Below the pieces are notes generated by a model. The model was given only the letters and a program-made list of their open reading frames with translations. It did no database searches and had not been told where the DNA came from. The position numbers and the translations under genes were made by a program. From contig NZ_JAPFQM010000001.1 of the NCBI RefSeq assembly GCF_026241205.1, forward strand, positions 558,001 through 622,000: a DNA stretch of 64,000 nucleotides, written 5' to 3'. Source of the DNA: Thermomicrobium sp. 4228-Ro. Lineage in GTDB: Bacteria; Chloroflexota; Chloroflexia; Thermomicrobiales; Thermomicrobiaceae. How positions within the stretch are numbered: position 1 is the stretch's first letter; every line of letters starts with the position of its first letter. Positions 1 through 64,000 of this stretch are shown here, piece after piece.

Positions 1-256
1 GGTAGATACCCCGGCCTCGCCACTCCGGCACGGTGAAGAGGTCGCAAAGGTAGCGCTCGCCTGGAGGCACCCGGAACGACAGCCCGAGCGCACCGATTTC
101 GGGTTCCCGCGTCGCGACCCAACCGAGAGCCACCGGCTCGCTCCCGAGGCGTGCGACGTACGGGCGATATCCCGCGCGCCGTCGTCGGGCCAGCTCCTCG
201 GGCTCGTACCCACCGACACGCTCCAGCCATACGTCGCGTCCCGGCTCGACCCGCAT
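1..256 (-). CDS. GNAT family N-acetyltransferase (C-terminal part outside window)
   Basis: Translating the minus strand from the ATG at 256 gives 85 residues and runs off the left edge of the window. The last part reads CDLFTVPEWRGRGIY, which fits motif A of GCN5-related acetyltransferases: a beta-strand ending in VxPxxRGxGIG-like residues that bind the acetyl-CoA pyrophosphate. Substrate unknown. It lies about 100 bp downstream of plsC on the same strand and may be the last gene of that chain. The reading frame stays open upstream of 256 for about 30 codons but has no better start codon. Family assignment rests on one motif plus general fold-like sequence, so specificity cannot be given. Confidence 0.6.
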   Translation of the reverse strand, partial: MRVEPGRDVWLERVGGYEPEELARRRRAGYRPYVARLGSEPVALGWVATREPEIGALGLSFRVPPGERYLCDLFTVPEWRGRGIY

Positions 257-352
257 GGCCGCGAGCGGTGGAAGAGGTAGCAAGGGATCACCACACCACC
301 GAGCACACGAAAGACCGAGAACGACCGTCGATACTCCCAGGTTGGGCCGTCA

Positions 353-1108
353 TCAGGAAGGCAGACCAGCGTGGGAAGTGGGTGCAACGGGCTCCTTCCG
401 AGACGCGCAACGCTCCCGGTACAAGCCGCGATACGGTTCGGGGAGAAGCCGGGCGATCGCGAGCATGACGTCGTCGGCCAGTTCCTCCGGGGTTCGCTCG
501 CGCCCCTCGGCGTCCCGCACGGTAACCTGAATCGGTGCCCCGATCCGCACGGTAACGCGTGGCCAGCCCCGCAACGGCTTACGTCCCTTGGCCCCGTTGA
601 ACGGCAACACCTCCGTACCCCAGATCGCGACTGGGATGACCGGTACGTCGGGGTTTCGGCGGATCAGCAAGCCGACGCCAGGATGCGGCGCTTGCAGTGT
701 CCCGGTTCGGCTGCGCGTTCCTTCCGGGAAGATGCCGACCAGCATCCCCTCACGGAGCAGCTTCTCGGCATGCCGCAAAGCCTGGCGATCCGGACGCCCG
801 CGATCGACCGGGAAAGCACCCGACTGGCGCACGAACCAGCGTATCACCGGGATACTGAACAGTTCCTTCTTGGCCATGAACAGGACCGGCCGTGTGAACG
901 CCGCGATGATCAGCACCGGATCGGCATTGTGCAGGTGATTCGCTGCGACGATCGCCGGACCGATCCGCGGGACATGCTCGAGCCCCTCGATCCGGAAGCG
1001 GATCAGCAGACGCAACAGCGGCACCACGAAGACGCGTGCCGTCAAGAAAATCAACGTTTTGAGCTTACGGCGACGGGACAGTCGCCACGCGAGAGGAATC
1101 GGCTCCAT
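353..1108 (-). CDS. plsC: 1-acyl-sn-glycerol-3-phosphate acyltransferase (PlsC family)
   Basis: Membrane-associated acyltransferase that adds the second acyl chain to lysophosphatidate in phospholipid synthesis. About 251 aa from the ATG at 1108. An N-terminal hydrophobic stretch (TLIFLTARVFVVPLLRLL) precedes the family HX4D box (NHLHNADP), and the second conserved block FPEGTRSRTG follows about 75 residues later. A longer reading from 1180 is open, but it adds a Cys/Ser/Arg-rich tail unlike the family. The ATG at 1108 overlaps the end of cmk by 44 bp, suggesting translational coupling. The cmk-plsC order is common in bacteria. The acceptor lipid is inferred from family only. Confidence 0.9.
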   Translation of the reverse strand: MEPIPLAWRLSRRRKLKTLIFLTARVFVVPLLRLLIRFRIEGLEHVPRIGPAIVAANHLHNADPVLIIAAFTRPVLFMAKKELFSIPVIRWFVRQSGAFPVDRGRPDRQALRHAEKLLREGMLVGIFPEGTRSRTGTLQAPHPGVGLLIRRNPDVPVIPVAIWGTEVLPFNGAKGRKPLRGWPRVTVRIGAPIQVTVRDAEGRERTPEELADDVMLAIARLLPEPYRGLYRERCASRKEPVAPTSHAGLPS

Positions 1109-1814
1109 GGTCCGCACACTCGCATCGCTCGCGCACGATCGCGAGCACCGACTCCACAACGTCTTCGATCGATCGTCCATCCGTTTCGACGATCACCGCG
1201 TCCTCGGCTGGACGCATCGGCGCGACGGCTCGGGTCGCATCGCGGAGGTCACGTTCAGCCAGCTCGGCGATGATGGCCTCGAGTGGTTGCACGATCCCCC
1301 GACGAGCGAGTTCACGCTGACGACGCCGGGCCCGTTCCTCGAGCGAGGCATGCAACCAGATCTTGACGGGAGCATCCGGCATCACCACCGTACCGATATC
1401 CCGTCCGGCCATCACCACGCGCCCGTCCCGAGCGATCTCGCGTTGGATCCGGAGCAGTGCCCGGCGGACCTCCGGATGCGCTGAGACAACCGATGCGAGA
1501 CGATCGATTTCCGGCGTCCGAATCGCCCAGGTGATGTCCCGGCCATCGAGCCGGACGTCGTACAGGCGTCCATCCGCGACGGACGGCGGGCCGACGCGAA
1601 GCGAAAGGGATCGAGCCAGTTCGACCAAGCGATCGGCGTCATCCGGCGACACACCACGCTCGGAAGCGACGAGTGCGAGCGTTCGGTAGACGACGCCGGT
1701 ATCGAAGTAGAGTGCCCCGAGCCGCCGTGCGACCTCAGCGCCGACGGTACTTTTGCCCGAGCCGGCCGGGCCGTCGATCGCGACCACGAAGCTGCACGGT
1801 TCTGCCACGGTCAA
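1065..1814 (-). CDS. cmk: (d)CMP kinase
   Basis: Cytoplasmic cytidylate kinase, which phosphorylates CMP/dCMP with ATP in pyrimidine nucleotide supply. The N-terminus carries the P-loop IDGPAGSGKST followed by LGALYFDTGVVYRTLAL, the typical CMP-binding start; GRDIGTVVMPDAPVKIWL and the lid-region arginines (SLEERARRRQRE) are also present. About 249 aa, close to the usual 220-230 plus a short tail. The start at 1814 is TTG; a GTG at 1808 is equally possible. The gene begins inside the last 80 bp of the upstream pseudouridine synthase, so the two are probably translationally coupled. Confidence 0.93.
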   Translation of the reverse strand: MTVAEPCSFVVAIDGPAGSGKSTVGAEVARRLGALYFDTGVVYRTLALVASERGVSPDDADRLVELARSLSLRVGPPSVADGRLYDVRLDGRDITWAIRTPEIDRLASVVSAHPEVRRALLRIQREIARDGRVVMAGRDIGTVVMPDAPVKIWLHASLEERARRRQRELARRGIVQPLEAIIAELAERDLRDATRAVAPMRPAEDAVIVETDGRSIEDVVESVLAIVRERCECADHGADSSRVATVPSP

Positions 1815-2571
1815 GCTCCCGCTCCTTCGTCTTCACCCCAGCAGGAGTTTCCGACAATCCGACTGCCCGCCGCAAGGCCGCCAGCTCTTCCGGCGTCAAA
1901 TCGCGCCATTGTCCGGGAGGAAGGTTCCCGAGCCGGAGTGGACCGACCCGGACGCGATGCAAGCGCAGCACCGGGTAGCCGACCCGCTCGAAGACGCGTC
2001 GGATGATCCGGTTGCGCCCTTCGTGAATCACCACGCGGTAGACTGTGCCTTCCGGCTCGGTTCGGATCGCTTCGAGCCGTCGGATCTGAACCGGTCGACC
2101 GTCGACCGGCACACCGCGCCGCAGAGCCTCTTCGACCTCCGGGGGCGGGAAGCCGTCCACGAGAACCTCGTATTCTTTCTCGAGTTCGTACCGCGGGTGC
2201 GTGATCCGATAGATGAGATCACCGTCGTTCGTCAGCAGGAGAAGCCCGGACGAATCACGGTCGAGACGACCGACAGGGACGACGCGCTCGGGCACCTGCA
2301 CGAGGTCGAGCACCGTCCTGCGTCCGTACTCGTCGACAGTCGTCGTGATGTACCCGACCGGCTTGTGCAGCATGATGTACCGCAGCGGCTCCGGGCGCAC
2401 CGGTTCACCGTCGACGCGGATCTCCTGCCGTTCCGGGTCGACTTTCGTCCCGAGTTCGCGAACCACGACCCCATCCACGGTCACGCGACCAGCGAGGATC
2501 AACTGCTCGGCCTTGCGGCGCGAGGCGATTCCGTATGCTGCAAGAACCCGCTGCAAGCGCTGCTCGGCCAT
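1735..2571 (-). CDS. rluB: rRNA pseudouridine synthase, RsuA/RluB family
   Basis: Converts a specific uridine of rRNA to pseudouridine. The first ~60 residues form an S4 RNA-binding domain (RLQRVLAAYGIASRRKAEQL), followed by the catalytic domain with the family motif GRLDRDSSGLLLLTNDG, whose second Asp is the nucleophile. HEGRNRIIRRVFERVGYPV is the conserved C-terminal block. 278 aa. The last ~27 residues are a basic Arg/Lys-rich tail that reads into cmk on the same strand. Seven bases separate its start from the stop of the carboxypeptidase gene. The exact target (16S or 23S) cannot be told from sequence, so the symbol is a family label. Confidence 0.88.
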   Translation of the reverse strand: MAEQRLQRVLAAYGIASRRKAEQLILAGRVTVDGVVVRELGTKVDPERQEIRVDGEPVRPEPLRYIMLHKPVGYITTTVDEYGRRTVLDLVQVPERVVPVGRLDRDSSGLLLLTNDGDLIYRITHPRYELEKEYEVLVDGFPPPEVEEALRRGVPVDGRPVQIRRLEAIRTEPEGTVYRVVIHEGRNRIIRRVFERVGYPVLRLHRVRVGPLRLGNLPPGQWRDLTPEELAALRRAVGLSETPAGVKTKERELDRGRTVQLRGRDRRPGRLGQKYRRR

Positions 2572-2578
2572 CGCCCAC

Positions 2579-3724
2579 TCACCCGCGTACTCGCCCCTCG
2601 GTCTGGTATCGCAGGTCGATCAGCGGCGACACGACCAGATCGACGGTTCCGAAACGCAATCGTACCCTACCTCGCACCCGCGCCGCTGATGGTGCTTCCG
2701 CGATCTCGAGCTGCAGGTGATCGAGTTGGTCAGCCGGTGCGAGAACCGTCGGTGCGAGCGCCGGCACGATTCCCCGTTCAGCCAGTGCTGCTAGTTGGGG
2801 AAACGATGCGCCATCCAGCGTTATCCAGCGGAAACGTGCATCCATCCAGTCGAGGATCGCCTGTACGTCACCATACCGGTCGACACTCCCCAGCACCACG
2901 ACTAGGACCGTATCGTGACCGCGCCGCACACCCAAGACGAGACATTGGCCGGCTGCTGGACTCGTGCCGGTCTTGACACCGACCACGTCCGGCGTACCAG
3001 CCAGCTGGTTCGTGTTCAGCAGAACTAGCTGCCGGGCATTCGGTCCCTCGACAGTGATCTCCCACGTTGTGGCAGCCACGATCGAGGCCAGCGCCGGATC
3101 GGCGAGCAGGTGGGCAGCTGCGATCGCCAGGTCGCGTGCCGTCGTAACCTGCCCAGGAACATCTCGGCCATCTGGAGTGAGGAAGTGGGAATGCCGGAGG
3201 CCGAGGCGCACCGCCTCCTGGTTCATCGCCGTCACGAAGGCATCGAGCGGGGAATCGGAAGCTGGGGAGACTCGTTCCCCAGTGACGCGGGCGAGCGCCT
3301 GGGCAGCATCGCCTGCTGAAGCGACGAGCAGTGCCGCCAAGAGATCGTGCACAGTCAGTCGATCACCCGGTAGCAACCCCGCGTGGCTGTAGATCGCCGG
3401 ATCGACTAGATCCTGTTCGCGAATGGTCACCCACTCGTCCAGGGCGAGAAAGCGCCGCACGGTCAACGCCGTGATGATCTTCGTCGTGCTCGCTGGTGGC
3501 AACGGATCGTCTGCATCGACACTCAAGAGTTCCGCGCCGGCAGTGATATCGACGACCAAGACGGCGCGCGCCGAAATTGCAGGAAGCGTCGCGACCTCGC
3601 TGTCCGCTGGCTCGCCGATGGAGCGTTCCGACCACACGACAGCACGGGCCGGGGCGCTCGACAGGACGACGAATATCAGCAACACGACGAGGAGCGGCAG
3701 TTGCCTGCAACACACTTGGCACAC
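2579..3724 (-). CDS. D-alanyl-D-alanine carboxypeptidase (peptidase S11)
   Basis: Exported penicillin-binding protein that trims the terminal D-Ala from peptidoglycan stem peptides. The GTG start at 3724 gives a signal peptide (LPLLVVLLIFVVLSSAPARA). The active-site tetrad SxxK is PPASTTKIITAL and the KTG box is GVKTGTSPAAG. The second motif, usually SxN, reads SAGD here, so the Asn position is Gly; this is unusual and could alter activity. 381 aa with a C-terminal domain after the catalytic core. First gene of the minus chain. Only about 36 bp separate its start from hisC, so promoters for both must lie in or around that gap. Confidence 0.88.
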   Translation of the reverse strand: MCQVCCRQLPLLVVLLIFVVLSSAPARAVVWSERSIGEPADSEVATLPAISARAVLVVDITAGAELLSVDADDPLPPASTTKIITALTVRRFLALDEWVTIREQDLVDPAIYSHAGLLPGDRLTVHDLLAALLVASAGDAAQALARVTGERVSPASDSPLDAFVTAMNQEAVRLGLRHSHFLTPDGRDVPGQVTTARDLAIAAAHLLADPALASIVAATTWEITVEGPNARQLVLLNTNQLAGTPDVVGVKTGTSPAAGQCLVLGVRRGHDTVLVVVLGSVDRYGDVQAILDWMDARFRWITLDGASFPQLAALAERGIVPALAPTVLAPADQLDHLQLEIAEAPSAARVRGRVRLRFGTVDLVVSPLIDLRYQTEGRVRG

Positions 3725-3760
3725 CGATCGTCACTCACGGTACGCTTTTCGCCAGGCACG

Positions 3761-4867
3761 ATGACACCGCAGGGGGTGATCGTGGAAACGCAGAGGAGAC
3801 TTCGTGCGACCGTCGAGAACACCATCGAGTATCTTCCCGTCGAAAGTTTGGAAACGATCGCTGAGCGATTGGGCGTCCCACCGGAACAGGTCGCGAAGCT
3901 CGATGCGAACGAGAACCCGTACGGCCCTCCGCCAACAGTCATCGCCGCACTCGCGACACTGAGCGATCTGCATCTCTACCCCGACCCCGATCAGCGACGA
4001 GCACGCCGCGCCCTGGCTGAGTACACCGGCGCTCCGTTCGACCGGATCCTCCTCGGCAACGGTTCCGATGAGCTGATCGATCTCCTCCTGCTCGCTGTCG
4101 TGGAACCAGGCGACGACGTCATCGTTCCCGTTCCCAGCTTCGGTGTCTACCTGTCCCGGCCACCGCTCTTCGGTGCTCGTGTGGTCACCGTACCACGAAC
4201 CGAGACGTTCACACTGGATCTCGCAGCGATCGAACAGGCCATCACACCCCGCACGAAACTCATCTTCCTCGCCTCGCCGAACAATCCGACCGGGAACCTC
4301 GTCACCCCCCATGAACTCGAGCGCTTGGTCCGAACTGGCGTCCTCCTCGTCGTCGACGAAGCCTACTATGAGTTCGCAGGCACGACACTGCAAGCCTTCA
4401 CCGATCGGTACGACAACGTGATCGTGCTCCGGACATTCAGCAAGTGGGCTGGACTCGCCGGCCTCCGCATCGGGTACGGCATTTTCCCACCGCACATCGC
4501 ACGCGCGCTGTGGCGCGTCAAGCAACCGTTCAACGTGAGCGTCGCCGCGCAAGCAGCTGTCGAGGCCGCTCTGGCGGACCGCGAGTGGCTGATGGAGCGC
4601 GTCGAACGGATCCGGCGCGAGCGCGAGCGTCTCTACGCTGCCCTCCTGCGGTATCCGTTCCTCCGCCCCTATCCTTCGGAAGCGAACTTCATTCTCTGCC
4701 GCGTGCACGATGGTCGCGCCCACGAGTTGCATGCGCACTTCCTGCGGGCAGCGATCGTCGTGCGACGGTACGACGATGAATGGCTCCGCGATGATCTCCG
4801 GATCACGGTCGGCACGCCGGAACACGTGAATCGCATTCTGGAAGCACTGGATACCTTTCCCGCATGA
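3761..4867 (+). CDS. hisC: Histidinol-phosphate aminotransferase
   Basis: PLP-dependent class I/II aminotransferase of histidine biosynthesis (imidazole-acetol phosphate plus Glu to histidinol phosphate). DANENPYGPP near the N-terminus, SPNNPTGNL, VVDEAYYEF and the PLP lysine block RTFSKWAGLAGLRIGYG (Lys about residue 228) are all present. About 368 aa. The start is uncertain: ATG 3761, or GTG 3776 or 3782; the purine-rich AGGGGGTGAT just before 3782 would suit the last. Sixteen bases before hisB, the next pathway enzyme but one, so the two probably form an operon. Confidence 0.92.
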   Translation: MTPQGVIVETQRRLRATVENTIEYLPVESLETIAERLGVPPEQVAKLDANENPYGPPPTVIAALATLSDLHLYPDPDQRRARRALAEYTGAPFDRILLGNGSDELIDLLLLAVVEPGDDVIVPVPSFGVYLSRPPLFGARVVTVPRTETFTLDLAAIEQAITPRTKLIFLASPNNPTGNLVTPHELERLVRTGVLLVVDEAYYEFAGTTLQAFTDRYDNVIVLRTFSKWAGLAGLRIGYGIFPPHIARALWRVKQPFNVSVAAQAAVEAALADREWLMERVERIRRERERLYAALLRYPFLRPYPSEANFILCRVHDGRAHELHAHFLRAAIVVRRYDDEWLRDDLRITVGTPEHVNRILEALDTFPA

Positions 4868-4883
4868 CGTCGGAGGACGAGCG

Positions 4884-5492
4884 ATGAACGGGGCGCGTGT
4901 CGCGAAAATCGAACGCACGACCGCCGAGACAACAGTGACTGTCGAAATCGCGCTCGATGGCTCGGGGCAAGCCAGCGTCGACACTGGTATCGGTGCGCTC
5001 GATCACTTTCTCACCCTCTTCGCGCGCCACGGGTGCTTCGACCTAACCGTCCGGGCCCGCGGTGACTTGCACGTCGACGGACACCACACGGTCGAAGACG
5101 TTGCGATCTGCCTGGGCCAGGCGGTGCGCCGGGCTCTCGGCGACTGGCGTGGCATCCGCCGCATGGCCGATGCAGCGGTACCGATGGACGAGGCGCTCGC
5201 ACACGTCGCGCTCGACTGTAGTGGGCGCGGCCTCTTCATTCACCGTGATCCGTTCCCACCGGGATCGGTCGGCCAGCTCGAATGCGACCTCGCGCGCCAC
5301 TTCCTCGAAACGCTCGCCCGCGAGGCACGCATCACGATCCATCTCGTGACCCTGTACGGGCAGAATGCTCACCACCAGCTCGAGGCGATCTTCAAGGCCC
5401 TCGGCCGGGCACTCGACCGGGCAACACAACTCGACCCCCGTATCGCTGATCGGTTACCGAGCACGAAAGAGCATCTGGAGGTCGAAAGCTGA
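4884..5492 (+). CDS. hisB: Imidazoleglycerol-phosphate dehydratase
   Basis: Cytoplasmic enzyme dehydrating imidazole-glycerol phosphate to imidazole-acetol phosphate, the substrate of HisC. 202 aa, the single-domain form without the phosphatase domain. The duplicated metal-binding motifs are clear: DGHHTVEDVAICLGQA and QNAHHQLEAIFKALGRAL, each giving HHxxE ligands for manganese. The last gene of the hisC-hisB pair; its stop lies 6 bp from the convergent end of rph. No other his genes are in the window. Confidence 0.95.
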   Translation: MNGARVAKIERTTAETTVTVEIALDGSGQASVDTGIGALDHFLTLFARHGCFDLTVRARGDLHVDGHHTVEDVAICLGQAVRRALGDWRGIRRMADAAVPMDEALAHVALDCSGRGLFIHRDPFPPGSVGQLECDLARHFLETLAREARITIHLVTLYGQNAHHQLEAIFKALGRALDRATQLDPRIADRLPSTKEHLEVES

Positions 5493-5498
5493 CTCGCG

Positions 5499-6230
5499 TT
5501 ACGGAAGCTGAAGCGCGCGCCGCTGAGCGACCATCAGCTCGCTGATGCCGCGTTCAGCCAGTTCGAGTAAGCGATCGAGGATGTCCCGGCCGAAGGGCTG
5601 TCCCTCAGCAGTTCCCTGGAGTTCGACGAATTCGCCGCGGTCGGTCATCACGACGTTCATATCGACCTCGGCCCGGCTATCTTCGGCGTATTCGAGATCG
5701 AGCCGCGGCTCGCCCGCGACGATGCCGACGCTCACCGCCGCGACTTGCCGCACGATCGGCAGCGCCGGCAGTTGTTCGGCTTCCACGAGCCGACGGACAG
5801 CCAGATAGAGCGCGACCCATCCACCGGTGACCGCTGCTGTACGGGTACCGCCATCAGCACGGATCACGTCACAGTCGATGATGATCGTCCGCTCACCAAG
5901 CGCAGTGAGGTCGGCGGCAGCGCGCAAGGAGCGGCCGATCAATCGTTGGACTTCCGCCGTTCGGCCTCCTGGACCGGCACGCTCGCGCGGGATCCGCTCC
6001 CGGCCGCTCCGGGGAAGCATGCCGTACTCGGCGGTGATCCACCCCTGTCCGGTGCCGGCGAGGAAACCTGGCACGCGTTCCTCGACGGTCGCCGCGCACA
6101 GGACGTGCGTGTTGCCGAGCATGATCAGCGCCGAGCCTTCGGCATACGGAATGTAATCGGGAACGATTTCCACTGGCCGGAGCTCGTCGTTCGCCCGATT
6201 CTGCCGGACCGGCACCTCGATCGTATTCAC
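5499..6230 (-). CDS. rph: Ribonuclease PH
   Basis: Phosphate-dependent 3'-5' exoribonuclease that trims tRNA 3' ends and other RNAs. 243 aa, the usual length. Family blocks are present: [13 protein letters not shown], the [31 protein letters not shown] phosphate/RNA-binding region (residues ~75-105), [20 protein letters not shown] with the catalytic aspartates, and [19 protein letters not shown]. Start ATG at 6230 overlaps the stop of rarA by 4 bp. It is the last gene of the minus-strand chain and ends facing hisB. Confidence 0.95.
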
Positions 6231-7585
6231 GGTCGCTCCTCATCCGCTCCAGATCGTTCCCCTGGCTCGTTCCGTCGCGCCCGGATCGCCGCCAAACGCT
6301 CCCGCACGCGCGCCTCCCAACCGCGCTCCGTCGGCTCATAGTATCGCCGGCCACGCAAGCGCGGTGGCAGATATTCCTGTCGCCCGATCCCATCTGGCTC
6401 ATCGTGCGGGTACCGGTAACCGGCACCCCAGCCCAGCTGGCGCAACAGCGCAGTCGGCGCATTGCGGAGGTGCAACGGCACTGGATCGTTGCGCGTCTCG
6501 GCTACGTCCCGCCGTGCCGCCTCGTAGGCGCGATAGAGCGCGTTCGACTTGGGTGCGAGAGCGAGGTAGACGGCTGCCTGCGCGAGAGCCAGTGCACCTT
6601 CCGGTAGACCGACCACATGGACTGCCTGTTGCGCAGCGACGGCGACGACGAGCGCATGCGGATCGGCCAATCCGATGTCTTCGCTCGCCGCGCGAACCAA
6701 TCGCCGGGCGATGAACAACGGATCCTCCCCGTTCTCGAGCATCCGGGCGAGCCAGTAGAGTGCTGCATCCGGGTCGGATCCACGAATCGCCTTGTGCAGT
6801 GCTGAAATCGTATCGTAGTGGACATCACCAACACGGTCATAGACCGTTGCGCGACGCATCGCTGCCTGGCGAACAATATCCACTGTGACTCGTCCTCGGC
6901 GCGCGCCGGTCACAGCGAGCTCGAGCGTGTTCAAGGCCATGCGCGCGTCACCGTTCGCCAGGTTCACGATCGCTTCGAGTGCTTCGGGTTCGACTTCGAC
7001 TGCGAGCCCACCGAGACCGCGCTCGGTGTCAGTCAACGCTCGCTCGAGCAGCGACCGGATCGCCTCGTCGGAGAGCGGCTCAAGCACCACCACGCGGCAA
7101 CGCGAGAGGAGCGGCGCGTTTACCTCGAACGACGGATTCTCGGTCGTCGCGCCGATCAATACGATCGTCCCGTCCTCGACGGCCGGAAGCAACGCATCCT
7201 GTTGGGCACGGTTGAACCGATGGATCTCGTCGATGAAGACGATCGTACGCTGCCCGAGCTGACCCAGGCGCTCCCGAGCCTCGTGTACTGCGCGGCGGAC
7301 GTCCGCGACGGTCGCCGTGACAGCTGAGAGGGGAACGAACGCAGCCCGGGTCTGTTCGGCGATAACCCGAGCGATCGTCGTCTTCCCACAGCCCGGAGGT
7401 CCCCAGAGGATGAGCGAGACGAGGCGATCCTCTTCGATCATCCCGCGGAGCAATGCCCCGGGCCCGAGCAGGTGCGTTTGCCCGACGATCTCGTCCAGTG
7501 TCCGGGGACGCATCCGCTCGGCGAGCGGTGCGAAACGCTGTTGGAGCTCGCGCTCACGAGCCGAGAAGAGGCTTTCCATAGGCAT
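6227..7585 (-). CDS. rarA: Replication-associated recombination protein A (RarA/MgsA AAA+ ATPase)
   Basis: AAA+ ATPase related to clamp loaders that acts at stalled replication forks (homologues: MgsA, WRNIP1). Walker [17 protein letters not shown], Walker [21 protein letters not shown] and sensor 1 [20 protein letters not shown] are intact, followed by the C-terminal tetramerisation region with [28 protein letters not shown] split over the helical domain. 452 aa; starts at ATG 7585 or two codons later at 7579. Four-base overlap with rph and six bases from the small gene upstream indicate one transcript. Confidence 0.93.
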
Positions 7586-7591
7586 CCGTCG

Positions 7592-7873
7592 TCAGTTTGG
7601 ACCAAGCCATCCGGTATCCGGGGCGCCTGGTTCGTCGATGTGGCGTTCCAGCATCTCGAGTTCTCGCTGGACATCCTCAGTAGTTCGAACACCGCGCCGC
7701 AAGAGTTCGCCGACGATTTCTCGGAGTTCCTCGGTGCCGGGCTCCGTCGCGAGGGCGGCCTGCAACGCGTCGAGCGTCTCGAGACTGCGCTCCTTGAGTT
7801 CCTCGAGCACCTCCTCGAGGGCGTCCAGCCGCAACAGCAGTTCGTACAGGTCGCCTTCCTGGGAATCGTTCAC
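7592..7873 (-). CDS. Small acidic helical protein of unknown function
   Basis: 93 aa from a GTG at 7873 that overlaps the TGA stop of the upstream membrane-protein gene (GTGA), which decides the start. Longer readings from 8041 would lie fully inside that gene. The sequence is Glu/Leu-rich and probably all helical with coiled-coil character (LLLRLDALEEVLEELKERSLE, then EIVGELLRRGVRTTEDVQRELEMLERHID). No motif was recognised. Its place between a membrane protein and rarA in a tight operon argues that it is expressed, but says little about function. Confidence 0.65.
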   Translation of the reverse strand: MNDSQEGDLYELLLRLDALEEVLEELKERSLETLDALQAALATEPGTEELREIVGELLRRGVRTTEDVQRELEMLERHIDEPGAPDTGWLGPN

Positions 7874-8724
7874 GGCCCACCTCGCGTGCGCAGCATACCC
7901 CAAATGATAACCGCCAGCGCCAGACAGGCCATCGCCCCGTACTCCAGCACGGTACGCCAGCTCGAGGTGCGCTCGATTCTGGCGAGTATCAGCCCAGCGA
8001 CGACATGGAAGACCGCGAGGAGCGCTGCACCACCGAGCCATCCCGTTGCGGGCCAGTAGTTCAGAACCCAGGTCGCTTCCGCGAGGACGAGCCCACCGAC
8101 CATCGCATACAGAACGCGACGATCGAGCTGCACGTCAGCCGCCTCGGTCAGCTGCAGGAACAGGACACCTGCGATCAGGAACATCGCTGTCGCCGAATAC
8201 AAGCTGCGAAGTTTGTGGATATAAATCATCGCGAACGCAATGAACGCCAATCCGTACAGCAACAACGTATGCGTCACCCGCCCGAAGATCCGCACACGTT
8301 GCTCCACGCTGTACAGCGCCAGACGCGCCAGTTCCCCGACCAAGAGCGCGATGAAACCGAACAGCACCACGACGAGTCCGGCGAGCGCGGAATGGTAGGC
8401 ACTCAGGATGAGCGCTCCCGCCGCTAGCGTCGCGAACGGTAATCCCCAGCTCGTCGGCCATTCTGGAACCGGCTCGTAGCGGACCCCCCGGCGGGGAGCA
8501 GTCATGGTCGCGATCTGCGGCATCGGATCGAGCACCTGAAAGACGACTGCACCGACGAGACACACGATGATCGCTGCGACCCAGAACAGCCTCCCCTGTT
8601 CCGTCAAAAGTGGAACCAGGCCGACCGGAGGCTGGAGACGATAGGCGAGCACAGCGAGGAGCGCGAGCAAACCGGCAACCAGTAGACTCGCGAGTGTGAG
8701 ACGCGTGGCGATGGGCCGCATCAT
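7870..8724 (-). CDS. Polytopic membrane protein, function unknown
   Basis: 284 aa with about eight to nine hydrophobic segments (for example LASLLVAGLLALLAVLAYRL near the N-terminus, VLFGFIALLVGELARLALY in the middle, ALLAVFHVVAGLILARI near the end). Short basic loops alternate with the hydrophobic segments. No transporter signature or catalytic motif was recognised. Its GTGA-type overlap with the small gene downstream and an 18-bp gap from the glycosyltransferase upstream place it in the uvrC-rph chain. Linkage to a lipid-glycosyltransferase-like protein hints at envelope biology, which is inference only. Confidence 0.7.
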   Translation of the reverse strand: MMRPIATRLTLASLLVAGLLALLAVLAYRLQPPVGLVPLLTEQGRLFWVAAIIVCLVGAVVFQVLDPMPQIATMTAPRRGVRYEPVPEWPTSWGLPFATLAAGALILSAYHSALAGLVVVLFGFIALLVGELARLALYSVEQRVRIFGRVTHTLLLYGLAFIAFAMIYIHKLRSLYSATAMFLIAGVLFLQLTEAADVQLDRRVLYAMVGGLVLAEATWVLNYWPATGWLGGAALLAVFHVVAGLILARIERTSSWRTVLEYGAMACLALAVIIWGMLRTRGGP

Positions 8725-8742
8725 CGCACGTGTCGCCTTGCC

Positions 8743-10122
8743 TCAGCTGTTCTGCTCCGGCTGTCCCGTGAACATGACCGCACCTCGCGCACACTCAGCT
8801 GCCTCGGGTCTCGCCAGGAGCGACACGATCGCGTGCGCTGCCGGTACTGCATTCGCCTCGACGCACGGTTGCGCGAGCCGAACACGTCCGGCAGCCGCGT
8901 CCTGGAGTACCTGCCGCAACTCGCCCGCGTCGCGGATCCAACGCGCCGCGTGCGCTCGCTCCATAGTGCGGGCATTCAGGACTCCATGTCCAGCGATCGG
9001 GCGATAGATCAGAATCGGCAAACCTCGCGCGATGGCTTCCAGGCACGTCAGTCCACCGGCATTCTGCACTAAGCAATCAGCCGCAGCCATGAGTTGCGGC
9101 AAGGTATCGGTCCAGCCAAGTACGCGCACCTTCGGATTACCGCTGTACTGTCGTTGCAGACGACGCGCCAGGTGCTCGTTCTTGCCACACACGACGATCG
9201 TGCGCACGTCGCACACAGCGACATCGTGCACGATGGCTTCGACATAGCCGATACCCCAGGCCCCTGCCACGATCAGCGTGACGAACTCGTCCGGCTGCAA
9301 ACCCAAACGCTCACGGGCTTGCAGCCGGTCGATCGGTTCTCGAAAAGCAGGACGGGCGAGCGGTTCCATCACCAGAACCGAGCCAGTCGCATCCTCAACT
9401 TGCGCAGCAGAGACTGACGACGGCACGAGGTGTAGGTCGATACCAGGAGCCGTCCAGAGCCGATGAACACCGAAGTCGGTGACGACCGCTACGGTCGGAA
9501 CAGTGAGCCGCCGCTGTTCCCGGAGGGTACCGAGTGCCTGCGTCACGAGCGGATAGGTTGAGACAACAACATCCGGCCTGAGCTCTATGCACAGCCGCTC
9601 GAACGCATCAGCAGCCAGTATGCTGTAGAGGCTGCGCCAGAACCGTGTCCACTCGCGGCGGTGCGACAAGCTGAACTGCCAATCGTAGAGCCACGGAGCG
9701 TAACGCAGCTGGAGAGGATACGACCAGGCGAAGTACCGGCTCACGAGCGGCGTGGCGAACGCAAAACCATCCAGGACCGTCACGCGGCACCCGAGTGCCT
9801 CGAGATCCTGGCGGAGAACAGCCGCAGCAGCATTATGTCCCCCACCGATCGAAGCCGAGAGAATCAACACGTGGGGTCGTTCCCTCGGAAAATGGAACGA
9901 CCGCATCAGGTGCTGAAGCCGCCGAGACTGGCGCTGTCGCTGGGTCAGTCCACCCGCCGCGAGCGCTCCTGCCGCACCGATCAACAGCCACTCTCCCAAC
10001 ACCGGTTCGTACCGCCCGTCCTCATTCGATACGTAACCACCGCCGAGAGTGTCCTCTCTGAATGCACAACACGTCAATGCTGCCGAACCGCTCCGAGCAC
10101 CGGCAGCGTGACAACTCGTCAC
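8743..10122 (-). CDS. MGDG synthase/UgtP-like (GT28) glycosyltransferase
   Basis: Probable lipid glycosyltransferase of the diacylglycerol glucosyl/galactosyltransferase type. LILSASIGGGHNAAAAVL is the hallmark GGGH acceptor-domain loop, followed by a DVVVSTYPL block. The C-terminal nucleotide-sugar half contains VLGWTDTLPQLMAAADC and QNAGGLTCLEAIARGLPILIY, as in the MurG/MGDG family. The frame is open to a GTG at 10122 that overlaps the tsaC stop (GTGA). The first 40 residues are Cys-rich and unlike the family, and the matching DNA has a small hairpin at 10045-10058. A GTG at 10002 (then LGEWLLIGAAGALAAGG, a membrane anchor) may therefore be the true start. Sugar and lipid are unknown. Confidence 0.8.
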   Translation of the reverse strand: MTSCHAAGARSGSAALTCCAFREDTLGGGYVSNEDGRYEPVLGEWLLIGAAGALAAGGLTQRQRQSRRLQHLMRSFHFPRERPHVLILSASIGGGHNAAAAVLRQDLEALGCRVTVLDGFAFATPLVSRYFAWSYPLQLRYAPWLYDWQFSLSHRREWTRFWRSLYSILAADAFERLCIELRPDVVVSTYPLVTQALGTLREQRRLTVPTVAVVTDFGVHRLWTAPGIDLHLVPSSVSAAQVEDATGSVLVMEPLARPAFREPIDRLQARERLGLQPDEFVTLIVAGAWGIGYVEAIVHDVAVCDVRTIVVCGKNEHLARRLQRQYSGNPKVRVLGWTDTLPQLMAAADCLVQNAGGLTCLEAIARGLPILIYRPIAGHGVLNARTMERAHAARWIRDAGELRQVLQDAAAGRVRLAQPCVEANAVPAAHAIVSLLARPEAAECARGAVMFTGQPEQNS

Positions 10123-10742
10123 GATTCACGGAGAGCCTGCTCGATGAGCGCCGGGTCCAGTACCCCCCGACGCAAGACGCAGATCTTCCCGCCTTCCAGC
10201 GCAACGACAGTGGACGGAATGCCACCCGGTGTTCTCCCTCCGTCCACGTACAAGTCGACCGCCTCGCCGAGCGCAGCGATCGCTTCCTCGACCGTACATG
10301 CTTCACGCTCACCGGAGCGATTCGCCGACGTCGTCGCCACCGCTCCTCCTGCCGCCCGGATGATCGCGAGCGCCACCGGGTGGTCCGGCATACGCAACCC
10401 AACTGCGCCGGTATCGCGGACGATCTCGACCGGGAGCCAGGGCTGGGCTGGCACGACGACCGTCAGCGCGCCCGGCCAGAACCGGCGGGCCAGTCGCCAG
10501 ACCGCCTCGTTCACCTCGCTGGCCAACCGCTCGAGCTGATCGAGATCGGCAATCAACACCGGTATCGGCCGGTCCAACGGTCGACCCTTCGCGACGTACA
10601 AGCGGGCGACCGCATCGGGCCGGTCGACAGCCGCCCCGACGCCGTAGACCGTATCGGTCGGGAAAACGACCAATCCTCCCTCGCGCAGCACGCGAGCAGC
10701 TTCGTCGATCGCGATCGCATCGTGGGCCGCGATCACTCGCAC
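10119..10742 (-). CDS. tsaC: L-threonylcarbamoyladenylate synthase (YrdC/Sua5 family)
   Basis: Makes threonylcarbamoyl-AMP from threonine, bicarbonate and ATP for the t6A37 tRNA modification. 207 aa, a single YrdC domain without the Sua5 extension. PTDTVYGVGAAVDRPDAV, the basic AKGRPLDRPIPVLI and the C-terminal TTSANRSGE (SxN) motif that lines the active site are all seen. Starts 4 bp after the uvrC stop, so it is cotranscribed with uvrC. Confidence 0.93.
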   Translation of the reverse strand: MRVIAAHDAIAIDEAARVLREGGLVVFPTDTVYGVGAAVDRPDAVARLYVAKGRPLDRPIPVLIADLDQLERLASEVNEAVWRLARRFWPGALTVVVPAQPWLPVEIVRDTGAVGLRMPDHPVALAIIRAAGGAVATTSANRSGEREACTVEEAIAALGEAVDLYVDGGRTPGGIPSTVVALEGGKICVLRRGVLDPALIEQALRES

Positions 10743-10745
10743 CGT

Positions 10746-12602
10746 TCATGCCCCTCCCAGTTCCATTTTGATCCGCTCCGCGAGCGTCCGACTGATACCG
10801 GGCACAGCTGCGATCTCCTCGACGCTCGCTTGCCGGATACCCTCGACCGAGCCGAAGCGACGGAGCAGCTCCCGCCGCCGGCGCGGTCCCACGCCGGGGA
10901 TGTCGTCCAGGAGCGAGTGCAGGGTCGATCGCGTTCGCCGCGAGCGATGGAAGGTCACCGCGAACCGGTGCGCCTCGTCTCGGATACGCTGGACCAGGAA
11001 GAGCGCTTGCGAATCCCGCGGCAACACGATCGGCTCGCTCCGGCCAGGCACGTACAGCTCCTCGTGTTCCTTGGCCAGCGCCGCGATCGGGAGATCCAGT
11101 CCCAGTGCGGTGAGCGCCTCGCGCGCTGCGTTGAGCTGCCCCTTCCCACCGTCGATCAAGACTAGATCGGGAAGTGTCTGCCAGGCTTCGGTCTGCTCGG
11201 TAGCCAGCGCACGCCGGTACCGCCGCAGCACTACCTCCCGAATGGCTGCGAAGTCGTCTTGCCCTTCGACCGTCTTGATCTGGAACTTCCGATAGTCGCT
11301 CTTCTTCGGCTTGCCGTGCTCGAAGACGACCATGCTGGCGACCACGTTCGTGCCCTGCAGCTGCGAGACATCGAAGCACTCGATACGCCGGGGCAGGCGA
11401 TCGAGACCGAGCGCATCCGCCAGTTCCTCGAGCGCGAGCGTCGTCCGCTGCTCGTCGTTCAGCCAGCGAACACGGTATTGCTCGAGGTTCTGCTGGGCAC
11501 TCTTCGCGATCATGTCCACGAGTTCGCGGCGGAGTCCTTCGACCGCGACGCTCAATCGTACTGGCTCACCTCGCCGCTCGGTCAGGAACGCGACGATCGT
11601 ATCGGACTCGTCGAGTGGGTGCTGCAGAACCAGTTCCGGCGGAACGCTCGAAGCTTGTGCGTAGTACTGCTGCACGAACGAGGTCAGAATCGCACTCGGC
11701 GGATCATCGACCCGTGCACCGGCCATGAGATAGTGCTCCGAGCCGAGCAGCTTCCCGTTGCGCACGAAGCCGATCTGGACGCAAGCATCGCCACCAGCAC
11801 TCTGCGCCACGGCCAGCACATCGAACGATTCGTCGCTCCCGGTCACGATCTTCTGCTGCTGGAGGACCTGTTCGATCGCTCGCAACTCGTCGCGCAGACG
11901 GGCAGCCCGCTCGAATTCCAGGCGCTCCGCCGCTGCTTCCATCTCGGTTCGCAGACGCGCGACCACGTCATCAGCACGCCCCTCCAGGAAGAGCACAACA
12001 TTGTCGATGACTTGGCGGTACTCTTCCCCCGAGACTGCACCGATACAGGGACCGACGCAGCGGCCGATGTGGTAGTAGAGGCAGGGACGCGCGGCGTTCC
12101 CGGTGATCTCGATATCGCAGGCCCGGTAGGGGAAGAGTCGCTTCAGGAGATCGAGCGTGCGATGGACCGCTCCCGCGCTCGGGTACGGACCGAAGTATCG
12201 GCTCCCATCCTGAACCACGCGACGCGTCGCAATGACTCGGGGGAACGGTTCGTTGGTGATCCGGATGAACGGGTACGTTTTGTCGTCCCGCAACATGATG
12301 TTGTAGCGCGGCCGATACCGCTTGATCAGCTCGTTTTCGAGGATGAGCGCTTCGGTCGGCGTATCGGTCCGGATCACTTCGAAATCCGCGATGTGCTGGA
12401 CGAGCTCGCGCGTCTTGGCATCCATCCCAGTCTGCGAGCCGAAGTACGAGCGCAGCCGGTTCCGGAGGGAACTCGCCTTCCCGACGTAGATCACCTTCCC
12501 CTGAGCATCCTTCATGAGATACACGCCCGGAGCTGGCTCGATCGCTGCCAGGCGGGCCCGGAGCATGTCCAGCCGGTGGGTTGTCGCTCGCTGTCCGCTC
12601 AT
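10746..12602 (-). CDS. uvrC: UvrABC excinuclease subunit C
   Basis: Makes both incisions in nucleotide excision repair. 618 aa with the full architecture. It has an N-terminal GIY-YIG nuclease (PGVYLMKDAQGKVIYVGKAS, residues ~25-45) and a CxxC-type cluster region (ARPCLYYHIGRCVGPC). A UVR domain lies near residues 205-240. The RNase H-like second nuclease contains IECFDVSQLQGTNVVASMVVF and DLVLIDGGKGQL, and tandem helix-hairpin-helix motifs lie at the end (DDIPGVGPRRRRELLRRFGS, then IAAVPGISRTLAERI). Eighteen bases downstream of the zinc-ribbon gene. Confidence 0.96.
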   Translation of the reverse strand: MSGQRATTHRLDMLRARLAAIEPAPGVYLMKDAQGKVIYVGKASSLRNRLRSYFGSQTGMDAKTRELVQHIADFEVIRTDTPTEALILENELIKRYRPRYNIMLRDDKTYPFIRITNEPFPRVIATRRVVQDGSRYFGPYPSAGAVHRTLDLLKRLFPYRACDIEITGNAARPCLYYHIGRCVGPCIGAVSGEEYRQVIDNVVLFLEGRADDVVARLRTEMEAAAERLEFERAARLRDELRAIEQVLQQQKIVTGSDESFDVLAVAQSAGGDACVQIGFVRNGKLLGSEHYLMAGARVDDPPSAILTSFVQQYYAQASSVPPELVLQHPLDESDTIVAFLTERRGEPVRLSVAVEGLRRELVDMIAKSAQQNLEQYRVRWLNDEQRTTLALEELADALGLDRLPRRIECFDVSQLQGTNVVASMVVFEHGKPKKSDYRKFQIKTVEGQDDFAAIREVVLRRYRRALATEQTEAWQTLPDLVLIDGGKGQLNAAREALTALGLDLPIAALAKEHEELYVPGRSEPIVLPRDSQALFLVQRIRDEAHRFAVTFHRSRRTRSTLHSLLDDIPGVGPRRRRELLRRFGSVEGIRQASVEEIAAVPGISRTLAERIKMELGGA

Positions 12603-12620
12603 GAGCCGTACCAGTCTCGA

Positions 12621-12893
12621 TCAGTCGAAATCGAGGAGCTCCTCCAGGAAGTGACGCAGCTTTTTCTTTCGCTGTTTGCGCGGATAGGCGGGGCCGGAAT
12701 CATCGTCCCAGTCAGGTGGACGACGGTAGTAGGCACCCTCGGCACGAATCAGCTGTTCCAGCTCGCCACGGTCGAGAAACACGCCGCCACATTCCTCGCA
12801 TCGTTCGAAGACGACATGGTGACGTTCCACTGTACGCATTCGACCGAGACACTTGGGACAGACCAGATCCGCCATTCGTAACTCCCGGCCCAT
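12621..12893 (-). CDS. TFIIB-type zinc-ribbon protein
   Basis: Small protein (90 aa, or 84 aa from the ATG at 12875, which has a better-placed GGGAG). CPKCLGRMRTVERHHVVFERCEECGGVFLD gives two CxxC knuckles of the zf-TFIIB family. The second half is an acidic patch then a basic one (RKQRKKKLRHFLEELLDFD). Function is unknown for this family; it may bind nucleic acid or protein. It is the first gene of the uvrC chain, and an extended -10 (TGG TATGCT) lies just upstream on the minus strand at 12912-12917. Confidence 0.75.
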   Translation of the reverse strand: MGRELRMADLVCPKCLGRMRTVERHHVVFERCEECGGVFLDRGELEQLIRAEGAYYRRPPDWDDDSGPAYPRKQRKKKLRHFLEELLDFD

Positions 12894-12911
12894 CGCTCCA
12901 CGTCACGGATG

Positions 12912-12920
12912 AGCATACCA
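12912..12920 (-). promoter_or_regulatory. Candidate extended -10 promoter of the uvrC chain
   Basis: On the minus strand TGG-TATGCT lies about 20-40 bases before the two candidate starts of the zinc-ribbon gene. No clear -35 hexamer is present, as is common for extended -10 promoters. No other gap in the eight-gene chain down to rph is large enough for an obvious promoter. Confidence 0.35.
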
Positions 12921-13103
12921 TTGCTCTCGCCATCCTTCCGTCGACCGCGGACGCCCCCAAAGGGGAAACGATCGCCCCGACACAGCGGCATAGGCCAAGT
13001 CGGTGTCCTCTCGCGGCCCCTCGCCGAGCTGCCCGTCCACTTACGCGTCGCACCAGCCTGGCAGGATCGCGTGCACCCCGTTCAACAATACAGAACGCCC
13101 TAC

Positions 13104-13132
13104 TTGCCGCATTATGCCTAAAGGGCTACACT
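13104..13132 (+). promoter_or_regulatory. Sigma-70 promoter of the aminomethyltransferase gene
   Basis: TTGCCG at 13104-13109 and TACACT at 13127-13132 are separated by exactly 17 bases. A start of transcription near 13139 would leave a leader of about 140 bases before the ATG at 13279. A 12-base perfect palindrome overlaps the -10 and start region (separate entry). Confidence 0.5.
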
Positions 13133-13140
13133 GCGCAGTG
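13129..13140. promoter_or_regulatory. Palindrome over the -10/start site (possible operator)
   Basis: CACTGCGCAGTG is a perfect 12-base palindrome covering the end of the -10 hexamer and the predicted start site. A dimeric repressor bound here would block initiation. No regulator gene is adjacent, so the link is inferred from position only. Confidence 0.35.
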
Positions 13141-13278
13141 GCACGGGGAGCGACTCCAGGGGAGCGCTGTCCGGAACGGACCGGAGCTACCGTCGGCGGT
13201 GGCGTTCAGGGATACCGGCCACGTTCCCCTTATCCGCGTGCAGTGAGTCGTTGCTGGATGCACAGGGAGGCAGGTTCT

Positions 13279-14685
13279 ATGTCCAACGGTACAGCAAAAA
13301 ATCTCCAGCAGATCCTGGACCAGGTTCCCAACATTCAGGAGTACCTGTACAACAACCAGACGGGTGCACGGGTCTATCCGGTCGTGCCCCCCGAGTTCAC
13401 CAACTGGCGCGACGAGCAGCACGCCTGGCGCGAGACCGTCTGCCTCTTCGACCTCTCCTACCACATGACCGACCTCTTCCTCCGCGGCCCCGACGCCTTC
13501 GCCCTCCTGCGCCAGCTCGGCATCAACTCCTTCGAGGGATTCGAGCCCGGCCAGGCCAAGCAGTACGTGCCTGTCTCCCCCGAGGGGTACGTGATCGGTG
13601 ACGTCATCCTGTTCTACCTCGAGGACGGCACGTTCCAGCTGGTCGGCCGCCCCTCGGTGCACAACTGGGTGCAGTTCCATGCCGAGACGAGCGGGGCCAA
13701 CGTCACCGACGAGCGCGACGAGTGGTCGGTCGCCGATCCCCACAAGCCACGCAAGACCTTCCGCTTCCAGATCCAGGGGCCCAACGCCCCCAAGGTCCTG
13801 GAGAAGCTGCTCGGCGGCCCACCCCCGGAGATCCCCTTCTTCCACTTCACCCGCGTCCAGATCGCGGGTAAAACCGTCGGACTCCTCCACCACGGCATGA
13901 GCGGTGTCTCCGGCGCCGAGTTCTTCGGTGACTTCGCCGACGGCCCCGCCGTCAAGGCCGCCATCCTCGAGGCCGGTAAGGAGTTCGGCATCCGCCACGT
14001 GGGAAGCCGCGCATACGCGACCAATACGCTCGAGTCGGGCTGGATTCCGAACCCGCTGCCGGCGATCTACACCAGCCCGGAGCTGCAGCGGTACCGCGAG
14101 TGGCTGCCAGCCAACGCCTACGAGGCGGTCGGCTCACTGGGTGGAAGCTTCGTCAGCCCCAACATCGAGGACTACTACCTCACGCCGTGGGATCTGGGGT
14201 ATGGGCGCCTCATCAAGTTCGACCACGACTTCGTTGGGCGGGCTGCGCTGGAACGGCTGAAGGACCAGCCGCACCGCAAGAAGGTGACGCTGGTCTGGGA
14301 TCCGGACGAGGCAGCGCGGGTGCTCTCCAGCCTGGTCACCAAGCCCAAGGGGCAGCGCTACAAGTACTTCGACCTGCCGCTGGCCCAGTACGCCACCTGG
14401 ATGTACGACGCGGTCCTCAACGATGCCGGTGAGGTCGTCGGGTTCGCCATGTTCACCGGCTTCAGCTCGAACGAAGAGCGTGTTCTCGCGCTCGGCATGG
14501 TGAAGCCTGAGTACGCCAAGGAAGGCACGCGGCTCCGCATCGTGTGGGGTGAGCCGAACGGTGGGTCACGCAAGCCCTCGGTGGAGCGGCACGTGCAGAC
14601 CGACGTGTGGGTCACCGTCGGCCCCGTGCCGTACGCCGAGCCTGCCCGCCGCTACCGCGAGCAGGTGGCGAAGGCGCGCAAGTAG
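13279..14685 (+). CDS. GcvT-family aminomethyltransferase, LigM/DesA-like (tetrahydrofolate-dependent demethylase)
   Basis: 468 aa. Both the folate-binding GcvT domain (YVPVSPEGYVIGDVILFYLEDGTFQLVGRPS, residues ~95-125) and the C-terminal barrel domain are present. Proteins of this length and style include vanillate/syringate O-demethylases and other THF-dependent N/O/S-demethylases rather than the shorter glycine-cleavage T protein. The real substrate is unknown. ATG 13279 was chosen because GGGAGG lies 8-15 bases upstream and the upstream frame is not protein-like. It is a single-gene unit with its own promoter, a palindromic operator candidate and a strong terminator. Codon use is strongly biased to C-ending codons compared with neighbours, suggesting high expression. 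Confidence 0.82.
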   Translation: MSNGTAKNLQQILDQVPNIQEYLYNNQTGARVYPVVPPEFTNWRDEQHAWRETVCLFDLSYHMTDLFLRGPDAFALLRQLGINSFEGFEPGQAKQYVPVSPEGYVIGDVILFYLEDGTFQLVGRPSVHNWVQFHAETSGANVTDERDEWSVADPHKPRKTFRFQIQGPNAPKVLEKLLGGPPPEIPFFHFTRVQIAGKTVGLLHHGMSGVSGAEFFGDFADGPAVKAAILEAGKEFGIRHVGSRAYATNTLESGWIPNPLPAIYTSPELQRYREWLPANAYEAVGSLGGSFVSPNIEDYYLTPWDLGYGRLIKFDHDFVGRAALERLKDQPHRKKVTLVWDPDEAARVLSSLVTKPKGQRYKYFDLPLAQYATWMYDAVLNDAGEVVGFAMFTGFSSNEERVLALGMVKPEYAKEGTRLRIVWGEPNGGSRKPSVERHVQTDVWVTVGPVPYAEPARRYREQVAKARK

Positions 14686-14712
14686 CACCACGAGAACGGA
14701 TACCCCAGATCC

Positions 14713-14743
14713 GAGGGACTTCCCGGTAACCGGGAAGTCCCTC
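14713..14743 (+). terminator. Hairpin terminator after the aminomethyltransferase
   Basis: Perfect inverted repeat: GAGGGACTTCCCGGT pairs with ACCGGGAAGTCCCTC around a single central base (loop about five bases when folded). It begins 28 bases after the stop codon. The trailing sequence (GCTGTTCTC) has only a weak U-run. It separates this gene from dgt. Confidence 0.75.
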
Positions 14744-14810
14744 GCTGTTCTCGGCGGGCTGGCACGGAACCCATTGTGTCCGTACACTTCGGAAGCGAGG
14801 GGAAGGCACG

Positions 14811-15881
14811 GTGAGCACCGATTCGGTCGCGTCCATCCGCGAACTGCTCGAGGCGCGCGAGGAAGCCTGGCTGCATCCAGCCGGCACACGCAGCCGTGGC
14901 GCGACGCGCCCGCGGGCAGAACCGGAATGCCCCTTTCGCACCGCCTTCCAGCGTGACCGGGATCGGATCATCCACTCCAAAGCGTTCCGTCGCCTCAAAC
15001 ACAAGACGCAGGTCTTCATCGCACCGAGCGGTGACCACTTCCGCACTCGGCTCACGCATACGCTCGAGGTAACGCAGATCGCTCGCACGATCGGTCGCGC
15101 CTTACGTCTCAACGAGGATCTCATCGAAGCGATCGGACTCGCTCACGATCTGGGTCACACCCCATTCGGGCATACCGGGGAGCGGGCGCTCGCAGCTGTC
15201 TTCCCCGGCTTCCGCCATAACGAGCAGAGTTTGCGCGTTGTCGACCGGATCGAGCGGGACGGCCGAGGGCTGAATTTGACCGATCCGGTACGCGACGGTA
15301 TCCTGCGCCACTCGAAGACGATCGAAAGCATCTCCAGTCCGGTCGCTGGCTGGCCGCGCACGCCCGAGGGGCAAGTCGTGAAGATCAGCGACGGCATCGC
15401 GTACATCAACCACGATCTCGACGACGCCCTCCGCGCCGGCGTCATCCGGCTCGAAGACGTGCCGCGGGACATCCTCGATACGCTCGGCTGGACACATGGT
15501 GAACGGATCCACCGCCTGGTGGCCGACGTCATCGCCACCTCCCAGCCACTGCTCGACGCACCTACCAGCGAAACAGCGGTTGTCAGGCTCTCTCCCGACA
15601 TGGAAGACGTCGCCAATCGCCTGCGTCGCTTCCTCTTCGAGCGGGTCTACGAACCCCTCAACCAGCTGGACTCGACTCGGAAGGCCGAGCGGATCATCCA
15701 GTTCCTCTTCGAGCATTTCGTCCGCCACCCGGAGGAAATCCCGGCGGACTTCCGCTCAGCCCTGACCGATGAGCCGGTCGAGCGTATCGCTGCCGATTAT
15801 GTTGCGAGCATGACCGACCGCTTCGCGCTGGCCTGCTTCGAAGCGATCTGGGTGCCGCGCTTCTGGTCGTTCCTCGGGTGA
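14811..15881 (+). CDS. dgt: Deoxyguanosinetriphosphate triphosphohydrolase-like protein (HD domain)
   Basis: dNTP triphosphohydrolase of the HD superfamily, which removes triphosphate from dNTPs. 356 aa from a GTG at 14811. Conserved RLKHKTQVF and RTRLTHTLEV precede the metal-binding HD of GLAHDLGHTPFGHTGE. HNEQSLRVV and the distal Asp in ISDGIAYINHDLDD complete the site. The short form (~350 aa) is usually annotated dGTPase-like type 2. It is placed 4 bp before dnaG, an arrangement seen in many bacteria, so a role in balancing dNTPs for replication is reasonable. Confidence 0.9.
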   Translation: MSTDSVASIRELLEAREEAWLHPAGTRSRGATRPRAEPECPFRTAFQRDRDRIIHSKAFRRLKHKTQVFIAPSGDHFRTRLTHTLEVTQIARTIGRALRLNEDLIEAIGLAHDLGHTPFGHTGERALAAVFPGFRHNEQSLRVVDRIERDGRGLNLTDPVRDGILRHSKTIESISSPVAGWPRTPEGQVVKISDGIAYINHDLDDALRAGVIRLEDVPRDILDTLGWTHGERIHRLVADVIATSQPLLDAPTSETAVVRLSPDMEDVANRLRRFLFERVYEPLNQLDSTRKAERIIQFLFEHFVRHPEEIPADFRSALTDEPVERIAADYVASMTDRFALACFEAIWVPRFWSFLG

Positions 15882-15885
15882 GACG

Positions 15886-17736
15886 ATGGCACGCGAAGAC
15901 GTCGAGCGGGTACGAGAAGCCATCGATATCGTCGAACTCATCGGGAGCAGCATCCACCTGCAAAAGGCCGGAAAGAACTTCAAGGCGCTCTGCCCGTTCC
16001 ATCAGGAAAAGACGCCCTCCTTTTACGTCTTTCCGGATACACAGTCCTTTTACTGCTTCGGTTGCGGCGCGAGCGGCGACGCCATCACCTTCGTCATGCG
16101 CACCGAGCAGCTGGGTTTCCGGGAAGCACTGGAGCGGCTGGCCGAGCGAGCCGGTATCACGCTTCAGTCGTACCGCACCCAGGAGCACGAAGGAGACGAG
16201 CGACGCCAGCGACTCCTCGAACTCAATCGCCTAGCCGCTGCCTGGTTCGCCCATATTCTCTGGTCGACCGCTTTCGGCGAACCTGCTCGGGCCTATCTCG
16301 ATCGCCGCGGCGTCGACCGGGCGACAGCCGAACGCTTCGGACTCGGGTTCGCGCCCGATGCTCCGGCGGCATTGCTCCGCTACTTGACACAGCGTGGTGC
16401 AACGGTCGACGAACTCGTCCAGGTCGGTCTCGTCGTGCGACGCGACGACGGTTCGGTCGTCGATCGCTTTCGGAATCGCGTGATCTTCCCGATTCGGGAT
16501 CGGCAGGGTCGCATCCTCGGTTTCGGTGGCCGGACGCTCGGTGATGTCCAGCCGAAGTACCTGAATTCACCGCAGACACTCCTGTTCGACAAAAGTAGCG
16601 TGCTCTACGGGCTCGATCTCGCCGAGGAGGCGATCCGCGCCCAGCGTACCGCGATCGTGGTCGAGGGATACCTGGATGCCATCACTGCCCACCAGTTCGG
16701 GTACACGAATACCGTCGCCTCGCTCGGCACCGCACTGACGGAACGGCAGGGCAAGCTGCTCCGCCGCCTGGCTGATCGGATTCTCCTAGCCCTGGATGCC
16801 GACGCTGCCGGGAGGCAAGCGACACTGCGCGGGCTCGAACTCCTGCGTACCGCGCTCGCTGACACCGAGCGGCCAGTCGCCGATCCCCGTCAACTCATCC
16901 GGTTCGAGCGAACGCTCGGCATCGAACTCGCGGTCGTCGTCCTGCCGGAGGGTTTCGACCCGGACGAGCTGATCCGGCAGGATCGTGCCCGCTGGGAGGC
17001 AGCACTCACTCAGCCAGTACCGCTCGTCGACTACTACCTCGATGCCGTGCTGGGGTCGCAACCGCCGGCACACCCGCGGGCAGCGGCAGAACTCCTGGAA
17101 CGCGTCGCACCCCTGCTGCTCGAACTCGGCGATCCGGTGCAGCTCGACCTGTACACCCGTGTCGTCGCGTTCCGTCTGCGCCTACCCGAAGAGACGGTAC
17201 GGCGGTTCCTCGCCTCGTACCGCCGTCGACCAGCCAAGACGAGCACCACCGCGAACGGCCAGCAGCCCAAGCAGCGACCACTGACGACCGAGCAGCAGTT
17301 CGTCGCACTCCTGCTACGCTACCCGGACGCCGCCGTTGCCTTCCTCGACGAGATCGATCAGGAGAGCCTGCTCGACGTGCGCCATCGTGAGATCGTGGAC
17401 ACGCTCCGGCGCACACCGAGCCAGCTCGACCCCAGTTGGCCCGAGGACCTCGCCGACTATGTCACGTTTCTCCGCGAACGAGTCGCCGCGCAACCCGACC
17501 TGCCGCTGCCGCTCGCCCGACAAGCGCTGCGCGATGCGCTCCGTCGGCTCCGCCGCGAACGGCACGACGAGCGACTCCGCTCCCTCCTGAGCGACGTGCG
17601 TGCCGCCGAGCAGAGCGGCGATCGGGCAGCCTTGCGGAACGCGCTGAAACTGATCGAGGCACTCAAGCAGCGCTTTCCGGAGTTCTATCCAGACCGTAGC
17701 CCCTATTTCCGCGACACGCGCGACCCGGTCACGTGA
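15886..17736 (+). CDS. dnaG: DNA primase
   Basis: Synthesises RNA primers at the replication fork. 616 aa. It has an N-terminal CHC2 zinc ribbon (C36, H39, C57, C60) and the RNA polymerase core with YLNSPQTLLFDKSSVLYGL. The TOPRIM domain contains VVEGYLDAITAHQFG (Glu) and ILLALDADAAGRQATLRG (DxD), followed by the C-terminal helicase-binding region. An internal Gln/Thr-rich linker lies near residues 445-470. Four bases after dgt. No rpoD follows, unlike the classical macromolecular synthesis operon. The gene ends 8 bp inside the convergent 3' end of selA. Confidence 0.95.
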   Translation: MAREDVERVREAIDIVELIGSSIHLQKAGKNFKALCPFHQEKTPSFYVFPDTQSFYCFGCGASGDAITFVMRTEQLGFREALERLAERAGITLQSYRTQEHEGDERRQRLLELNRLAAAWFAHILWSTAFGEPARAYLDRRGVDRATAERFGLGFAPDAPAALLRYLTQRGATVDELVQVGLVVRRDDGSVVDRFRNRVIFPIRDRQGRILGFGGRTLGDVQPKYLNSPQTLLFDKSSVLYGLDLAEEAIRAQRTAIVVEGYLDAITAHQFGYTNTVASLGTALTERQGKLLRRLADRILLALDADAAGRQATLRGLELLRTALADTERPVADPRQLIRFERTLGIELAVVVLPEGFDPDELIRQDRARWEAALTQPVPLVDYYLDAVLGSQPPAHPRAAAELLERVAPLLLELGDPVQLDLYTRVVAFRLRLPEETVRRFLASYRRRPAKTSTTANGQQPKQRPLTTEQQFVALLLRYPDAAVAFLDEIDQESLLDVRHREIVDTLRRTPSQLDPSWPEDLADYVTFLRERVAAQPDLPLPLARQALRDALRRLRRERHDERLRSLLSDVRAAEQSGDRAALRNALKLIEALKQRFPEFYPDRSPYFRDTRDPVT

Positions 17737-19147
17737 TCCCGAGGGCGCGCCGGATCGCCGTGACGAGCACCCTGTCCTGTTCGGGAAGCACGGTCCGGGC
17801 ATCGAGCATGAGGCGCTCGTCCTCCACCCGACCGATCACCGGAGGACGACCGAGCCGAAGGCGCCGGGCGAACTCCTCGAGCCCCAGTCCGTAGCGAGCC
17901 TGCAGACTGACCGCAGGGATCGCCAAAGCGACGCTCGGCAGCGTCTCGCCGGGAAGCGACCCACCCCCGACCGTCGCCTCGGTCGCGACGACCGAACAGT
18001 CGACCGACGCAGCGAGTTCCGCGGCCCAGTTACGGCATCGCTCTTCCAGTGCCGCAACGGGTGCAGCGATCATGCGCCAGACCGGTATTTTCTCCATGGC
18101 TTCACCGCGCACGTAGTGCCGCAACGTTGTGGCGAGCCCAGCGAGGGCCGTCTTGTCAGCACGGATCGCCCGGGCGAGCGGGTGCCGCTCGAGACGCTCG
18201 ATGAGCGACCGCCGGCCGACGATCAGTCCCGCTTGCGGCCCACCCAGAAGCTTGTCGCCCGAAAAACAGACCAGGTCGGCACCAGCTGCGATCGCCTCCT
18301 GAACGGTCGGCTCGTGCGCGAGCCCGAACTGTGCCGTATCGAGCAGCGCACCGCTCCCCACATCCTCGATCAGGAGCAAGCCGTGCGCGTGGGCCAACTC
18401 GGCCAGTTCCTCGAGCGACGGCTGGTGCGTGAACCCGATGATCCGGAAATTGCTCCAGTGGACGGAGAGAATCGCTGCCGTCTCTTCGCTGATCGCCGCC
18501 TCGTAGTCCCGAACATAGGTGCGGTTGGTGGTGCCGACCTCGACCAGTCGCGCACCGCTCTGGCGCAGGACGTCCGGAATCCGGAAACCGCCGCCGATCT
18601 CGACTGCCTGGCTGCGCGACACCAAGACAGCACGACCGGCACAAAAGGTGCTGAGCACGAGCAGCACGGCCGCAGCATTGTTGTTGACAGCCAGCCCGGC
18701 TTCAGCACCGGTGAGGAGGGAGAGCAAGCGGCTGATCTCGGCCATTCGCCCACCGCGCCGCCCGGTTTCCAGTTCGATTTCCAGCGCCGTGTACCGCCGG
18801 GCAGCATCGGCCATAGCCTGCGCTGCTTCTTCACTGACCGGTGCGCGGCCAAGATTGGTATGGATCACGACACCGGTCGCATTGATCACCGGTTCGAGAC
18901 GGGGTCGAGCCAGCTGCTCGAGCTCCCGGAGAAGAGCAGTGAGCACGTCACCGGCCTGCCCGGTCGTCAGGATCGTCTGGCGAGTCGCTGCGAGGACTTC
19001 CTGGATCACGGGCACCACTGCTCGCTCACCGAGCTCGTCCACGAACGGCCGCACCGCGGGATGCTGGCACAGCGTCGAAACCGCCGGAAGGCTGCGCAAC
19101 AGCCGTTGTCGCTCCGCATCGAGCGCACCAGCTGACGAGCGATCCAT
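17729..19147 (-). CDS. selA: L-seryl-tRNA(Sec) selenium transferase
   Basis: PLP enzyme that converts Ser-tRNA(Sec) to Sec-tRNA(Sec) with selenophosphate. 472 aa, the usual length. The N-terminal tRNA-binding region (LPAVSTLCQHPAV) precedes INATGVVIHTNLGRAP, GGRMAEISRLLSLLTGAEAG and the PLP lysine K299 in VCFSGDKLLGGPQAG. Its presence implies that the organism decodes UGA as selenocysteine. However, no selB, selD, tRNA-Sec or obvious selenoprotein lies in the window. Transcription comes from right of 19147, downstream of tRNA-Pro and its terminator. Confidence 0.94.
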   Translation of the reverse strand: MDRSSAGALDAERQRLLRSLPAVSTLCQHPAVRPFVDELGERAVVPVIQEVLAATRQTILTTGQAGDVLTALLRELEQLARPRLEPVINATGVVIHTNLGRAPVSEEAAQAMADAARRYTALEIELETGRRGGRMAEISRLLSLLTGAEAGLAVNNNAAAVLLVLSTFCAGRAVLVSRSQAVEIGGGFRIPDVLRQSGARLVEVGTTNRTYVRDYEAAISEETAAILSVHWSNFRIIGFTHQPSLEELAELAHAHGLLLIEDVGSGALLDTAQFGLAHEPTVQEAIAAGADLVCFSGDKLLGGPQAGLIVGRRSLIERLERHPLARAIRADKTALAGLATTLRHYVRGEAMEKIPVWRMIAAPVAALEERCRNWAAELAASVDCSVVATEATVGGGSLPGETLPSVALAIPAVSLQARYGLGLEEFARRLRLGRPPVIGRVEDERLMLDARTVLPEQDRVLVTAIRRALGIT

Positions 19148-19168
19148 CGTGACGCTCCTGCTGCAGAC

Positions 19169-19192
19169 GAAAAAGGCCGGCGGAGCCGGCCT
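19169..19192 (-). terminator. Intrinsic terminator after tRNA-Pro
   Basis: On the minus strand AGGCCGGC, loop TCC, GCCGGCCT is followed directly by a run of Ts (TTTTTCG). An 8-bp GC stem with a U-tract is a textbook rho-independent terminator. It lies just after the tRNA-Pro 3' end and before selA. Confidence 0.85.
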
Positions 19193-19197
19193 ACCTG

Positions 19198-19272
19198 TCG
19201 GGGAGAGAGGATTCGAACCTCCGACCTCCGCGTCCCGAACGCGGCGCGCTAACCGGGCTGCGCCACTCCCCG
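19198..19272 (-). tRNA. tRNA-Pro (anticodon CGG)
   Basis: The cloverleaf folds on the minus strand. Acceptor CGGGGAG pairs with CTCCCCG, the anticodon loop is TTCGGGA with anticodon CGG flanked by CGCG/CGCG pairs, and the T arm is GGAGG-TTCGAAT-CCTCT. The discriminator is A, and CCA is not encoded (it is followed by CAGG). It has its own promoter (19286-19315) and terminator. Confidence 0.93.
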
Positions 19273-19285
19273 CTCATCCGGCGGG

Positions 19286-19315
19286 AGTATAGCACAGGCA
19301 CAACGCCACCGGCAA
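19286..19315 (-). promoter_or_regulatory. Promoter of tRNA-Pro
   Basis: Minus strand: TTGCCG (19310-19315), an 18-base spacer ending in TGC, then TATACT (19286-19291), an extended -10. The predicted start is a few bases before the mature tRNA 5' end at 19272. Confidence 0.7.
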
Positions 19316-19375
19316 GCGATCGCCTGGCGCATCCTCCAGCGCGTCGGTTAGAATTGACGATGCGCTGGGTGTTCT

Positions 19376-19449
19376 GCCCGCGTAGCTCAGGGGAAAGAGC
19401 CGGGGCGTCCTAAGCCCTGTGGTCGGGGGTTCGAGTCCCTCCGCGGGCG
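19376..19449 (+). tRNA. tRNA-Arg (anticodon CCT)
   Basis: Acceptor GCCCGCG pairs with CGCGGGC, D arm GCTC/GAGC, anticodon stem GGGGC/GCCCT with loop GTCCTAA (anticodon CCT, reading AGG), and T arm GGGGG-TTCGAGT-CCCTC. The discriminator is G and CCA is not encoded. A possible -10 (TAGAAT, 19349-19354) lies upstream without a clear -35. Confidence 0.92.
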
Positions 19450-19543
19450 CCGCGATCGCGTCCAGCCGCTCGCCACCGGCACGGGCGTCGGTGGCATTCT
19501 TGCTTACCAGCCGGCTGGAGCGCGAGAAGGGAGCCACACGGCG

Positions 19544-20854
19544 GTGCAAACCGAACTGGAGCGGAGTCGGTTCTTTCCGAAGCCCGCTATCGAGCGGGTC
19601 GCGATGATCAGCGTCCACACGTCTCCCCTGGCACAGCCCGGAATCGGCAATGCTGGTGGCATGAACGTCTATATCCGCGAACTCAGCCGTCATCTCGCTG
19701 AACGCGGCGTCGAAGTCGACATCTTCACGCGACGCGAGGACCCTGCCACCCCGGCGGTCGTCGAGCCACGTCGCGGCGTGCGCGTCTACACGCTGGACGC
19801 CGGCCCCGCAGCTCCGATCGCCAAAGATCAACTGTTCTGTTATCTACCGGCCTTTGTCTCCGAGCTCGCCTACCAGGTCTACCGCGATCGGCGCTCGTAC
19901 GACTGCATCCATGCGCATTACTGGCTTTCCGGTTGGGCTGCCTATCTCTTGCAGCGCTATTGGAACATCCCGTTCGTTCAGATGTTCCACACGCTCGCTG
20001 CCCTCAAGAACGCCGTCTCCTCTGGACCGCTCGAATCGGTCCTCCGACTCCAGGTCGAACAAGGGCTGGCTCGTGTCGCCGACGCGATCATCGCGGCGAA
20101 TCCCGACGAGCGCTCGACGATCGAGCAGCAACTCGGGGCAACTGCTGCAAGCGTGTGCACCGTGCCACCCGGTGTCGACGCCGAACACTTTCGCCCGCTC
20201 GACCGCGCTGCTGCCCGCGCGGTGCTCGGCATCGAGCCAGGTCGACCGACTGCGCTCTTCGTCGGGCGTATCGACCCGATCAAAGGGATCGATGTGCTCC
20301 TGCGGGCCTGGCAGCGTGTCGTCGCAGATCTCTCGCACCAGCGGCCGCTCCTGCTGTTTCTCGGGGGAACATTCCAGACCGGTTCCGGCGCACCGCGACC
20401 GGACGACGCGCTCGCCCGCGTCATCGCTGAAGCAGCCAGCCTCGGTCTCGGCGAAACGATCCGATTCGTCGGGTCGCGGCCGCAAGAAGAACTCCCGCTC
20501 TTCTACAATGCTGCCGATATCTGTCTGATCCCCTCGTTGTACGAATCGTTCGGTTTGGTCGCCGTCGAAGCCATGGCCTGTGGCACACCGGTCGTGGCGA
20601 GCTGCGTCGGTGGGTTGCGATTCAGCATCGAGCACGAGATGTCCGGGTTGCACGTGCCACCAGCGGATCCCGAGGCGTTCGCAGCCGCAACGATCCGGGC
20701 ACTGACCGACCACCAGCTCCGGTCGCACTTGCAGGTCGGGGCGCGACAGGCGGCGCTCCGGTACTCCTGGCACCGCGTCACGACGATCGTCGCCCGCGTC
20801 TACGAGCGCGTGGCCCGGCGCGAAGCATTGCACCCCTGTTGTGCTGGTCCGTGA
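19544..20854 (+). CDS. GT4 glycosyltransferase, MshA/sucrose-phosphate synthase-like
   Basis: Retaining GT-B glycosyltransferase. The N-terminal ISVHTSPLAQPGIGNAGGMNVYIREL is nearly diagnostic of the MshA/SPS subgroup, which transfers a sugar from UDP-sugar to an inositol- or sugar-phosphate. The C-terminal half has FVGRIDPIKGIDVLL, PLFYNAADICLIPSLYESFGLVAVEAMACGTPVV (E-x7-E motif) and SCVGGL. 436 aa from a GTG at 19544; an ATG at 19604 is the alternative. The acceptor is not known here, since other mycothiol genes are absent from the window. It is followed 8 bp later by the B3/4 gene on the same strand. Confidence 0.85.
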   Translation: MQTELERSRFFPKPAIERVAMISVHTSPLAQPGIGNAGGMNVYIRELSRHLAERGVEVDIFTRREDPATPAVVEPRRGVRVYTLDAGPAAPIAKDQLFCYLPAFVSELAYQVYRDRRSYDCIHAHYWLSGWAAYLLQRYWNIPFVQMFHTLAALKNAVSSGPLESVLRLQVEQGLARVADAIIAANPDERSTIEQQLGATAASVCTVPPGVDAEHFRPLDRAAARAVLGIEPGRPTALFVGRIDPIKGIDVLLRAWQRVVADLSHQRPLLLFLGGTFQTGSGAPRPDDALARVIAEAASLGLGETIRFVGSRPQEELPLFYNAADICLIPSLYESFGLVAVEAMACGTPVVASCVGGLRFSIEHEMSGLHVPPADPEAFAAATIRALTDHQLRSHLQVGARQAALRYSWHRVTTIVARVYERVARREALHPCCAGP

Positions 20855-20862
20855 GGGGAGCG

Positions 20863-21573
20863 ATGAGCCGGTTCCGGATCGCACGGGAGGTCTTCGAACG
20901 GTTTCCCGACTATCTCGTCGTGGTGCTCGTGGTCGAAGCGCTCGACAATCAGCGAGCGCCCGAGCAGGCACGGGCACTCCTCAGCGAGAGCATCGCGCAG
21001 GCACGCGAGCAGTACGGTACTCGCGATCCTAAAGATCTCCCGGCGATCGCTGTCTGGCGCCACGCGTTCCGCACCCTCGGTTGGTCGGCGAGCACCTACC
21101 AGAGTTCGGTCGAGGCGCTCCTGCGGCGGACGCTCAAAGGCAACCCGCCGCCGAGTATCAACCCAACCGTTGACCTCGTGAACGCTGCCTCGCTCCGTTT
21201 CCTCGTTCCGGTCGGTGCGCACGACCTCGACACAGCCCCGGAGGGAATCACCGTCCGGCCGAGCGAGGCCGGGGATCGCTTCCTCCCCCTCGGGGAGGGA
21301 GAACCGGAAATCCCCGAGCCCGGCGAGATCGTGTACGCCCACGACCACGAAGTGCGAACGCGCCGTTGGGTCTGGCGGCAGAGCCGGATCGGTCTCGTAA
21401 CCCCCGAGACGCGACGGGTCTTCGTCCCGATCGATGCGTTCCACGGGGTCACAGCAGACGCTGCTCTGGAGGCTGCCGAGTGGCTCGCGGCACAGTTCGA
21501 GCGGCTCTTGGGGGCAACCATACGCCGTGACCTCGTCGACCGCGCTCGGCCTGAGATCGTGCTGGAGCGCTGA
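20863..21573 (+). CDS. B3/B4 (tRNA-binding) domain protein
   Basis: 236 aa resembling the B3/B4 domain of phenylalanyl-tRNA synthetase beta chain as a stand-alone protein. The features are WRHAFRTLGWSASTYQSSVEALLRR, PSINPTVDLVNAASLRFLVPVGAHDLD and EIVYAHDHEVRTRRWVWRQ. Free-standing B3/4 proteins are thought to edit mis-charged tRNA or amino-acid adducts. Start ATG 20863 was chosen for the GGGGAGCG just upstream; it is 8 bp from the glycosyltransferase stop. No catalytic residues can be assigned from the sequence alone. Confidence 0.75.
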   Translation: MSRFRIAREVFERFPDYLVVVLVVEALDNQRAPEQARALLSESIAQAREQYGTRDPKDLPAIAVWRHAFRTLGWSASTYQSSVEALLRRTLKGNPPPSINPTVDLVNAASLRFLVPVGAHDLDTAPEGITVRPSEAGDRFLPLGEGEPEIPEPGEIVYAHDHEVRTRRWVWRQSRIGLVTPETRRVFVPIDAFHGVTADAALEAAEWLAAQFERLLGATIRRDLVDRARPEIVLER

Positions 21574-22185
21574 CGCTTCTTCTCAGCATCGTCACCCTAA
21601 CACGCGCTGCAGTCGCTGTGTGCCTCACCACACGCACCGGAGCGCGCTCGACACGAGGGCACTCTGCCCAAGGAATATTCCGTCCAGCGGAAGCGGTAAC
21701 CAGCGTCGAGTGGAACGCCGCTCGCTCGCACGACAGCGAGGCGACGGCTCGCTCCGCCGGCACGGCGACGGTTCTGCCGCCCGGGCGCTTGCGACGTCGT
21801 GACACGATCTCCGCCCGATGGACCTGTTCCAGTATTCGTGGGCACGCTGCACCCACAACCTTCTTGACAAGACGATGCAGAGCTGCTAGCATGTGCAGGG
21901 TGGGGCTCACTGGATCGGAGTACGTGCCCATGACCGACGGTAGGCGAGCCCAGACGATCTCGCAGTACGCCGCGAGCTGGTCTGCCCAGTTCCTCGTTGT
22001 ACCCCGTCGTGTCTATCCGCTGAAACGCCATTCCCCCGTTCGGTAGTTCCTCCAACGCACGAGCCAGACTGCGCGTCCGACACCGATCCCGGTGGACGTT
22101 GCGGCGTGGAAGCCACGCCATAGTGTGCCATCGGAAGACCGGAGACCGTGTTTCGACGTCGGTGGATACTGACGAGGGGGATGGC
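21574..22185. other. 612-bp intergenic region with dapA promoter and long leader
   Basis: No gene can be supported. A strong promoter at 21864-21892 directs rightward transcription, giving a leader of about 285 bases before dapA. The leader contains a 38-codon open frame at 21930-22046 (ATG preceded by GGAG about 10 bases upstream) without codon enrichment suggesting an attenuator. It also contains a perfect 7-bp hairpin GGCGTGG-AAG-CCACGCC at 22103-22119. I could not match it to the lysine riboswitch or the T-box consensus. Confidence 0.5.
21864..21892 (+). promoter_or_regulatory. Strong sigma-70 promoter upstream of dapA
   Basis: Consensus TTGACA (21864-21869), exactly 17 bases, then TAGCAT (21887-21892). 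Predicted start near 21900. Confidence 0.75.
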
Positions 22186-23094
22186 ATGCTCGAGGGAACG
22201 TTCGTCGCACTCATCACGCCGTTCACGAGCGAAGGGATCGACGAGCGAGCGCTCGCTCGCCTCGTCGACTGGCTCATCGATCAGGGAGTCGACGGCCTCG
22301 TTCCGTGCGGGACGACCGGCGAGACACCCAGCCTCACCGAAGACGAGTGGCGGCGAGTCGCTACACTCGTCATCGAGCGCGCGGCGGGGCGCGTCCCGGT
22401 CATCGTCGGTACCGGCACCAACTCCACCACGACCTCGATCGCTCGGACGCGAGCGGCGCGGGAGCTGGGCGCTGACGCCGCGATGGTCGTGACGCCCTAC
22501 TACAACAAGCCGCAACAAGAGGGACTCTTCCGGCACGTCGTCGCTATCGCGGACGCGGTCGACCTTCCGCTCGTCCTTTACAACGTCCCAGGCCGAACCG
22601 GCGTCAACCTCGCACCGGAGACCGCTCGGCGGATCGTCGAGCAAGCACCGGTCATCGCGATCAAGGAGTCGAGCGGATCGCTCGACCAGGTCAGCGAACT
22701 CGTCCTGGCACTCGGCGACCGTTGTGCGGTGCTGAGTGGTGACGACTCGCTGACGCTCCCCATCATCGCGGTCGGGGGCCGGGGAGTCATCTCGGTCGTC
22801 GCCAACGTCGCACCCCGAGCGATGTCGGACCTCGTCCGCGCTGCGCTGCGAGGAGATGTCGAGCGCGCTCGGGCACTCCACCACGAACTCTTCCCCTTGG
22901 CCCGGGCCTTGTTCCTCGAGACGAATCCTGTTCCCGTCAAGGCGGCTGCCGAACTGCTCGGGCTGTGCAACGGTTCCGTCCGGCTTCCGCTCGCTCCGTT
23001 GAGCGAAGGCAATCGCCAGTGGCTCGCGCATGTGCTGGCCACTTGTCCCCACACGGCACCACTGCTGGCCAATCGTCTCGGGGAGGCCGCCTGA
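22186..23094 (+). CDS. dapA: 4-hydroxy-tetrahydrodipicolinate synthase
   Basis: Class I aldolase condensing pyruvate with aspartate semialdehyde, the first committed step to lysine and diaminopimelate. 302 aa. LVPCGTTGETPSLTEDE (substrate-binding TTGE), VTPYYNKPQQEGLFRHV (catalytic Tyr), LYNVPGRTGVNL and the Schiff-base Lys in VIAIKESSGSL are all present. ATG 22186 is preceded by GAGGGGG. Stop and the dapB start overlap as TGATG, so dapA-dapB is one translationally coupled unit. Confidence 0.96.
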   Translation: MLEGTFVALITPFTSEGIDERALARLVDWLIDQGVDGLVPCGTTGETPSLTEDEWRRVATLVIERAAGRVPVIVGTGTNSTTTSIARTRAARELGADAAMVVTPYYNKPQQEGLFRHVVAIADAVDLPLVLYNVPGRTGVNLAPETARRIVEQAPVIAIKESSGSLDQVSELVLALGDRCAVLSGDDSLTLPIIAVGGRGVISVVANVAPRAMSDLVRAALRGDVERARALHHELFPLARALFLETNPVPVKAAAELLGLCNGSVRLPLAPLSEGNRQWLAHVLATCPHTAPLLANRLGEAA

Positions 23095-23873
23095 TGCTCC
23101 GGATCGGCGTCATCGGCATCACCGGGCGAATGGGTCAGGCGGTCCTCGACGTCGCGGCGGGCACTCACGACATCGCGGCGGTCGCTGGCTTCGTCCGCCC
23201 CGGCCGGGATACCACGGCCCTGCGACGATCGCTGCCACCGTCCCTGCTCCTCACCGATGCACTTCCCGATCTCATGCGCCTCGTCGACGTGGTGATCGAC
23301 TTCAGCCATCCTGACCTCACGCTGGCCGCAGCGCGAGCTGCGGCTGCATCCGGCGTGCCGCTGGTCACCGGTACCACTGGTCTCGCTGAGGCACACCGAG
23401 CTGCCCTGTGCGAAGCGGCACAACATGTACCGATCGTCCATGCTGCGAACTTCAGTGTCGGAATTGCCGTGCTGCTCCGTCTCCTTCCCGAACTGGCGCG
23501 GACGCTCGCAGAGTGGGACATCGAGGTGATCGAGCGGCACCACCGGGCCAAGCGCGATGCGCCGTCCGGCACCGCCATCAGGCTCGTCCAGGCGATGAGC
23601 CGCGCGCGGGCCGAGACACCGCTGACGTACGTCTACGGGCGCGGACCGGGCGAAGCACTGCGACAACCGGGCGAGGTCGGACTGCATGCCGTCCGCGCCG
23701 GTGGCGAAGTGGGACGACACACCGTTCTCCTCGCCAGCGATGACGAGGGACTGGAGATCACGCACTGGGCACAGAGCCGTCGCGCCTACGCGCGCGGTGC
23801 GCTCGAGGCAGCGCGTCGCATACGCAACCGGCCGCCTGGTCTCTATAGCTTCAGTGAGCTGCTTTTCAGCTGA
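23094..23873 (+). CDS. dapB: 4-hydroxy-tetrahydrodipicolinate reductase
   Basis: NAD(P)H-dependent reductase that follows DapA in the diaminopimelate pathway. 259 aa. N-terminal Rossmann loop GVIGITGRMGQAV, VIDFSHPDLT, TGTTGL, and the catalytic/substrate block EVIERHHRAKRDAPSGTA (His-His-x-x-Lys) are all seen. GEVGLHAVRAGGEVGRHTV is the C-terminal family signature. It shares one base with the dapA stop and is followed by a hairpin at 23890-23925. Confidence 0.96.
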   Translation: MLRIGVIGITGRMGQAVLDVAAGTHDIAAVAGFVRPGRDTTALRRSLPPSLLLTDALPDLMRLVDVVIDFSHPDLTLAAARAAAASGVPLVTGTTGLAEAHRAALCEAAQHVPIVHAANFSVGIAVLLRLLPELARTLAEWDIEVIERHHRAKRDAPSGTAIRLVQAMSRARAETPLTYVYGRGPGEALRQPGEVGLHAVRAGGEVGRHTVLLASDDEGLEITHWAQSRRAYARGALEAARRIRNRPPGLYSFSELLFS

Positions 23874-23889
23874 TACCCAAGGTTCTCCC

Positions 23890-23925
23890 AGCCCCGCTGG
23901 GTGTCGCCCGACGCTCAGCGGGGCT
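23890..23925 (+). terminator. Hairpin terminator after dapB
   Basis: AGCCCCGCTG (23890-23899) pairs perfectly with CAGCGGGGCT (23916-23925) across a 16-base loop. It is followed by ATGCTTTCG, a weak U-run. It starts 17 bases after the dapB stop. Confidence 0.6.
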
Positions 23926-23984
23926 ATGCTTTCGCTCGGCTGGAGAACAGGCGGGCAACGATCGCGCAGGGAAGGGGAAGAGCC

Positions 23985-24911
23985 GTGCGGTTCGGGATCC
24001 ATGTCGGCCCACAGAACACGACGATCGACGAGCTCCGCCGGCTGTGGCAGTTCGCCGACGAGCATGGTTTCGACTGGTTTTCCGTCTGGGACCATTTCTA
24101 TGCACGCACGTCTGACCGTATCCCCCACTTCGAGGCCGTGCCTCTCCTCGCGGCGATCGCTTGCGACACGCAACGCATCCGCTTCGGGTGCATGGTCTTC
24201 GCCGTGCAGTTCCGGAATATCGGCCTTCTCGCGAAATCGATCGTGACGATCGACCACCTGAGTGGGGGACGACTCGAGGTCGGCCTCGGCGCCGGCTGGC
24301 ACGAGCCGGAATACCGGGCTTTCGGCTACCCGTTCTTGCCGGACCGCGAACGGCTCGACCAGCTCGAAGAGGGGATCCAGGCGCTGCGCCGTCTCCTGCA
24401 AGAGGACGCTGTCACCTTCGAGGGGCGTTGGATCCAGCTCCGCGAGGCACGCGTCCTGCCCAAGCCGGTGCAGCCGCGGTTGCCGCTGTGGATAGGCGGC
24501 GCGGGGGAACGCCGCACGGCTCGTATCGCTGCCCGCCATGCCGACGGGTGGAACATCCCCTATGTCGATCCCGAAGGCTTTCAGCGCAAGAAGGCAGCGC
24601 TCGAGCACTGGTGTACCGTCGAGGGACGCGATCCGACCACGATCCGGATCGCCGTCCAGGTCGGCCTGTACATGGCACCGGAGGACGACGAAGGCGCGGT
24701 GGCCCGCCTGCGCGAACGGCTGGCCGAGCAAGTCGGGCCCCAGGCACTCCAGCAGCCAGGGTGGCTCGTCGGTGGCCCGACCGCGGTCGCCGAGCAGCTC
24801 GCAGCCTACCGCGAAGCCGGAGCCGACTGGATCAACCTGACCGTCCGGCCCCCGGTCGATTTCGCGGCGCTCGAAGCCTTCGTCGAGCACGTCATGCCCG
24901 CCTTTCGCTGA
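23985..24911 (+). CDS. LLM-class flavin/F420-dependent oxidoreductase
   Basis: Luciferase-like (bacterial LLM) TIM-barrel oxidoreductase, 308 aa from a GTG at 23985 with the purine-rich GGAAGGGGAAGAG upstream. WFSVWDHFYAR, RIRFGCMVFAVQFRNIGLLAKSI, TIDHLSGGRLEVGLGAGWHEPEY and LPLWIGGAGERRTARIAARHADGWN are the typical blocks of the F420-dependent subgroup. Cofactor could be F420 or FMN; substrate unknown. It lies alone between the dapB terminator and the copper cassette. Confidence 0.85.
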   Translation: MRFGIHVGPQNTTIDELRRLWQFADEHGFDWFSVWDHFYARTSDRIPHFEAVPLLAAIACDTQRIRFGCMVFAVQFRNIGLLAKSIVTIDHLSGGRLEVGLGAGWHEPEYRAFGYPFLPDRERLDQLEEGIQALRRLLQEDAVTFEGRWIQLREARVLPKPVQPRLPLWIGGAGERRTARIAARHADGWNIPYVDPEGFQRKKAALEHWCTVEGRDPTTIRIAVQVGLYMAPEDDEGAVARLRERLAEQVGPQALQQPGWLVGGPTAVAEQLAAYREAGADWINLTVRPPVDFAALEAFVEHVMPAFR

Positions 24912-25061
24912 GTGCCCGCAGCGGCCTCACTAGGCAACGGGCTCGGCTGGTGTACGGCGACCGTACTGGACCGAACGCCGCGCACCGCGGTGGCTGACCT
25001 GGAAACCGGGGACGACACAACCGTAAGATTACGTCAGAGATGAGCCGCGCACGGAGGCGCG

Positions 25062-25442
25062 ATGCGGACGATGCCTACTCTCTTTCCACTGCTTCCAGGG
25101 TTCCTGCTCATCGTCGCGCTCTCGGCTGCGCTCCTGACGCCGACGGACTGCTCGTGCGGCGCGGAGCTTCCGCACCCGCACGCGTTGTTCGAGCTGCCTG
25201 GCCACACCCACACGCATCGTCACGGTCCGTCTGCTGGGACCACGCACGGCGCCGAGCAGCCCAGCGGGCCGGTCCTCACCCTGCCGGCCGGACCGCTCGC
25301 CATCGCGAGTACGCTCCCGATCCTCAGTGCATCGCTCCTCCTCCTGACGTTCCTCGCCACCGAGTGCCGGTCTCACGCGCCTGACTTCCTCACTCCGGAC
25401 GGCGTGACACTCGTCCCGCTCGATCCGCCACCGCGCCGGTAG
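25062..25442 (+). CDS. His-rich small membrane protein of the copper cassette
   Basis: 126 aa. An N-terminal hydrophobic segment (LLPGFLLIVALSAALL) and a second one (IASTLPILSASLLLLTFLA) flank a loop of about 60 residues. This loop holds a CSC pair and seven His (PHPHALFELPGHTHTHRHG), which could bind copper or another metal. No family was recognised. It precedes two Sco-like genes and a PCuAC gene on the same strand (69-bp gap), which is the main reason to suspect a copper role. Confidence 0.65.
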   Translation: MRTMPTLFPLLPGFLLIVALSAALLTPTDCSCGAELPHPHALFELPGHTHTHRHGPSAGTTHGAEQPSGPVLTLPAGPLAIASTLPILSASLLLLTFLATECRSHAPDFLTPDGVTLVPLDPPPRR

Positions 25443-25510
25443 TCTCGGGCGGAGTGTCGTTCGTCACCTGTTTCGTCCAGGTGTCTCAGTCATATCGGAG
25501 CTGGTGAGAG

Positions 25511-26149
25511 ATGGTTCGCCGTATCGCGCTCGTCATCGTGTTGCTCGCCGCGACGTTTTCCGTCGTCTGGAGCGCGCTCGCCGCGCCGCGCGTCCTGCCG
25601 CGACTCCGGGTCGCACCCGGGTTCGGCCTGGTCGACGCAGCGGGAAATCGCGTCTCCAGCGACGACCTACGCGGGCAGATCGTGCTGGTCACCTTCGGAC
25701 CGGTACGCTGCGACGAGCGCTGCACGGAGTGGAGCTCCCGCCTCGCCGAGGCGTTGGCAGGGGATACCAGCGGGCGCTCGATGCGAGCGATCTGGATCGT
25801 GACCGAACCGAGCGATGCCACACGCCTCGCGACGCTCCAGCGAGAACTCGCCACATCGGGTTTCCCCTGGCTCGTCCTCGGAACGAGTGATGAACGCGAA
25901 CTGGAACTCGTTCTCGCTGGATTCCGGGTTCCCCGGCAGGTATCGCAGCACGGTACCACCGTCGACCCGGTGCTCGTCGTCGTCGATCCGGTCGGTATCG
26001 TCCGGGCCGAATACCGGACGGCTCCGACCGCGACGGTGCTTCAGGGTGACCTCGCGGCGCTGGCTCAGGAAATCCGGAACAGCCGAGGTGCGCGCCGGTA
26101 CCTCTACGAAGCGGCCCATCTCTTCACCTGCAACCTCGGAGGAGCATGA
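25511..26149 (+). CDS. Sco1/SenC-like membrane-anchored thioredoxin-fold protein (divergent)
   Basis: 212 aa with an N-terminal signal anchor (IALVIVLLAATFSVVWSALA). The thioredoxin-like domain has FGPVRCDERC, the CxxxC copper site of Sco proteins, and a later His in SQHGTTVDPVLVVVDPVG at the place of the third ligand. It is more divergent than the next gene, so it may be a specialised paralogue or a reductase partner. Three bases separate it from the canonical Sco gene, indicating cotranscription. Confidence 0.75.
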   Translation: MVRRIALVIVLLAATFSVVWSALAAPRVLPRLRVAPGFGLVDAAGNRVSSDDLRGQIVLVTFGPVRCDERCTEWSSRLAEALAGDTSGRSMRAIWIVTEPSDATRLATLQRELATSGFPWLVLGTSDERELELVLAGFRVPRQVSQHGTTVDPVLVVVDPVGIVRAEYRTAPTATVLQGDLAALAQEIRNSRGARRYLYEAAHLFTCNLGGA

Positions 26150-26152
26150 CCG

Positions 26153-26770
26153 ATGCCGACTCGACCGTGGCTCCGTCGACTCGTCTTCGCCGAACTCATC
26201 GCGATCGCCCTCGTCCTGCTCGTCACCGGTTGGTTCTACTGGCGATCCCGCGCCACGACACTGAACGGGATCGAACTCGACCCGCCGCAGGACATCCCGA
26301 GCGTCACGCTCCAGGGGAGCGACGGGCAAGCGCACACGCTCGGCGATTTCCGAGGGAAGCTCGTCGTCGTCTTCTTCGGCTACACGCACTGCCCGGACGT
26401 CTGCCCGACCACCGCTTCCACGATGGCACGCGCTCGAGCCCTCCTCGGGAACGATGCCGGTCGTGTCCAGCTCGTCTTCGTCTCGGTCGATCCCGAACGG
26501 GACACGCCCGAGCGGTTGGCGGGCTACCTCGCCAAGTACGACCCGACCTTTCTCGGGTTGACCGGTGACGAGACGGCGATCCAACAACTCGCGACCGCCT
26601 TCGGTGTCCACTATGCCAAGGTCGAGTCGAACTCGGCACTGGGCTACCTGGTCGAGCACACGTCGTCGACCTTCGTGCTCGACACGGAGGGACGCCTCCG
26701 TGCCGTCCTGCCCTTCGGACTGACACCGGAGCAAGTGGCGAGCGACCTCCGCGCACTGCTGAAGTCCTGA
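26153..26770 (+). CDS. Sco1/SenC copper chaperone for cytochrome oxidase
   Basis: 205 aa. Signal anchor LIAIALVLLVTGWFYW, then FFGYTHCPDVCPTTAS, the diagnostic Sco CPDVC copper-binding pair. VFVSVDPERDTPERL follows, and the third ligand His lies in YLVEHTSSTFVLD. Sco proteins load or reduce the CuA centre of cytochrome c oxidase on the outer face of the membrane. The next gene is a PCuAC chaperone, the usual functional partner that delivers Cu(I). Confidence 0.92.
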   Translation: MPTRPWLRRLVFAELIAIALVLLVTGWFYWRSRATTLNGIELDPPQDIPSVTLQGSDGQAHTLGDFRGKLVVVFFGYTHCPDVCPTTASTMARARALLGNDAGRVQLVFVSVDPERDTPERLAGYLAKYDPTFLGLTGDETAIQQLATAFGVHYAKVESNSALGYLVEHTSSTFVLDTEGRLRAVLPFGLTPEQVASDLRALLKS

Positions 26771-26810
26771 AAGACCAGCCGGTACAGGAAGGTTGCGAGG
26801 AGGGATCGCG

Positions 26811-27482
26811 ATGCCATGCCTCTCGTCACTGCGGGCCAGCTGGCTCGCCGGAATCGTTGCTGCGCTCGGGTTACTGGTTTCCGTCGCCTGCGGGAGTGCA
26901 GCCACCCCCACACCGGCGCCTGCACCGTCACCGACGCCGATGGCCGCCAGCACACCCGAAAGCTCAGCAGCGACCAGTCCGGCACCGACAGCCGCACCGA
27001 CACCCACCAGCGCTCCGACACCGACGATGGCGATGCAGGCAACGCCGACCATGGGACACGGCATGCATGGCACCCCGACAGCGATGGGCACGCCATCGGT
27101 GCAGAACGAATTCCGGAGCGACTCGCTCGTCATCCGCAACGTCTGGGCGCGCGCAGCCAGCCAGGCCGACGGTGTGAGCGCGGTCTATATGGTGATCGAG
27201 AACGCTGGCGACCAGCCGGACCGGCTGCTTCACGCGCACTGCGACGCTGCGCAGACTGTCGAACTTCACGAAACCACGATGGAAGGCGGCGTGATGAAGA
27301 TGCAGCCGGTCGACGGGATCGACGTTCCCGCGCACGGATCGGTCGAGCTGAAGCGGGGCGGCCTGCACGTCATGCTCATCGGTCTCACCCGCGATCTCAA
27401 CCCCGGGGACGAACTCGAACTCGAGCTGCATTTCGAGCACGCCGGCCACGTGACGGTTCGGGCAATAGTGCAAAAACCATAG
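26811..27482 (+). CDS. PCuAC-type copper chaperone lipoprotein (DUF461)
   Basis: 223 aa from the ATG at 26811 (GAGGAGG upstream). A lipoprotein signal ends at LLVSVACGSA, followed by a ~70-residue Pro/Thr/Ala linker rich in PTP repeats and a Met/His patch (MAMQATPTMGHGMHGTP). The C-terminal domain has IRNVWARAAS, then LHETTMEGGVMKMQPVDG and LKRGGLHVMLIGL, matching the H(M)X10MX21HXM copper site. It captures periplasmic Cu(I) for CuA assembly with Sco. A hairpin at 27514-27535 follows. Confidence 0.92.
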   Translation: MPCLSSLRASWLAGIVAALGLLVSVACGSAATPTPAPAPSPTPMAASTPESSAATSPAPTAAPTPTSAPTPTMAMQATPTMGHGMHGTPTAMGTPSVQNEFRSDSLVIRNVWARAASQADGVSAVYMVIENAGDQPDRLLHAHCDAAQTVELHETTMEGGVMKMQPVDGIDVPAHGSVELKRGGLHVMLIGLTRDLNPGDELELELHFEHAGHVTVRAIVQKP

Positions 27483-27513
27483 GATTGCGCCCGACAAGGA
27501 GTCGCCACTGTTG

Positions 27514-27535
27514 CGGGGGCGAGCATTCGCCCCCG
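27514..27535 (+). terminator. Hairpin terminator after the copper cassette
   Basis: CGGGGGCGA, loop GCAT, TCGCCCCCG form a perfect 9-bp GC stem 31 bases after the PCuAC stop. There is almost no U-tract after it (TATTCG), so termination may depend on other factors. Confidence 0.6.
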
Positions 27536-27617
27536 TATTCGCCTGGGGAAGCAGGATCTCGCACCCGCGTGCGCAAAACCAAGCACCTGCGCACCGCGGT
27601 ACGCAACCAACTACCGC

Positions 27618-27645
27618 TTGACAGCCGATTCGGGTCTGCTAGAGT
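27618..27645 (+). promoter_or_regulatory. Promoter of the TSP3-repeat lipoprotein gene
   Basis: TTGACA (27618-27623), a 16-base spacer and TAGAGT (27640-27645). Predicted start near 27652, about 50 bases before the ATG at 27701. Confidence 0.65.
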
Positions 27646-27700
27646 ATGGACGAGGTGGTGAAGTTCGGTGCCAGTTTGCACGGTGTGCTTGGACGTGTCC

Positions 27701-29137
27701 ATGCGCCACTGCGCGAGTCCATCGCGAAACCGAGCGCTCGCGATCCTGTTGCTCCTCACCATCCTCGTCGCTGCTTGCAACCGGGCGACGTCGACCCCGA
27801 CACCAGCGTCACCCTTGCCGCAACCGGAAGGCTGGAGGGCTGTCGGACCGAGCGCACCGCTCGACCCCACCCAGACGACGTCCGTGCACCTGCGCCTGGA
27901 GGTCCCTCCGGAGTCGACGGTCCGGTCGGTCGAGCTGCGCCTCGTGGCGCCCAACGGCGAGCAGGTGCTCGCTGAACAGTATTCGGTGAGTCTGGGGCAA
28001 CCGCTCGACATCGAAGTGGACCTCCACGATGTGGGAACACCGGTCGCCCCGGGCACCTGGCGTGCGGAGTGGGTCGATGCCGACCAGCCCGACCGGATCC
28101 TCGCGACGGTATCCTTCCGTGTCCAACCCTCGGCGGCGATCGCCTGGCAGACCAGCGCACCGCGCCAGCCAGTCCCGGCTGGGGACTGCCGGTCGACCCG
28201 CCCGATCGTGGAACTCGGCATCCGCGCGCGACAGGCCGAGCCAGCGCAGCAGCTGCCCGTCTATGCCGTCGTCACCGCGCCGAACGGACAAGAAATCGTT
28301 CTCCGCCCCATCCAGACGACCGGTGACGACTGGGGAACGATCCGTGTTTCCCTCTGCAGCATCGTCCCCGAGACCAGCCAGGTCGGGACCTGGACCGTTC
28401 GCTGGTATCGGAGCGATGCGAGCACACAGCCGATCGCGACGGATCGCTTCCAGGTTACGCTTCCTCCGACACCGACGCCCACACCGTTGCCCACGCTCGA
28501 ATGGCGCGTTCCCACCGAGCCGGTCCAGCCGCAGGATTGCGGAGCGACCGTCGATATCCAGGTCAGGAACGCAGCCGGAACGGCCGGGCAGCGCGTCGCG
28601 GTCGTCGTGCAGGCCGTCCCGCCGGGTAAGAGTCCGGTCGACCTCGCCACGGTCGAACTCCAGGGAACGGACTGGACGACGGTCGGGCTCACCTACTGTC
28701 AGGTCGCAGGCGGCAACGCCATCGCGGGTACCTGGACAGTCCGTGCAGTCGATGCCGCCTCGCGCCAGGCCGTTCTCGGCCAAGCGACCTTCGAAGTGCG
28801 AGCGCTCCCAACACCGCCGCAGCCGGCGCCTCCGCCACCACAACCACGACCGCAGCCGCAACCACAGCCCCAACCGCCGCCACCGCCGCCATCAGCCGAT
28901 ACCGACGGCGACGGCCTGCCCGACGACGAGGAGTTGAGTTTCGGTACCGACCCGTACAACTCGGACAGCGATTCGGACGGCCTTTCGGACGGTTCCGAGG
29001 TCTATGTCTACGGAACCGACCCTCGGAAGGAAGACACCGACGTCGACGGCTACTCCGATTTCGACGAGATCCTGGTCGGCAGCGATCCGTGGGATCCCTG
29101 CAGTCCCTGGCAGTTCGCCTACAACTGCCAGCAGTAG
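27701..29137 (+). CDS. Lipoprotein with C-terminal TSP3-like calcium-binding repeats
   Basis: 478 aa. The signal peptide ends in the lipobox LTILVAAC, so the protein is probably lipid-anchored outside the cell. Three roughly 100-residue beta-type segments follow, each with a tryptophan-containing 'GTWRAEW/GTWTVRW/GTWTVRA' block and PTPTP linkers. Then comes a Pro/Gln-rich spacer (~residues 380-405) and DTDGDGLPDDEELSFGTD plus two more DxDxDGxxD units typical of thrombospondin type 3 calcium loops. ATG 27701 was preferred; a GTG at 27668 would lengthen the signal n-region. Function unknown; surface scaffold or adhesion is a guess. Confidence 0.75.
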   Translation: MRHCASPSRNRALAILLLLTILVAACNRATSTPTPASPLPQPEGWRAVGPSAPLDPTQTTSVHLRLEVPPESTVRSVELRLVAPNGEQVLAEQYSVSLGQPLDIEVDLHDVGTPVAPGTWRAEWVDADQPDRILATVSFRVQPSAAIAWQTSAPRQPVPAGDCRSTRPIVELGIRARQAEPAQQLPVYAVVTAPNGQEIVLRPIQTTGDDWGTIRVSLCSIVPETSQVGTWTVRWYRSDASTQPIATDRFQVTLPPTPTPTPLPTLEWRVPTEPVQPQDCGATVDIQVRNAAGTAGQRVAVVVQAVPPGKSPVDLATVELQGTDWTTVGLTYCQVAGGNAIAGTWTVRAVDAASRQAVLGQATFEVRALPTPPQPAPPPPQPRPQPQPQPQPPPPPPSADTDGDGLPDDEELSFGTDPYNSDSDSDGLSDGSEVYVYGTDPRKEDTDVDGYSDFDEILVGSDPWDPCSPWQFAYNCQQ

Positions 29138-30602
29138 GAGAGGAAGATTACGGTACGGACACGTTCCAGCGATCGCGGAATCGACCGTCCAGCGAGACGA
29201 TCGACCGTGTCCGATGGTTGGGCCACTCAGGTCTGCGAATGGTCCAAGTTGCAGAGAGGCACCGCGCAGCAGAACCTCGACAGTCAAACCCTCGAGCGAC
29301 GGCTTTCCGAAGGCCGCCTGTACCAGTCGCGTTCCAGCGGACGCACCGAAATCGAAGGATACCTTTCCCCCTTGCCTTCTTCGAACAACTTTCCGATGTC
29401 CTCGAGGAGGAGTTCAGGCACCAGACGGGGGCGGACGGGGACGGCATGTGCCTCTGAAGATTCTGGAAGAGGAAGGGCCACACGATGCTGCTGATCGAGC
29501 ATCAGGCGTCGTGCGCTGTTCTCTCGCAGACGAGGCAGGCTAGTCCAGGATTCGCCGGCAGGCCGGGAGTCTGGGCCAATAGTTCACAGGTACAGTGCAG
29601 GCTTCCGCCCGGTTCCCGCCGAGGAGTGATCGCACAGAGATCCCGGATGGCTCGACAGCCTTCCACCCCGGGGCCGAAGGGGAGATCGGGAACGCTCCGG
29701 CTGAGAACCAGCTCCAAAACAGGAATCCCCGCTCCCGAGGGAGTCACCAGGCAATCTCGATACTCGGTGCCGTGCCAACGCAATGGCTCCAACCATGATG
29801 CGAACCGCACGGGGCGCATCCAGCCTGCTGGGCAGATGGATCGGTTCCCTTGCCCGCGCAGGAGAAATTCTGGTAAAAGGTAGAGCCCCGTTTCGATCGA
29901 TCGGTGAGGTCTTGCGGTACAGGAGACACACGTCCGATAATGCAGGGACCCGACAGGGGACGAAGGGGGCGAGAGCCTTCCCGGCAGCCACGACTCGACC
30001 GAGTTCCAATCCCTATTCGGCGAGGGAAGGCTTTGTCACGAGGGAGACAGGGGGGATCCTCTCTCGTCTTTTCTCGAAAACGGCCGATGCGCTGTGGGGA
30101 CGGATCGGCTCGAGCACACGAGACGATACGGACGAACCACCTGAAGCAGCGGTGCAATATCCTCTGCAGCGAGGAGATGCCCTCGCGGACGAGAGCGGAG
30201 ACACTGGTTATACTCCTGGCTGGAACCATCAGGTCTCGGGTATATCCGACCATAACCATCCTCACCGAATGCGCAGGAGAATCAATGTGATTGCACCCAG
30301 TTTCTACACGAACCAGCTTCGGGCTCGGCTGACTTTGCCTGGCTCGGGTCCGCGCACCGGCTATGCAACCGGTATTCCGAATCTGGCACGCATGTGTCGG
30401 AGCGCCTGCTATCCCTGGCCCACCCCACGACGAACAGCGCGGGATCACCCGCAGGTGACAGGTGTTCGACGAGAAACTCGGCATGGAGAAGCCGCACGAG
30501 GCGGTGCTCGAAACGCTCTTCGAACCACCACTCCTCGACCTGATGACCGTCACAGAGCGTTGCGGACGATCGTATCGCTCCATTCTGAGGAGGAACGCAG
30601 CG
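29138..30602. other. 1.46-kb gene-poor region, no supportable gene
   Basis: Open frames exist on both strands, including one of 292 codons on the minus strand (29744-30622), but none has protein-like composition or a plausible ribosome site. Compositionally it seems less GC-biased than the flanks, especially 29.8-30.5 kb. Small hydrophobic or Cys-containing frames on the minus strand (29502-29819, 30282-30497) could be remnants of decayed genes. I could not assign them. No terminal inverted repeats or transposase motifs were seen. Confidence 0.4.
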
Positions 30603-32357
30603 ATGAGCGACCTGCTCTTCAAGAAGGTCGACTACACCGTCGGCAAACTGGTGGAGGACATCGCCCTCGGTGAGATCGGCCTGCCCGACATCCAGCGACC
30701 CTTCGTGTGGGACACGACCCGCGTACGCGATCTCTTCGACTCGATGTACCGCGGCTATCCGATCGGGACGCTACTCTTCTGGGAAAACGGCTATCCCGGC
30801 GAGTATCGGATCATCGGGGAGGGCAAGAAGCAAAAAGCACCTCGTCTACTCATCGTGGACGGCCAGCAACGGCTCACGGCTCTCTATGCGGTCATGAGAA
30901 ACGTACCCATCGTGGACAAGAACTTCGACCGAATCAGGTTACGCATCGCCTTTCACCCGGTAGAAGAAAAGTTCGAGGTGACCAATACGGCTATCGAACG
31001 CGATCCCACCTGGATCGCGGATATTAGCCGTTTCTGGCAACCCGATTTCGATCACTACGACTTCGTCTCTACTCTCCTCGAGCGTCTGGAGGAGCGCCGC
31101 CGACTCACTCCTGAAGAGCGCAAACGCATTCCCCAGGCTATCCAGCGACTCGTCAACCTCATCAACTACCCCATGACCGCCCTGGAAATTTCCGTCAATG
31201 CGTCGGAAGAGCAGGTCGCCGAAATCTTCGTGCGTATCAATAGTCAGGGCCGGACGCTGAACCAGGCCGATTTCATCCTCACGCTGATGTCCGTCTTCTG
31301 GGACGAAGGGCGGAAGCAGCTGGAAGAGTTTTGTCGTGAGGCCAAGCGTCCGCCGGTGGACAACCACCCTTCGCCCTATAATCCGTACTTTCACCCTCAG
31401 CCCGACCAGTTGCTCCGCGCTGACGTAGCGCTCGGGTTCCGCCGCGCGCGGCTCGAGCACGTGTATTCCATCTTGCGCGGCAAAGACTTGCAAACGGGCG
31501 AGTTCTCCCCGGAGCGCCGAGATGCCCAGTTCGCCTTGCTCGAGAAGGCACAGGCTGAGGTCCTCGACCTGCAACACTGGCACGACTTCTTCAAAGTCAT
31601 CAAGCGGGCCGGCTACATCCATCCCAGTTTGATCACGTCCGAAACGACCCTCGTCTATACCTACGCCCTCTGGCTCATCGGCAAGCGAGATTTTGCGCTC
31701 GATCCGCACACCCTGCGCAACCTCATAGCCCGCTGGTTCTTCATGAGTTCGCTCACCCGCCGGTACACTGGCTCGCCGGAAACTCGCATGGAGCAGGATT
31801 TGGCCCTGCTGCGCGGCTGTTCTCAGCCGAGCGAGTTCGCGCAGACGCTGGAGCAAGAAATGGCCGCGGTGCTCACATCGAGCTACTGGGAGATTACCCT
31901 ACCCAATGAACTGGCTACGGCCTCGGCACGGAACGTCGGACAGGCAGCCTTTTTCGCTTCCCTCTGCCTCCTCGACGCGCCGGTGCTCTATTCCCACTTA
32001 AAGGTACGCGACTTACTGGACCCTACCTCGAAGGCCCAAAAGTCGGCCCTGGAGCGACATCACCTCTTCCCGCGTAAGTATCTGGAGCGGCAAGGCGTCA
32101 CCGATCGGCGCGACATCAACCAAGTGGCCAATTACGCGCTGGTGGAGTGGCACGACAACATCGACATCAGCGCCCGGCAACCAGCCGAATACGCGCCCAA
32201 ATACGAACGTCGGTTCCCACCCGAAAAGCTGCGAGAGATGTATCGGTACCATGCCCTTCCCGAACGATGGTATGATATGGAGTATTCGACGTTCTTGGAG
32301 GAGCGCCGTCGCCTCATGGCCGCCATCATACGCGAAGGATTCGAGTCCTTGCGGTGA
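30603..32357 (+). CDS. DUF262/HNH (GmrSD-like) protein, putative antiphage nuclease
   Basis: 584 aa from the ATG at 30603 with GAGGAGG upstream. The N-terminal half is a DUF262 (ParB/sulfiredoxin-like) domain with PDIQRPFVWDTTRVRDL, YPIGTLLFW and VDGQQRLTALY, the nucleotide-binding signature. RINSQGRTLNQADF follows. The C-terminus resembles the DUF1524/His-Me nuclease: ERHHLFPRKYL, INQVANYALVEWHDN and the Asn/Ser/Pro block DISARQPAEYAPKY. Fused DUF262-DUF1524 proteins include GmrSD type IV restriction enzymes that cut modified phage DNA. It stands alone between gene-poor stretches next to a decayed aquaporin gene, and its base use looks less GC-rich than neighbours. Defence is inferred. Confidence 0.82.
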   Translation: MSDLLFKKVDYTVGKLVEDIALGEIGLPDIQRPFVWDTTRVRDLFDSMYRGYPIGTLLFWENGYPGEYRIIGEGKKQKAPRLLIVDGQQRLTALYAVMRNVPIVDKNFDRIRLRIAFHPVEEKFEVTNTAIERDPTWIADISRFWQPDFDHYDFVSTLLERLEERRRLTPEERKRIPQAIQRLVNLINYPMTALEISVNASEEQVAEIFVRINSQGRTLNQADFILTLMSVFWDEGRKQLEEFCREAKRPPVDNHPSPYNPYFHPQPDQLLRADVALGFRRARLEHVYSILRGKDLQTGEFSPERRDAQFALLEKAQAEVLDLQHWHDFFKVIKRAGYIHPSLITSETTLVYTYALWLIGKRDFALDPHTLRNLIARWFFMSSLTRRYTGSPETRMEQDLALLRGCSQPSEFAQTLEQEMAAVLTSSYWEITLPNELATASARNVGQAAFFASLCLLDAPVLYSHLKVRDLLDPTSKAQKSALERHHLFPRKYLERQGVTDRRDINQVANYALVEWHDNIDISARQPAEYAPKYERRFPPEKLREMYRYHALPERWYDMEYSTFLEERRRLMAAIIREGFESLR

Positions 32358-32725
32358 GTTGCCGGGTTCTCCCACCGAGCGCCAGACCGCGCTCCCCCGA
32401 TCCGCGCCGCTCGGAAAGCTGGCTGGACCCACCTGCTACCGGAGGACGGCCATTTCCGCGCCGGCGCGTGCTCAGCTCGGTACTCCACGCTGTCCTCCTC
32501 GAAAGGCGTCGAGAACTCGACGCGGGCGTGGATGAGCACGCACTCGGCGTCGCGGAGCACCTCCAGTATGCAACCCTGCTCTCTCAACGGCTGGAGTACG
32601 TGCCGTACCGCGCAGCTCGCCAGACGGACCCGTTTCGGAAACGCTGTCTCCGCACGAGGTTACCCGCGAGCCTTGCGATCGAACTCGCTGATCGGAAGTC
32701 TCTCGAGGACACCGGGTGCTCGAGA
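32358..32725. other. Gene-poor stretch after the DUF262 gene
   Basis: No intact gene. On the minus strand an open, protein-like stretch of about 65 codons (roughly 32460-32660) contains VRHVLQPLREQGCILEVLRD and ARVEFSTPFEEDSVEYRAEH. It begins after a stop with no start codon and could be the end of a lost gene downstream of the aquaporin pseudogene. I cannot name a family. Confidence 0.35.
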
Positions 32726-33435
32726 CTACCTGACCCGCAGGCGAGCGACGAGCCCAACGTCGGCGAGTGCTCCCACAACGGGGTCGGCCACCGGTATCCA
32801 CCCGTAGCGCCAGCCAGGCCTACCCTCCCTGGAGTCGGCAAGAGTGCTTAGGCCAGCCGGGGTGCGAGATCGCATGCCAGCTTCGAGGCGAAGCCGGTGG
32901 TACCGCCGAGCGCCAGTCCGACGACGAGCATGAGTCCGCCGACCCACCACGGTGCCGCTCCTGGCTCGACGAAACCGCGCACGAGCGCCGTCACGCAAGC
33001 TCCTAGCACCGCGGTTCCGAGAAACTCGGCGAACAGACTCGCCGGCCACTGTCGAATCGCCGGGCGCGTGCAGAACACACCTCGCTTCACCTCAGGGTCG
33101 GTCGCCTCGTCCGAGTGCAGCCAGCACGCCACCCAGACTCGTATCGCCCCAAAAAAACCGCCGGCAGACTGAGCGAGAACGTCTCCTCCCACGCGTTCTG
33201 CTGGAAGGAATCCCCACATCGCCAGTCCGACGGTCACCCCCGATTCGCGTGCTCACCACTGACTGGCCCAGTCAGACCGACCGCGAACACGACAGCCAGC
33301 ACGGAGCCGGTTGCGACCCTGAGCCACCCGCCTCGAGGACCGTGCACCACAGGCCACTGGGAAGTCACGGCTGTTCCAACAGTCAAGCGGACGAGCAGTA
33401 TCGCTCCGAAGAACTCCGCAGCGAGTTCAACGCAT
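32726..33435 (-). pseudogene. Decayed aquaporin/glycerol facilitator (MIP family)
   Basis: Pieces in all three minus frames line up end to end with a GlpF-type channel. The first is an ATG at 33435 (GAGGAGGG upstream), one base out of frame with ELAAEFFGAILLV and GPVSGEHAN. The frame then breaks exactly at the first NPA box (one base short) and resumes as VTVGLAMWG, then TDPEVKRGVFCTRPAIRQWP, AEFLGTAVLG and LALGGTTGFA. The second NPA box reads KLACDLAPRLA instead of NPARDLGPRLA. A TAA at 32848-32850 follows, then ALLPTPGR, and after another frameshift GWRYGWIPVADPVVGAL to the end at 32726. Total length fits a ~235-residue MIP protein. At least three frameshifts, one stop and a destroyed pore motif show it is dead. 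Confidence 0.85.
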
Positions 33436-33846
33436 CTCAGACTCCCGCCCTCCTCGCTCGCCGAACCATCCCCCAGCGCCGCACTCGCACCGCGATCGTC
33501 GCTTCGTGCGCACACCCACGGGTGAGCAAAGCATGAACGACGGTACGCCCACCTCCCGGTCGGACTGCACGAGGTCAACTTGACCGCGCCGAAACTGAAA
33601 TCAGCAGGAGACGTTTCTCTCACGCAAGCCTTCGGCGTGGCCAGGCACAGCGAGCCGCGCACAGCGAGAGGCCTCACCGCACAGCGCAGCAGGCAGACCG
33701 CTGGACCGAGCAGGACGCGCTCTGCAAGTGGAGGCAAGTCTTTCGGACGGTGAGGAACACGGTCCCTCCGGCAACGGTCCGACGGCAGTTCGCTGCAGTG
33801 CAACTTGGCATTCACGACCGATACCGAGGAACCTCGCGACGCACCG
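33436..33846. other. Intergenic region between secA and the aquaporin pseudogene
   Basis: 411 bases with no supportable gene and no clear terminator. The minus-strand frame that enters the pseudogene is open through much of it, but its residues are not protein-like. It may contain the original promoter of the aquaporin gene. Confidence 0.35.
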
Positions 33847-36450
33847 CTACGAACGAGTCGAACCCGTCTTCGCTCCCAAACTCATTTCTCTTAGACCGCA
33901 ACAGTACTTGTACTTTTTCCCGCTGCCGCACGGGCACGGATCGTTCCGGCCGACCTTCTGCTTCTTCCGTGCTGGACCCGCACCGTCGCCACCGCGGTTC
34001 GGCGTCCCGACCTGCATGACCGGCCGCTGCAAGGCAGGAGCGAGCTGCACGCGGTAGATGAGCCGCGCCACGTCGTACTCGATGTTCTCCAGCAACTGCT
34101 GGAACATCCGGTAGCCCTCGCGCTTGTACACGACGAGCGGGTCGAGCTGGCCGTACGCCTGCAGCCCGACCTCGTGCCGCATGTGCTCCATCTCGGTCAG
34201 GTGCTCGATCCACAACCGGTCCATGACCTGCAGGAGCACCAGCCGCTCGATGGTCCGCATCGTGTCGGCACCGAACTCCTGCTCCCGCCGCTCGTACCGC
34301 GCCAGTGCCCGCTCCCAGAGCAACTGGACGAGTTCGTCCTCGTCTCGCTCTTCGAGGTCGCGCGGTGTCAGGCCATCCGCGTCGCCGACGATGCCGACGA
34401 AGGCCCGGAGGATCTCCTCGGGGTCGGGCTCGTCGCTCGACTCGAACGCCTGTTTGACCGCCTTCTCGAGCTGACGGCGCACCATGCCGAGCACGTGCTC
34501 GCGCATGTTCTCGCCCATGACGATCTTCCGGCGGTCAGCGTAGATCACCTCGCGGTGCTTGTTGATCACGCTGTCGTACTCGACGAGATGCTTCCGGAGG
34601 TCGAAGTTGTACCCTTCGATCTTCTTCTGCGCTTCTTCGATCATGCGACTGACCAGCGGATGCTCGATCGGATGCTCGTCGTCCATACCCAGCCGCTCGA
34701 GCAGTCCCTGGATCCGATCGGTCCCGACCCGCTTGAGGAGCTCGTCCTCGAGCGAGACGTAGAACCGGCTCGATCCCGGATCACCTTGCCGGCCCGCACG
34801 ACCACGCAGCTGGTTATCGATCCGCCGCGCCTCGTGCCGCTCCGTACCGATGACGTGCAGACCACCGAGTTCCGCGACGCCCGGTCCCAGCACGATGTCC
34901 GTTCCGCGGCCAGCCATGTTGGTGGCGATCGTTACCGCGCCGCGTTGCCCGGCTTTCGCGACGATGAGTGCCTCACGCTCGTGGTGCTTGGCGTTGAGCA
35001 CCTCGTGCGGGATCCCTTCTCGCTTGAGCAGCTGGCTCAGGTACTCGCTCTTCTCGATCGAGGTCGTCCCGACCAGCACCGGGCGGCCGAGCGCGTGCAT
35101 CTCCTTGATTTCCCGCACGACCGCACGGAACTTTCCCTCTTCCGTGCGGTAGATCACGTCCGGGTAGTCGATCCGGATCATCGGCTTGTGCGTCGGGATC
35201 ACGACGACCTCGAGGTTGTAGATGGTCTGGAATTCCTCGGCCTCGGTCGCCGCCGTACCGGTCATCCCGGCCAGTTTCTCGTACATCCGGAAGTAGTTCT
35301 GGTACGTGATCGTCGCCTGCGTGACCGTTTCCTGCCGGACGCGCAAGCCCTCCTTCGCTTCGATCGCCTGGTGCAACCCCTCGCTGTAACGGCGGCCCGG
35401 CATCATGCGCCCGGTGAACTCGTCCACGATGATGACTTCGCCGTCGCGGACGATGTAGTCCCGGTCGCGGAGATACAGTTCCTTCGCCTTCAGCGCCTGC
35501 TCGAGATAGTGGACAGCATCGGAGTAGCGGTCGTCGTAGAGGCTGTGCCCTTCTGGGATACCGAGTAGCCGCTCTACCCGATCGATCCCGGCTTCCGTCA
35601 GCGTGACCGTGCGGTGCTTCAAGTCCACCGTATAGTGCACGTCGCGACGGAGTTGCCGGGCGATCTGCGCGAACTGGTAGTAGCGGTCGACGGTGTCGCG
35701 CGCCGCCCCCGAGATGATCAACGGTGTCCGCGCTTCGTCGATCAGGATGTTGTCCACTTCGTCGACGATCGCGTAGTACAGCTCGCGCTGCACGATGTCC
35801 TCGGGCCGGTAAACCAAGTTGTCGCGCAAGTAGTCGAAACCGAACTCGTGGTTCGTCCCGTAGGTGATGTCGGCGAGGTACGCCTCGCGCCGGCTGACCG
35901 GACGCCAGTGGTTGAGGCGATCGTCCGGACTCGGATCTGGTGCCATGTAGGTCGGATCGTAAATTCCCGCGAACTCGTGCGTGATGACGCCGACCGAAAC
36001 TCCGAGGAAATGATAGATCGGCCCCATCCAGCCACCGCCGACCCGCGACAGGTAGTCGTTCGGCGTCACCAGGTGGCAACCGCGGCCCAAGAGGGCGTTC
36101 AGGAAGAGCGGCAAGGTCGCCACCAGCGTCTTTCCTTCGCCGGTCTTCATCTCGGCGATCTTGCCCTCGTGCAGCACGATACCGGCCATCAGCTGCACGT
36201 CGAAGTGCCGCATGTTGAGCGTGCGACGCGCCGCCTCGCGCACGGTCGCGAACGCCTCGACCAGGATGTCGTCGAGCGTCTCGCCGTACTCGAGCCGGGC
36301 CTTGAATTCGTCGGTCTTGGCACGCAGTTGCTCGTCGCTGAGCCGCTGGTATTCCGGTTCCAACGCGTTGATCTCGTCGACGATCCGGCGTAGGCGCTTG
36401 AGTTCTCGCTCGTTCGGGTCGCCGAAGATCTTCTTGAGGACATTTCGCAT
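33847..36450 (-). CDS. secA: Preprotein translocase ATPase SecA
   Basis: Motor ATPase that drives Sec-dependent export through SecYEG. 867 aa from the ATG at 36450; a longer reading to 36495 adds a non-conserved tail. [22 protein letters not shown] begins the protein. Walker A is [20 protein letters not shown] motif [20 protein letters not shown], and [20 protein letters not shown] with [16 protein letters not shown] close the helicase core. The C-terminus ends in a SEC-C zinc motif, [19 protein letters not shown]. Divergent from the SMR-like gene, with a 131-bp gap for both promoters. Confidence 0.97.
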
Positions 36451-36581
36451 GGACTCGTCTCCCACTGTCGGACTGCGCGGATGCGTTGACGGCACCCGTA
36501 CCCGTCAAGTCTACTGCTCGACCGAGGAGAGTGACGAACGCCTTCAGCAGCCTGGAAGCAGGAGAGGAAAGGAAGCACAGG

Positions 36582-36968
36582 ATGACCGAAAGCCGATCCG
36601 TACTCGACCGCTTGCTCCCGCTGGCCCATCGCAGCGAACTCATCGCAGCCGGTTTGGCCACCCACCTCGCCTTCAACGTCGTGGCTGCCCTGGCCTTCCG
36701 GCTCGCGGCACAGAGCAGTAGCTGGTTCGCGTTCCTCCTCTGGCAAGTCGTCGGGAACCTGGCTGGCTTCCTCACTGTCGTGGCTCTGACGATCCTGCTC
36801 CGCTTCATCCCCTTGTCGGTCGCCTATCCGATCACGACCGGTCTCTCGGTCATCGGCGTGCAGGTGATCGCGGCGAGTCTCCTGCTCCACGAGCCGCTTC
36901 CGCTCCGCGTCTGGCTCGGTACGCTCCTCATCGTCCTCGGTATCCTGTTCGTAGGAGGGCGGATCTAA
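36582..36968 (+). CDS. SMR/EmrE-like small membrane protein
   Basis: 128 aa with four predicted membrane helices: LIAAGLATHLAFNVVAALAF, WFAFLLWQVVGNLAGFLTVV, PLSVAYPITTGLSVIGVQVI and WLGTLLIVLGILFVGG. The third helix AYPITTGLSVIG and the closing LGILFVGGR resemble small multidrug resistance proteins, which work as antiparallel dimers. The canonical first-helix Glu of EmrE is not obvious (a Glu is present in RSELIAAG), so substrate and even transport are uncertain. ATG 36582 follows GGAAAGGAAG. Four bases before the alkyltransferase-like gene. Confidence 0.68.
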   Translation: MTESRSVLDRLLPLAHRSELIAAGLATHLAFNVVAALAFRLAAQSSSWFAFLLWQVVGNLAGFLTVVALTILLRFIPLSVAYPITTGLSVIGVQVIAASLLLHEPLPLRVWLGTLLIVLGILFVGGRI

Positions 36969-36972
36969 GGTC

Positions 36973-37332
36973 ATGGGCACTCGGAAGGGAAACCCGCGCT
37001 CATCACCGTTCGCCGAGCGGGTCTACGCCATCGTCCGGCGTATCCCGCCAGGACGGGTGACGACGTACGGCCGCATCGCCCGAGCCGCTGGCCTGGCCAG
37101 CTCGGCGCGGCTCGTCGGCTGGCTCCTGCACGAGGCACCGCCCGATATCGCTGCGGTCGCGCACCGCGTCGTCAATCGCAACGGCGAGTTGACCGGCGGC
37201 TGGGCCTGGGGACATCCGAGTGTGATGCGGGCACTCCTGGAAGACGAAGGCGTGACATTCATCGACGAATACCGCGTCGATCTCGAACGACACCTCTGGG
37301 ACCCCGAGGACGAGCTCTTCGATACGCTCTGA
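36973..37332 (+). CDS. Alkyltransferase-like protein (ATL, MGMT domain without catalytic Cys)
   Basis: 119 aa equivalent to the DNA-binding domain of O6-methylguanine methyltransferase: FAERVYAIVRRIPPGRVTTYGRIARAAGL and SARLVGWLLHE, with the arginine finger. The active-site PCHRVV is replaced by VAHRVVNRNGELTGG, so the alkyl-accepting Cys is Ala. Atl1/YbaZ proteins of this form bind alkylated guanine and flag it for nucleotide excision repair; uvrC of this genome lies elsewhere in the window. It shares a transcript with the SMR-like gene and ends facing thiS. Confidence 0.85.
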   Translation: MGTRKGNPRSSPFAERVYAIVRRIPPGRVTTYGRIARAAGLASSARLVGWLLHEAPPDIAAVAHRVVNRNGELTGGWAWGHPSVMRALLEDEGVTFIDEYRVDLERHLWDPEDELFDTL

Positions 37333-37386
37333 CGCAAGCGAGTTCCGCCATGGCTCCGCTCCGACCGGCTCTGGCCTGATACGTCC

Positions 37387-37593
37387 TCACCCACCACCGA
37401 CGAAATGGACGACCTCGAGCACGTCACCGTCGCGGAGCTCGCGCTCCTCGTACCGGTCGCGCGGCACGATCTCGCCGTTGTGCTCCACGGCGACGAGCCG
37501 CGGATCGAGCCCGCGCGTGCGGAGGAGATCGGCAATGGTTCGCACGCCGTCCAGGTCCACTCGCTTCCCGTTGAGCGTCACCCGGACCGTCAT
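37387..37593 (-). CDS. thiS: Thiamine sulfur-carrier protein ThiS
   Basis: 68 aa ubiquitin-fold protein whose C-terminal Gly-Gly is adenylated and thiocarboxylated to give sulfur for the thiazole ring. [16 protein letters not shown] starts it, [18 protein letters not shown] ends it; the terminal GG is intact. ATG at 37593 overlaps the tenI stop by 4 bp. Last gene of the thi operon, facing the ATL gene. Confidence 0.92.
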
Positions 37594-38216
37594 ACTTCTC
37601 CCACCCCGTCCAAGGCTGCGCGAAACGCCTGCACCGTAGCGACCGGATCGGTAGCAGCCAGGATAGCGCGGATAACCGCGACACCATGGGCTCCAGCTGC
37701 CAGCACCGCCGGCACCCGCTCCGGCGTGATCCCACCGATCGCGACCACCGGGCAGGATACCGCTCGCACCACGGCCTGGAGTGCCGCGAGACCGGCTGCC
37801 GCCCGACCGGGCTTGCTCGCCGTCTCGTACACGTTCCCGAAGAGCAGGAAGTCCGCTCCCACCTGCGCGGCCCGTTCCGCTGCCGTCACGCTGTGGACGG
37901 AGCACCCGACCAGACGACCGCGCCCCAGGAGACGTCGCGCGCCTTCGGGAGGAAGGCCACGCTCGGGAAGCTGCACACCGTCCGCTTCGCTCAAGAGGGC
38001 GACGTCGACCCGGTCGTTCACGAGCAAAACGGCTGGCGGCACGATCAGGCGGCGAGCGACCTGAGCCACTGCGAGCAGTTCGCCAGCGGCACGGTCGGGC
38101 GCTCGCACGTGGACAGCGTCGACCCCAGCAGCCACCAGATCCGGAAGCAATGCGAGCAGACGATCGAAGGGACAAACATCAGGATCGGTCACCAGGTGGA
38201 GCTGCGGGACACGCAT
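37590..38216 (-). CDS. tenI: ThiE/TenI family protein, probably thiazole tautomerase TenI
   Basis: 208 aa TIM-barrel of the thiamine phosphate synthase family: [52 protein letters not shown] and [26 protein letters not shown]. It lacks the QLRxKt pyrimidine-binding segment seen in the neighbouring copy (here VHVRAPD). It is therefore more likely the TenI-type aromatase that converts the thiazole tautomer. The two copies lie head to tail with 3 bases between them. Alternative: a second ThiE. Confidence 0.75.
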
Positions 38217-38219
38217 CGG

Positions 38220-38894
38220 TCACGCACCCCGCTCGGCAAGCGCTGTATCCACCACCTCCCGGAGCTGCCTCGCCGCACCCCGGATATCCTCGGCACCGAC
38301 GACTGCCGAGATCACCGCGACACCGACTGCACCCGCACGGATCACCGCTGCGGCGTTCGCAGCCGTGATCCCACCGATCCCGACCACCGGGATGCGTACC
38401 GCCCGAGCGATCCGGGCCAGGTGCTCGAGTCCGACTGCTGGGCCGGCGTCCGGCTTGGTAGTGGTCGGATAGACTGGCCCCACACCCAGGTAGTCGGCAC
38501 CAGCTGCTTCGGCTTCCAAGGCCTGTTCGAGCGTCTCCGGCGAAAAACCGACGACCATCGACTCGCCGACCAGCTTTCGCGTCTCCGGAACCGGTAGGTC
38601 GCTCACACCGACGTGGACGCCGTCCGCCTCGAGAGCGAGTGCCAGGTCGACCCGGTCGTTGACGACGAAGAGGACGCCAGCCTCGCGGCAGAGTGCCCGC
38701 AACGCACGTCCGACCTGGAGTTCCTCGCTCAGCGGTCCGGTCTTCCAGCGCAGCTGGAGCGCTGTCGCCCCGCCAGCGATCGCCTCCCGCGCGATCTCGA
38801 TGTCCGGGCGCGCGCCCGCGAGCGCTCGATCGGTGATCACGTACAGGCGCAGCGCCTCGCGGAGGCGTGCCCCTCGCCAGTTGGCCACACCCAT
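38220..38894 (-). CDS. thiE: Thiamine-phosphate synthase
   Basis: Couples HMP-PP and thiazole phosphate to thiamine phosphate. 224 aa. RLYVITDRALAG, ATALQLRWKTGPLSEEL (pyrimidine and pyrophosphate contacts), VVNDRVDLALALEADGVHVGVSDLP, GVGPVYPTTTKPDAG and VGIGGITAANAAAVIRAGAVGVAV follow the ThiE order. Starts 4 bp after the thiG stop. Confidence 0.9.
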   Translation of the reverse strand: MGVANWRGARLREALRLYVITDRALAGARPDIEIAREAIAGGATALQLRWKTGPLSEELQVGRALRALCREAGVLFVVNDRVDLALALEADGVHVGVSDLPVPETRKLVGESMVVGFSPETLEQALEAEAAGADYLGVGPVYPTTTKPDAGPAVGLEHLARIARAVRIPVVGIGGITAANAAAVIRAGAVGVAVISAVVGAEDIRGAARQLREVVDTALAERGA

Positions 38895-38898
38895 CTCC

Positions 38899-39708
38899 CT
38901 AACGTACGACGCCTTCCAGTGGAGAACTCGCCGACGCGTACGGCTTCTTGGGAATCCGGCCAGCGAGGTAACAGAGTCGCCCGGCTTCGATCGCCAGTCG
39001 CATCGCCCGGGCCATCTTCACCGGGTCGCCGGCCTGGGCGATCGCGGTATTGATGAGACAGGCATCGGCACCGAGCTCCATCGCCAGTGCTGCGTCCGAG
39101 GGCGCACCGATCCCGGCATCGACGATCACCGGAACGCTCGCCTGCTCGACGATGATCTGGAGCCAGCGGAAATCCGGCAGCCCCTGACCGGAGCCGATCG
39201 GTGAGGCGAGCGGCATCACCGTGGCGCAGCCGATCTCCTCGAGTTGCTTCGCCAGCACCGGATCCTGGTTGATGTACGGAAGGACGACGAATCCTTCTTT
39301 GACGAGCACCTTCGCTGCCTCGAGCGTCCCGATCGGGTCCGGCAAGAGATACTTCGGGTCCGGAATCACTTCCAGCTTGACCCAGTTGGAAAGGCCCATC
39401 GCTCGGGCGAGTCGCGCCACCCGGACCGCTTCCTCGGCTGTCCGGCAACCAGCAGTGTTCGGGAGGATCTGGTACTTGTTCCAGTCGATCACCTCGAGGA
39501 TACTCCGGCTCTTCGGGTCGTCGAAGTCGATCCGACGGAGTGCGACAGTCACCATCTCGCAGCCCGAGGCCTCGAGTGCCGCCAGCATCTCTTCGTTCGA
39601 GCGCCACTTCCCGGTACCGAGGATGAGGCGCGAGCGGAACTCGCGATCGGCGATCTTGAGCGGTTCGTCCTCCAGGATCGTGCTGGCACGTTCCGCGGTC
39701 TCAGCCAT
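38899..39708 (-). CDS. thiG: Thiazole synthase ThiG
   Basis: Forms the thiazole ring from deoxyxylulose phosphate, dehydroglycine and ThiS thiocarboxylate. 269 aa from the ATG at 39708, which overlaps the thiD stop by 8 bp. [19 protein letters not shown] starts the domain. Also seen are [35 protein letters not shown] (the Schiff-base Lys), PIGSGQGL and [29 protein letters not shown]. No thiO or thiH is in the window. Confidence 0.95.
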
Positions 39709-40540
39709 CGCGCACCTCCTGTGTTTCCGGCACCGGTGCCCACCAGGCATGGAAGTGATGGACCGGCGATCGTCCCCGACCGATCGCGAAGGCCGCCTCG
39801 AGCGCACGGTGGAGATATCGCTTCGCCTCCCACACAGCAGTCGATACGTCGAAACCGCGCGCCAGGAACGCAGCGATCGCCGCGGAGAACGTGCAGCCGG
39901 TCCCGTGGGTGTGGGGCGTCGCGACCCGCGGGAGTGCGAAGCGTTCGAAGTGCGTTCCGTCGAAGAGGAGGTCGATCACCTGGCCTCCCTCGACGTGCCC
40001 GCCCTTCACGACGACATAACGCGGCCCGAACGAATGGATGATGCGCGCCGCCTCGCGCATCTCGTCTTCGTTCCGGACCGGCCGGCCACACAGCACCTCG
40101 GCCTCCGGCGCGTTCGGCGTCACGATGAACGCGAGCGGCAAGAGCGTCTCGCGCAGCGCGGTCACCGCGTCCTCCCGGAGCAGCCGGTCACCGCTCTTGG
40201 CGACCATCACCGGATCGACGACTAGCCGCTCAATCCGGTGTCGCCGCACACCGTCTGCGACCGTCTCGATGATCGCGGCCGAGCTCAGCATGCCGGTCTT
40301 GGCGGCATCGGCACCGATGTCCTCCATCACCGCATCGAGCTGCGCCGCGACGATGTCGGTCGGGATCTCGTGGACTGCCGTCACGCCGAGTGTGTTCTGC
40401 GCGGTGATCGCAGTGATCACCGTCGAGCCGTAGACCCCGAGCGCACTGAAGGTCTTCAAGTCTGCCTGGATGCCGGCACCGGCACCCGAATCGGACCCAG
40501 CGATCGTGAGCGCTTTGGGAATCCGCGTCGACATCGCCAT
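39701..40540 (-). CDS. thiD: Hydroxymethylpyrimidine/phosphomethylpyrimidine kinase
   Basis: Ribokinase-fold kinase phosphorylating HMP and HMP-P. 279 aa. [22 protein letters not shown] starts it, with [33 protein letters not shown] and the catalytic [20 protein letters not shown] (GTGC anion hole, Asp-like position occupied within the family pattern). First gene of the thi operon, 38 bases after the riboswitch terminator. Confidence 0.95.
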
Positions 40541-40577
40541 CTCCCGTCACTCCTCGCGTCACGGGACGAGGCGGCGG

Positions 40578-40610
40578 AAAAATCGATCCGCCGACCCGAC
40601 GGGGCGGCGG
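40578..40610 (-). terminator. Regulatory terminator of the TPP riboswitch
   Basis: On the minus strand CCGCCG and CGGCGG pair around an 11-base loop, followed by ATCGATTTTT. It lies between the aptamer and thiD, so ligand binding most likely promotes early transcription stop. Confidence 0.8.
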
Positions 40611-40635
40611 GTGAGGGAAGAGCTGAGGAGCGGTG

Positions 40636-40729
<94 letters not shown>

Positions 40730-40735
40730 AGACCC

Positions 40736-40764
40736 AGCATAGCACTCGTCCCCGGTTCGGACAA
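40736..40764 (-). promoter_or_regulatory. Promoter of the thi operon
   Basis: Minus strand TTGTCC (40759-40764), 17-base spacer ending in TGC, then TATGCT (40736-40741), an extended -10. The aptamer begins about 7 bases after the -10. It lies only 4 bp from the end of the upstream permease gene. Confidence 0.65.
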
Positions 40765-40768
40765 CGTC

Positions 40769-41758
40769 TCAGCGTTCGGCCTGGCGCGGATCGAACGCAT
40801 CCCGCAACCCGTCGCCCACGAACGTGAAGGCGAGCGTGATCAACGCGACTGCCACCGTCGGCGCGATGAGCATCCAGGGTTGCGACTCCCAGGCCTTCGA
40901 GCCTTCGAGGATCATGCTGCCCCAGCTGGTCGGAAACGGCGCGTCGAGACGCACCGTCGGTCGGATGCCGATACCGAGGTAGCTGAGGATCGCCTCGGAG
41001 ATGATCGCCCCTGGGACGATGTAAGCCGCGACCACGATGATTGGCCCCAAGGTATTCGGAACGATATGGCGCAAGACGATCGACACGCCGTTCGCCCCGA
41101 TGGCCCGAGCCGCCTCGACGAACTCTTTCTGCTTGATGGCAAGCACCTCGCCGCGTACCAGTCGGGCGACGGTCACCCAGCTGACGAGCGACAACGTAAT
41201 GAAGAGCAGCACGAGTCCGTTCAGCAGCTTGCCGATCCACGCGTCCTGAAAAGCAACCTGCATGATGATGAACAGCAAGAGATCCGGAAAAGCATAGACG
41301 ACATCAGTGAAACGCATCAAAATGTTATCGACTCTCCCACCCAGGTAGCCAGCTGTGACACCGATCACCATGCCGATGGTTACGGTGAAGAACATCGGGA
41401 CGAACCCGACCACCAGAGACACGCGTGTACCGTAAACCAAGCGACTGAAGACGTCCCGTCCGACCGAATCCGTTCCGAGTGGATACTCCCAGGTGCCAGT
41501 CCGCATCGGGTTCGGATCCCGTATCCAGGCAGCCTGACGGAACACGCCTGCCCGCGCGACATCGCTCCGCACCGGGTTATGCGGTGCGATCACCGGTGCC
41601 GCGATGGCGACGATAGCGAGGAACGCGATATAGGCGAGCCCGACGAGCGCCAGGCGATTCTTCCGGAAGCGTCGCCAGGCATCGCTCCACAAGCTCCGCG
41701 GCGGTCGCCGGAGCGCGAGATCACGATCGAGTTGCCGTGCAGTGGCTGTAACGGTCAT
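40769..41758 (-). CDS. Dipeptide/oligopeptide ABC transporter permease (DppC/OppC-like)
   Basis: 329 aa from the ATG at 41758, 13 bases after the other permease. The N-terminal cytoplasmic region (RRFRKNRLALVGLAYI) is typical of DppC. HNPVRSDVAR and YPLGTDSVGRDVFSRLVYGTRVSL precede the transmembrane core with the EAA loop EAARAIGANGVSIVLRHIVPN. AIISEAILSYLGIGI and the C-terminal SWGSMILEG complete the family pattern. It ends just left of the thi promoter. Substrate is probably a peptide; other amine-containing compounds are possible. Confidence 0.9.
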   Translation of the reverse strand: MTVTATARQLDRDLALRRPPRSLWSDAWRRFRKNRLALVGLAYIAFLAIVAIAAPVIAPHNPVRSDVARAGVFRQAAWIRDPNPMRTGTWEYPLGTDSVGRDVFSRLVYGTRVSLVVGFVPMFFTVTIGMVIGVTAGYLGGRVDNILMRFTDVVYAFPDLLLFIIMQVAFQDAWIGKLLNGLVLLFITLSLVSWVTVARLVRGEVLAIKQKEFVEAARAIGANGVSIVLRHIVPNTLGPIIVVAAYIVPGAIISEAILSYLGIGIRPTVRLDAPFPTSWGSMILEGSKAWESQPWMLIAPTVAVALITLAFTFVGDGLRDAFDPRQAER

Positions 41759-41771
41759 GGTGCCCAACCTC

Positions 41772-42782
41772 TCACACCCGGATCCGTGGATCGAGGACAC
41801 CGTACATGATGTCCACCCAGATATTCGCGACGGCCACGAAGAGGGCGTACATCAAGGTGGTCCCCATGATCATCGAGTAGTCTCGTGCCGCGATCGCCAC
41901 CACATACTCGCGCCCCATACCTGGCACATTGAAGATCGTTTCGATGATGAAGGATCCCGTCACCAGCGCAGCGACGGCCGGTCCGAGCACCGTCACGACC
42001 GCGATCAGCGCATTGCGGAGCATATGCCGGGTCACCACGCGGAACTCGCTCAGGCCTTTCGCACGGGCAGTCCGCACGTAGTCCTGGCGAATCACTTCCA
42101 ACATCGATGATCTGGTCAGCCGGGTCAGATACGACATCGTCCCGAGCCCGAGCACGATACCCGGTGCGAGATACGCAGTCGACAGACCCTGCCATTCTTC
42201 AGGTGCGCGGATCGGCTTCACCCCGAACAGCTGGCTCAACAGAATCACAACCAGCACACCGATCACGAAGCTGGGGACCGAGACACCGAGCGTGGCGACT
42301 GTGAGACTGATGTAGTCGATCCAACTATTCTGCTTCAGCGCGCCCAACACGCCGAGTGGGATCCCGACGAAGACCGCGAAGACAGTCGCGACCACTCCGA
42401 CTTTGGCCGTCGCCGGGAACTTGCGCCAGAGAATGCTCTGCACCGATTCCGTTCCCTTGGAGCGATAGGATGGACCGAGATCGAAGTGAGCGAGCCCCCA
42501 GAGGTAGTGGAAATACTGGCTGTCGAGGAACGCCTGCGCGAGGCGCAACGGGTTCCGCTCGCCGCTCCGCCACCGCTCGCGGACGGCCGCCCCATTGAAC
42601 CAGACGGGCTTGTCGAGGCCGAACTTTTGATTCAGCGCCTGCAGCGTCGCGGCTGCGACCGGCTTCTCACGATCCCACGGGCCACCTGGCGCCTGATGCA
42701 TCAGGAAGAACGTGATCGTGGTCACGACCAGGATGACCGGTATCAGCCACAAGACACGCCGTACAACGAACGACAGCAGCAT
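41772..42782 (-). CDS. Dipeptide/oligopeptide ABC transporter permease (DppB/OppB-like)
   Basis: 336 aa. FVVRRVLWLIPVILVVTTITFFLMHQAPGGPWD is the typical DppB N-terminus. RSSMLEVIRQDYVRTARAKGLSE carries the EAA contact loop, and VLGPAVAALVTGSFIIETIFNVPGMG is the closing signature. A large periplasmic loop with FGLDKP follows the first helix. A 13-bp GC hairpin separates it from the binding-protein gene. No ATPase genes are in the locus, so the subunits must be encoded elsewhere or shared. Confidence 0.9.
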   Translation of the reverse strand: MLLSFVVRRVLWLIPVILVVTTITFFLMHQAPGGPWDREKPVAAATLQALNQKFGLDKPVWFNGAAVRERWRSGERNPLRLAQAFLDSQYFHYLWGLAHFDLGPSYRSKGTESVQSILWRKFPATAKVGVVATVFAVFVGIPLGVLGALKQNSWIDYISLTVATLGVSVPSFVIGVLVVILLSQLFGVKPIRAPEEWQGLSTAYLAPGIVLGLGTMSYLTRLTRSSMLEVIRQDYVRTARAKGLSEFRVVTRHMLRNALIAVVTVLGPAVAALVTGSFIIETIFNVPGMGREYVVAIAARDYSMIMGTTLMYALFVAVANIWVDIMYGVLDPRIRV

Positions 42783-42803
42783 ACCCTTCCTCCTGGCGAG
42801 GAG

Positions 42804-42830
42804 CCGGGCCGGGGAAATTCCCCGGCCCGG
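42804..42830 (-). repeat. Hairpin between binding-protein and permease genes
   Basis: CCGGGCCGGGGAA pairs perfectly with TTCCCCGGCCCGG around one base. No U-tract follows on the minus strand. Such hairpins often protect the mRNA of the binding protein and lower permease expression. Confidence 0.6.
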
Positions 42831-42839
42831 TACTGCATG

Positions 42840-44576
42840 CTACTTCTGAATATCGAGCGTCATGAGCGAGGCGAATTCGCCGGGGAAGGCATCATCGCTC
42901 GGCGTCGGGTTGTAACCGGTGACGTACGGTTTCACCAGCCAGATATTGAGCGGGTTATAGAGGAACGGTCCCGGTGCATCGTCGATCAGGATCTGGTGTG
43001 CCTGCTTGTAGAGTTCGATGCGCTTCTGTTGGTCCAGCTCCTGATCCGCCTGCGTCACGATCCGGTCGAACTCTTTATTGCAATAGCCGAAGCGCTGCGC
43101 GAAGGTCGCGTCGCACTTCCAGTACACGCTCAACCAGTTCTGGGGATCAGGATAGTCCTGGATCCAGCCAGCGAGCGTCATCTGCGGGTAGGTGCTCGGA
43201 TCCTTGCGCATGGCGACGAGGGTCTTCCCGTCGACCGGCTCGAGCGTGATGTTCACGCCGAGGATGTCGCGGTACTGTCCGGCGATCCACTCCACGCGCG
43301 GGCGCGCTGCCGGATCGTCGCTGTTGTAGGTCAACTTGATCTCGGGGAGCTTGTCCGGGCCACCATAGCTCGACTCGGCCAATGCTTGCTTGGCCTTGGC
43401 TGGGTCGAACGCATACTTGTTCGTGCCGATGTGCCCCGGAATTCCCGGTGGAATCCATTCGAGCGTCGGAGTGCAGTCGCCGTTACGGATCTGTTCGCAG
43501 TACGTCTTCCGATCGAAGGCGTAGGCGAACGCCTCGCGCACCTTCTTATCGGTGAACGGTTCCTTGGTCAGGTTGAACGAGAGCTGGATCGTCGTCGCGG
43601 CCGGATAGGTGACGAGCTGCTTGGAGAGCTCAGGATCGCTCTTGATCGCCGGGAGCTGCGAGGGATCAGGCGAGAACATGTCGATCTGGCCAGCTTTGTA
43701 GGCTTCGAGCGCGACCGAACTCTCCTTCTGATAAATGATCTCGACACCGTCCAGCTTCGGCTTACCTTCCCAGTAGTTCGGGTTCGCGACGAAGCGGATA
43801 CGCTGGTCCTCGACCACCTCCACCATCTGGAACGGCCCGTTGCCGATCTGGAGCTTCGGGTCCTTCCACCAGTTCTCCCCGCCCTGCTCGATCAGCTCCT
43901 TGCGAGCCGGGTAGAAGACCCAGAGCGAGGCGATCGTCGGGAAATACGGGGCAGGATGCGTCAAGCGGACGACCAGCGTGCGATCGTCCGGTGCCTCCAC
44001 ACCGAGCTTCTGCCGTGCGGCTTCATACGCAGCTTGGTCGTTCGGGTCCGTCTCGGCGAACTCCTGACAACCGACGATATCGAACAGGATCGACTGGTAT
44101 TCCCCAGCTGTCTTGGGGTCACACGTCCGCTCCACGGCATACCGGAACCGCTCAGCGGTCAGCGGTGTTCCGTCGCTGTACTTCAGCCCAGCGCGCAGGT
44201 GGAAGGTCACCACCGTCCCGTCCTGGTTGAATTCCCAGGACTCAGCAGCAGCCGGGACAGTATTCAGATTCTGGTCGAGTCGCGTGAGGCCCTCGTAATT
44301 CATGTGCAAGACGGCGATTTCGTTCGAGAAGGAACTCTTCTGCGGATCGAACACGTCGGGATAGGTGTACTCGTGAATCCGCAGAATCTTCTCACCACCG
44401 GTCGTCGTCACCGCTGCAACTGGCGTTTGCCCCGCTTGTGGCGATTCAGCAGCTTGCGGCGTTCGGCCGCTCGGGACAGGTGTCGGAGTCGCCTGCGAGC
44501 GCGCGCAAGCAGCCAGAACGGGGAGCGCGAGCACGAGCAACGAAAGCATGTGCCAAACTTTTCGAGATTTCCGCAT
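42840..44576 (-). CDS. Peptide-binding lipoprotein of ABC transporter (SBP family 5)
   Basis: 578 aa from ATG 44576, chosen for the GAGGTG upstream. The lipobox ALPVLAACARS predicts lipid anchoring, followed by a Pro/Ala/Gln linker. The family 5 domain is present: VTFHLRAGLKYSDGTPLTAERF, then FQMVEVVEDQRIRFVANPNYWEGKPKLDG. The C-terminal DFLS-like region is replaced by YNPTPSDDAFPGEFA. It captures oligopeptides or similar ligands outside the membrane for the two permeases downstream. Regulated from a promoter at 44693-44721 with a direct-repeat operator. Confidence 0.92.
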   Translation of the reverse strand: MRKSRKVWHMLSLLVLALPVLAACARSQATPTPVPSGRTPQAAESPQAGQTPVAAVTTTGGEKILRIHEYTYPDVFDPQKSSFSNEIAVLHMNYEGLTRLDQNLNTVPAAAESWEFNQDGTVVTFHLRAGLKYSDGTPLTAERFRYAVERTCDPKTAGEYQSILFDIVGCQEFAETDPNDQAAYEAARQKLGVEAPDDRTLVVRLTHPAPYFPTIASLWVFYPARKELIEQGGENWWKDPKLQIGNGPFQMVEVVEDQRIRFVANPNYWEGKPKLDGVEIIYQKESSVALEAYKAGQIDMFSPDPSQLPAIKSDPELSKQLVTYPAATTIQLSFNLTKEPFTDKKVREAFAYAFDRKTYCEQIRNGDCTPTLEWIPPGIPGHIGTNKYAFDPAKAKQALAESSYGGPDKLPEIKLTYNSDDPAARPRVEWIAGQYRDILGVNITLEPVDGKTLVAMRKDPSTYPQMTLAGWIQDYPDPQNWLSVYWKCDATFAQRFGYCNKEFDRIVTQADQELDQQKRIELYKQAHQILIDDAPGPFLYNPLNIWLVKPYVTGYNPTPSDDAFPGEFASLMTLDIQK

Positions 44577-44692
44577 CTCACACCTCACGGACTAGCACCT
44601 TCACCACCGACTCTTTCTCGCAGGCGCGACCACTTTCCGGGGGACTGCGTGATCGCTGAGGCACCATGCTCCACCCCGACCTGCCCGGCCGT

Positions 44693-44721
44693 ACTCTACT
44701 CCTCAATGCCGATTAAGTCAA
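44693..44721 (-). promoter_or_regulatory. Promoter of the peptide transporter operon
   Basis: Minus strand TTGACT (44716-44721), exactly 17 bases, then TAGAGT (44693-44698). Predicted start near 44686, leaving a ~110-base leader. The -35 overlaps one copy of the CCGATTAAG repeat. Confidence 0.7.
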
Positions 44722-44740
44722 TAGAAAGTTACCGATTAAG
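44709..44740. repeat. Direct repeat CCGATTAAG (operator candidate)
   Basis: Two perfect 9-base copies at 44709-44717 and 44732-44740, 23 bases apart (about two helix turns). One abuts the -35 of the transporter promoter. The spacing on one face of the helix and the AT-rich content in a GC-rich genome suggest a regulator site. Confidence 0.5.
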
Positions 44741-44811
44741 CACGAAACAATACCTGCTGTCGACCGGGCTCGCTGGTGACCCGATTTCGGCGTCCTTTCT
44801 GCGCGTCGGCC

Positions 44812-44817
44812 TATACT
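44812..44817 (+). promoter_or_regulatory. Candidate -10 (TATACT) for the cystathionine gamma-synthase-like gene
   Basis: TATACT about 54 bases before the ATG at 44871. The 17-base-distant position (GGCGTC) is not -35-like, so this may need an activator. Confidence 0.35.
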
Positions 44818-44870
44818 TGCCCTCACGACCAGCCGATGGTCGGTCGATGCAGGGAAGGAGAACAGGCCGC

Positions 44871-46079
44871 ATGCGCGATCTCCGTCGGCTCCATTTGCGG
44901 TTCGCCAGCCGCGCTGTCCATGCCGGTGAACGCCCGGCACCGCGCGACGTCGTCCCGACGGTCACTCCGATCTATCCAGCGTCGACGTTCCTCTACGAGG
45001 ATCTCGACCGGATGGATGCGGCGCTCGGAGGAGCTGAGGGGCTCTTCGTCTACGGTCGCTACGGGAATCCGACCACGGAGGCTCTGGAGTCCGCGGTCGC
45101 CGCACTGGAAGAGCAGGAAGCGGCCCTGGCGTTCGGTTCCGGCATGGCTGCCCTCCACGTGGCACTGCTCTCCTGCGTCGAAGCGGGCGATCGCATCGTC
45201 GCGTCGCGCGATCTCTACGGACAGACGATCACCTTGCTCCGGCTCGTGTTCGGTGCGCTCGGCGTCGAGACCGAGTTCGTCGACATCCTCGACCTCGACC
45301 AGGTGGAAGCTGCTCTCGCCAAGGGTCGCGTGCGCGCGGTGCTCTGCGAGACGATTTCGAACCCACTGCTCCGGGTCACCGACCTCCCAGCGTTGGCCGA
45401 GTTGACGCACCGTTACGGAGCACGGTTGATCGTCGATAACACCTTCGCGACTCCGTATCTGGTTCGACCGGGCACATACGGCGCCGACCATGTGGTGCAC
45501 AGTGCGACGAAGTACCTCGCCGGCCACGGCGACGTCACTGCTGGTGTCGTCGCGACTTCGGCCGAGCGTCGCTGGGAGTTGAACGAACTCAACAAGACCG
45601 TGGGCAGTATCCTCGGACCGTTTGAAGCCTATCTGGTCCTACGCGGGATCAAGACGCTCCCCTTGCGGATGCAGCGCCAGTGTGCGAATGCCGTCCGCAT
45701 CGCCAACTGGCTGGCCGAGCACCCACTGGTCGAGCGTGTCTACTATCCTGGTCTTCCCACGCATCCTAGTCACGAGACGGCCGTCCGGCTCTTACCCCCC
45801 GGCGAGTACGGAGCCATCGTCTCTTTCGACATCCGCGAGGGAACACGCGAGCGGGTCTTGAGCTTCCTGCGTAGCCTCCAGCTCATCATCCCGGCCACGA
45901 CACTCGGCGACGTGTACTCCGAGATTCTCTATCCCGTCATGGCATCCCATCGCGGTCTCTCGCCCGAGGAGCGTCAGGCGATCGGCATCGGCGAGGGGCT
46001 CGTGCGGCTTTCGGTCGGGATCGAGGATCCGGAAGACATCATCGCCGATCTCGAACAGGCACTCGCCCGCCTGGCCTGA
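44871..46079 (+). CDS. Cystathionine gamma-synthase/lyase-family PLP enzyme
   Basis: 402 aa. Cys/Met metabolism PLP family: RAVHAGERP, TVTPIYPASTFLYEDLDRM, YGRYGNPTTEALESAVAALE, FGSGMAALHVALL and the PLP lysine in VHSATKYLAGHGDVTAGVV. The C-terminus closes with VRLSVGIEDPEDIIADLEQAL. It could be a cystathionine gamma-synthase, gamma-lyase, methionine gamma-lyase or O-acetylhomoserine sulfhydrylase; sequence inspection does not settle which. ATG 44871 with GGGAAGGAG upstream. Divergent from the peptide transporter. Confidence 0.88.
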   Translation: MRDLRRLHLRFASRAVHAGERPAPRDVVPTVTPIYPASTFLYEDLDRMDAALGGAEGLFVYGRYGNPTTEALESAVAALEEQEAALAFGSGMAALHVALLSCVEAGDRIVASRDLYGQTITLLRLVFGALGVETEFVDILDLDQVEAALAKGRVRAVLCETISNPLLRVTDLPALAELTHRYGARLIVDNTFATPYLVRPGTYGADHVVHSATKYLAGHGDVTAGVVATSAERRWELNELNKTVGSILGPFEAYLVLRGIKTLPLRMQRQCANAVRIANWLAEHPLVERVYYPGLPTHPSHETAVRLLPPGEYGAIVSFDIREGTRERVLSFLRSLQLIIPATTLGDVYSEILYPVMASHRGLSPEERQAIGIGEGLVRLSVGIEDPEDIIADLEQALARLA

Positions 46080-46210
46080 ACGAAGAGCACATCGTCCCGT
46101 GCCTCCCACCGCGCGACCAAAGTCCACACGGGCTGCTGCTTCTCGCGATCTCACCGAGGCTGGTACGCTCGTCTGCGCTCCGAACCGGATCGACTCCGTG
46201 TAGGACCCGG

Positions 46211-46239
46211 TTGACGTACCGGGGCACCTGCGGTACACA
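46211..46239 (+). promoter_or_regulatory. Promoter of the aminotransferase-deacetylase unit
   Basis: TTGACG (46211-46216), exactly 17 bases, then TACACA (46234-46239). Predicted start near 46246, about 40 bases before the ATG. Confidence 0.55.
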
Positions 46240-46284
46240 GCCGACATCGGCATGGGACGTACGCCACGGACAGGAGCGTCGAGT

Positions 46285-47481
46285 ATGTCAGAGCAGGACA
46301 AGGTACGAGCGATCCGCGCCGCGATGCCAGCCGTTCTGGAGCATGTCTACCTCAATACCGGCACTTTCGGCCCGCTCCCACGAGTCGTCATCGACGCGAT
46401 GCGCACCGAGAGCGAACGGGAACTCATCGACGGGCGCATCACGATGACGAGCTACGAGCGCGCGACCCAGCTCAAGCAGCTCGCCCGCGAGGAAGTCGCT
46501 CGTCTCCTGCGCTGCCGAGCTGACCAGGTTGCCTTGACACGCCACACGACCGACGGAATCAACCTCGCCGTCATGGGGCGGAACTGGCAGCCCGGCGACG
46601 AGATCGTCACCACCGACATGGAACATCCCGGTGCGCAGGGACCGATCTTCAATGTGGCGCGTCGCTTCGGCGTCGTGGTTCGGACGGCACGGCTCGGTAC
46701 CGGTGCTGGCGACGTCGCGAGTGTGATCGCTCGACTCATCGGCCCGCGAACCCGGATGGTCGTGCTCTCGCACCTGACCTGGAACACCGGTGCGATCCTT
46801 CCCGTGGCCGAGATCGCAGAACTGGCGCACCGCGTCGGCGCCTTGGTCGTGGTCGACGGTGCACAGTCGGCCGGTTCCATCCCCGTCGATGTCCGAGCAC
46901 TCGGGGTCGATGTCTACGCTATTCCCGGTCAGAAGTGGCTGTGCGGGCCGGAAGGGACCGGCGCGGTCTATTTCTCGGACGATGCGCTCGACCAGCTGCA
47001 GCTCACGATCGTCGGGTACGCCTCGCTCGCTCCGAACGGCCTGGAGCCGATCGGGGGCTACTTCGTCCCCAAGGCGACGGCCGAACGGTTCGAAGTCGGC
47101 GGTGCCCACCTGCCAGCGATCGCTGGGCAAGTCGCCGCACTCCGCTGGTTGCGCGAAGAGGTGGGCTACGACTGGATCTTCCAGCGGATCAGCGAACTCG
47201 GGCGCTACGCCGCCCAACGTTTGGCCACCCTCGACGGTGTCGAGGTGCTGACACCACCGGGTCGGATGGCTGGTCTCGTCAGCTTCACGGTGCGCGACGC
47301 CGATCCGCAGAAGCTCGTCGAGGCACTCGCCCAGCGCAACGTGATCGTCCGCTGGATCACCCACCCCTATAGCGTCCGCCTTTCGGCGGGTTTCTACAAT
47401 ACGGAAGAGGACATCGAGCGACTCATCGAGGCGCTCACCGAGGTTCGCGCCGAGCGAGCGAGCACGCGGAGTGCGGTATGA
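46285..47481 (+). CDS. Class V aminotransferase (PLP-dependent)
   Basis: 398 aa. YLNTGTFGPLPRVVIDAM, CRADQVALTRHTTDGINLAV, VLSHLTWNTGAILPV and VVDGAQSAGSIPVDVRALGVD lead to the PLP lysine in YAIPGQKWLCGPEGTGAVYF. The pattern fits the isopenicillin N epimerase-like/selenocysteine lyase-like branch. ATG 46285 follows CAGGAGCG. Its stop overlaps the deacetylase start by 4 bp. Substrate unknown; it may act on an amino acid or a nitrogen-rich breakdown product in the same locus. Confidence 0.82.
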   Translation: MSEQDKVRAIRAAMPAVLEHVYLNTGTFGPLPRVVIDAMRTESERELIDGRITMTSYERATQLKQLAREEVARLLRCRADQVALTRHTTDGINLAVMGRNWQPGDEIVTTDMEHPGAQGPIFNVARRFGVVVRTARLGTGAGDVASVIARLIGPRTRMVVLSHLTWNTGAILPVAEIAELAHRVGALVVVDGAQSAGSIPVDVRALGVDVYAIPGQKWLCGPEGTGAVYFSDDALDQLQLTIVGYASLAPNGLEPIGGYFVPKATAERFEVGGAHLPAIAGQVAALRWLREEVGYDWIFQRISELGRYAAQRLATLDGVEVLTPPGRMAGLVSFTVRDADPQKLVEALAQRNVIVRWITHPYSVRLSAGFYNTEEDIERLIEALTEVRAERASTRSAV

Positions 47482-48314
47482 CGAAGCACGTCACCGTCTG
47501 GCCAGCCGGTCACCGGGCCGCGCTGGTCATTTCGATCGATGTCGACGGCGAGTACGGCGTCATCGCTGAACACGGTGAGGACGACTGGTACTGGCGCGGC
47601 CAGGCGAAGTACGACCTCGAGGCTGGCCTTTGGCGCCTGCTCGAGCTGCTCGACGACTACGCCATCAAGGCGACCTTCTGCTGGGTCGGTCTGGCCGCCC
47701 AAGAACGCCCGGATGCCCTGCGCGCCGTCGTCGAGCGCGGGCACGAGATCGCGACCCATGGTTGGGATCACCGTGTCTACCAGCGGATGTCGCGGACCGA
47801 GCAGCGGGAGGACCTCATTCGAACACGAGAGATACTCGCCGAACTCACCGGCGTGACACCGGTCGGGCACAAGTCACCCTTCTGGCGCCCCACAGCTGAA
47901 ACCGTGGCACTGCTCCAGGAACTCGGCTTCCACTGGAATATGGATCTGGCTCTCGGCGATCTTCCGGTCGCGATGCGCCCCGATCCGGCGCGTCATCCGG
48001 TGATCCAGCTCCCGCCGTCACGTTGGTGGGACGACTATCCGTTCTTCATCGAGCAGTCGCTGCCACCGCGACTGGTCGCCGAATTTTGGCGCGAGGACTT
48101 CGAGGTCGTTCGTGCCGAAGGCAAGCTGATGTGCCTCACTCTGCATCCATGGATTTCCGGGCGGCCAGGTCCGTCCCGAGCACTGGCGCAGTTCCTCGAC
48201 AGCGTGATCGCTCTCGGCGACGTCTGGATCGCCCGAGCCGATCACGTCGCGCTCTGGTGGCGCGAGCGGGAGCGCGACCTCGAGGAGGCAAGCCGCACCG
48301 CATCCGAGTCGTGA
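47478..48314 (+). CDS. NodB-family polysaccharide deacetylase-like protein (PuuE-like)
   Basis: 278 aa, no signal peptide, so cytoplasmic. Metal ligands VISIDVDGEYG (Asp) and HEIATHGWDHRVY (HxxxH) plus GHKSPFWRPTAE and LTLHPWISGRPGPSRAL match the NodB homology domain. Cytoplasmic members include amidase-type enzymes such as PuuE allantoinases rather than cell-wall enzymes. Tight coupling with a class V aminotransferase, and amidohydrolases downstream, suggest a catabolic role for a nitrogen compound (inference). Confidence 0.85.
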   Translation: MTKHVTVWPAGHRAALVISIDVDGEYGVIAEHGEDDWYWRGQAKYDLEAGLWRLLELLDDYAIKATFCWVGLAAQERPDALRAVVERGHEIATHGWDHRVYQRMSRTEQREDLIRTREILAELTGVTPVGHKSPFWRPTAETVALLQELGFHWNMDLALGDLPVAMRPDPARHPVIQLPPSRWWDDYPFFIEQSLPPRLVAEFWREDFEVVRAEGKLMCLTLHPWISGRPGPSRALAQFLDSVIALGDVWIARADHVALWWRERERDLEEASRTASES

Positions 48315-48401
48315 GGACACGACCAGGACCTGCGCGGTCCGCTGGACAGGCACCCTCGACAGAACGGATGAGAATTTTCGCTGCTGCGCTGGTCACCTAC
48401 C

Positions 48402-49596
48402 GTGCGAGCATCCCGCGCGCTGGTCACCGGGTCGATCGTCGCAGCCGTGCTCGTCGTCTCGGCATGCCGCATCGCCGCCAGCCCCACGACGCCAGCTGCT
48501 CCGACCACGACACCCACGAACGGTCCGTCGACAGCGATCGCGTCGCCTGCTCCGATCAGGCCGACAGCGACCGCCACCGCGCGCCGGCAGCCGGCTCCGA
48601 AGCCGGTACCGAGCCCCAAACCGAAGACGGCGCCCACACCGACGCCGACTCCCGGGCCGACACCGGTTCCCGACCGCGTCTTCCTCGAGCCGATGTCGCA
48701 CGAATACCAGACCTGGAACAATTGCGCTGCCGTTTCCACCGCGATGGTGCTGTCCTCTTTCGGCATCCAGCGGACGCAGGCTCAGCTCGGGCCGCTGCTT
48801 CGACCGAATCCAGGGGACAAGCACGTCGAGCCACACCAGATCGTGGCGCTTCTCGAACAGTTCGGTCTGCGGGCACGTGTCCTGGAGGGCGGAACGGTCG
48901 AGCGGGTCAAGCAGTTCGTCGCTGCCGGGTTCCCTGTCATCACACCACAGTGGCTCGACCACAAGCCCGACGCGATCGGGCACTACCGCGTCGTACGCGG
49001 GTACGACGACAGTCAGGACGTCTTCTTCGTCAACGATGCGACGATCGGCGCCGGCATCGCGATGCCCTCCAGCGAATTCGAGGAGCTGTGGCGCGCGTTC
49101 GCTTTCCGCTCCATCCCCGTGTACCGTCCGGAGGACGAGCCACGCGTTCGCGCGATTCTCGGCGAGGATGCCGATCCGCAGCGCAATCTCGAGCACGCAC
49201 ACGCACATGCAACAGCTCGTCGAGGAACATCCGAACGATGCCTATCTTCGGTTCTCTCTCGGTACCACCGAGTACCTCCTCGGGAACGTCGACGCTGCGC
49301 TCGCTGCCTACGAGCGTGCCGCAGCCATCGGCCTCCCACCCGAGATGCTGTGGTACCAGTTCTGGCCGGTCTCAGCCTACGTCGATGCTGGTCGGTACGA
49401 GGAAGCACTCACGCTGGCAGCAGCCCAGATCGCGAGCGCCGGTGTGTTCGGCGAGATGCACTACGAGCGAGGACGGGCGTTCGAGGCACTCGAGCAGGTC
49501 GGTGCCGCGATCGCCGAATACCGGCGGGCACTCGAGGACGACGCCAATCTCGAAGCGGCCCGCCAGGCCCTGCGTCGGCTCGGCGCGGAGCCGTAG
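48402..49596 (+). CDS. C39-like peptidase/TPR lipoprotein, frameshifted
   Basis: The N-terminal part (from GTG 48402) has a lipobox VAAVLVVSAC, a ~70-residue Pro/Thr/Lys linker and a peptidase C39-like domain: YQTWNNCAAVSTAMVLSSFG (catalytic Cys) and HYRVVRGYDDSQDVFFVND (His). This frame stays open to RNLEHAHAHA and then turns to nonsense. The +1 frame continues from about 49192-49207 as QQLVEEHPNDAYLRFSLGTT, then two or three TPR-like units ending in RRALEDDANLEAARQALRRL at 49596. The switch lies in the CA-repeat CGCACACGCACATGCA, so a one-base slip (sequencing or mutation) is likely. A separate start at ATG 49207 lacks a good ribosome site. Function unknown. Confidence 0.7.
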
Positions 49597-49652
49597 CGCA
49601 ACCGTTCTTCTCGTGCTAGGCTGCGAGCGAAAGCGGAACGGAGTAGAGCCGG

Positions 49653-51257
49653 ATGGAAGCGACGCTCGCCTTATTCGGTGGTCATGTCGTCACCGCAGGC
49701 GCCACCACACCGCCCGCGACCGCCATTGCGCTCGCTGGCGATCGCATTCTCGCTGTGGGCTCCGATGCCGACGTACGCCGGTTCGTCGGTCCACGCACCG
49801 AAACGATCGATCTCCGTGGGCGAACCGTCACACCCGGCTTCGATGATGCACATTGTCACCCGATCGCGCTCGGGCTGAGTCTGCGCGAGGTCGATGCCCG
49901 AACCCCGCCGAACCGGAGCGTCGCCGATATCATCGCCCGGATCGCCGAGCGTGCCGCCACGCAGCCACCCGGCACGTGGATCGTTGCTCGCGGGTACGAT
50001 CAGGCCCAGCTCGCTGAACGGCGGCACCCGACACGCGAGGATCTCGATCGGGCGACGAGCCAGCACCCCGTCTTGCTCATCCGGGCATGCGGCCACATCG
50101 GTGTCGCCAACAGTATGGCACTCGCCCGCGCTGGCATCGGCCCCGGTACGCCGGATCCACCAGGCGGGACGATCGACCGTGCCACCGACGGGACGCCGAC
50201 CGGTGTCCTGCGCGAAGCCGCACTGCAACGCGTCCGCGCGATACTTCCGGAACCGACGGTCGCGGACCTCGCTGCAGCGCTGGAGGAAGCTGGCTCGCTG
50301 TTCCTGCGTTACGGTGTCACGAGCGTGCAGGAGGCCGGAATCAGGCGCGCGGAGGAGTTCCAGGCCTACCAGATACTGACACGCGACCGGCGCTTACCGG
50401 TCCGCAGCACGCTCATGATCCTGATCGATCCTCTGCTCGAGACGGTGCGGGCGCTCGGTATCCGTACCGGTTTCGGAGACAGCTGGCTCCGGATCGGCCC
50501 CGCCAAACTCTTCTTGGACGGGAGTATCGGTGGCCGCACCGCACGCATGTCGCAACCGTACCTCGACCGGGACACGTTGGGCCTCTGGATGGACGATCCG
50601 GAGACCATGAAGAGAAAGATCGTCGCAGCGCACTGTGCTGGTTTCCAGTGCTGTGCGCACGCGATCGGTGACGCCGCGATCGAACTCCTGTTGGACTCCT
50701 TCGAGGAAGCGTTACGTCTCCAACCGCGGCACGATCACCGCCACCGGATCGAACATTGCAGCATTCTCCGGCCCGACCTGATCGACCGCATCGCGCGACT
50801 CGGCGCGGTTCCGATACCCGGTACGACGTTCCTCCACGATTTTCGTGAGGTCTACCTGAGCGGCCTCGGGAGCGAGCGGCTCCGCTATGCTTACGCCCTC
50901 CGGACGTTCCTGGACCGCGGTATCCTCGCGGCTGCCAGCAGCGATGCCCCGGTCTGCTCACCGAACCCGATGCTCGGGATCCAGACTATGATCACGCGCA
51001 AGGACGCGTCCGGCCAGGCCACCTGGCCGGAGGAATGCATCTCGCTCGAGGAGGCGATCCGGGTGTACACGTTGCACGGCGCCTACGCGAGCTTCAGCGA
51101 GCACGAGAAGGGGACGCTCGAGCCAGGGAAATTGGCCGACCTCGTCGTCCTGGAGACCGACCTGCGCACCGTTCCACCGGATGCGCTCGCTCAGGTACGC
51201 GTCGACTACACCATCGTCGATGGAAGGGTCGCCTACGCTCGGCCAGGCGCTCCATAG
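49653..51257 (+). CDS. YtcJ-like amidohydrolase (copy 1)
   Basis: 534 aa, amidohydrolase family 3: LFGGHVVTAGATTPPATAIA and GRTVTPGFDDAHCHPIALGLSL (HxH-type metal site). VARGYDQAQL, CGHIGVANSMALARAG, YGVTSVQEAGI, the mid barrel KLFLDGSIGGRTARM and CAHAIGDAAIELLLD follow. RIEHCSILRPDLIDRI and AASSDAPVCSPNPMLGIQTMI give the other His/Asp positions. The physiological substrate of YtcJ-type proteins is unclear; they hydrolyse cyclic amides/amine-containing compounds. Tandem with a second copy, 16 bp apart. Confidence 0.85.
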   Translation: MEATLALFGGHVVTAGATTPPATAIALAGDRILAVGSDADVRRFVGPRTETIDLRGRTVTPGFDDAHCHPIALGLSLREVDARTPPNRSVADIIARIAERAATQPPGTWIVARGYDQAQLAERRHPTREDLDRATSQHPVLLIRACGHIGVANSMALARAGIGPGTPDPPGGTIDRATDGTPTGVLREAALQRVRAILPEPTVADLAAALEEAGSLFLRYGVTSVQEAGIRRAEEFQAYQILTRDRRLPVRSTLMILIDPLLETVRALGIRTGFGDSWLRIGPAKLFLDGSIGGRTARMSQPYLDRDTLGLWMDDPETMKRKIVAAHCAGFQCCAHAIGDAAIELLLDSFEEALRLQPRHDHRHRIEHCSILRPDLIDRIARLGAVPIPGTTFLHDFREVYLSGLGSERLRYAYALRTFLDRGILAAASSDAPVCSPNPMLGIQTMITRKDASGQATWPEECISLEEAIRVYTLHGAYASFSEHEKGTLEPGKLADLVVLETDLRTVPPDALAQVRVDYTIVDGRVAYARPGAP

Positions 51258-51273
51258 GAACGGGAGGAGAGCG

Positions 51274-52869
51274 ATGGTCGCCGACCTGGTATTGCGGAAC
51301 GCGAACGTGCTCACACTCGATCCGGCTCAGCCACGGGCGCAGGCGCTCAGCGTCTGGCGCGGTCGCATCCTCGCGGTCGGTGACGAGGATCGGGTGCTGG
51401 AGGATGCTGGACCAGGGACACGCATCCTCGACCTCGCGGGTGCGACGGTGTTGCCAGCGTTCGATGACGCGCACTGTCATCCGATCGGGCTCGGCCTCGC
51501 CCTGGAGTGGGTCGATGTATCCCCCGAGGCCGCTCCCACGCTCGCGCGGCTACTCGACCGCCTGGCGGAAGCTGCCCGCTCGCTTCCACCCGACCGCTGG
51601 CTGCTGGCGCGCGGGTACGACGACTCGCGACTGGACGTGCGACGCCATCCCACGCGCTGGGAACTCGATACCGTCACCGGTGACCGCCCAGCCATCGTGA
51701 TCCGGACTTGTGGGCATATGCTGGTCGCGAACAGTGCGGCGCTCGCACGTGCCGGCATCACGCGCGAGACACCGGATCCCGAAGGTGGCCGGATCGTCCG
51801 CGACGAGACCGGCGAACCGACCGGTCTTCTCCAAGAGCGAGCCCAGGAGCTGGTACGGCAACTCCTCCCCGAGCCGACCATCAGCGATCTCGAGCGTGCC
51901 CTCCGGCGAGCCGGCGAGCGCTTCCTCTCGCTGGGTATCGCCAGCGTCACCGAGGCCGGTATCGGTCGCCCCGAGGAGCTCCTGGCTTACCAGAACCTCC
52001 GCGAGCGCGGGGAGTTGCCGGTACGCAGCCGCGTGATGCTGCTCATCGACCAGCTGCTGGAACCGGCTGAACGGCTCGGGCTCCGCAGCGGTTTCGGTGA
52101 CGACTGGTTGCGGATCGGCCCCTTCAAGCTGTTCCAAGATGGCGCTGGTGGTGCGCGCACGGCTGCGATGAGCGTCCCCTACCCCGGAGAACCGCAGAAC
52201 TACGGTATCGCCTACTACACGCAAGAGCAGCTGGACGACGCGTTCCGGCGTGTCGCCCGGCTGGGCTGCCAGGCCGCCGCTCATGCCATCGGCGATCGGG
52301 CGATCGAGATGGTCCTGACCGCCTACGAGCGTGCTCTGGCAGACTATCCGCTCGCCGATCACCGTTGGCGCATCGAGCATTGTGGGATGCTCCGGCCCGA
52401 TCTTTTGCAACGCTTGGCGCGACTCGGTGTCGTCGCTGTCCCGCAGCCCGGCTTCGGCTACTACCTCGGCGATGCGTACCTGCGCAACTTCAGCGACGAG
52501 TGGCTGGCACTCGCCTACCCGACACGCGCCTGGCTGGAACGCGGCATCGCGGTCGCTTTCAGTTCCGATGCACCGGTCATTCCACCCGATCCCTGGGTCG
52601 GCATTCAAGCCGCGGTGCTGCGCCGCACGCGCACGGGACAACCGTTCGGGCCGCAGCAGCGCGTCGACACGCTGGAGGCGCTCCGCCTGTACACCGCCGG
52701 CGGAGCCTATGCGCACTTCGAGGAAGACCGGAAAGGTCGGATCGCACCGGGCTTCCTCGCCGATCTCGTCGTCGTCGACCGTGATCCGCTGGCCGTCGAC
52801 CCTGAGGAGCTTCCGGCGATCCGGACGCTCGTCACGATCGTCGACGGGCGAGTCGCGTGGGAAGCCTGA
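51274..52869 (+). CDS. YtcJ-like amidohydrolase (copy 2)
   Basis: 531 aa, clearly paralogous to the upstream gene: AFDDAHCHPIGLGLALEW, LLARGYDDSRLD, TCGHMLVANSAALARAGI, LGIASVTEAGIGRPEELLAYQ, KLFQDGAGGARTAAM, AHAIGDRAIEMVL, RIEHCGMLRPDLLQRL and FSSDAPVIPPDPWVGIQAAV. ATG 51274 follows GGGAGGAG. A tandem duplication with diverged substrate pockets is likely (GSIGG versus GAGGA). Followed 58 bp later by the UPF0173 hydrolase. Confidence 0.85.
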   Translation: MVADLVLRNANVLTLDPAQPRAQALSVWRGRILAVGDEDRVLEDAGPGTRILDLAGATVLPAFDDAHCHPIGLGLALEWVDVSPEAAPTLARLLDRLAEAARSLPPDRWLLARGYDDSRLDVRRHPTRWELDTVTGDRPAIVIRTCGHMLVANSAALARAGITRETPDPEGGRIVRDETGEPTGLLQERAQELVRQLLPEPTISDLERALRRAGERFLSLGIASVTEAGIGRPEELLAYQNLRERGELPVRSRVMLLIDQLLEPAERLGLRSGFGDDWLRIGPFKLFQDGAGGARTAAMSVPYPGEPQNYGIAYYTQEQLDDAFRRVARLGCQAAAHAIGDRAIEMVLTAYERALADYPLADHRWRIEHCGMLRPDLLQRLARLGVVAVPQPGFGYYLGDAYLRNFSDEWLALAYPTRAWLERGIAVAFSSDAPVIPPDPWVGIQAAVLRRTRTGQPFGPQQRVDTLEALRLYTAGGAYAHFEEDRKGRIAPGFLADLVVVDRDPLAVDPEELPAIRTLVTIVDGRVAWEA

Positions 52870-52927
52870 AGCACAGTATCCTGTGTTCGAGCAGATCGTA
52901 CCGAGCGCGAAGGGAGGGTCGTCAGCG

Positions 52928-53614
52928 ATGGCAGTCACCGTGCGGTATCTCGGGCACGCGGCATTCGCACTGGAAGCGGACGGCAAGCAAGTCGTTATCG
53001 ACCCCTTCCTCACGGGGAACCCGAAGGCAGCAGCGCGACCCGACGAACTCAACCCGGTCGCGATCCTCATCACGCACGCGCACGCTGACCATGTCGGCGA
53101 TGCAGTCGCCATCTCCAAGCGCACGAAGGCGCCGGTGATCGCGACGTTCGAGTTAGCAACGTTCCTCCAGCAGCAGGGCGCTGAAGCGATTCCGGCGAAC
53201 CACGGGGGAACGGTCCGCTTCGACGGTGGCACAGTCAAGCTGGTTCCGGCCTGGCACACCTCGTCCTACGGCGAGCAGTTCCTCGCACCGGGCGTCCCAG
53301 CCGGCCTCGTCGTGCGCATGGGCGGGAAGACGCTCTACTTCGCGGGTGACACCTGCCTCTTCGGTGACATGGCGCTCATCGGGGAGGAAGGGCTGGACTT
53401 CGCCGCCCTGCCGATCGGCGACCACTTCACGATGGGGCCGGCTGATGCCGTGAAAGCGGTCAAGCTGCTCAAGCCCCAGATCGTGGTGCCCTGCCACTAC
53501 AACACGTTCCCGTTGATCGAGCAGGATCCGGTCGCTTTCGCGCAAGCGGTCATGGCGCAAACGAGTGCCCGGTGCATCGTGCTCCAGCCCGGCGAACAGT
53601 TGACGCTCCAGTAA
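52928..53614 (+). CDS. UPF0173 metal-dependent hydrolase
   Basis: 228 aa metallo-beta-lactamase-fold protein. VRYLGHAAFALEADGKQVVIDPFLTGNP, LITHAHADHVGDAV (HxHxDH metal site), AWHTSSYGEQF, LYFAGDTCLFGDMALIGE and VVPCHYNTFPLI match the UPF0173 (UlaG-like/YtkL) family, whose substrate is unknown. ATG 52928. It is followed 5 bp later by the exonuclease gene. Confidence 0.92.
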   Translation: MAVTVRYLGHAAFALEADGKQVVIDPFLTGNPKAAARPDELNPVAILITHAHADHVGDAVAISKRTKAPVIATFELATFLQQQGAEAIPANHGGTVRFDGGTVKLVPAWHTSSYGEQFLAPGVPAGLVVRMGGKTLYFAGDTCLFGDMALIGEEGLDFAALPIGDHFTMGPADAVKAVKLLKPQIVVPCHYNTFPLIEQDPVAFAQAVMAQTSARCIVLQPGEQLTLQ

Positions 53615-53619
53615 GCACC

Positions 53620-54192
53620 ATGGACCGGCAAGCACGCGCACGCGAGTGGGCACAGTGGGTCCTCTCGACGCCCGGTATCGTCATCGTCGATACCGAGACG
53701 ACCGGCCTCGGCCCCTACGACGAAGTGATCGAAGTCACGGTACTCGACGCGCACGGGCGTGTGCTCCTGGACTCGCTCGTGCGCCCGACGTGCCCGATCG
53801 ACCCCGGCGCAGCTCGCGTGCATGGGCTCGGCGAGATGCATCTGGCGCGTGCCCCGGAGTGGCCACTGGTCTATCGCGAACTACTCGGTATCCTACGACG
53901 AACCCGCTGTGCCGTCACGTACAACGCGTCGTTCGACCGCCGGCTTCTCGAGCAAACCTGCCGTCGGCATGGACTGCCGCCTCCGCAGCTCGACTGGCAC
54001 TGCGCGATGCGCCGCTTCGCCGACTACGCTGGCCGACCGGTCGTCGATTCCTGGCGTGCCTATCACCGACTGGCCGAGGCACTCGAACGCCTCGGCCTCG
54101 TCCATCCTGGCACCCACCGTGCGGCGGCTGATGCCGAGGCATGCCGGAGACTGATTCACGGCATGGCAGCCGGTCGACCGCTGCGCTTCTGA
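53620..54192 (+). CDS. DnaQ-like 3'-5' exonuclease (DEDDh)
   Basis: 190 aa. Exo I IVDTETTGLGPYDEVIEVTVLD, Exo II region VTYNASFDRRLLEQTCRR and Exo III HRAAADAEACRRLI carry the DEDDh residues. The length fits a stand-alone proofreading or RNase T/ExoX-like enzyme. ATG 53620 lies 5 bp after the UPF0173 stop. Whether it acts as the epsilon subunit cannot be judged. Confidence 0.85.
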   Translation: MDRQARAREWAQWVLSTPGIVIVDTETTGLGPYDEVIEVTVLDAHGRVLLDSLVRPTCPIDPGAARVHGLGEMHLARAPEWPLVYRELLGILRRTRCAVTYNASFDRRLLEQTCRRHGLPPPQLDWHCAMRRFADYAGRPVVDSWRAYHRLAEALERLGLVHPGTHRAAADAEACRRLIHGMAAGRPLRF

Positions 54193-54245
54193 GCCCAACG
54201 CGGGCGTATCATCGACGCGAGCACGGGGTCGAGCGGAGCAGGGGT

Positions 54246-54623
54246 ATGGGCAGCGAACAGCCGAGAGTGCCTGCGGGGCGACCCGAGCGCGAGGAACTCA
54301 CTGCCGAAATGACCCGCACGGCCTTCCAGCGGCGCGTCGTGACACGGGCGAGCCCGGAGGAGGTGCTCGAGCGAGCGATCGCTTTCTTCTCCGAGCGAGG
54401 GTACCGGGCGGGCCGCACCGGACGACCGAATCAGGTGTACGTCATCGGGAAACGAGAGGGAATCCTTCCGCGAGTCACTGCCGAAATTCTCGTCCAGCCG
54501 AACGTCGGACGAGGAGGCGTGACAGTCGTGACGGTGAGCGGTTTCGGCCCGCAGCTCCGGGAGCACCTCGCAGCGTTCGTCGCCGAACTCCGGCGCGAAC
54601 GCCGGTCGACTGCCGATCAGTGA
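54246..54623 (+). CDS. Small conserved-looking protein of unknown function
   Basis: 125 aa from ATG 54246 (GAGCAGGGGT upstream). Charged N-terminus, then RRVVTRASPEEVLERAIAFFSERGYRAGRTGRPNQVYVIGKREG and VTAEILVQPNVGRGGVTVVTVSGFGPQLREHLAAFVAELRRE. The alternation of a helix and beta strands suggests a small alpha/beta domain. No family was recognised. It overlaps the end of the SufU-like gene (convergent, 7 bp). Confidence 0.6.
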   Translation: MGSEQPRVPAGRPEREELTAEMTRTAFQRRVVTRASPEEVLERAIAFFSERGYRAGRTGRPNQVYVIGKREGILPRVTAEILVQPNVGRGGVTVVTVSGFGPQLREHLAAFVAELRRERRSTADQ

Positions 54624-55108
54624 TCGGTTGCCGTGTTCTCGAGGGGTACATCTCCAGTGACGATACCGAACCGTGCGTTCTCTGCCTCGACCACCTCGAG
54701 CCCTGCTTCGCGGCGCAGGCGGTCACGGAGGTACTTGGTGACGGCAGCCTTGAGCGTCCCGAGCGCGAGCGTCGCGCAGCGCGGGCGCATCTTGACCGCT
54801 TCTTCACCGATCAGCTCCTCCATCAGGTGGTAATCGGTCTCGAGCACCTCCTCGAGTGTCCAGCGCTCCTCATTGACGACGTCGAGCAGGATATCGGCTG
54901 CTGCCTGGCTGATGGTACACCCTTCTCCCTCGAACGATGCCTGTGCGACGACGCCCCCCTCGGGATCGACTTTGAGATAGATGGTCACGATGTCGCCGCA
55001 ACCGGGGTTGCCGCCCGGCATGGTGACGTCCGCATCGGGCAGAGGATGGCGGTGGCGTGGACGCCGGTAGTGCTCGACGATCTGTTCCATGAGCTCTTGC
55101 TTGTCCAT
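54617..55108 (-). CDS. SufU/IscU-like Fe-S scaffold protein (longer paralogue)
   Basis: 163 aa from ATG 55108. Three Cys in NPGCGDIVTIYLKVD, FEGEGCTISQAAADILLD and KMRPRCATLALGTLKAAV, with the conserved Asp after the first Cys, match the IscU/SufU fold. A C-terminal ~30-residue tail (RREAGLEVVEAENARFGIVT) is absent from the shorter SufU of the suf operon. It could build or store Fe-S clusters, or act in sulfur transfer. It is divergent from fur across a Fur-box palindrome, so iron control is likely. Confidence 0.82.
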   Translation of the reverse strand: MDKQELMEQIVEHYRRPRHRHPLPDADVTMPGGNPGCGDIVTIYLKVDPEGGVVAQASFEGEGCTISQAAADILLDVVNEERWTLEEVLETDYHLMEELIGEEAVKMRPRCATLALGTLKAAVTKYLRDRLRREAGLEVVEAENARFGIVTGDVPLENTATDH

Positions 55109-55125
55109 ACCGACCCCTTCGACGG

Positions 55126-55154
55126 TTGACGAATTCCGAGCGACGCAGTAAGGT
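55126..55154 (+). promoter_or_regulatory. Promoter of fur
   Basis: TTGACG (55126-55131), 17 bases, TAAGGT (55149-55154). Predicted start near 55161, placing the Fur-box about 10 bases downstream and allowing autorepression. Confidence 0.55.
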
Positions 55155-55160
55155 ATAGCA
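55152..55160 (-). promoter_or_regulatory. Extended -10 of the SufU-like gene
   Basis: Minus strand TGC-TATACC about 45 bases before the ATG at 55108. The Fur-box lies upstream where the -35 would sit, so one bound regulator could affect both directions. Confidence 0.45.
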
Positions 55161-55171
55161 CAGGTGAGAAC

Positions 55172-55184
55172 GAGAATCATTCTC
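55172..55184. promoter_or_regulatory. Fur-box palindrome
   Basis: GAGAATCATTCTC is a perfect 13-base palindrome, preceded by another GAGAAC unit, fitting overlapping Fur heptamer half-sites (consensus core AATCATT). It sits between two divergent promoters and just before the fur gene, the usual place for autoregulation. Confidence 0.8.
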
Positions 55185-55206
55185 AACTGGGAGCGAGTCA
55201 CCGACC

Positions 55207-55641
55207 ATGTTGCCAGCCGGATTCCGGATGACGCCACAGCGGATGGCGATCCTGGCCGAGGTGCAGAATGCCGAGCGGCATCTCACCGCGGCGGAAATTT
55301 ACGAGCGTGTCCGACGCAAGTACCCGACGATCGCCTATGGCACGGTCTACCGGACACTGCACCTTCTGGCCAAGCACGGCTTGATCCAGGAGTTCCCCTT
55401 CGGGGACAACGCGAGCCGGTTCGATCGCCGGACCGATCGACACGATCACGTGCACTGCATCGTGTGCGGTGAACTGGTCGATGTCGAGGTACCGATCGCG
55501 CTCCTGGCACGGCAGGTGGCAGCAGAGCAGACCGGATTCCAGATCATCGACCACCAGACGGTCTTCACCGGTATCTGCCCCGCCTGCCAGGAGATGCAGG
55601 ACCGCAGCGCGGAACGGAGCCGTGCCACGGCGAGCCGCTGA
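55207..55641 (+). CDS. fur: Fur-family metalloregulator
   Basis: 144 aa winged-helix regulator. GFRMTPQRMAILAEVQNAERHLTAAEIYERVR and TIAYGTVYRTLHLLAKHGLI are the DNA-binding domain. HDHVHCIVCGELVDVEVP and GICPACQ give the regulatory His/Cys and structural zinc sites. It may be Fur or PerR; the Fur-box before it and the Fe-S genes on both sides favour iron sensing. ATG 55207. It ends about 110 bp before the sufC ATG. Confidence 0.9.
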   Translation: MLPAGFRMTPQRMAILAEVQNAERHLTAAEIYERVRRKYPTIAYGTVYRTLHLLAKHGLIQEFPFGDNASRFDRRTDRHDHVHCIVCGELVDVEVPIALLARQVAAEQTGFQIIDHQTVFTGICPACQEMQDRSAERSRATASR

Positions 55642-55675
55642 GGATGTCCCGGTACGAGCCGGGTTCACTCCCAGC

Positions 55676-55700
55676 ACGTTTCGAAACGTTGTGGTAGAGT
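55676..55700 (+). promoter_or_regulatory. suf promoter with palindromic operator
   Basis: ACGTTTCGAAACGT (55676-55689) is a perfect 14-base palindrome. TAGAGT (55695-55700) is a likely -10, starting 5 bases further on. No -35 hexamer is present, so the palindrome occupies the -35/spacer region. It differs from the Fur-box sequence, suggesting a second regulator. Confidence 0.55.
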
Positions 55701-55753
55701 AAGTAGGACTGGCGGTCGCCCGTGAGGGCAGGACGAAGGAGGGACACAGCGGG

Positions 55754-56539
55754 ATGGCTGAGCACACGCCGCTTTTCGTGATCGAGAATCTGCGCGCAGG
55801 GATCGAAGGGAAGGAGATCCTGCGCGGGGTGAACCTGACGATCGAGCGAGGCGAGATTCACGCGCTCATGGGGCCGAACGGCTCTGGCAAGAGCACGCTC
55901 GCCTACGTCATCGCGGGTCACCCGAACTACGAAGTCTACGAGGGACGGATCCTCTACAAGGGGGAGAACGTACTCGAGCTCTCGCCGGACGAGCGCGCTC
56001 GGCTCGGGATGTTCCTCGCCTTCCAGTATCCGACTGCGATTCCTGGTGTGACAATGGCGAACTTCCTACGCCTCGCGGTCAACTCGGTACGCAAGGCACG
56101 CTACGGCGAGGACAAGGCACTCAGCCCGCGCGAGTTTCGCCGTCTCCTGCGCGAGAAGCTCGAGTTGCTCCGCATGGACGAGTCGTTCGCCAGCCGGTAC
56201 TTGAACGAGGGCTTCTCCGGCGGTGAGAAGAAGCGCGCCGAAATTCTGCAGATGGCCATGCTCGAGCCGGAGTTCGCTGTCCTGGACGAGACCGACTCGG
56301 GTCTGGATATCGACGCGCTCCGGACGGTTTCCGAGGGTGTCAACCGGCTGTTCAACCCGAATATGGCCTTGCTCGTGATCACCCACTACCAGCGGATCCT
56401 GAACTACATCAAGCCGCACTTCGTCCACGTGATGCTCGACGGGAAGATCGTGGTGTCCGGTGGCCCCGAGCTGGCACACGAGCTCGAGGAGAAGGGTTAC
56501 GACTGGGTCAAGGGACAGTACGCCGAGGCTGCGTCCTGA
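55754..56539 (+). CDS. sufC: Fe-S cluster assembly ATPase SufC
   Basis: ABC-type ATPase of the SufBCD scaffold. 261 aa. Walker [18 protein letters not shown], the Suf-specific ABC signature [17 protein letters not shown], Walker [18 protein letters not shown] and the switch His in VITHYQRIL are all intact. First gene of sufCBDSU and the DUF59 gene. 27 bp before sufB. Confidence 0.97.
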
Positions 56540-56566
56540 GGACGCGCCGCGGAAGGAGGCGAAATC

Positions 56567-57982
56567 ATGGCAACGCCAGAAGTCGAACTCAAGCGCTTGG
56601 GGAGCGAGTACGCCGAGAAGTACGGGTTCCGCGACCCCGAGCAGTACGTCTTCAAGGCCCGCAAGGGGCTCGACCGGGAGGTCGTGGAACAGATCTCGTG
56701 GATCAAGAACGAGCCGGACTGGATGCGGGAGTTCCGACTCAAGGCGCTCGAGTACTTCCAGCGCCGGCCGATGCCCACCTGGGGCGCCGATCTCTCGGAG
56801 CTGAACTTCGACGAGATCGTGTACTACATCAAGCCGACCGAGCGGAAGGGCTCGAGCTGGGACGAGCTCCCGGAGCACATCCGTCGCACGTTCGACCGGC
56901 TCGGGATCCCCGAGGCCGAACGGCGGTTCCTCGCCGGTGTGGGTGCCCAGTACGAGTCGGAGGTCGTCTATCACTCGCTCCGCGAGGAACTCAAGCGACT
57001 GGGTGTCATCTTCTGCGATATGGACACCGCAGTCCGCGAGTACCCCGATCTCGTCAAGCAGTACTTCGGCACGATCGTCCCGCCGAACGATAACAAGTTC
57101 GCGGCCCTCAACTCGGCCGTCTGGTCAGGCGGCTCCTTCGTCTACGTTCCGGAGGGCGTGCGTGTCGAAGTGCCCTTGCAGGCCTACTTCCGCATCAACG
57201 CGGAGAACGTGGGGCAGTTCGAGCGCACGCTGATCATCGTCGAGCCGGGTGCGTACGTGCATTACGTCGAAGGCTGTACGGCGCCGATCTACAGCGCGGC
57301 CTCGCTGCACAGCGCCGTCGTCGAGATCATCGTCAAGGAAGGCGCCCGCTGCCGTTACACGACCATCCAGAACTGGTCGAAGAACGTGTACAACCTGGTC
57401 ACCAAGCGGGCGGCAGCCTACCGCGACGCGACGATGGAGTGGGTCGACGGGAACCTCGGCTCCAAGGTGACGATGAAGTACCCAGCCGTCTGGCTGATGG
57501 AGCCGGGTGCCCGCGGCGAGGTGCTCTCCGTCGCCTTCGCCGGTGACGGGCAGCACCAGGATGCCGGTGGCAAAATGGTGCACGTGGCACCGTACACGTC
57601 GTCGCAGATCATCTCGAAGTCGATCTCCAAGGGCACCGGGCGCGCCAGCTACCGTGGCCTGGTGAAGGTGCACCGTGGCGCGCATCACGTGCGGGCCAAC
57701 GTCGTCTGCGACGCGCTTCTGCTCGACGAGCAGAGCCGCACCGATACGTACCCGTACATGGAGATCGAGGAAGAGCAGGTCTCCATCGGCCACGAGGCCA
57801 CGGTGAGCAAGGTGGCGGAGGAACAGCTCTTCTACCTGCAGAGCCGCGGACTGACCGAGGCCGAAGCGATGAGCATGATCGTCAACGGCTTTATCGAGCC
57901 GATCACCAAGGAACTCCCGCTCGAGTATGCCGTCGAGCTCAACCGCTTGATCGCGCTCGAGATGGAGGGTTCGGTCGGATGA
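56567..57982 (+). CDS. sufB: Fe-S cluster assembly protein SufB
   Basis: 471 aa scaffold that carries the nascent cluster with SufC and Suf[60 protein letters not shown] and [20 protein letters not shown] with [21 protein letters not shown] follow the SufB pattern. [20 protein letters not shown] (Cys) is the core beta-helix block. The cluster-ligand Cys/Glu region is present. GGAGG precedes ATG 56567. Confidence 0.96.
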
Positions 57983-58043
57983 CGAGTCGCGGGTTCGGGG
58001 CGCTTCCCTGAACCCGCGCAGCGCACTGTTTCGAGGGGAGTCT

Positions 58044-59381
58044 ATGAGCACCAGGGTAGCCGAGCGAACACGCGGCTTTACACGCGAAGCAGTCGAAGAG
58101 CTGTCTCACCTCCTGGGCGAGCCGGACTGGCTGCGCGAGCGGCGGCTCGCCGCCTGGGAAGTTTACGAACGCACGCCGATGCCGAGCCGCACCGACGAGG
58201 AGTGGCGGCGCACCGATATCCGCCGCCTCCCGATCGACGAGGTGTTCCCGTTCGCTGACTTGCGCGAGCGCGTGAGCAGTCCGAATGCGCTCCCGCAGGC
58301 GCTCTTCGAGATCCTCGGCGACGCGGCACTCCGCTCCGGCCTGTTGGTACAGGTCGACGGGTCGGTCGTCTACGCGCAGCTCGATCCGGGTCTCGCCGGG
58401 CAGGGAGTGATCTTCACCGATCTCCTCACCGCTGCCCGCGAGATTCCGGAACTCGTCCAGCAGTACTTCATGACTGAGGCAGTGACGCCGCAGGACAACA
58501 AGTTCGCGGCGTTGCACGGAGCCTTCTGGAGCAGCGGCACCTTCCTGTACGTGCCGGAGAACGTCGAGGTCGCACTCCCGCTGCGGAGCTTCGTCTGGGC
58601 CGAGACGCCAGGGGCGGGTATCTTCGCACACACCCTCTTGATCGCCGAGCCCGGTTCGACCGTCGTCCTCATCGACACCTGGGCCTCGCCGACGGTCGAG
58701 GAACCGCTGATCGCATCCAACGTCGTCGAGATCATCGCGAAGGAAGGGGCGCAAGTCCGGTACATCCAGCTGCAGGACTGGGGGCGGAGCCTCTGGAACT
58801 TCACGACCCAGCGCGCGCTGCTGCACCAGGACGCGGTGGTCAACACGCTCAACGTGAGCCTGGGCTCCAAGTTGAGCAAGGCCTTCATCGCCAGCAACCT
58901 GATCGGCCCCGGCGCGACAGCTGAAATGCTCGGTCTCTACTTCGCGGACGATGCACAACACCTGGATCACCAGACGCGACAGTGGCACGTGGCGCCGTAC
59001 GCGACGAGCGACCTGCTGTACAAGGGAGCCCTCAAGGACCGTGCCCGCACGGTCTTCAGTGGCCTCATCAAGGTGTTCCCACAGGCCCAGCGAACCGACG
59101 CCTATCAGGCGAATCGGAACCTCATTCTCTCGCCGAACGCGCGTGCCGATACGATCCCGAACCTGGAGATCGGTGCGAACGACGTGCGCTGCACCCACGG
59201 CGCAACCGTCGGCCAGGTGGAGGAAGAGTACATCTTCTACTTGATGAGCCGCGGCATCAGCCGGCCAGAAGCCGTCAAGCTGATCGTCGACGGCTTCTTC
59301 GACGAAGTCATCGAGCGCGTACCGGTCACCGAGGTCCAGGAGACGGTGCGCACAGCGATCGCACGGAAGATCGGGCTATGA
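58044..59381 (+). CDS. sufD: Fe-S cluster assembly protein SufD
   Basis: 445 aa paralogue of SufB. PMPSRTDEEWRRTDIRRLP and PQDNKFAALHGAFWSSGTFLYVP start the two regions. VFSGLIKVFPQAQRTDAYQANRNLIL and GATVGQVEEEYIFYLMSRGISRPEAVKLIVDGFFDEVIERVP match SufD. 61 bp after sufB. ATG of sufS overlaps its stop (ATGA). Confidence 0.94.
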   Translation: MSTRVAERTRGFTREAVEELSHLLGEPDWLRERRLAAWEVYERTPMPSRTDEEWRRTDIRRLPIDEVFPFADLRERVSSPNALPQALFEILGDAALRSGLLVQVDGSVVYAQLDPGLAGQGVIFTDLLTAAREIPELVQQYFMTEAVTPQDNKFAALHGAFWSSGTFLYVPENVEVALPLRSFVWAETPGAGIFAHTLLIAEPGSTVVLIDTWASPTVEEPLIASNVVEIIAKEGAQVRYIQLQDWGRSLWNFTTQRALLHQDAVVNTLNVSLGSKLSKAFIASNLIGPGATAEMLGLYFADDAQHLDHQTRQWHVAPYATSDLLYKGALKDRARTVFSGLIKVFPQAQRTDAYQANRNLILSPNARADTIPNLEIGANDVRCTHGATVGQVEEEYIFYLMSRGISRPEAVKLIVDGFFDEVIERVPVTEVQETVRTAIARKIGL

Positions 59382-60637
59382 ACGCACGGGCGAGCGCGCA
59401 GCCACTCGACGTCGAACGGATCCGGGCCGATTTCCCGATCCTGCAGCGGACGGTACGTGGGGGTAAGCCACTGGTCTATCTCGACAGCGCGGCCACCTCT
59501 CAGAAGCCAGCGAGCGTCATCGAGGCGCTCGCTGGCTTCTACCGCAGCAGCAACGCGAATATCCATCGTGGCATCTATGAGCTCAGCGAGGAAGCCTCGG
59601 CCCTGTACGAGGAGGCGCGAGCGAAGGTGGCTCGGTTCATCGGTGCCGCCCGAGCCGAGGAGGTCATCTTCGTCCGCAACACGACCGAGGCGATCAATCT
59701 GGTCGCGCGCGTCTGGGGCACGACGCAGCTCCGGGCCGGTGACGTGGTCGTCACGACGATCCTCGAGCACCATTCGAACATCGTCCCCTGGTACCAGCTC
59801 GCTGCCGAACGCGGTGTCGTCGTCCGCTTCGTCGACATCGACGACGATGGGCGTCTCCGCCTGGAACAGCTGGAACAGCTGCTCCGGAACGAATCCGTCA
59901 AGCTGGTCGCCGTTACGCATGTCTCGAACGCGCTGGGAACGATCAACCCGATTCGCGAGATCGCCCGCCTGGCACACGACGCTGGAGCCTTGCTTCTCGT
60001 CGATGGAGCGCAGAGTGTCCCACATCTGCCGGTGAACGTGCGAGAGTTGGGAGCGGACTTCCTCGCCTTCTCAGGTCACAAGATGCTGGGACCGTTCGGG
60101 ATCGGTGTCCTCTGGGCACGGTACGAGCTGCTCCAGGCTCTTCCCCCGTTCCTCGGCGGTGGCGGCATGATCCGCACAGTCACCACCGAAGGGTTCACCC
60201 CGGGGGATGTCCCGGCGCGCTTCGAGGCCGGAACACCGAGCGTGGCTGACGCGGTCGCGCTGGGTGCGGCGATCGAGTATCTCGAAGCGACCGGCATGGC
60301 AGCGATCCGCCAGCACGAGCAGGCGCTCCTCGCGTATGCGTTGCCGCGGCTCGAGGAGATTCCTGGGATCCGCCTCTTCGGCCCGGTCGGTGACGATCGT
60401 GCGGGCGTCATCAGTTTCACGTTCGGCGACGTCCATCCGCACGACGTTGCGGCGATCCTCGATCAACACGGTGTCGCCGTGCGCGCCGGCCATCACTGTA
60501 CCCAGCCGCTCATGCGACGTCTCGGCGTCGTCGCGACCACACGGGCGAGCTTCTACCTTTACAATCACGAGGGAGATGTCGACCGACTCGTCGAGGCACT
60601 CGAAGAGGTCCGGCGAGTCTTCGGGGTCACCGGTTGA
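59378..60637 (+). CDS. sufS: Cysteine desulfurase SufS
   Basis: PLP enzyme releasing sulfur from cysteine. 419 aa. LVYLDSAATSQKPASVIEAL, NANIHRGIYELSEEASALYEEARAKVA, LEHHSNIVPWYQL and the PLP lysine in FLAFSGHKMLGPFGIGVLW are intact. The catalytic loop contains VRAGHHCTQPLMRRLG (active Cys). VDGAQSVPHLPVNV is the cofactor Asp block. Group II type, expected to work with the adjacent SufU. Confidence 0.97.
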   Translation: MNARASAQPLDVERIRADFPILQRTVRGGKPLVYLDSAATSQKPASVIEALAGFYRSSNANIHRGIYELSEEASALYEEARAKVARFIGAARAEEVIFVRNTTEAINLVARVWGTTQLRAGDVVVTTILEHHSNIVPWYQLAAERGVVVRFVDIDDDGRLRLEQLEQLLRNESVKLVAVTHVSNALGTINPIREIARLAHDAGALLLVDGAQSVPHLPVNVRELGADFLAFSGHKMLGPFGIGVLWARYELLQALPPFLGGGGMIRTVTTEGFTPGDVPARFEAGTPSVADAVALGAAIEYLEATGMAAIRQHEQALLAYALPRLEEIPGIRLFGPVGDDRAGVISFTFGDVHPHDVAAILDQHGVAVRAGHHCTQPLMRRLGVVATTRASFYLYNHEGDVDRLVEALEEVRRVFGVTG

Positions 60638-60659
60638 CCCTTCCAGCGGAGGCACGAGC

Positions 60660-61040
60660 GTGTCCGACCTCTATCGCGAGCACATCCTCGACCACTACCA
60701 GCGTCCGCGGAATTACGGAACCCTGGAGCATCCGGACCGATCGTTCGAGGACTCCAATCCGCTCTGCGGCGATCGCATCCGCATCGATCTCAAGTTGGCC
60801 GGCGATCGGATCGCCGATATTCGCTTCACGGGCCGTGGTTGCGCGATCAGCCAAGCAGCGGCTTCCATCCTCACCGAGATGGTGAAAGGCAAATCGCTCG
60901 AGGAAGTCAAGCAACTCGGTGCCCAGGACCTCCTCGAGGAATTGGGTGTACCGATCAGTCCAGCACGGCGGAAGTGCGCGCTCCTGAGCCTCAAGGTGCT
61001 CAAGGCGGCGGCCTACGGGCTGAACGAATGGCCGAGTTGA
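60660..61040 (+). CDS. sufU: Fe-S scaffold/sulfurtransferase SufU
   Basis: 126 aa from a GTG at 60660 with AGCGGAGG upstream. LYREHILDHYQRPRNYGTLE, NPLCGDRIRIDLKL, FTGRGCAISQAAASILTEM and SPARRKCALLSLKVLKAA contain the three Cys and Asp of the zinc/sulfur site. SufU accepts sulfur from SufS. 22 bp after sufS. It is the canonical shorter copy. Confidence 0.93.
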   Translation: MSDLYREHILDHYQRPRNYGTLEHPDRSFEDSNPLCGDRIRIDLKLAGDRIADIRFTGRGCAISQAAASILTEMVKGKSLEEVKQLGAQDLLEELGVPISPARRKCALLSLKVLKAAAYGLNEWPS

Positions 61041-61119
61041 ACGGAAGTAGGCGCACACGATGAACGAGCGACAGGAGCATCTCCTCCGGCGACTCTTCGA
61101 TCGAGCACGGGAGGGTCAC

Positions 61120-61440
61120 ATGGCGAAGTTCACCGAGGAAGATGTCCGCGAGCGGCTCAAGCAGGTCATCGACCCTGAACTCGGCGTCGACGTCGTCAAT
61201 CTCGGGCTGATCTACGGAATCGATCTGGTCGACCGTGAGGACGGCAAGACCGACGTGATCGTCACGATGACGCTCACCACCTTCGGCTGCCCATTGGGAC
61301 CGATCCTCACCGAGGAGGTCAACTACGCGTTGCGTGACCTGCCCGACCTCGGTACCGTCGATGTCAACCTCGTCTGGAGTCCACCGTGGACGCCGGACAT
61401 GATGAGCGAGGAAGCCAAGGACGCCCTCGGCATATGGTGA
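61120..61440 (+). CDS. DUF59/MIP18-family (SufT/PaaD-like) Fe-S assembly protein
   Basis: 106 aa from ATG 61120 with GGGAGGG 4-10 bases upstream; a 126-aa reading from ATG 61060 is possible. VIDPELGVDVVNLGLIYGIDL, VTMTLTTFGCPLGPILTEEV (conserved Cys) and VDVNLVWSPPWTPDMMSEEAKDALG are family blocks. Members mature Fe-S proteins together with SUF. Last gene of the suf operon; it overlaps the next lipoprotein start by 7 bp. Confidence 0.87.
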   Translation: MAKFTEEDVRERLKQVIDPELGVDVVNLGLIYGIDLVDREDGKTDVIVTMTLTTFGCPLGPILTEEVNYALRDLPDLGTVDVNLVWSPPWTPDMMSEEAKDALGIW

Positions 61441-62357
61441 GGGGCTGTGGCGGTCGGTGTCTCTGCGCGCTCCTGTTCGGGCTCCTGCTCCTCGCCTGCC
61501 GCGGGCCAGCTGTCTACCCGAGCCCGACACCGACGGTGTCACTCGTACCCGGTCCCTCGACGCCTGCACAACCCTCACCAGCACCCTCACCGACTTCGCC
61601 GGGCACACCGTCACCGGTGCCGACACCGACCGTGCTCCCGACTCCCTCGCCGACACCGGTGCCGCCGACAGCGACTCCCACACCGACCGCGCTCCCTCCG
61701 ACCGCAACACCGCCAGCAGGTGCCGAAACCGCGCGCGTGATCTCGCGGCTTCCCACCGCTGATGCCGTCATCGCACTCACCTTCGATTGCGGCGCTGACC
61801 GGGGGTACGCCGAGCAGATCCTCGACGAACTCGCCCGTCACGGGATCCACGCCACGTTCGGGATGACCGGCGCATGGGCGCGCGCCAACCCCGACCTGGT
61901 CGCTCGGATGCTGCGCGAGGGACATGTCCTGATCAATCACAGTGACTCGCACCCGTCCTTCACCGGTTACTCGACCGGCTCGGCAGCGCTCTCCGCCGAA
62001 GAGCGTGCGACCGAAATCCGCGCAGCCGAACAGGCCGTGGCCGCGATCACCGGCAGCGAGGAAACCCTGCGACCGTTCTTCCGGCCCCCGTACGGTGACT
62101 ACGACGAGGCGTTGCTCGAGCAATTGCCAGAACTGGGATACGACGCCCTCCTGCTGTGGACGGTCGATTCCCTGGGCTGGCGCGGCCTTCCGCCCGAGGA
62201 GGTCGTCCAACGGGTCGTCGCTGCTGCTGGACCCGGTGCAATCGTCCTCATGCACGTCGGTGCACAGTCGACCGATGCCGCGGCACTACCGATGCTGATC
62301 GACGCATTGGCAACAGCAGGATATCGATTCGCCACCGTTCAGGAGTTCCTCGGCTGA
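61434..62357 (+). CDS. NodB-family polysaccharide deacetylase lipoprotein
   Basis: 307 aa from ATG 61434. The lipobox LLFGLLLLACRG is followed by a ~70-residue Pro/Thr/Ser linker rich in PTP. The deacetylase domain has IALTFDCGADRGYAEQIL (Asp), HVLINHSDSHPSFTGYS (HxxxH), RPFFRPPYGDYDEALL and AAGPGAIVLMHVG (catalytic His). It is an exported enzyme likely acting on peptidoglycan or another amino sugar polymer. It begins within the last codons of the DUF59 gene, so it may be cotranscribed with suf. Confidence 0.92.
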   Translation: MVRGCGGRCLCALLFGLLLLACRGPAVYPSPTPTVSLVPGPSTPAQPSPAPSPTSPGTPSPVPTPTVLPTPSPTPVPPTATPTPTALPPTATPPAGAETARVISRLPTADAVIALTFDCGADRGYAEQILDELARHGIHATFGMTGAWARANPDLVARMLREGHVLINHSDSHPSFTGYSTGSAALSAEERATEIRAAEQAVAAITGSEETLRPFFRPPYGDYDEALLEQLPELGYDALLLWTVDSLGWRGLPPEEVVQRVVAAAGPGAIVLMHVGAQSTDAAALPMLIDALATAGYRFATVQEFLG

Positions 62358-62379
62358 GACACTGGCTGTCAGGGAAACT

Positions 62380-62409
62380 TTGACATCCTCTGGCCAGGAA
62401 GGGTATCTG
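62380..62409 (+). promoter_or_regulatory. Promoter of the cupredoxin gene
   Basis: TTGACA (62380-62385), 18 bases, TATCTG (62404-62409). Start near 62416, about 120 bases before the ATG at 62535. Confidence 0.5.
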
Positions 62410-62534
62410 AGAGATTGCTTTGGCATACTACGCTTCGGAGCTGCGCCCGAAGCGCAGCGTACAGGTACAGCGTCAGTATCGGGTTCGTTCTGTGCAGGGT
62501 TCTCGAATCCCTGCCGAGTGAGGAGGCTTGGGCG

Positions 62535-62966
62535 ATGACGGAACGGTACAGTGAGCGTGTCACGCGACGTGCGCTCCTTCGCCGAGCGACAGGTCTCGCT
62601 GTCGCATTGCCGGCCGTGAGTCTGCTGCTCGCTGCCTGCGGTGGTGGCGGTGGCGGTGGTGGCGGCACCAGCAGTGGCGGCGGTGGTGGGAAGATCACCA
62701 TCGAGATGAGCGAGTACAAATTCAATCCATCGACGATCACCGTCTCACCCGGCGCGAGTGTGACGGTGACGCTCAAGAACGTCGGGACTCTGCAACATGA
62801 TTTCCATGCAGATCAGATCAACCCACAGACCTCGCCCCTGGTCGATCCGGGTAAGTCGGTCGACTTCACCTTCACTGCCCCCAGTCAGGCAGGTACCTAC
62901 GATTTCTGGTGCACCGTGCCTGGTCACAAAGAACTGGGTATGGTCGGCAAGCTCGAGGTCAAGTAA
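62535..62966 (+). CDS. Tat-type cupredoxin (blue copper) lipoprotein
   Basis: 143 aa. The N-terminus has TRRALLRRATGLAVALPAVSLLLAACG, combining a twin-arginine-like motif and a lipobox, then a Gly/Ser-rich linker. The cupredoxin domain has LQHDFHADQ (His ligand), DFWCTVPGHKELGM (Cys, His, Met ligands). It would be an electron-transfer protein anchored outside the membrane. Monocistronic with its own promoter and a terminator at 62999-63035. Confidence 0.9.
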   Translation: MTERYSERVTRRALLRRATGLAVALPAVSLLLAACGGGGGGGGGTSSGGGGGKITIEMSEYKFNPSTITVSPGASVTVTLKNVGTLQHDFHADQINPQTSPLVDPGKSVDFTFTAPSQAGTYDFWCTVPGHKELGMVGKLEVK

Positions 62967-62998
62967 TTCGGGAACACGCTCGTAGCACGTGGACGAAC

Positions 62999-63035
62999 CG
63001 GCGGCTCGCCAGCGAGCCGCCGCTTGGTTTGTCTT
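62999..63035 (+). terminator. Intrinsic terminator after the cupredoxin gene
   Basis: CGGCGGCTCG (62999-63008), loop CCAG, CGAGCCGCCG (63013-63022), then CTTGGTTTGTCTTT. Perfect 10-bp stem with a T-rich tail. Confidence 0.8.
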
Positions 63036-63201
63036 TCCCGCGCCTGCACGACCGCACGGCGGTGTGCTACGATGTCGGCGGTCACGCACGGGAGCGCGTC
63101 TGTCTCGGTACCGTCTCGGATCGGGACTACCTCGGGCACGGTCGCTTCCGCCAGGCCTCAGGCAGGCAAAACACCACACAGGCAGGGAGAGGAGGATCGC
63201 G

Positions 63202-64000
63202 ATGGTATCCCACCAGGCTGGGACCAACCGGGACGGGCAGATTGCGATGCCATTGCCCACCGCGATCCACGACCTGCTCGATCGATCGACACTCATCATC
63301 GCTTCCAACCGCGGCCCGATCGAATTCCACGAAACGAGCGACGGCGAAATCGTTTCCAAGCGCGGGACCGGAGGCGTCATCACGGCGATGAGTGCCGCCG
63401 CGCGCTATGCCGACGCGATCTGGGTCGCCTGTGCGATGACGCCGGCTGACCGGCTGCTCGCCGAGAAGATGCAGGAGGAGCAGCAACCGTTCATCGAGCA
63501 CCCAGATCTCGAGGGCTTTCGCGTCCGCTTCGTTCTCCCCGATCTCGAAGCCTATCGCGGCTACTATTACCGGATCGCCAACCCCCTTCTGTGGTTCCTC
63601 CAGCATTATCTCTGGGACACCCCGCGCGCACCCGATATCGACTACGAGACCTGGCAGGCGTGGCACCATGGGTACGTCGTAGTCAATCGCTTGTTCGCCG
63701 AGGAAATCGTCGCTGCCGCCGAGGCCGCCCCACGCGAGCCGATCGTGTTGCTCCAGGATTACCACCTCTACTTGGCCCCAGCATTTATCCGCGAGCGATG
63801 CCCGGATCTCCTGCTCTATCATTTCATTCACATCCCATGGCCCGATCAGGACTACTGGCGATTGCTGCCGATGGAGATGCGCCGGTCCATCTGTGAGGGA
63901 CTGCTCGCGAACGATATCGTCGGCTTTCAAACACCGCGCCATGCCCGCAGCTTCCTCAATACGGTCGACGTCAACCTGCCGGATGCCGAGGTCGATTACC
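63202..64000 (+). CDS. otsA: Trehalose-6-phosphate synthase (GT20), truncated by the window edge
   Basis: 266 residues visible from ATG 63202 (AGAGGAGGATCGCG upstream), running off the right edge. STLIIASNRGPIEFHETSDG, GTGGVITAMSAAARYADAIWVA, WHHGYVVVNRLFAEEIVAAAE, LLQDYHLYLAPAFIRE, HFIHIPWPDQDYWRLLPMEM and DIVGFQTPRHARSFLNTV are the OtsA-family blocks. The enzyme transfers glucose from UDP-glucose (or another donor) to glucose-6-phosphate. A phosphatase domain or otsB would lie beyond the window. Confidence 0.93.
   Translation, partial: MVSHQAGTNRDGQIAMPLPTAIHDLLDRSTLIIASNRGPIEFHETSDGEIVSKRGTGGVITAMSAAARYADAIWVACAMTPADRLLAEKMQEEQQPFIEHPDLEGFRVRFVLPDLEAYRGYYYRIANPLLWFLQHYLWDTPRAPDIDYETWQAWHHGYVVVNRLFAEEIVAAAEAAPREPIVLLQDYHLYLAPAFIRERCPDLLLYHFIHIPWPDQDYWRLLPMEMRRSICEGLLANDIVGFQTPRHARSFLNTVDVNLPDAEVDY

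Follow-up and report, generated by a model that had tools for sequence, protein, structure and literature searches.

Bacteria without a channel of the MIP family are common: they make up 2067 of the 5294 bacteria surveyed (PMC6912568). Bacterial GLPs mostly have Trp at filter position H2 (PMC6912568), and two structures among the best solved relatives of the channel described here, aquaporin-3 (9qsx) and E. coli GlpF (1fx8), carry an aromatic residue there (Trp or Phe). Bacterial pseudogenes generally contain frameshifts and nonsense codons, the gene being intact in sister lineages (Kuo and Ochman 2010, PMC2916853). A literature search found no paper joining Thermomicrobium and aquaporin.

The DNA analysed here (the window) is a stretch of 64,000 nucleotides, positions 558001-622000 of a contig from the genome of a hot-spring Thermomicrobium species (3.07 Mb, 99.89% complete), the single genome by which this species is represented, so that the lesions described below are those of one strain. 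It contains a degraded MIP gene between a lipoprotein-like gene and secA (Table 1). With a probability of about 0.96 we regard it as a unitary pseudogene: the only MIP gene of the species, which was dispensable and has been decaying under relaxed selection. Sister lineages have an intact orthologue at the same locus, and neither an intact copy nor any other MIP was found in the window genome at its 99.89% completeness. The relic does not differ qualitatively from bacterial pseudogenes in general.

Table 1. Features of the MIP locus in the window, and the intact MIP genes of the genus
Feature	Coordinates	Strand	Basis or remark
MIP (aquaglyceroporin-like) pseudogene	32726..33435	-	From relic start codon (33435) to stop of last relic frame (32728-32726); PF00230, blastn, alignment
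Relic N-terminal third, helices 1-2 to first NPA box	33234..33435	-	PF00230 10-70, E 9.5e-6
Relic middle part, helix 3 to second NPA	32848..33237	-	PF00230 74-196, E 1.1e-5
Relic C-terminal helix GWRYGWIPVADPVVGAL, third frame	32726..32815	-	Alignment with orthologue C-terminus
secA, intact, conserved upstream neighbour	33847..36495	-	98.5% aa identity to SecA of HRbin27
Lipoprotein-like gene (MG2, TSP3 repeats), other conserved neighbour	27668..29137	+	74.5% aa identity to HRbin27 neighbour; Pfam
Stretch of ~3.4 kb absent from HRbin27 locus	29138..32600 (borders approximate)		blastn of locus resumes at ~32604
GmrSD_N (DUF262) gene in this stretch	30462-32357	+	PF03235, E 2.6e-34
Intact Thermomicrobium MIPs	L036:4717-5424, L033:7230-7931, L037:9002-9700, L034:9049-9741		S/G/F/R filter

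The closest available relative is HRbin27 (G005), whose assembly is 62% complete and in which the interval from the MIP gene to secA is fully sequenced. There an uninterrupted MIP gene of 235 amino acids (minus strand) lies between secA and the lipoprotein gene; the earlier note had proposed looking for an intact copy in sister strains. The two loci are alike in the order lipoprotein gene, MIP, secA and, over 1014 bp aligned by blastn without any splicing, have 77% DNA identity (E 2e-211). The window MIP was sister to that of HRbin27 in the tree (support 100/99). HRbin27 has the intact frame, two NPA boxes and an S/G/F/R filter, whereas the relic lacks all three. In Thermomicrobium sp. SKW109 (G001), an uncultured Thermomicrobium (G004) and HRbin28 (G006) the MIP gene occupies the corresponding position and runs convergently to a gene for a PCuAC copper chaperone (Pfam). 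Since the place is the same in these three genomes and in HRbin27, this locus goes back to the ancestor of the genus, and by position the window copy is an orthologue. No MIP is present in another member of the genus (G002, 99% complete), and a search for a remnant of one found none there. In this genome the homologue of the lipoprotein-like gene (L080:5793-7303), which adjoins the empty MIP place, appears broken, with in-frame stops and two open pieces.

From the letters alone the earlier note had read a broken aquaporin gene in three frames of the minus strand, and all the motifs that it quoted were present in order. The first frame carries ELAAEFFG and GPVSGEHAN and is then broken, ending at 33234; it is out of frame with the ATG, and the break falls inside the first NPA box. 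The middle frame (33237-32851) carries VTVGLAMWG, FCTRPAIRQWP, LALGGTTGFA and KLACDLAPRLA and is closed by an in-frame TAA at 32850-32848. The GWRYGWIPVADPVVGAL piece is open from 32815 to 32729 and ends with TAG (32728-32726). All open pieces are shorter than 200 codons (193, 129 and 107 amino acids), as had been said, and the relic would escape gene callers.

Alignment with the HRbin27 gene revealed four single-base indels and one nonsense codon in the window copy. One indel immediately follows the start codon, and the others lie in the first NPA box, after the TAA and in the last codons; the first and the last of the four are additions to the earlier description. Because of the indel after the start codon, the frame of the original ATG is now closed by a stop at its third codon. 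The second NPA box reads KLA, and the filter arginine has been replaced by cysteine. This arginine is kept in 47 of 47 intact relatives, among which only two have one-residue NPA variants (NPS, NPV), and both NPA boxes are intact in all four orthologues of the genus. Altogether 34 of the 138 residues shared by all four intact copies of the genus were lost. With both boxes and the arginine gone the window copy does not qualify as a working MIP; the absence of NPA boxes is expected of a MIP pseudogene, and its membership in the family holds as that of a degraded member.

Amino acid replacements on the window branch greatly outnumbered those on the HRbin27 branch: the ratios were 38:6, 41:4 and 38:3 when polarised by SKW109, G004 and HRbin28, respectively (p 9e-7 or less). 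This asymmetry shows that the window MIP branch is under relaxed selection. The end branches of the tree measured 0.42 for the window MIP and approximately 0 for that of HRbin27. The pairwise dN/dS (0.35 between window and HRbin27, at most 0.15 between those intact pairs where it was computable, two pairs being saturated at synonymous sites) also speaks for decay. The relative-rate counts were used because the codon-position contrast (47:30 vs 10:15) did not reach significance on its own (Fisher p 0.10). Identity to HRbin27 was 80% in the coding region of the relic and 64-68% in the flanking non-coding DNA, which suggests, from sequence comparison, that the gene remained under constraint during part of the period after the split.

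Single-base indels, the typical kind of error, make up four of the five lesions, and the frame breaks might be ascribed to mistakes of sequencing or assembly in a functional gene. Any single indel could indeed be such an error; the pattern as a whole could not. The excess of replacements (38 against 6) is confined to the window branch and does not consist of indels, and for this reason sequencing error was excluded as the general cause. The loss of both NPA boxes and of the filter arginine, and the intact state of the neighbouring secA, also speak against this explanation, which we consider very improbable.

The two larger pieces are still open, and each passed the Pfam cut-off of PF00230 (25 bits) separately and without splicing (26.0 and 25.7 bits, E about 1e-5 each), their matches being collinear at adjacent positions of the profile. 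The significant similarity to MIP proteins on which the earlier reading depended was thus obtained. One could imagine that the locus still encodes a working, divergent channel, produced by programmed frameshifting or as separate fragments. With several changes of frame, a nonsense codon, a stop at the third codon of the ATG frame, lost pore motifs and relaxed constraint, this is even harder to accept than sequencing error. The third piece, when searched alone against Pfam, gave no match, and was assigned only by DNA alignment with the orthologue C-terminus. When the relic was spliced with X at the breaks, it scored 72.6 bits against PF00230 (E 5e-20). Since the frames were chosen in putting the sequence together, this E-value is inflated, and we relied on the unspliced evidence. 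Chance or low-complexity hydrophobic resemblance, which the inflated value might seem to allow, was rejected as having a negligible probability, because the unspliced pieces match independently and the blastn match to HRbin27, which no choice of frames can affect, has the E-value given above. The middle piece was 80% identical to the HRbin27 MIP over 129 residues. The earlier reading of the locus as a MIP pseudogene stands; the homology, the synteny, the lesions, the loss of constraint and the lack of another MIP in the genome are shown directly.

The unitary pseudogene most probably arose as follows. The MIP gene was inherited at the ancestral locus of the genus, between the SCO1/PCuAC copper genes, to which it is convergent, and secA. 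It then became dispensable and, with selection relaxed, is decaying through point mutations and single-base indels. The loss may have been tolerated because GlpF/GlpK is no longer a route of glycerol uptake in this lineage; this step is deduced from the window genome, in which no glycerol kinase exceeded the NCBIfam cut-off and only a distant FGGY kinase (102 bits) was detected. The intact orthologues retain the two NPA boxes and are of the aquaglyceroporin type in sequence; as judged from them, the ancestral channel most likely conducted water and/or small, neutral, glycerol-like solutes.

Of the other six genomes of the genus, four contain a glycerol kinase above this cut-off. The MIP and the kinase do not always go together: SKW109 has an intact MIP and no clear glycerol kinase, and G002 has the kinase and no MIP. 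Because of this mismatch the link between MIP and glycerol is only a suggestion. No glycerol kinase was found next to the Thermomicrobium orthologues of the relic, so they do not fit a GlpF of a glycerol operon. HRbin27 does have a GlpF-type gene (L035) about 1.8 kb upstream of a glycerol kinase; this is a separate paralogue at another locus and is absent from the window genome. The relic had been aligned with a GlpF-like channel; it is not an orthologue of the canonical GlpF of this bacterial family. The window case is ordinary gene loss. It is a clean example, in which a thermophile has lost its only aquaporin-family gene and the next species has an intact copy. It adds one further case to the known pattern of often dispensable MIP channels and leaves the general understanding unchanged.

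In the tree the intact Thermomicrobium MIPs formed a fully supported, genus-only clade with a long stem. Its neighbours are the family's GlpF-type MIPs, which have a W/G/Y/R filter. The latter, to which the HRbin27 gene near glycerol kinase belongs, are a sister lineage within the same bacterial family. The relic belongs to the Thermomicrobium-only aquaglyceroporin clade. All four intact genus MIPs have Ser at H2 (Ser-Gly-Phe-Arg), where GlpF and AQP3 have an aromatic residue; in the HMMER alignment this Ser is matched with Phe of AQP3. Aquaporin-3 and other aquaglyceroporins were the best solved relatives of the spliced relic; aquaporin-3 and GlpF ranked among the best both for it and for the intact orthologue. 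An AlphaFold2 model of the intact orthologue, made from a 4-row alignment, had a pLDDT of 42, which is too low for a fold search or for judging the six membrane helices and two half-helices of a MIP. The S/G/F/R filter might allow an unusual substrate range.

A cluster of NiFe-hydrogenase genes adjoins the MIP locus in SKW109, G002, G004 and HRbin28. It comprises six genes (Fer4_22, cNMP-binding, NAD-binding, small subunit, large subunit and HycI protease) and is situated between secA and the MIP gene or, in G002, the place from which that gene is missing (L037:10237-15393; also L080, L034 and L033). No NiFe-hydrogenase large subunit was found anywhere in the window genome, the cluster was not found in the 62% complete HRbin27 assembly with its complete MIP-secA interval, and a search for hydrogenase traces in the window and at the HRbin27 locus gave none. 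It is conceivable, if rather doubtful, that the intact orthologues constitute a genus-only channel subclass whose Ser-Gly-Phe-Arg filter is wide and whose substrate is not glycerol, encoded beside copper-chaperone and NiFe-hydrogenase genes, and that the window species lost its MIP together with the hydrogenase cluster and the glycerol kinase.

The window locus carries, beside the relic, a DUF262 insert that the HRbin27 locus lacks. This stretch of about 3.4 kb, of lower GC, separates the relic from the lipoprotein gene. No plasmid relatives of it were found. Its DUF262 gene matched the PADLOC models HEC-05 and PDC-M55C and has a 67% identical homologue in another genome (G009). The stretch is possibly a recent defence-type insertion.
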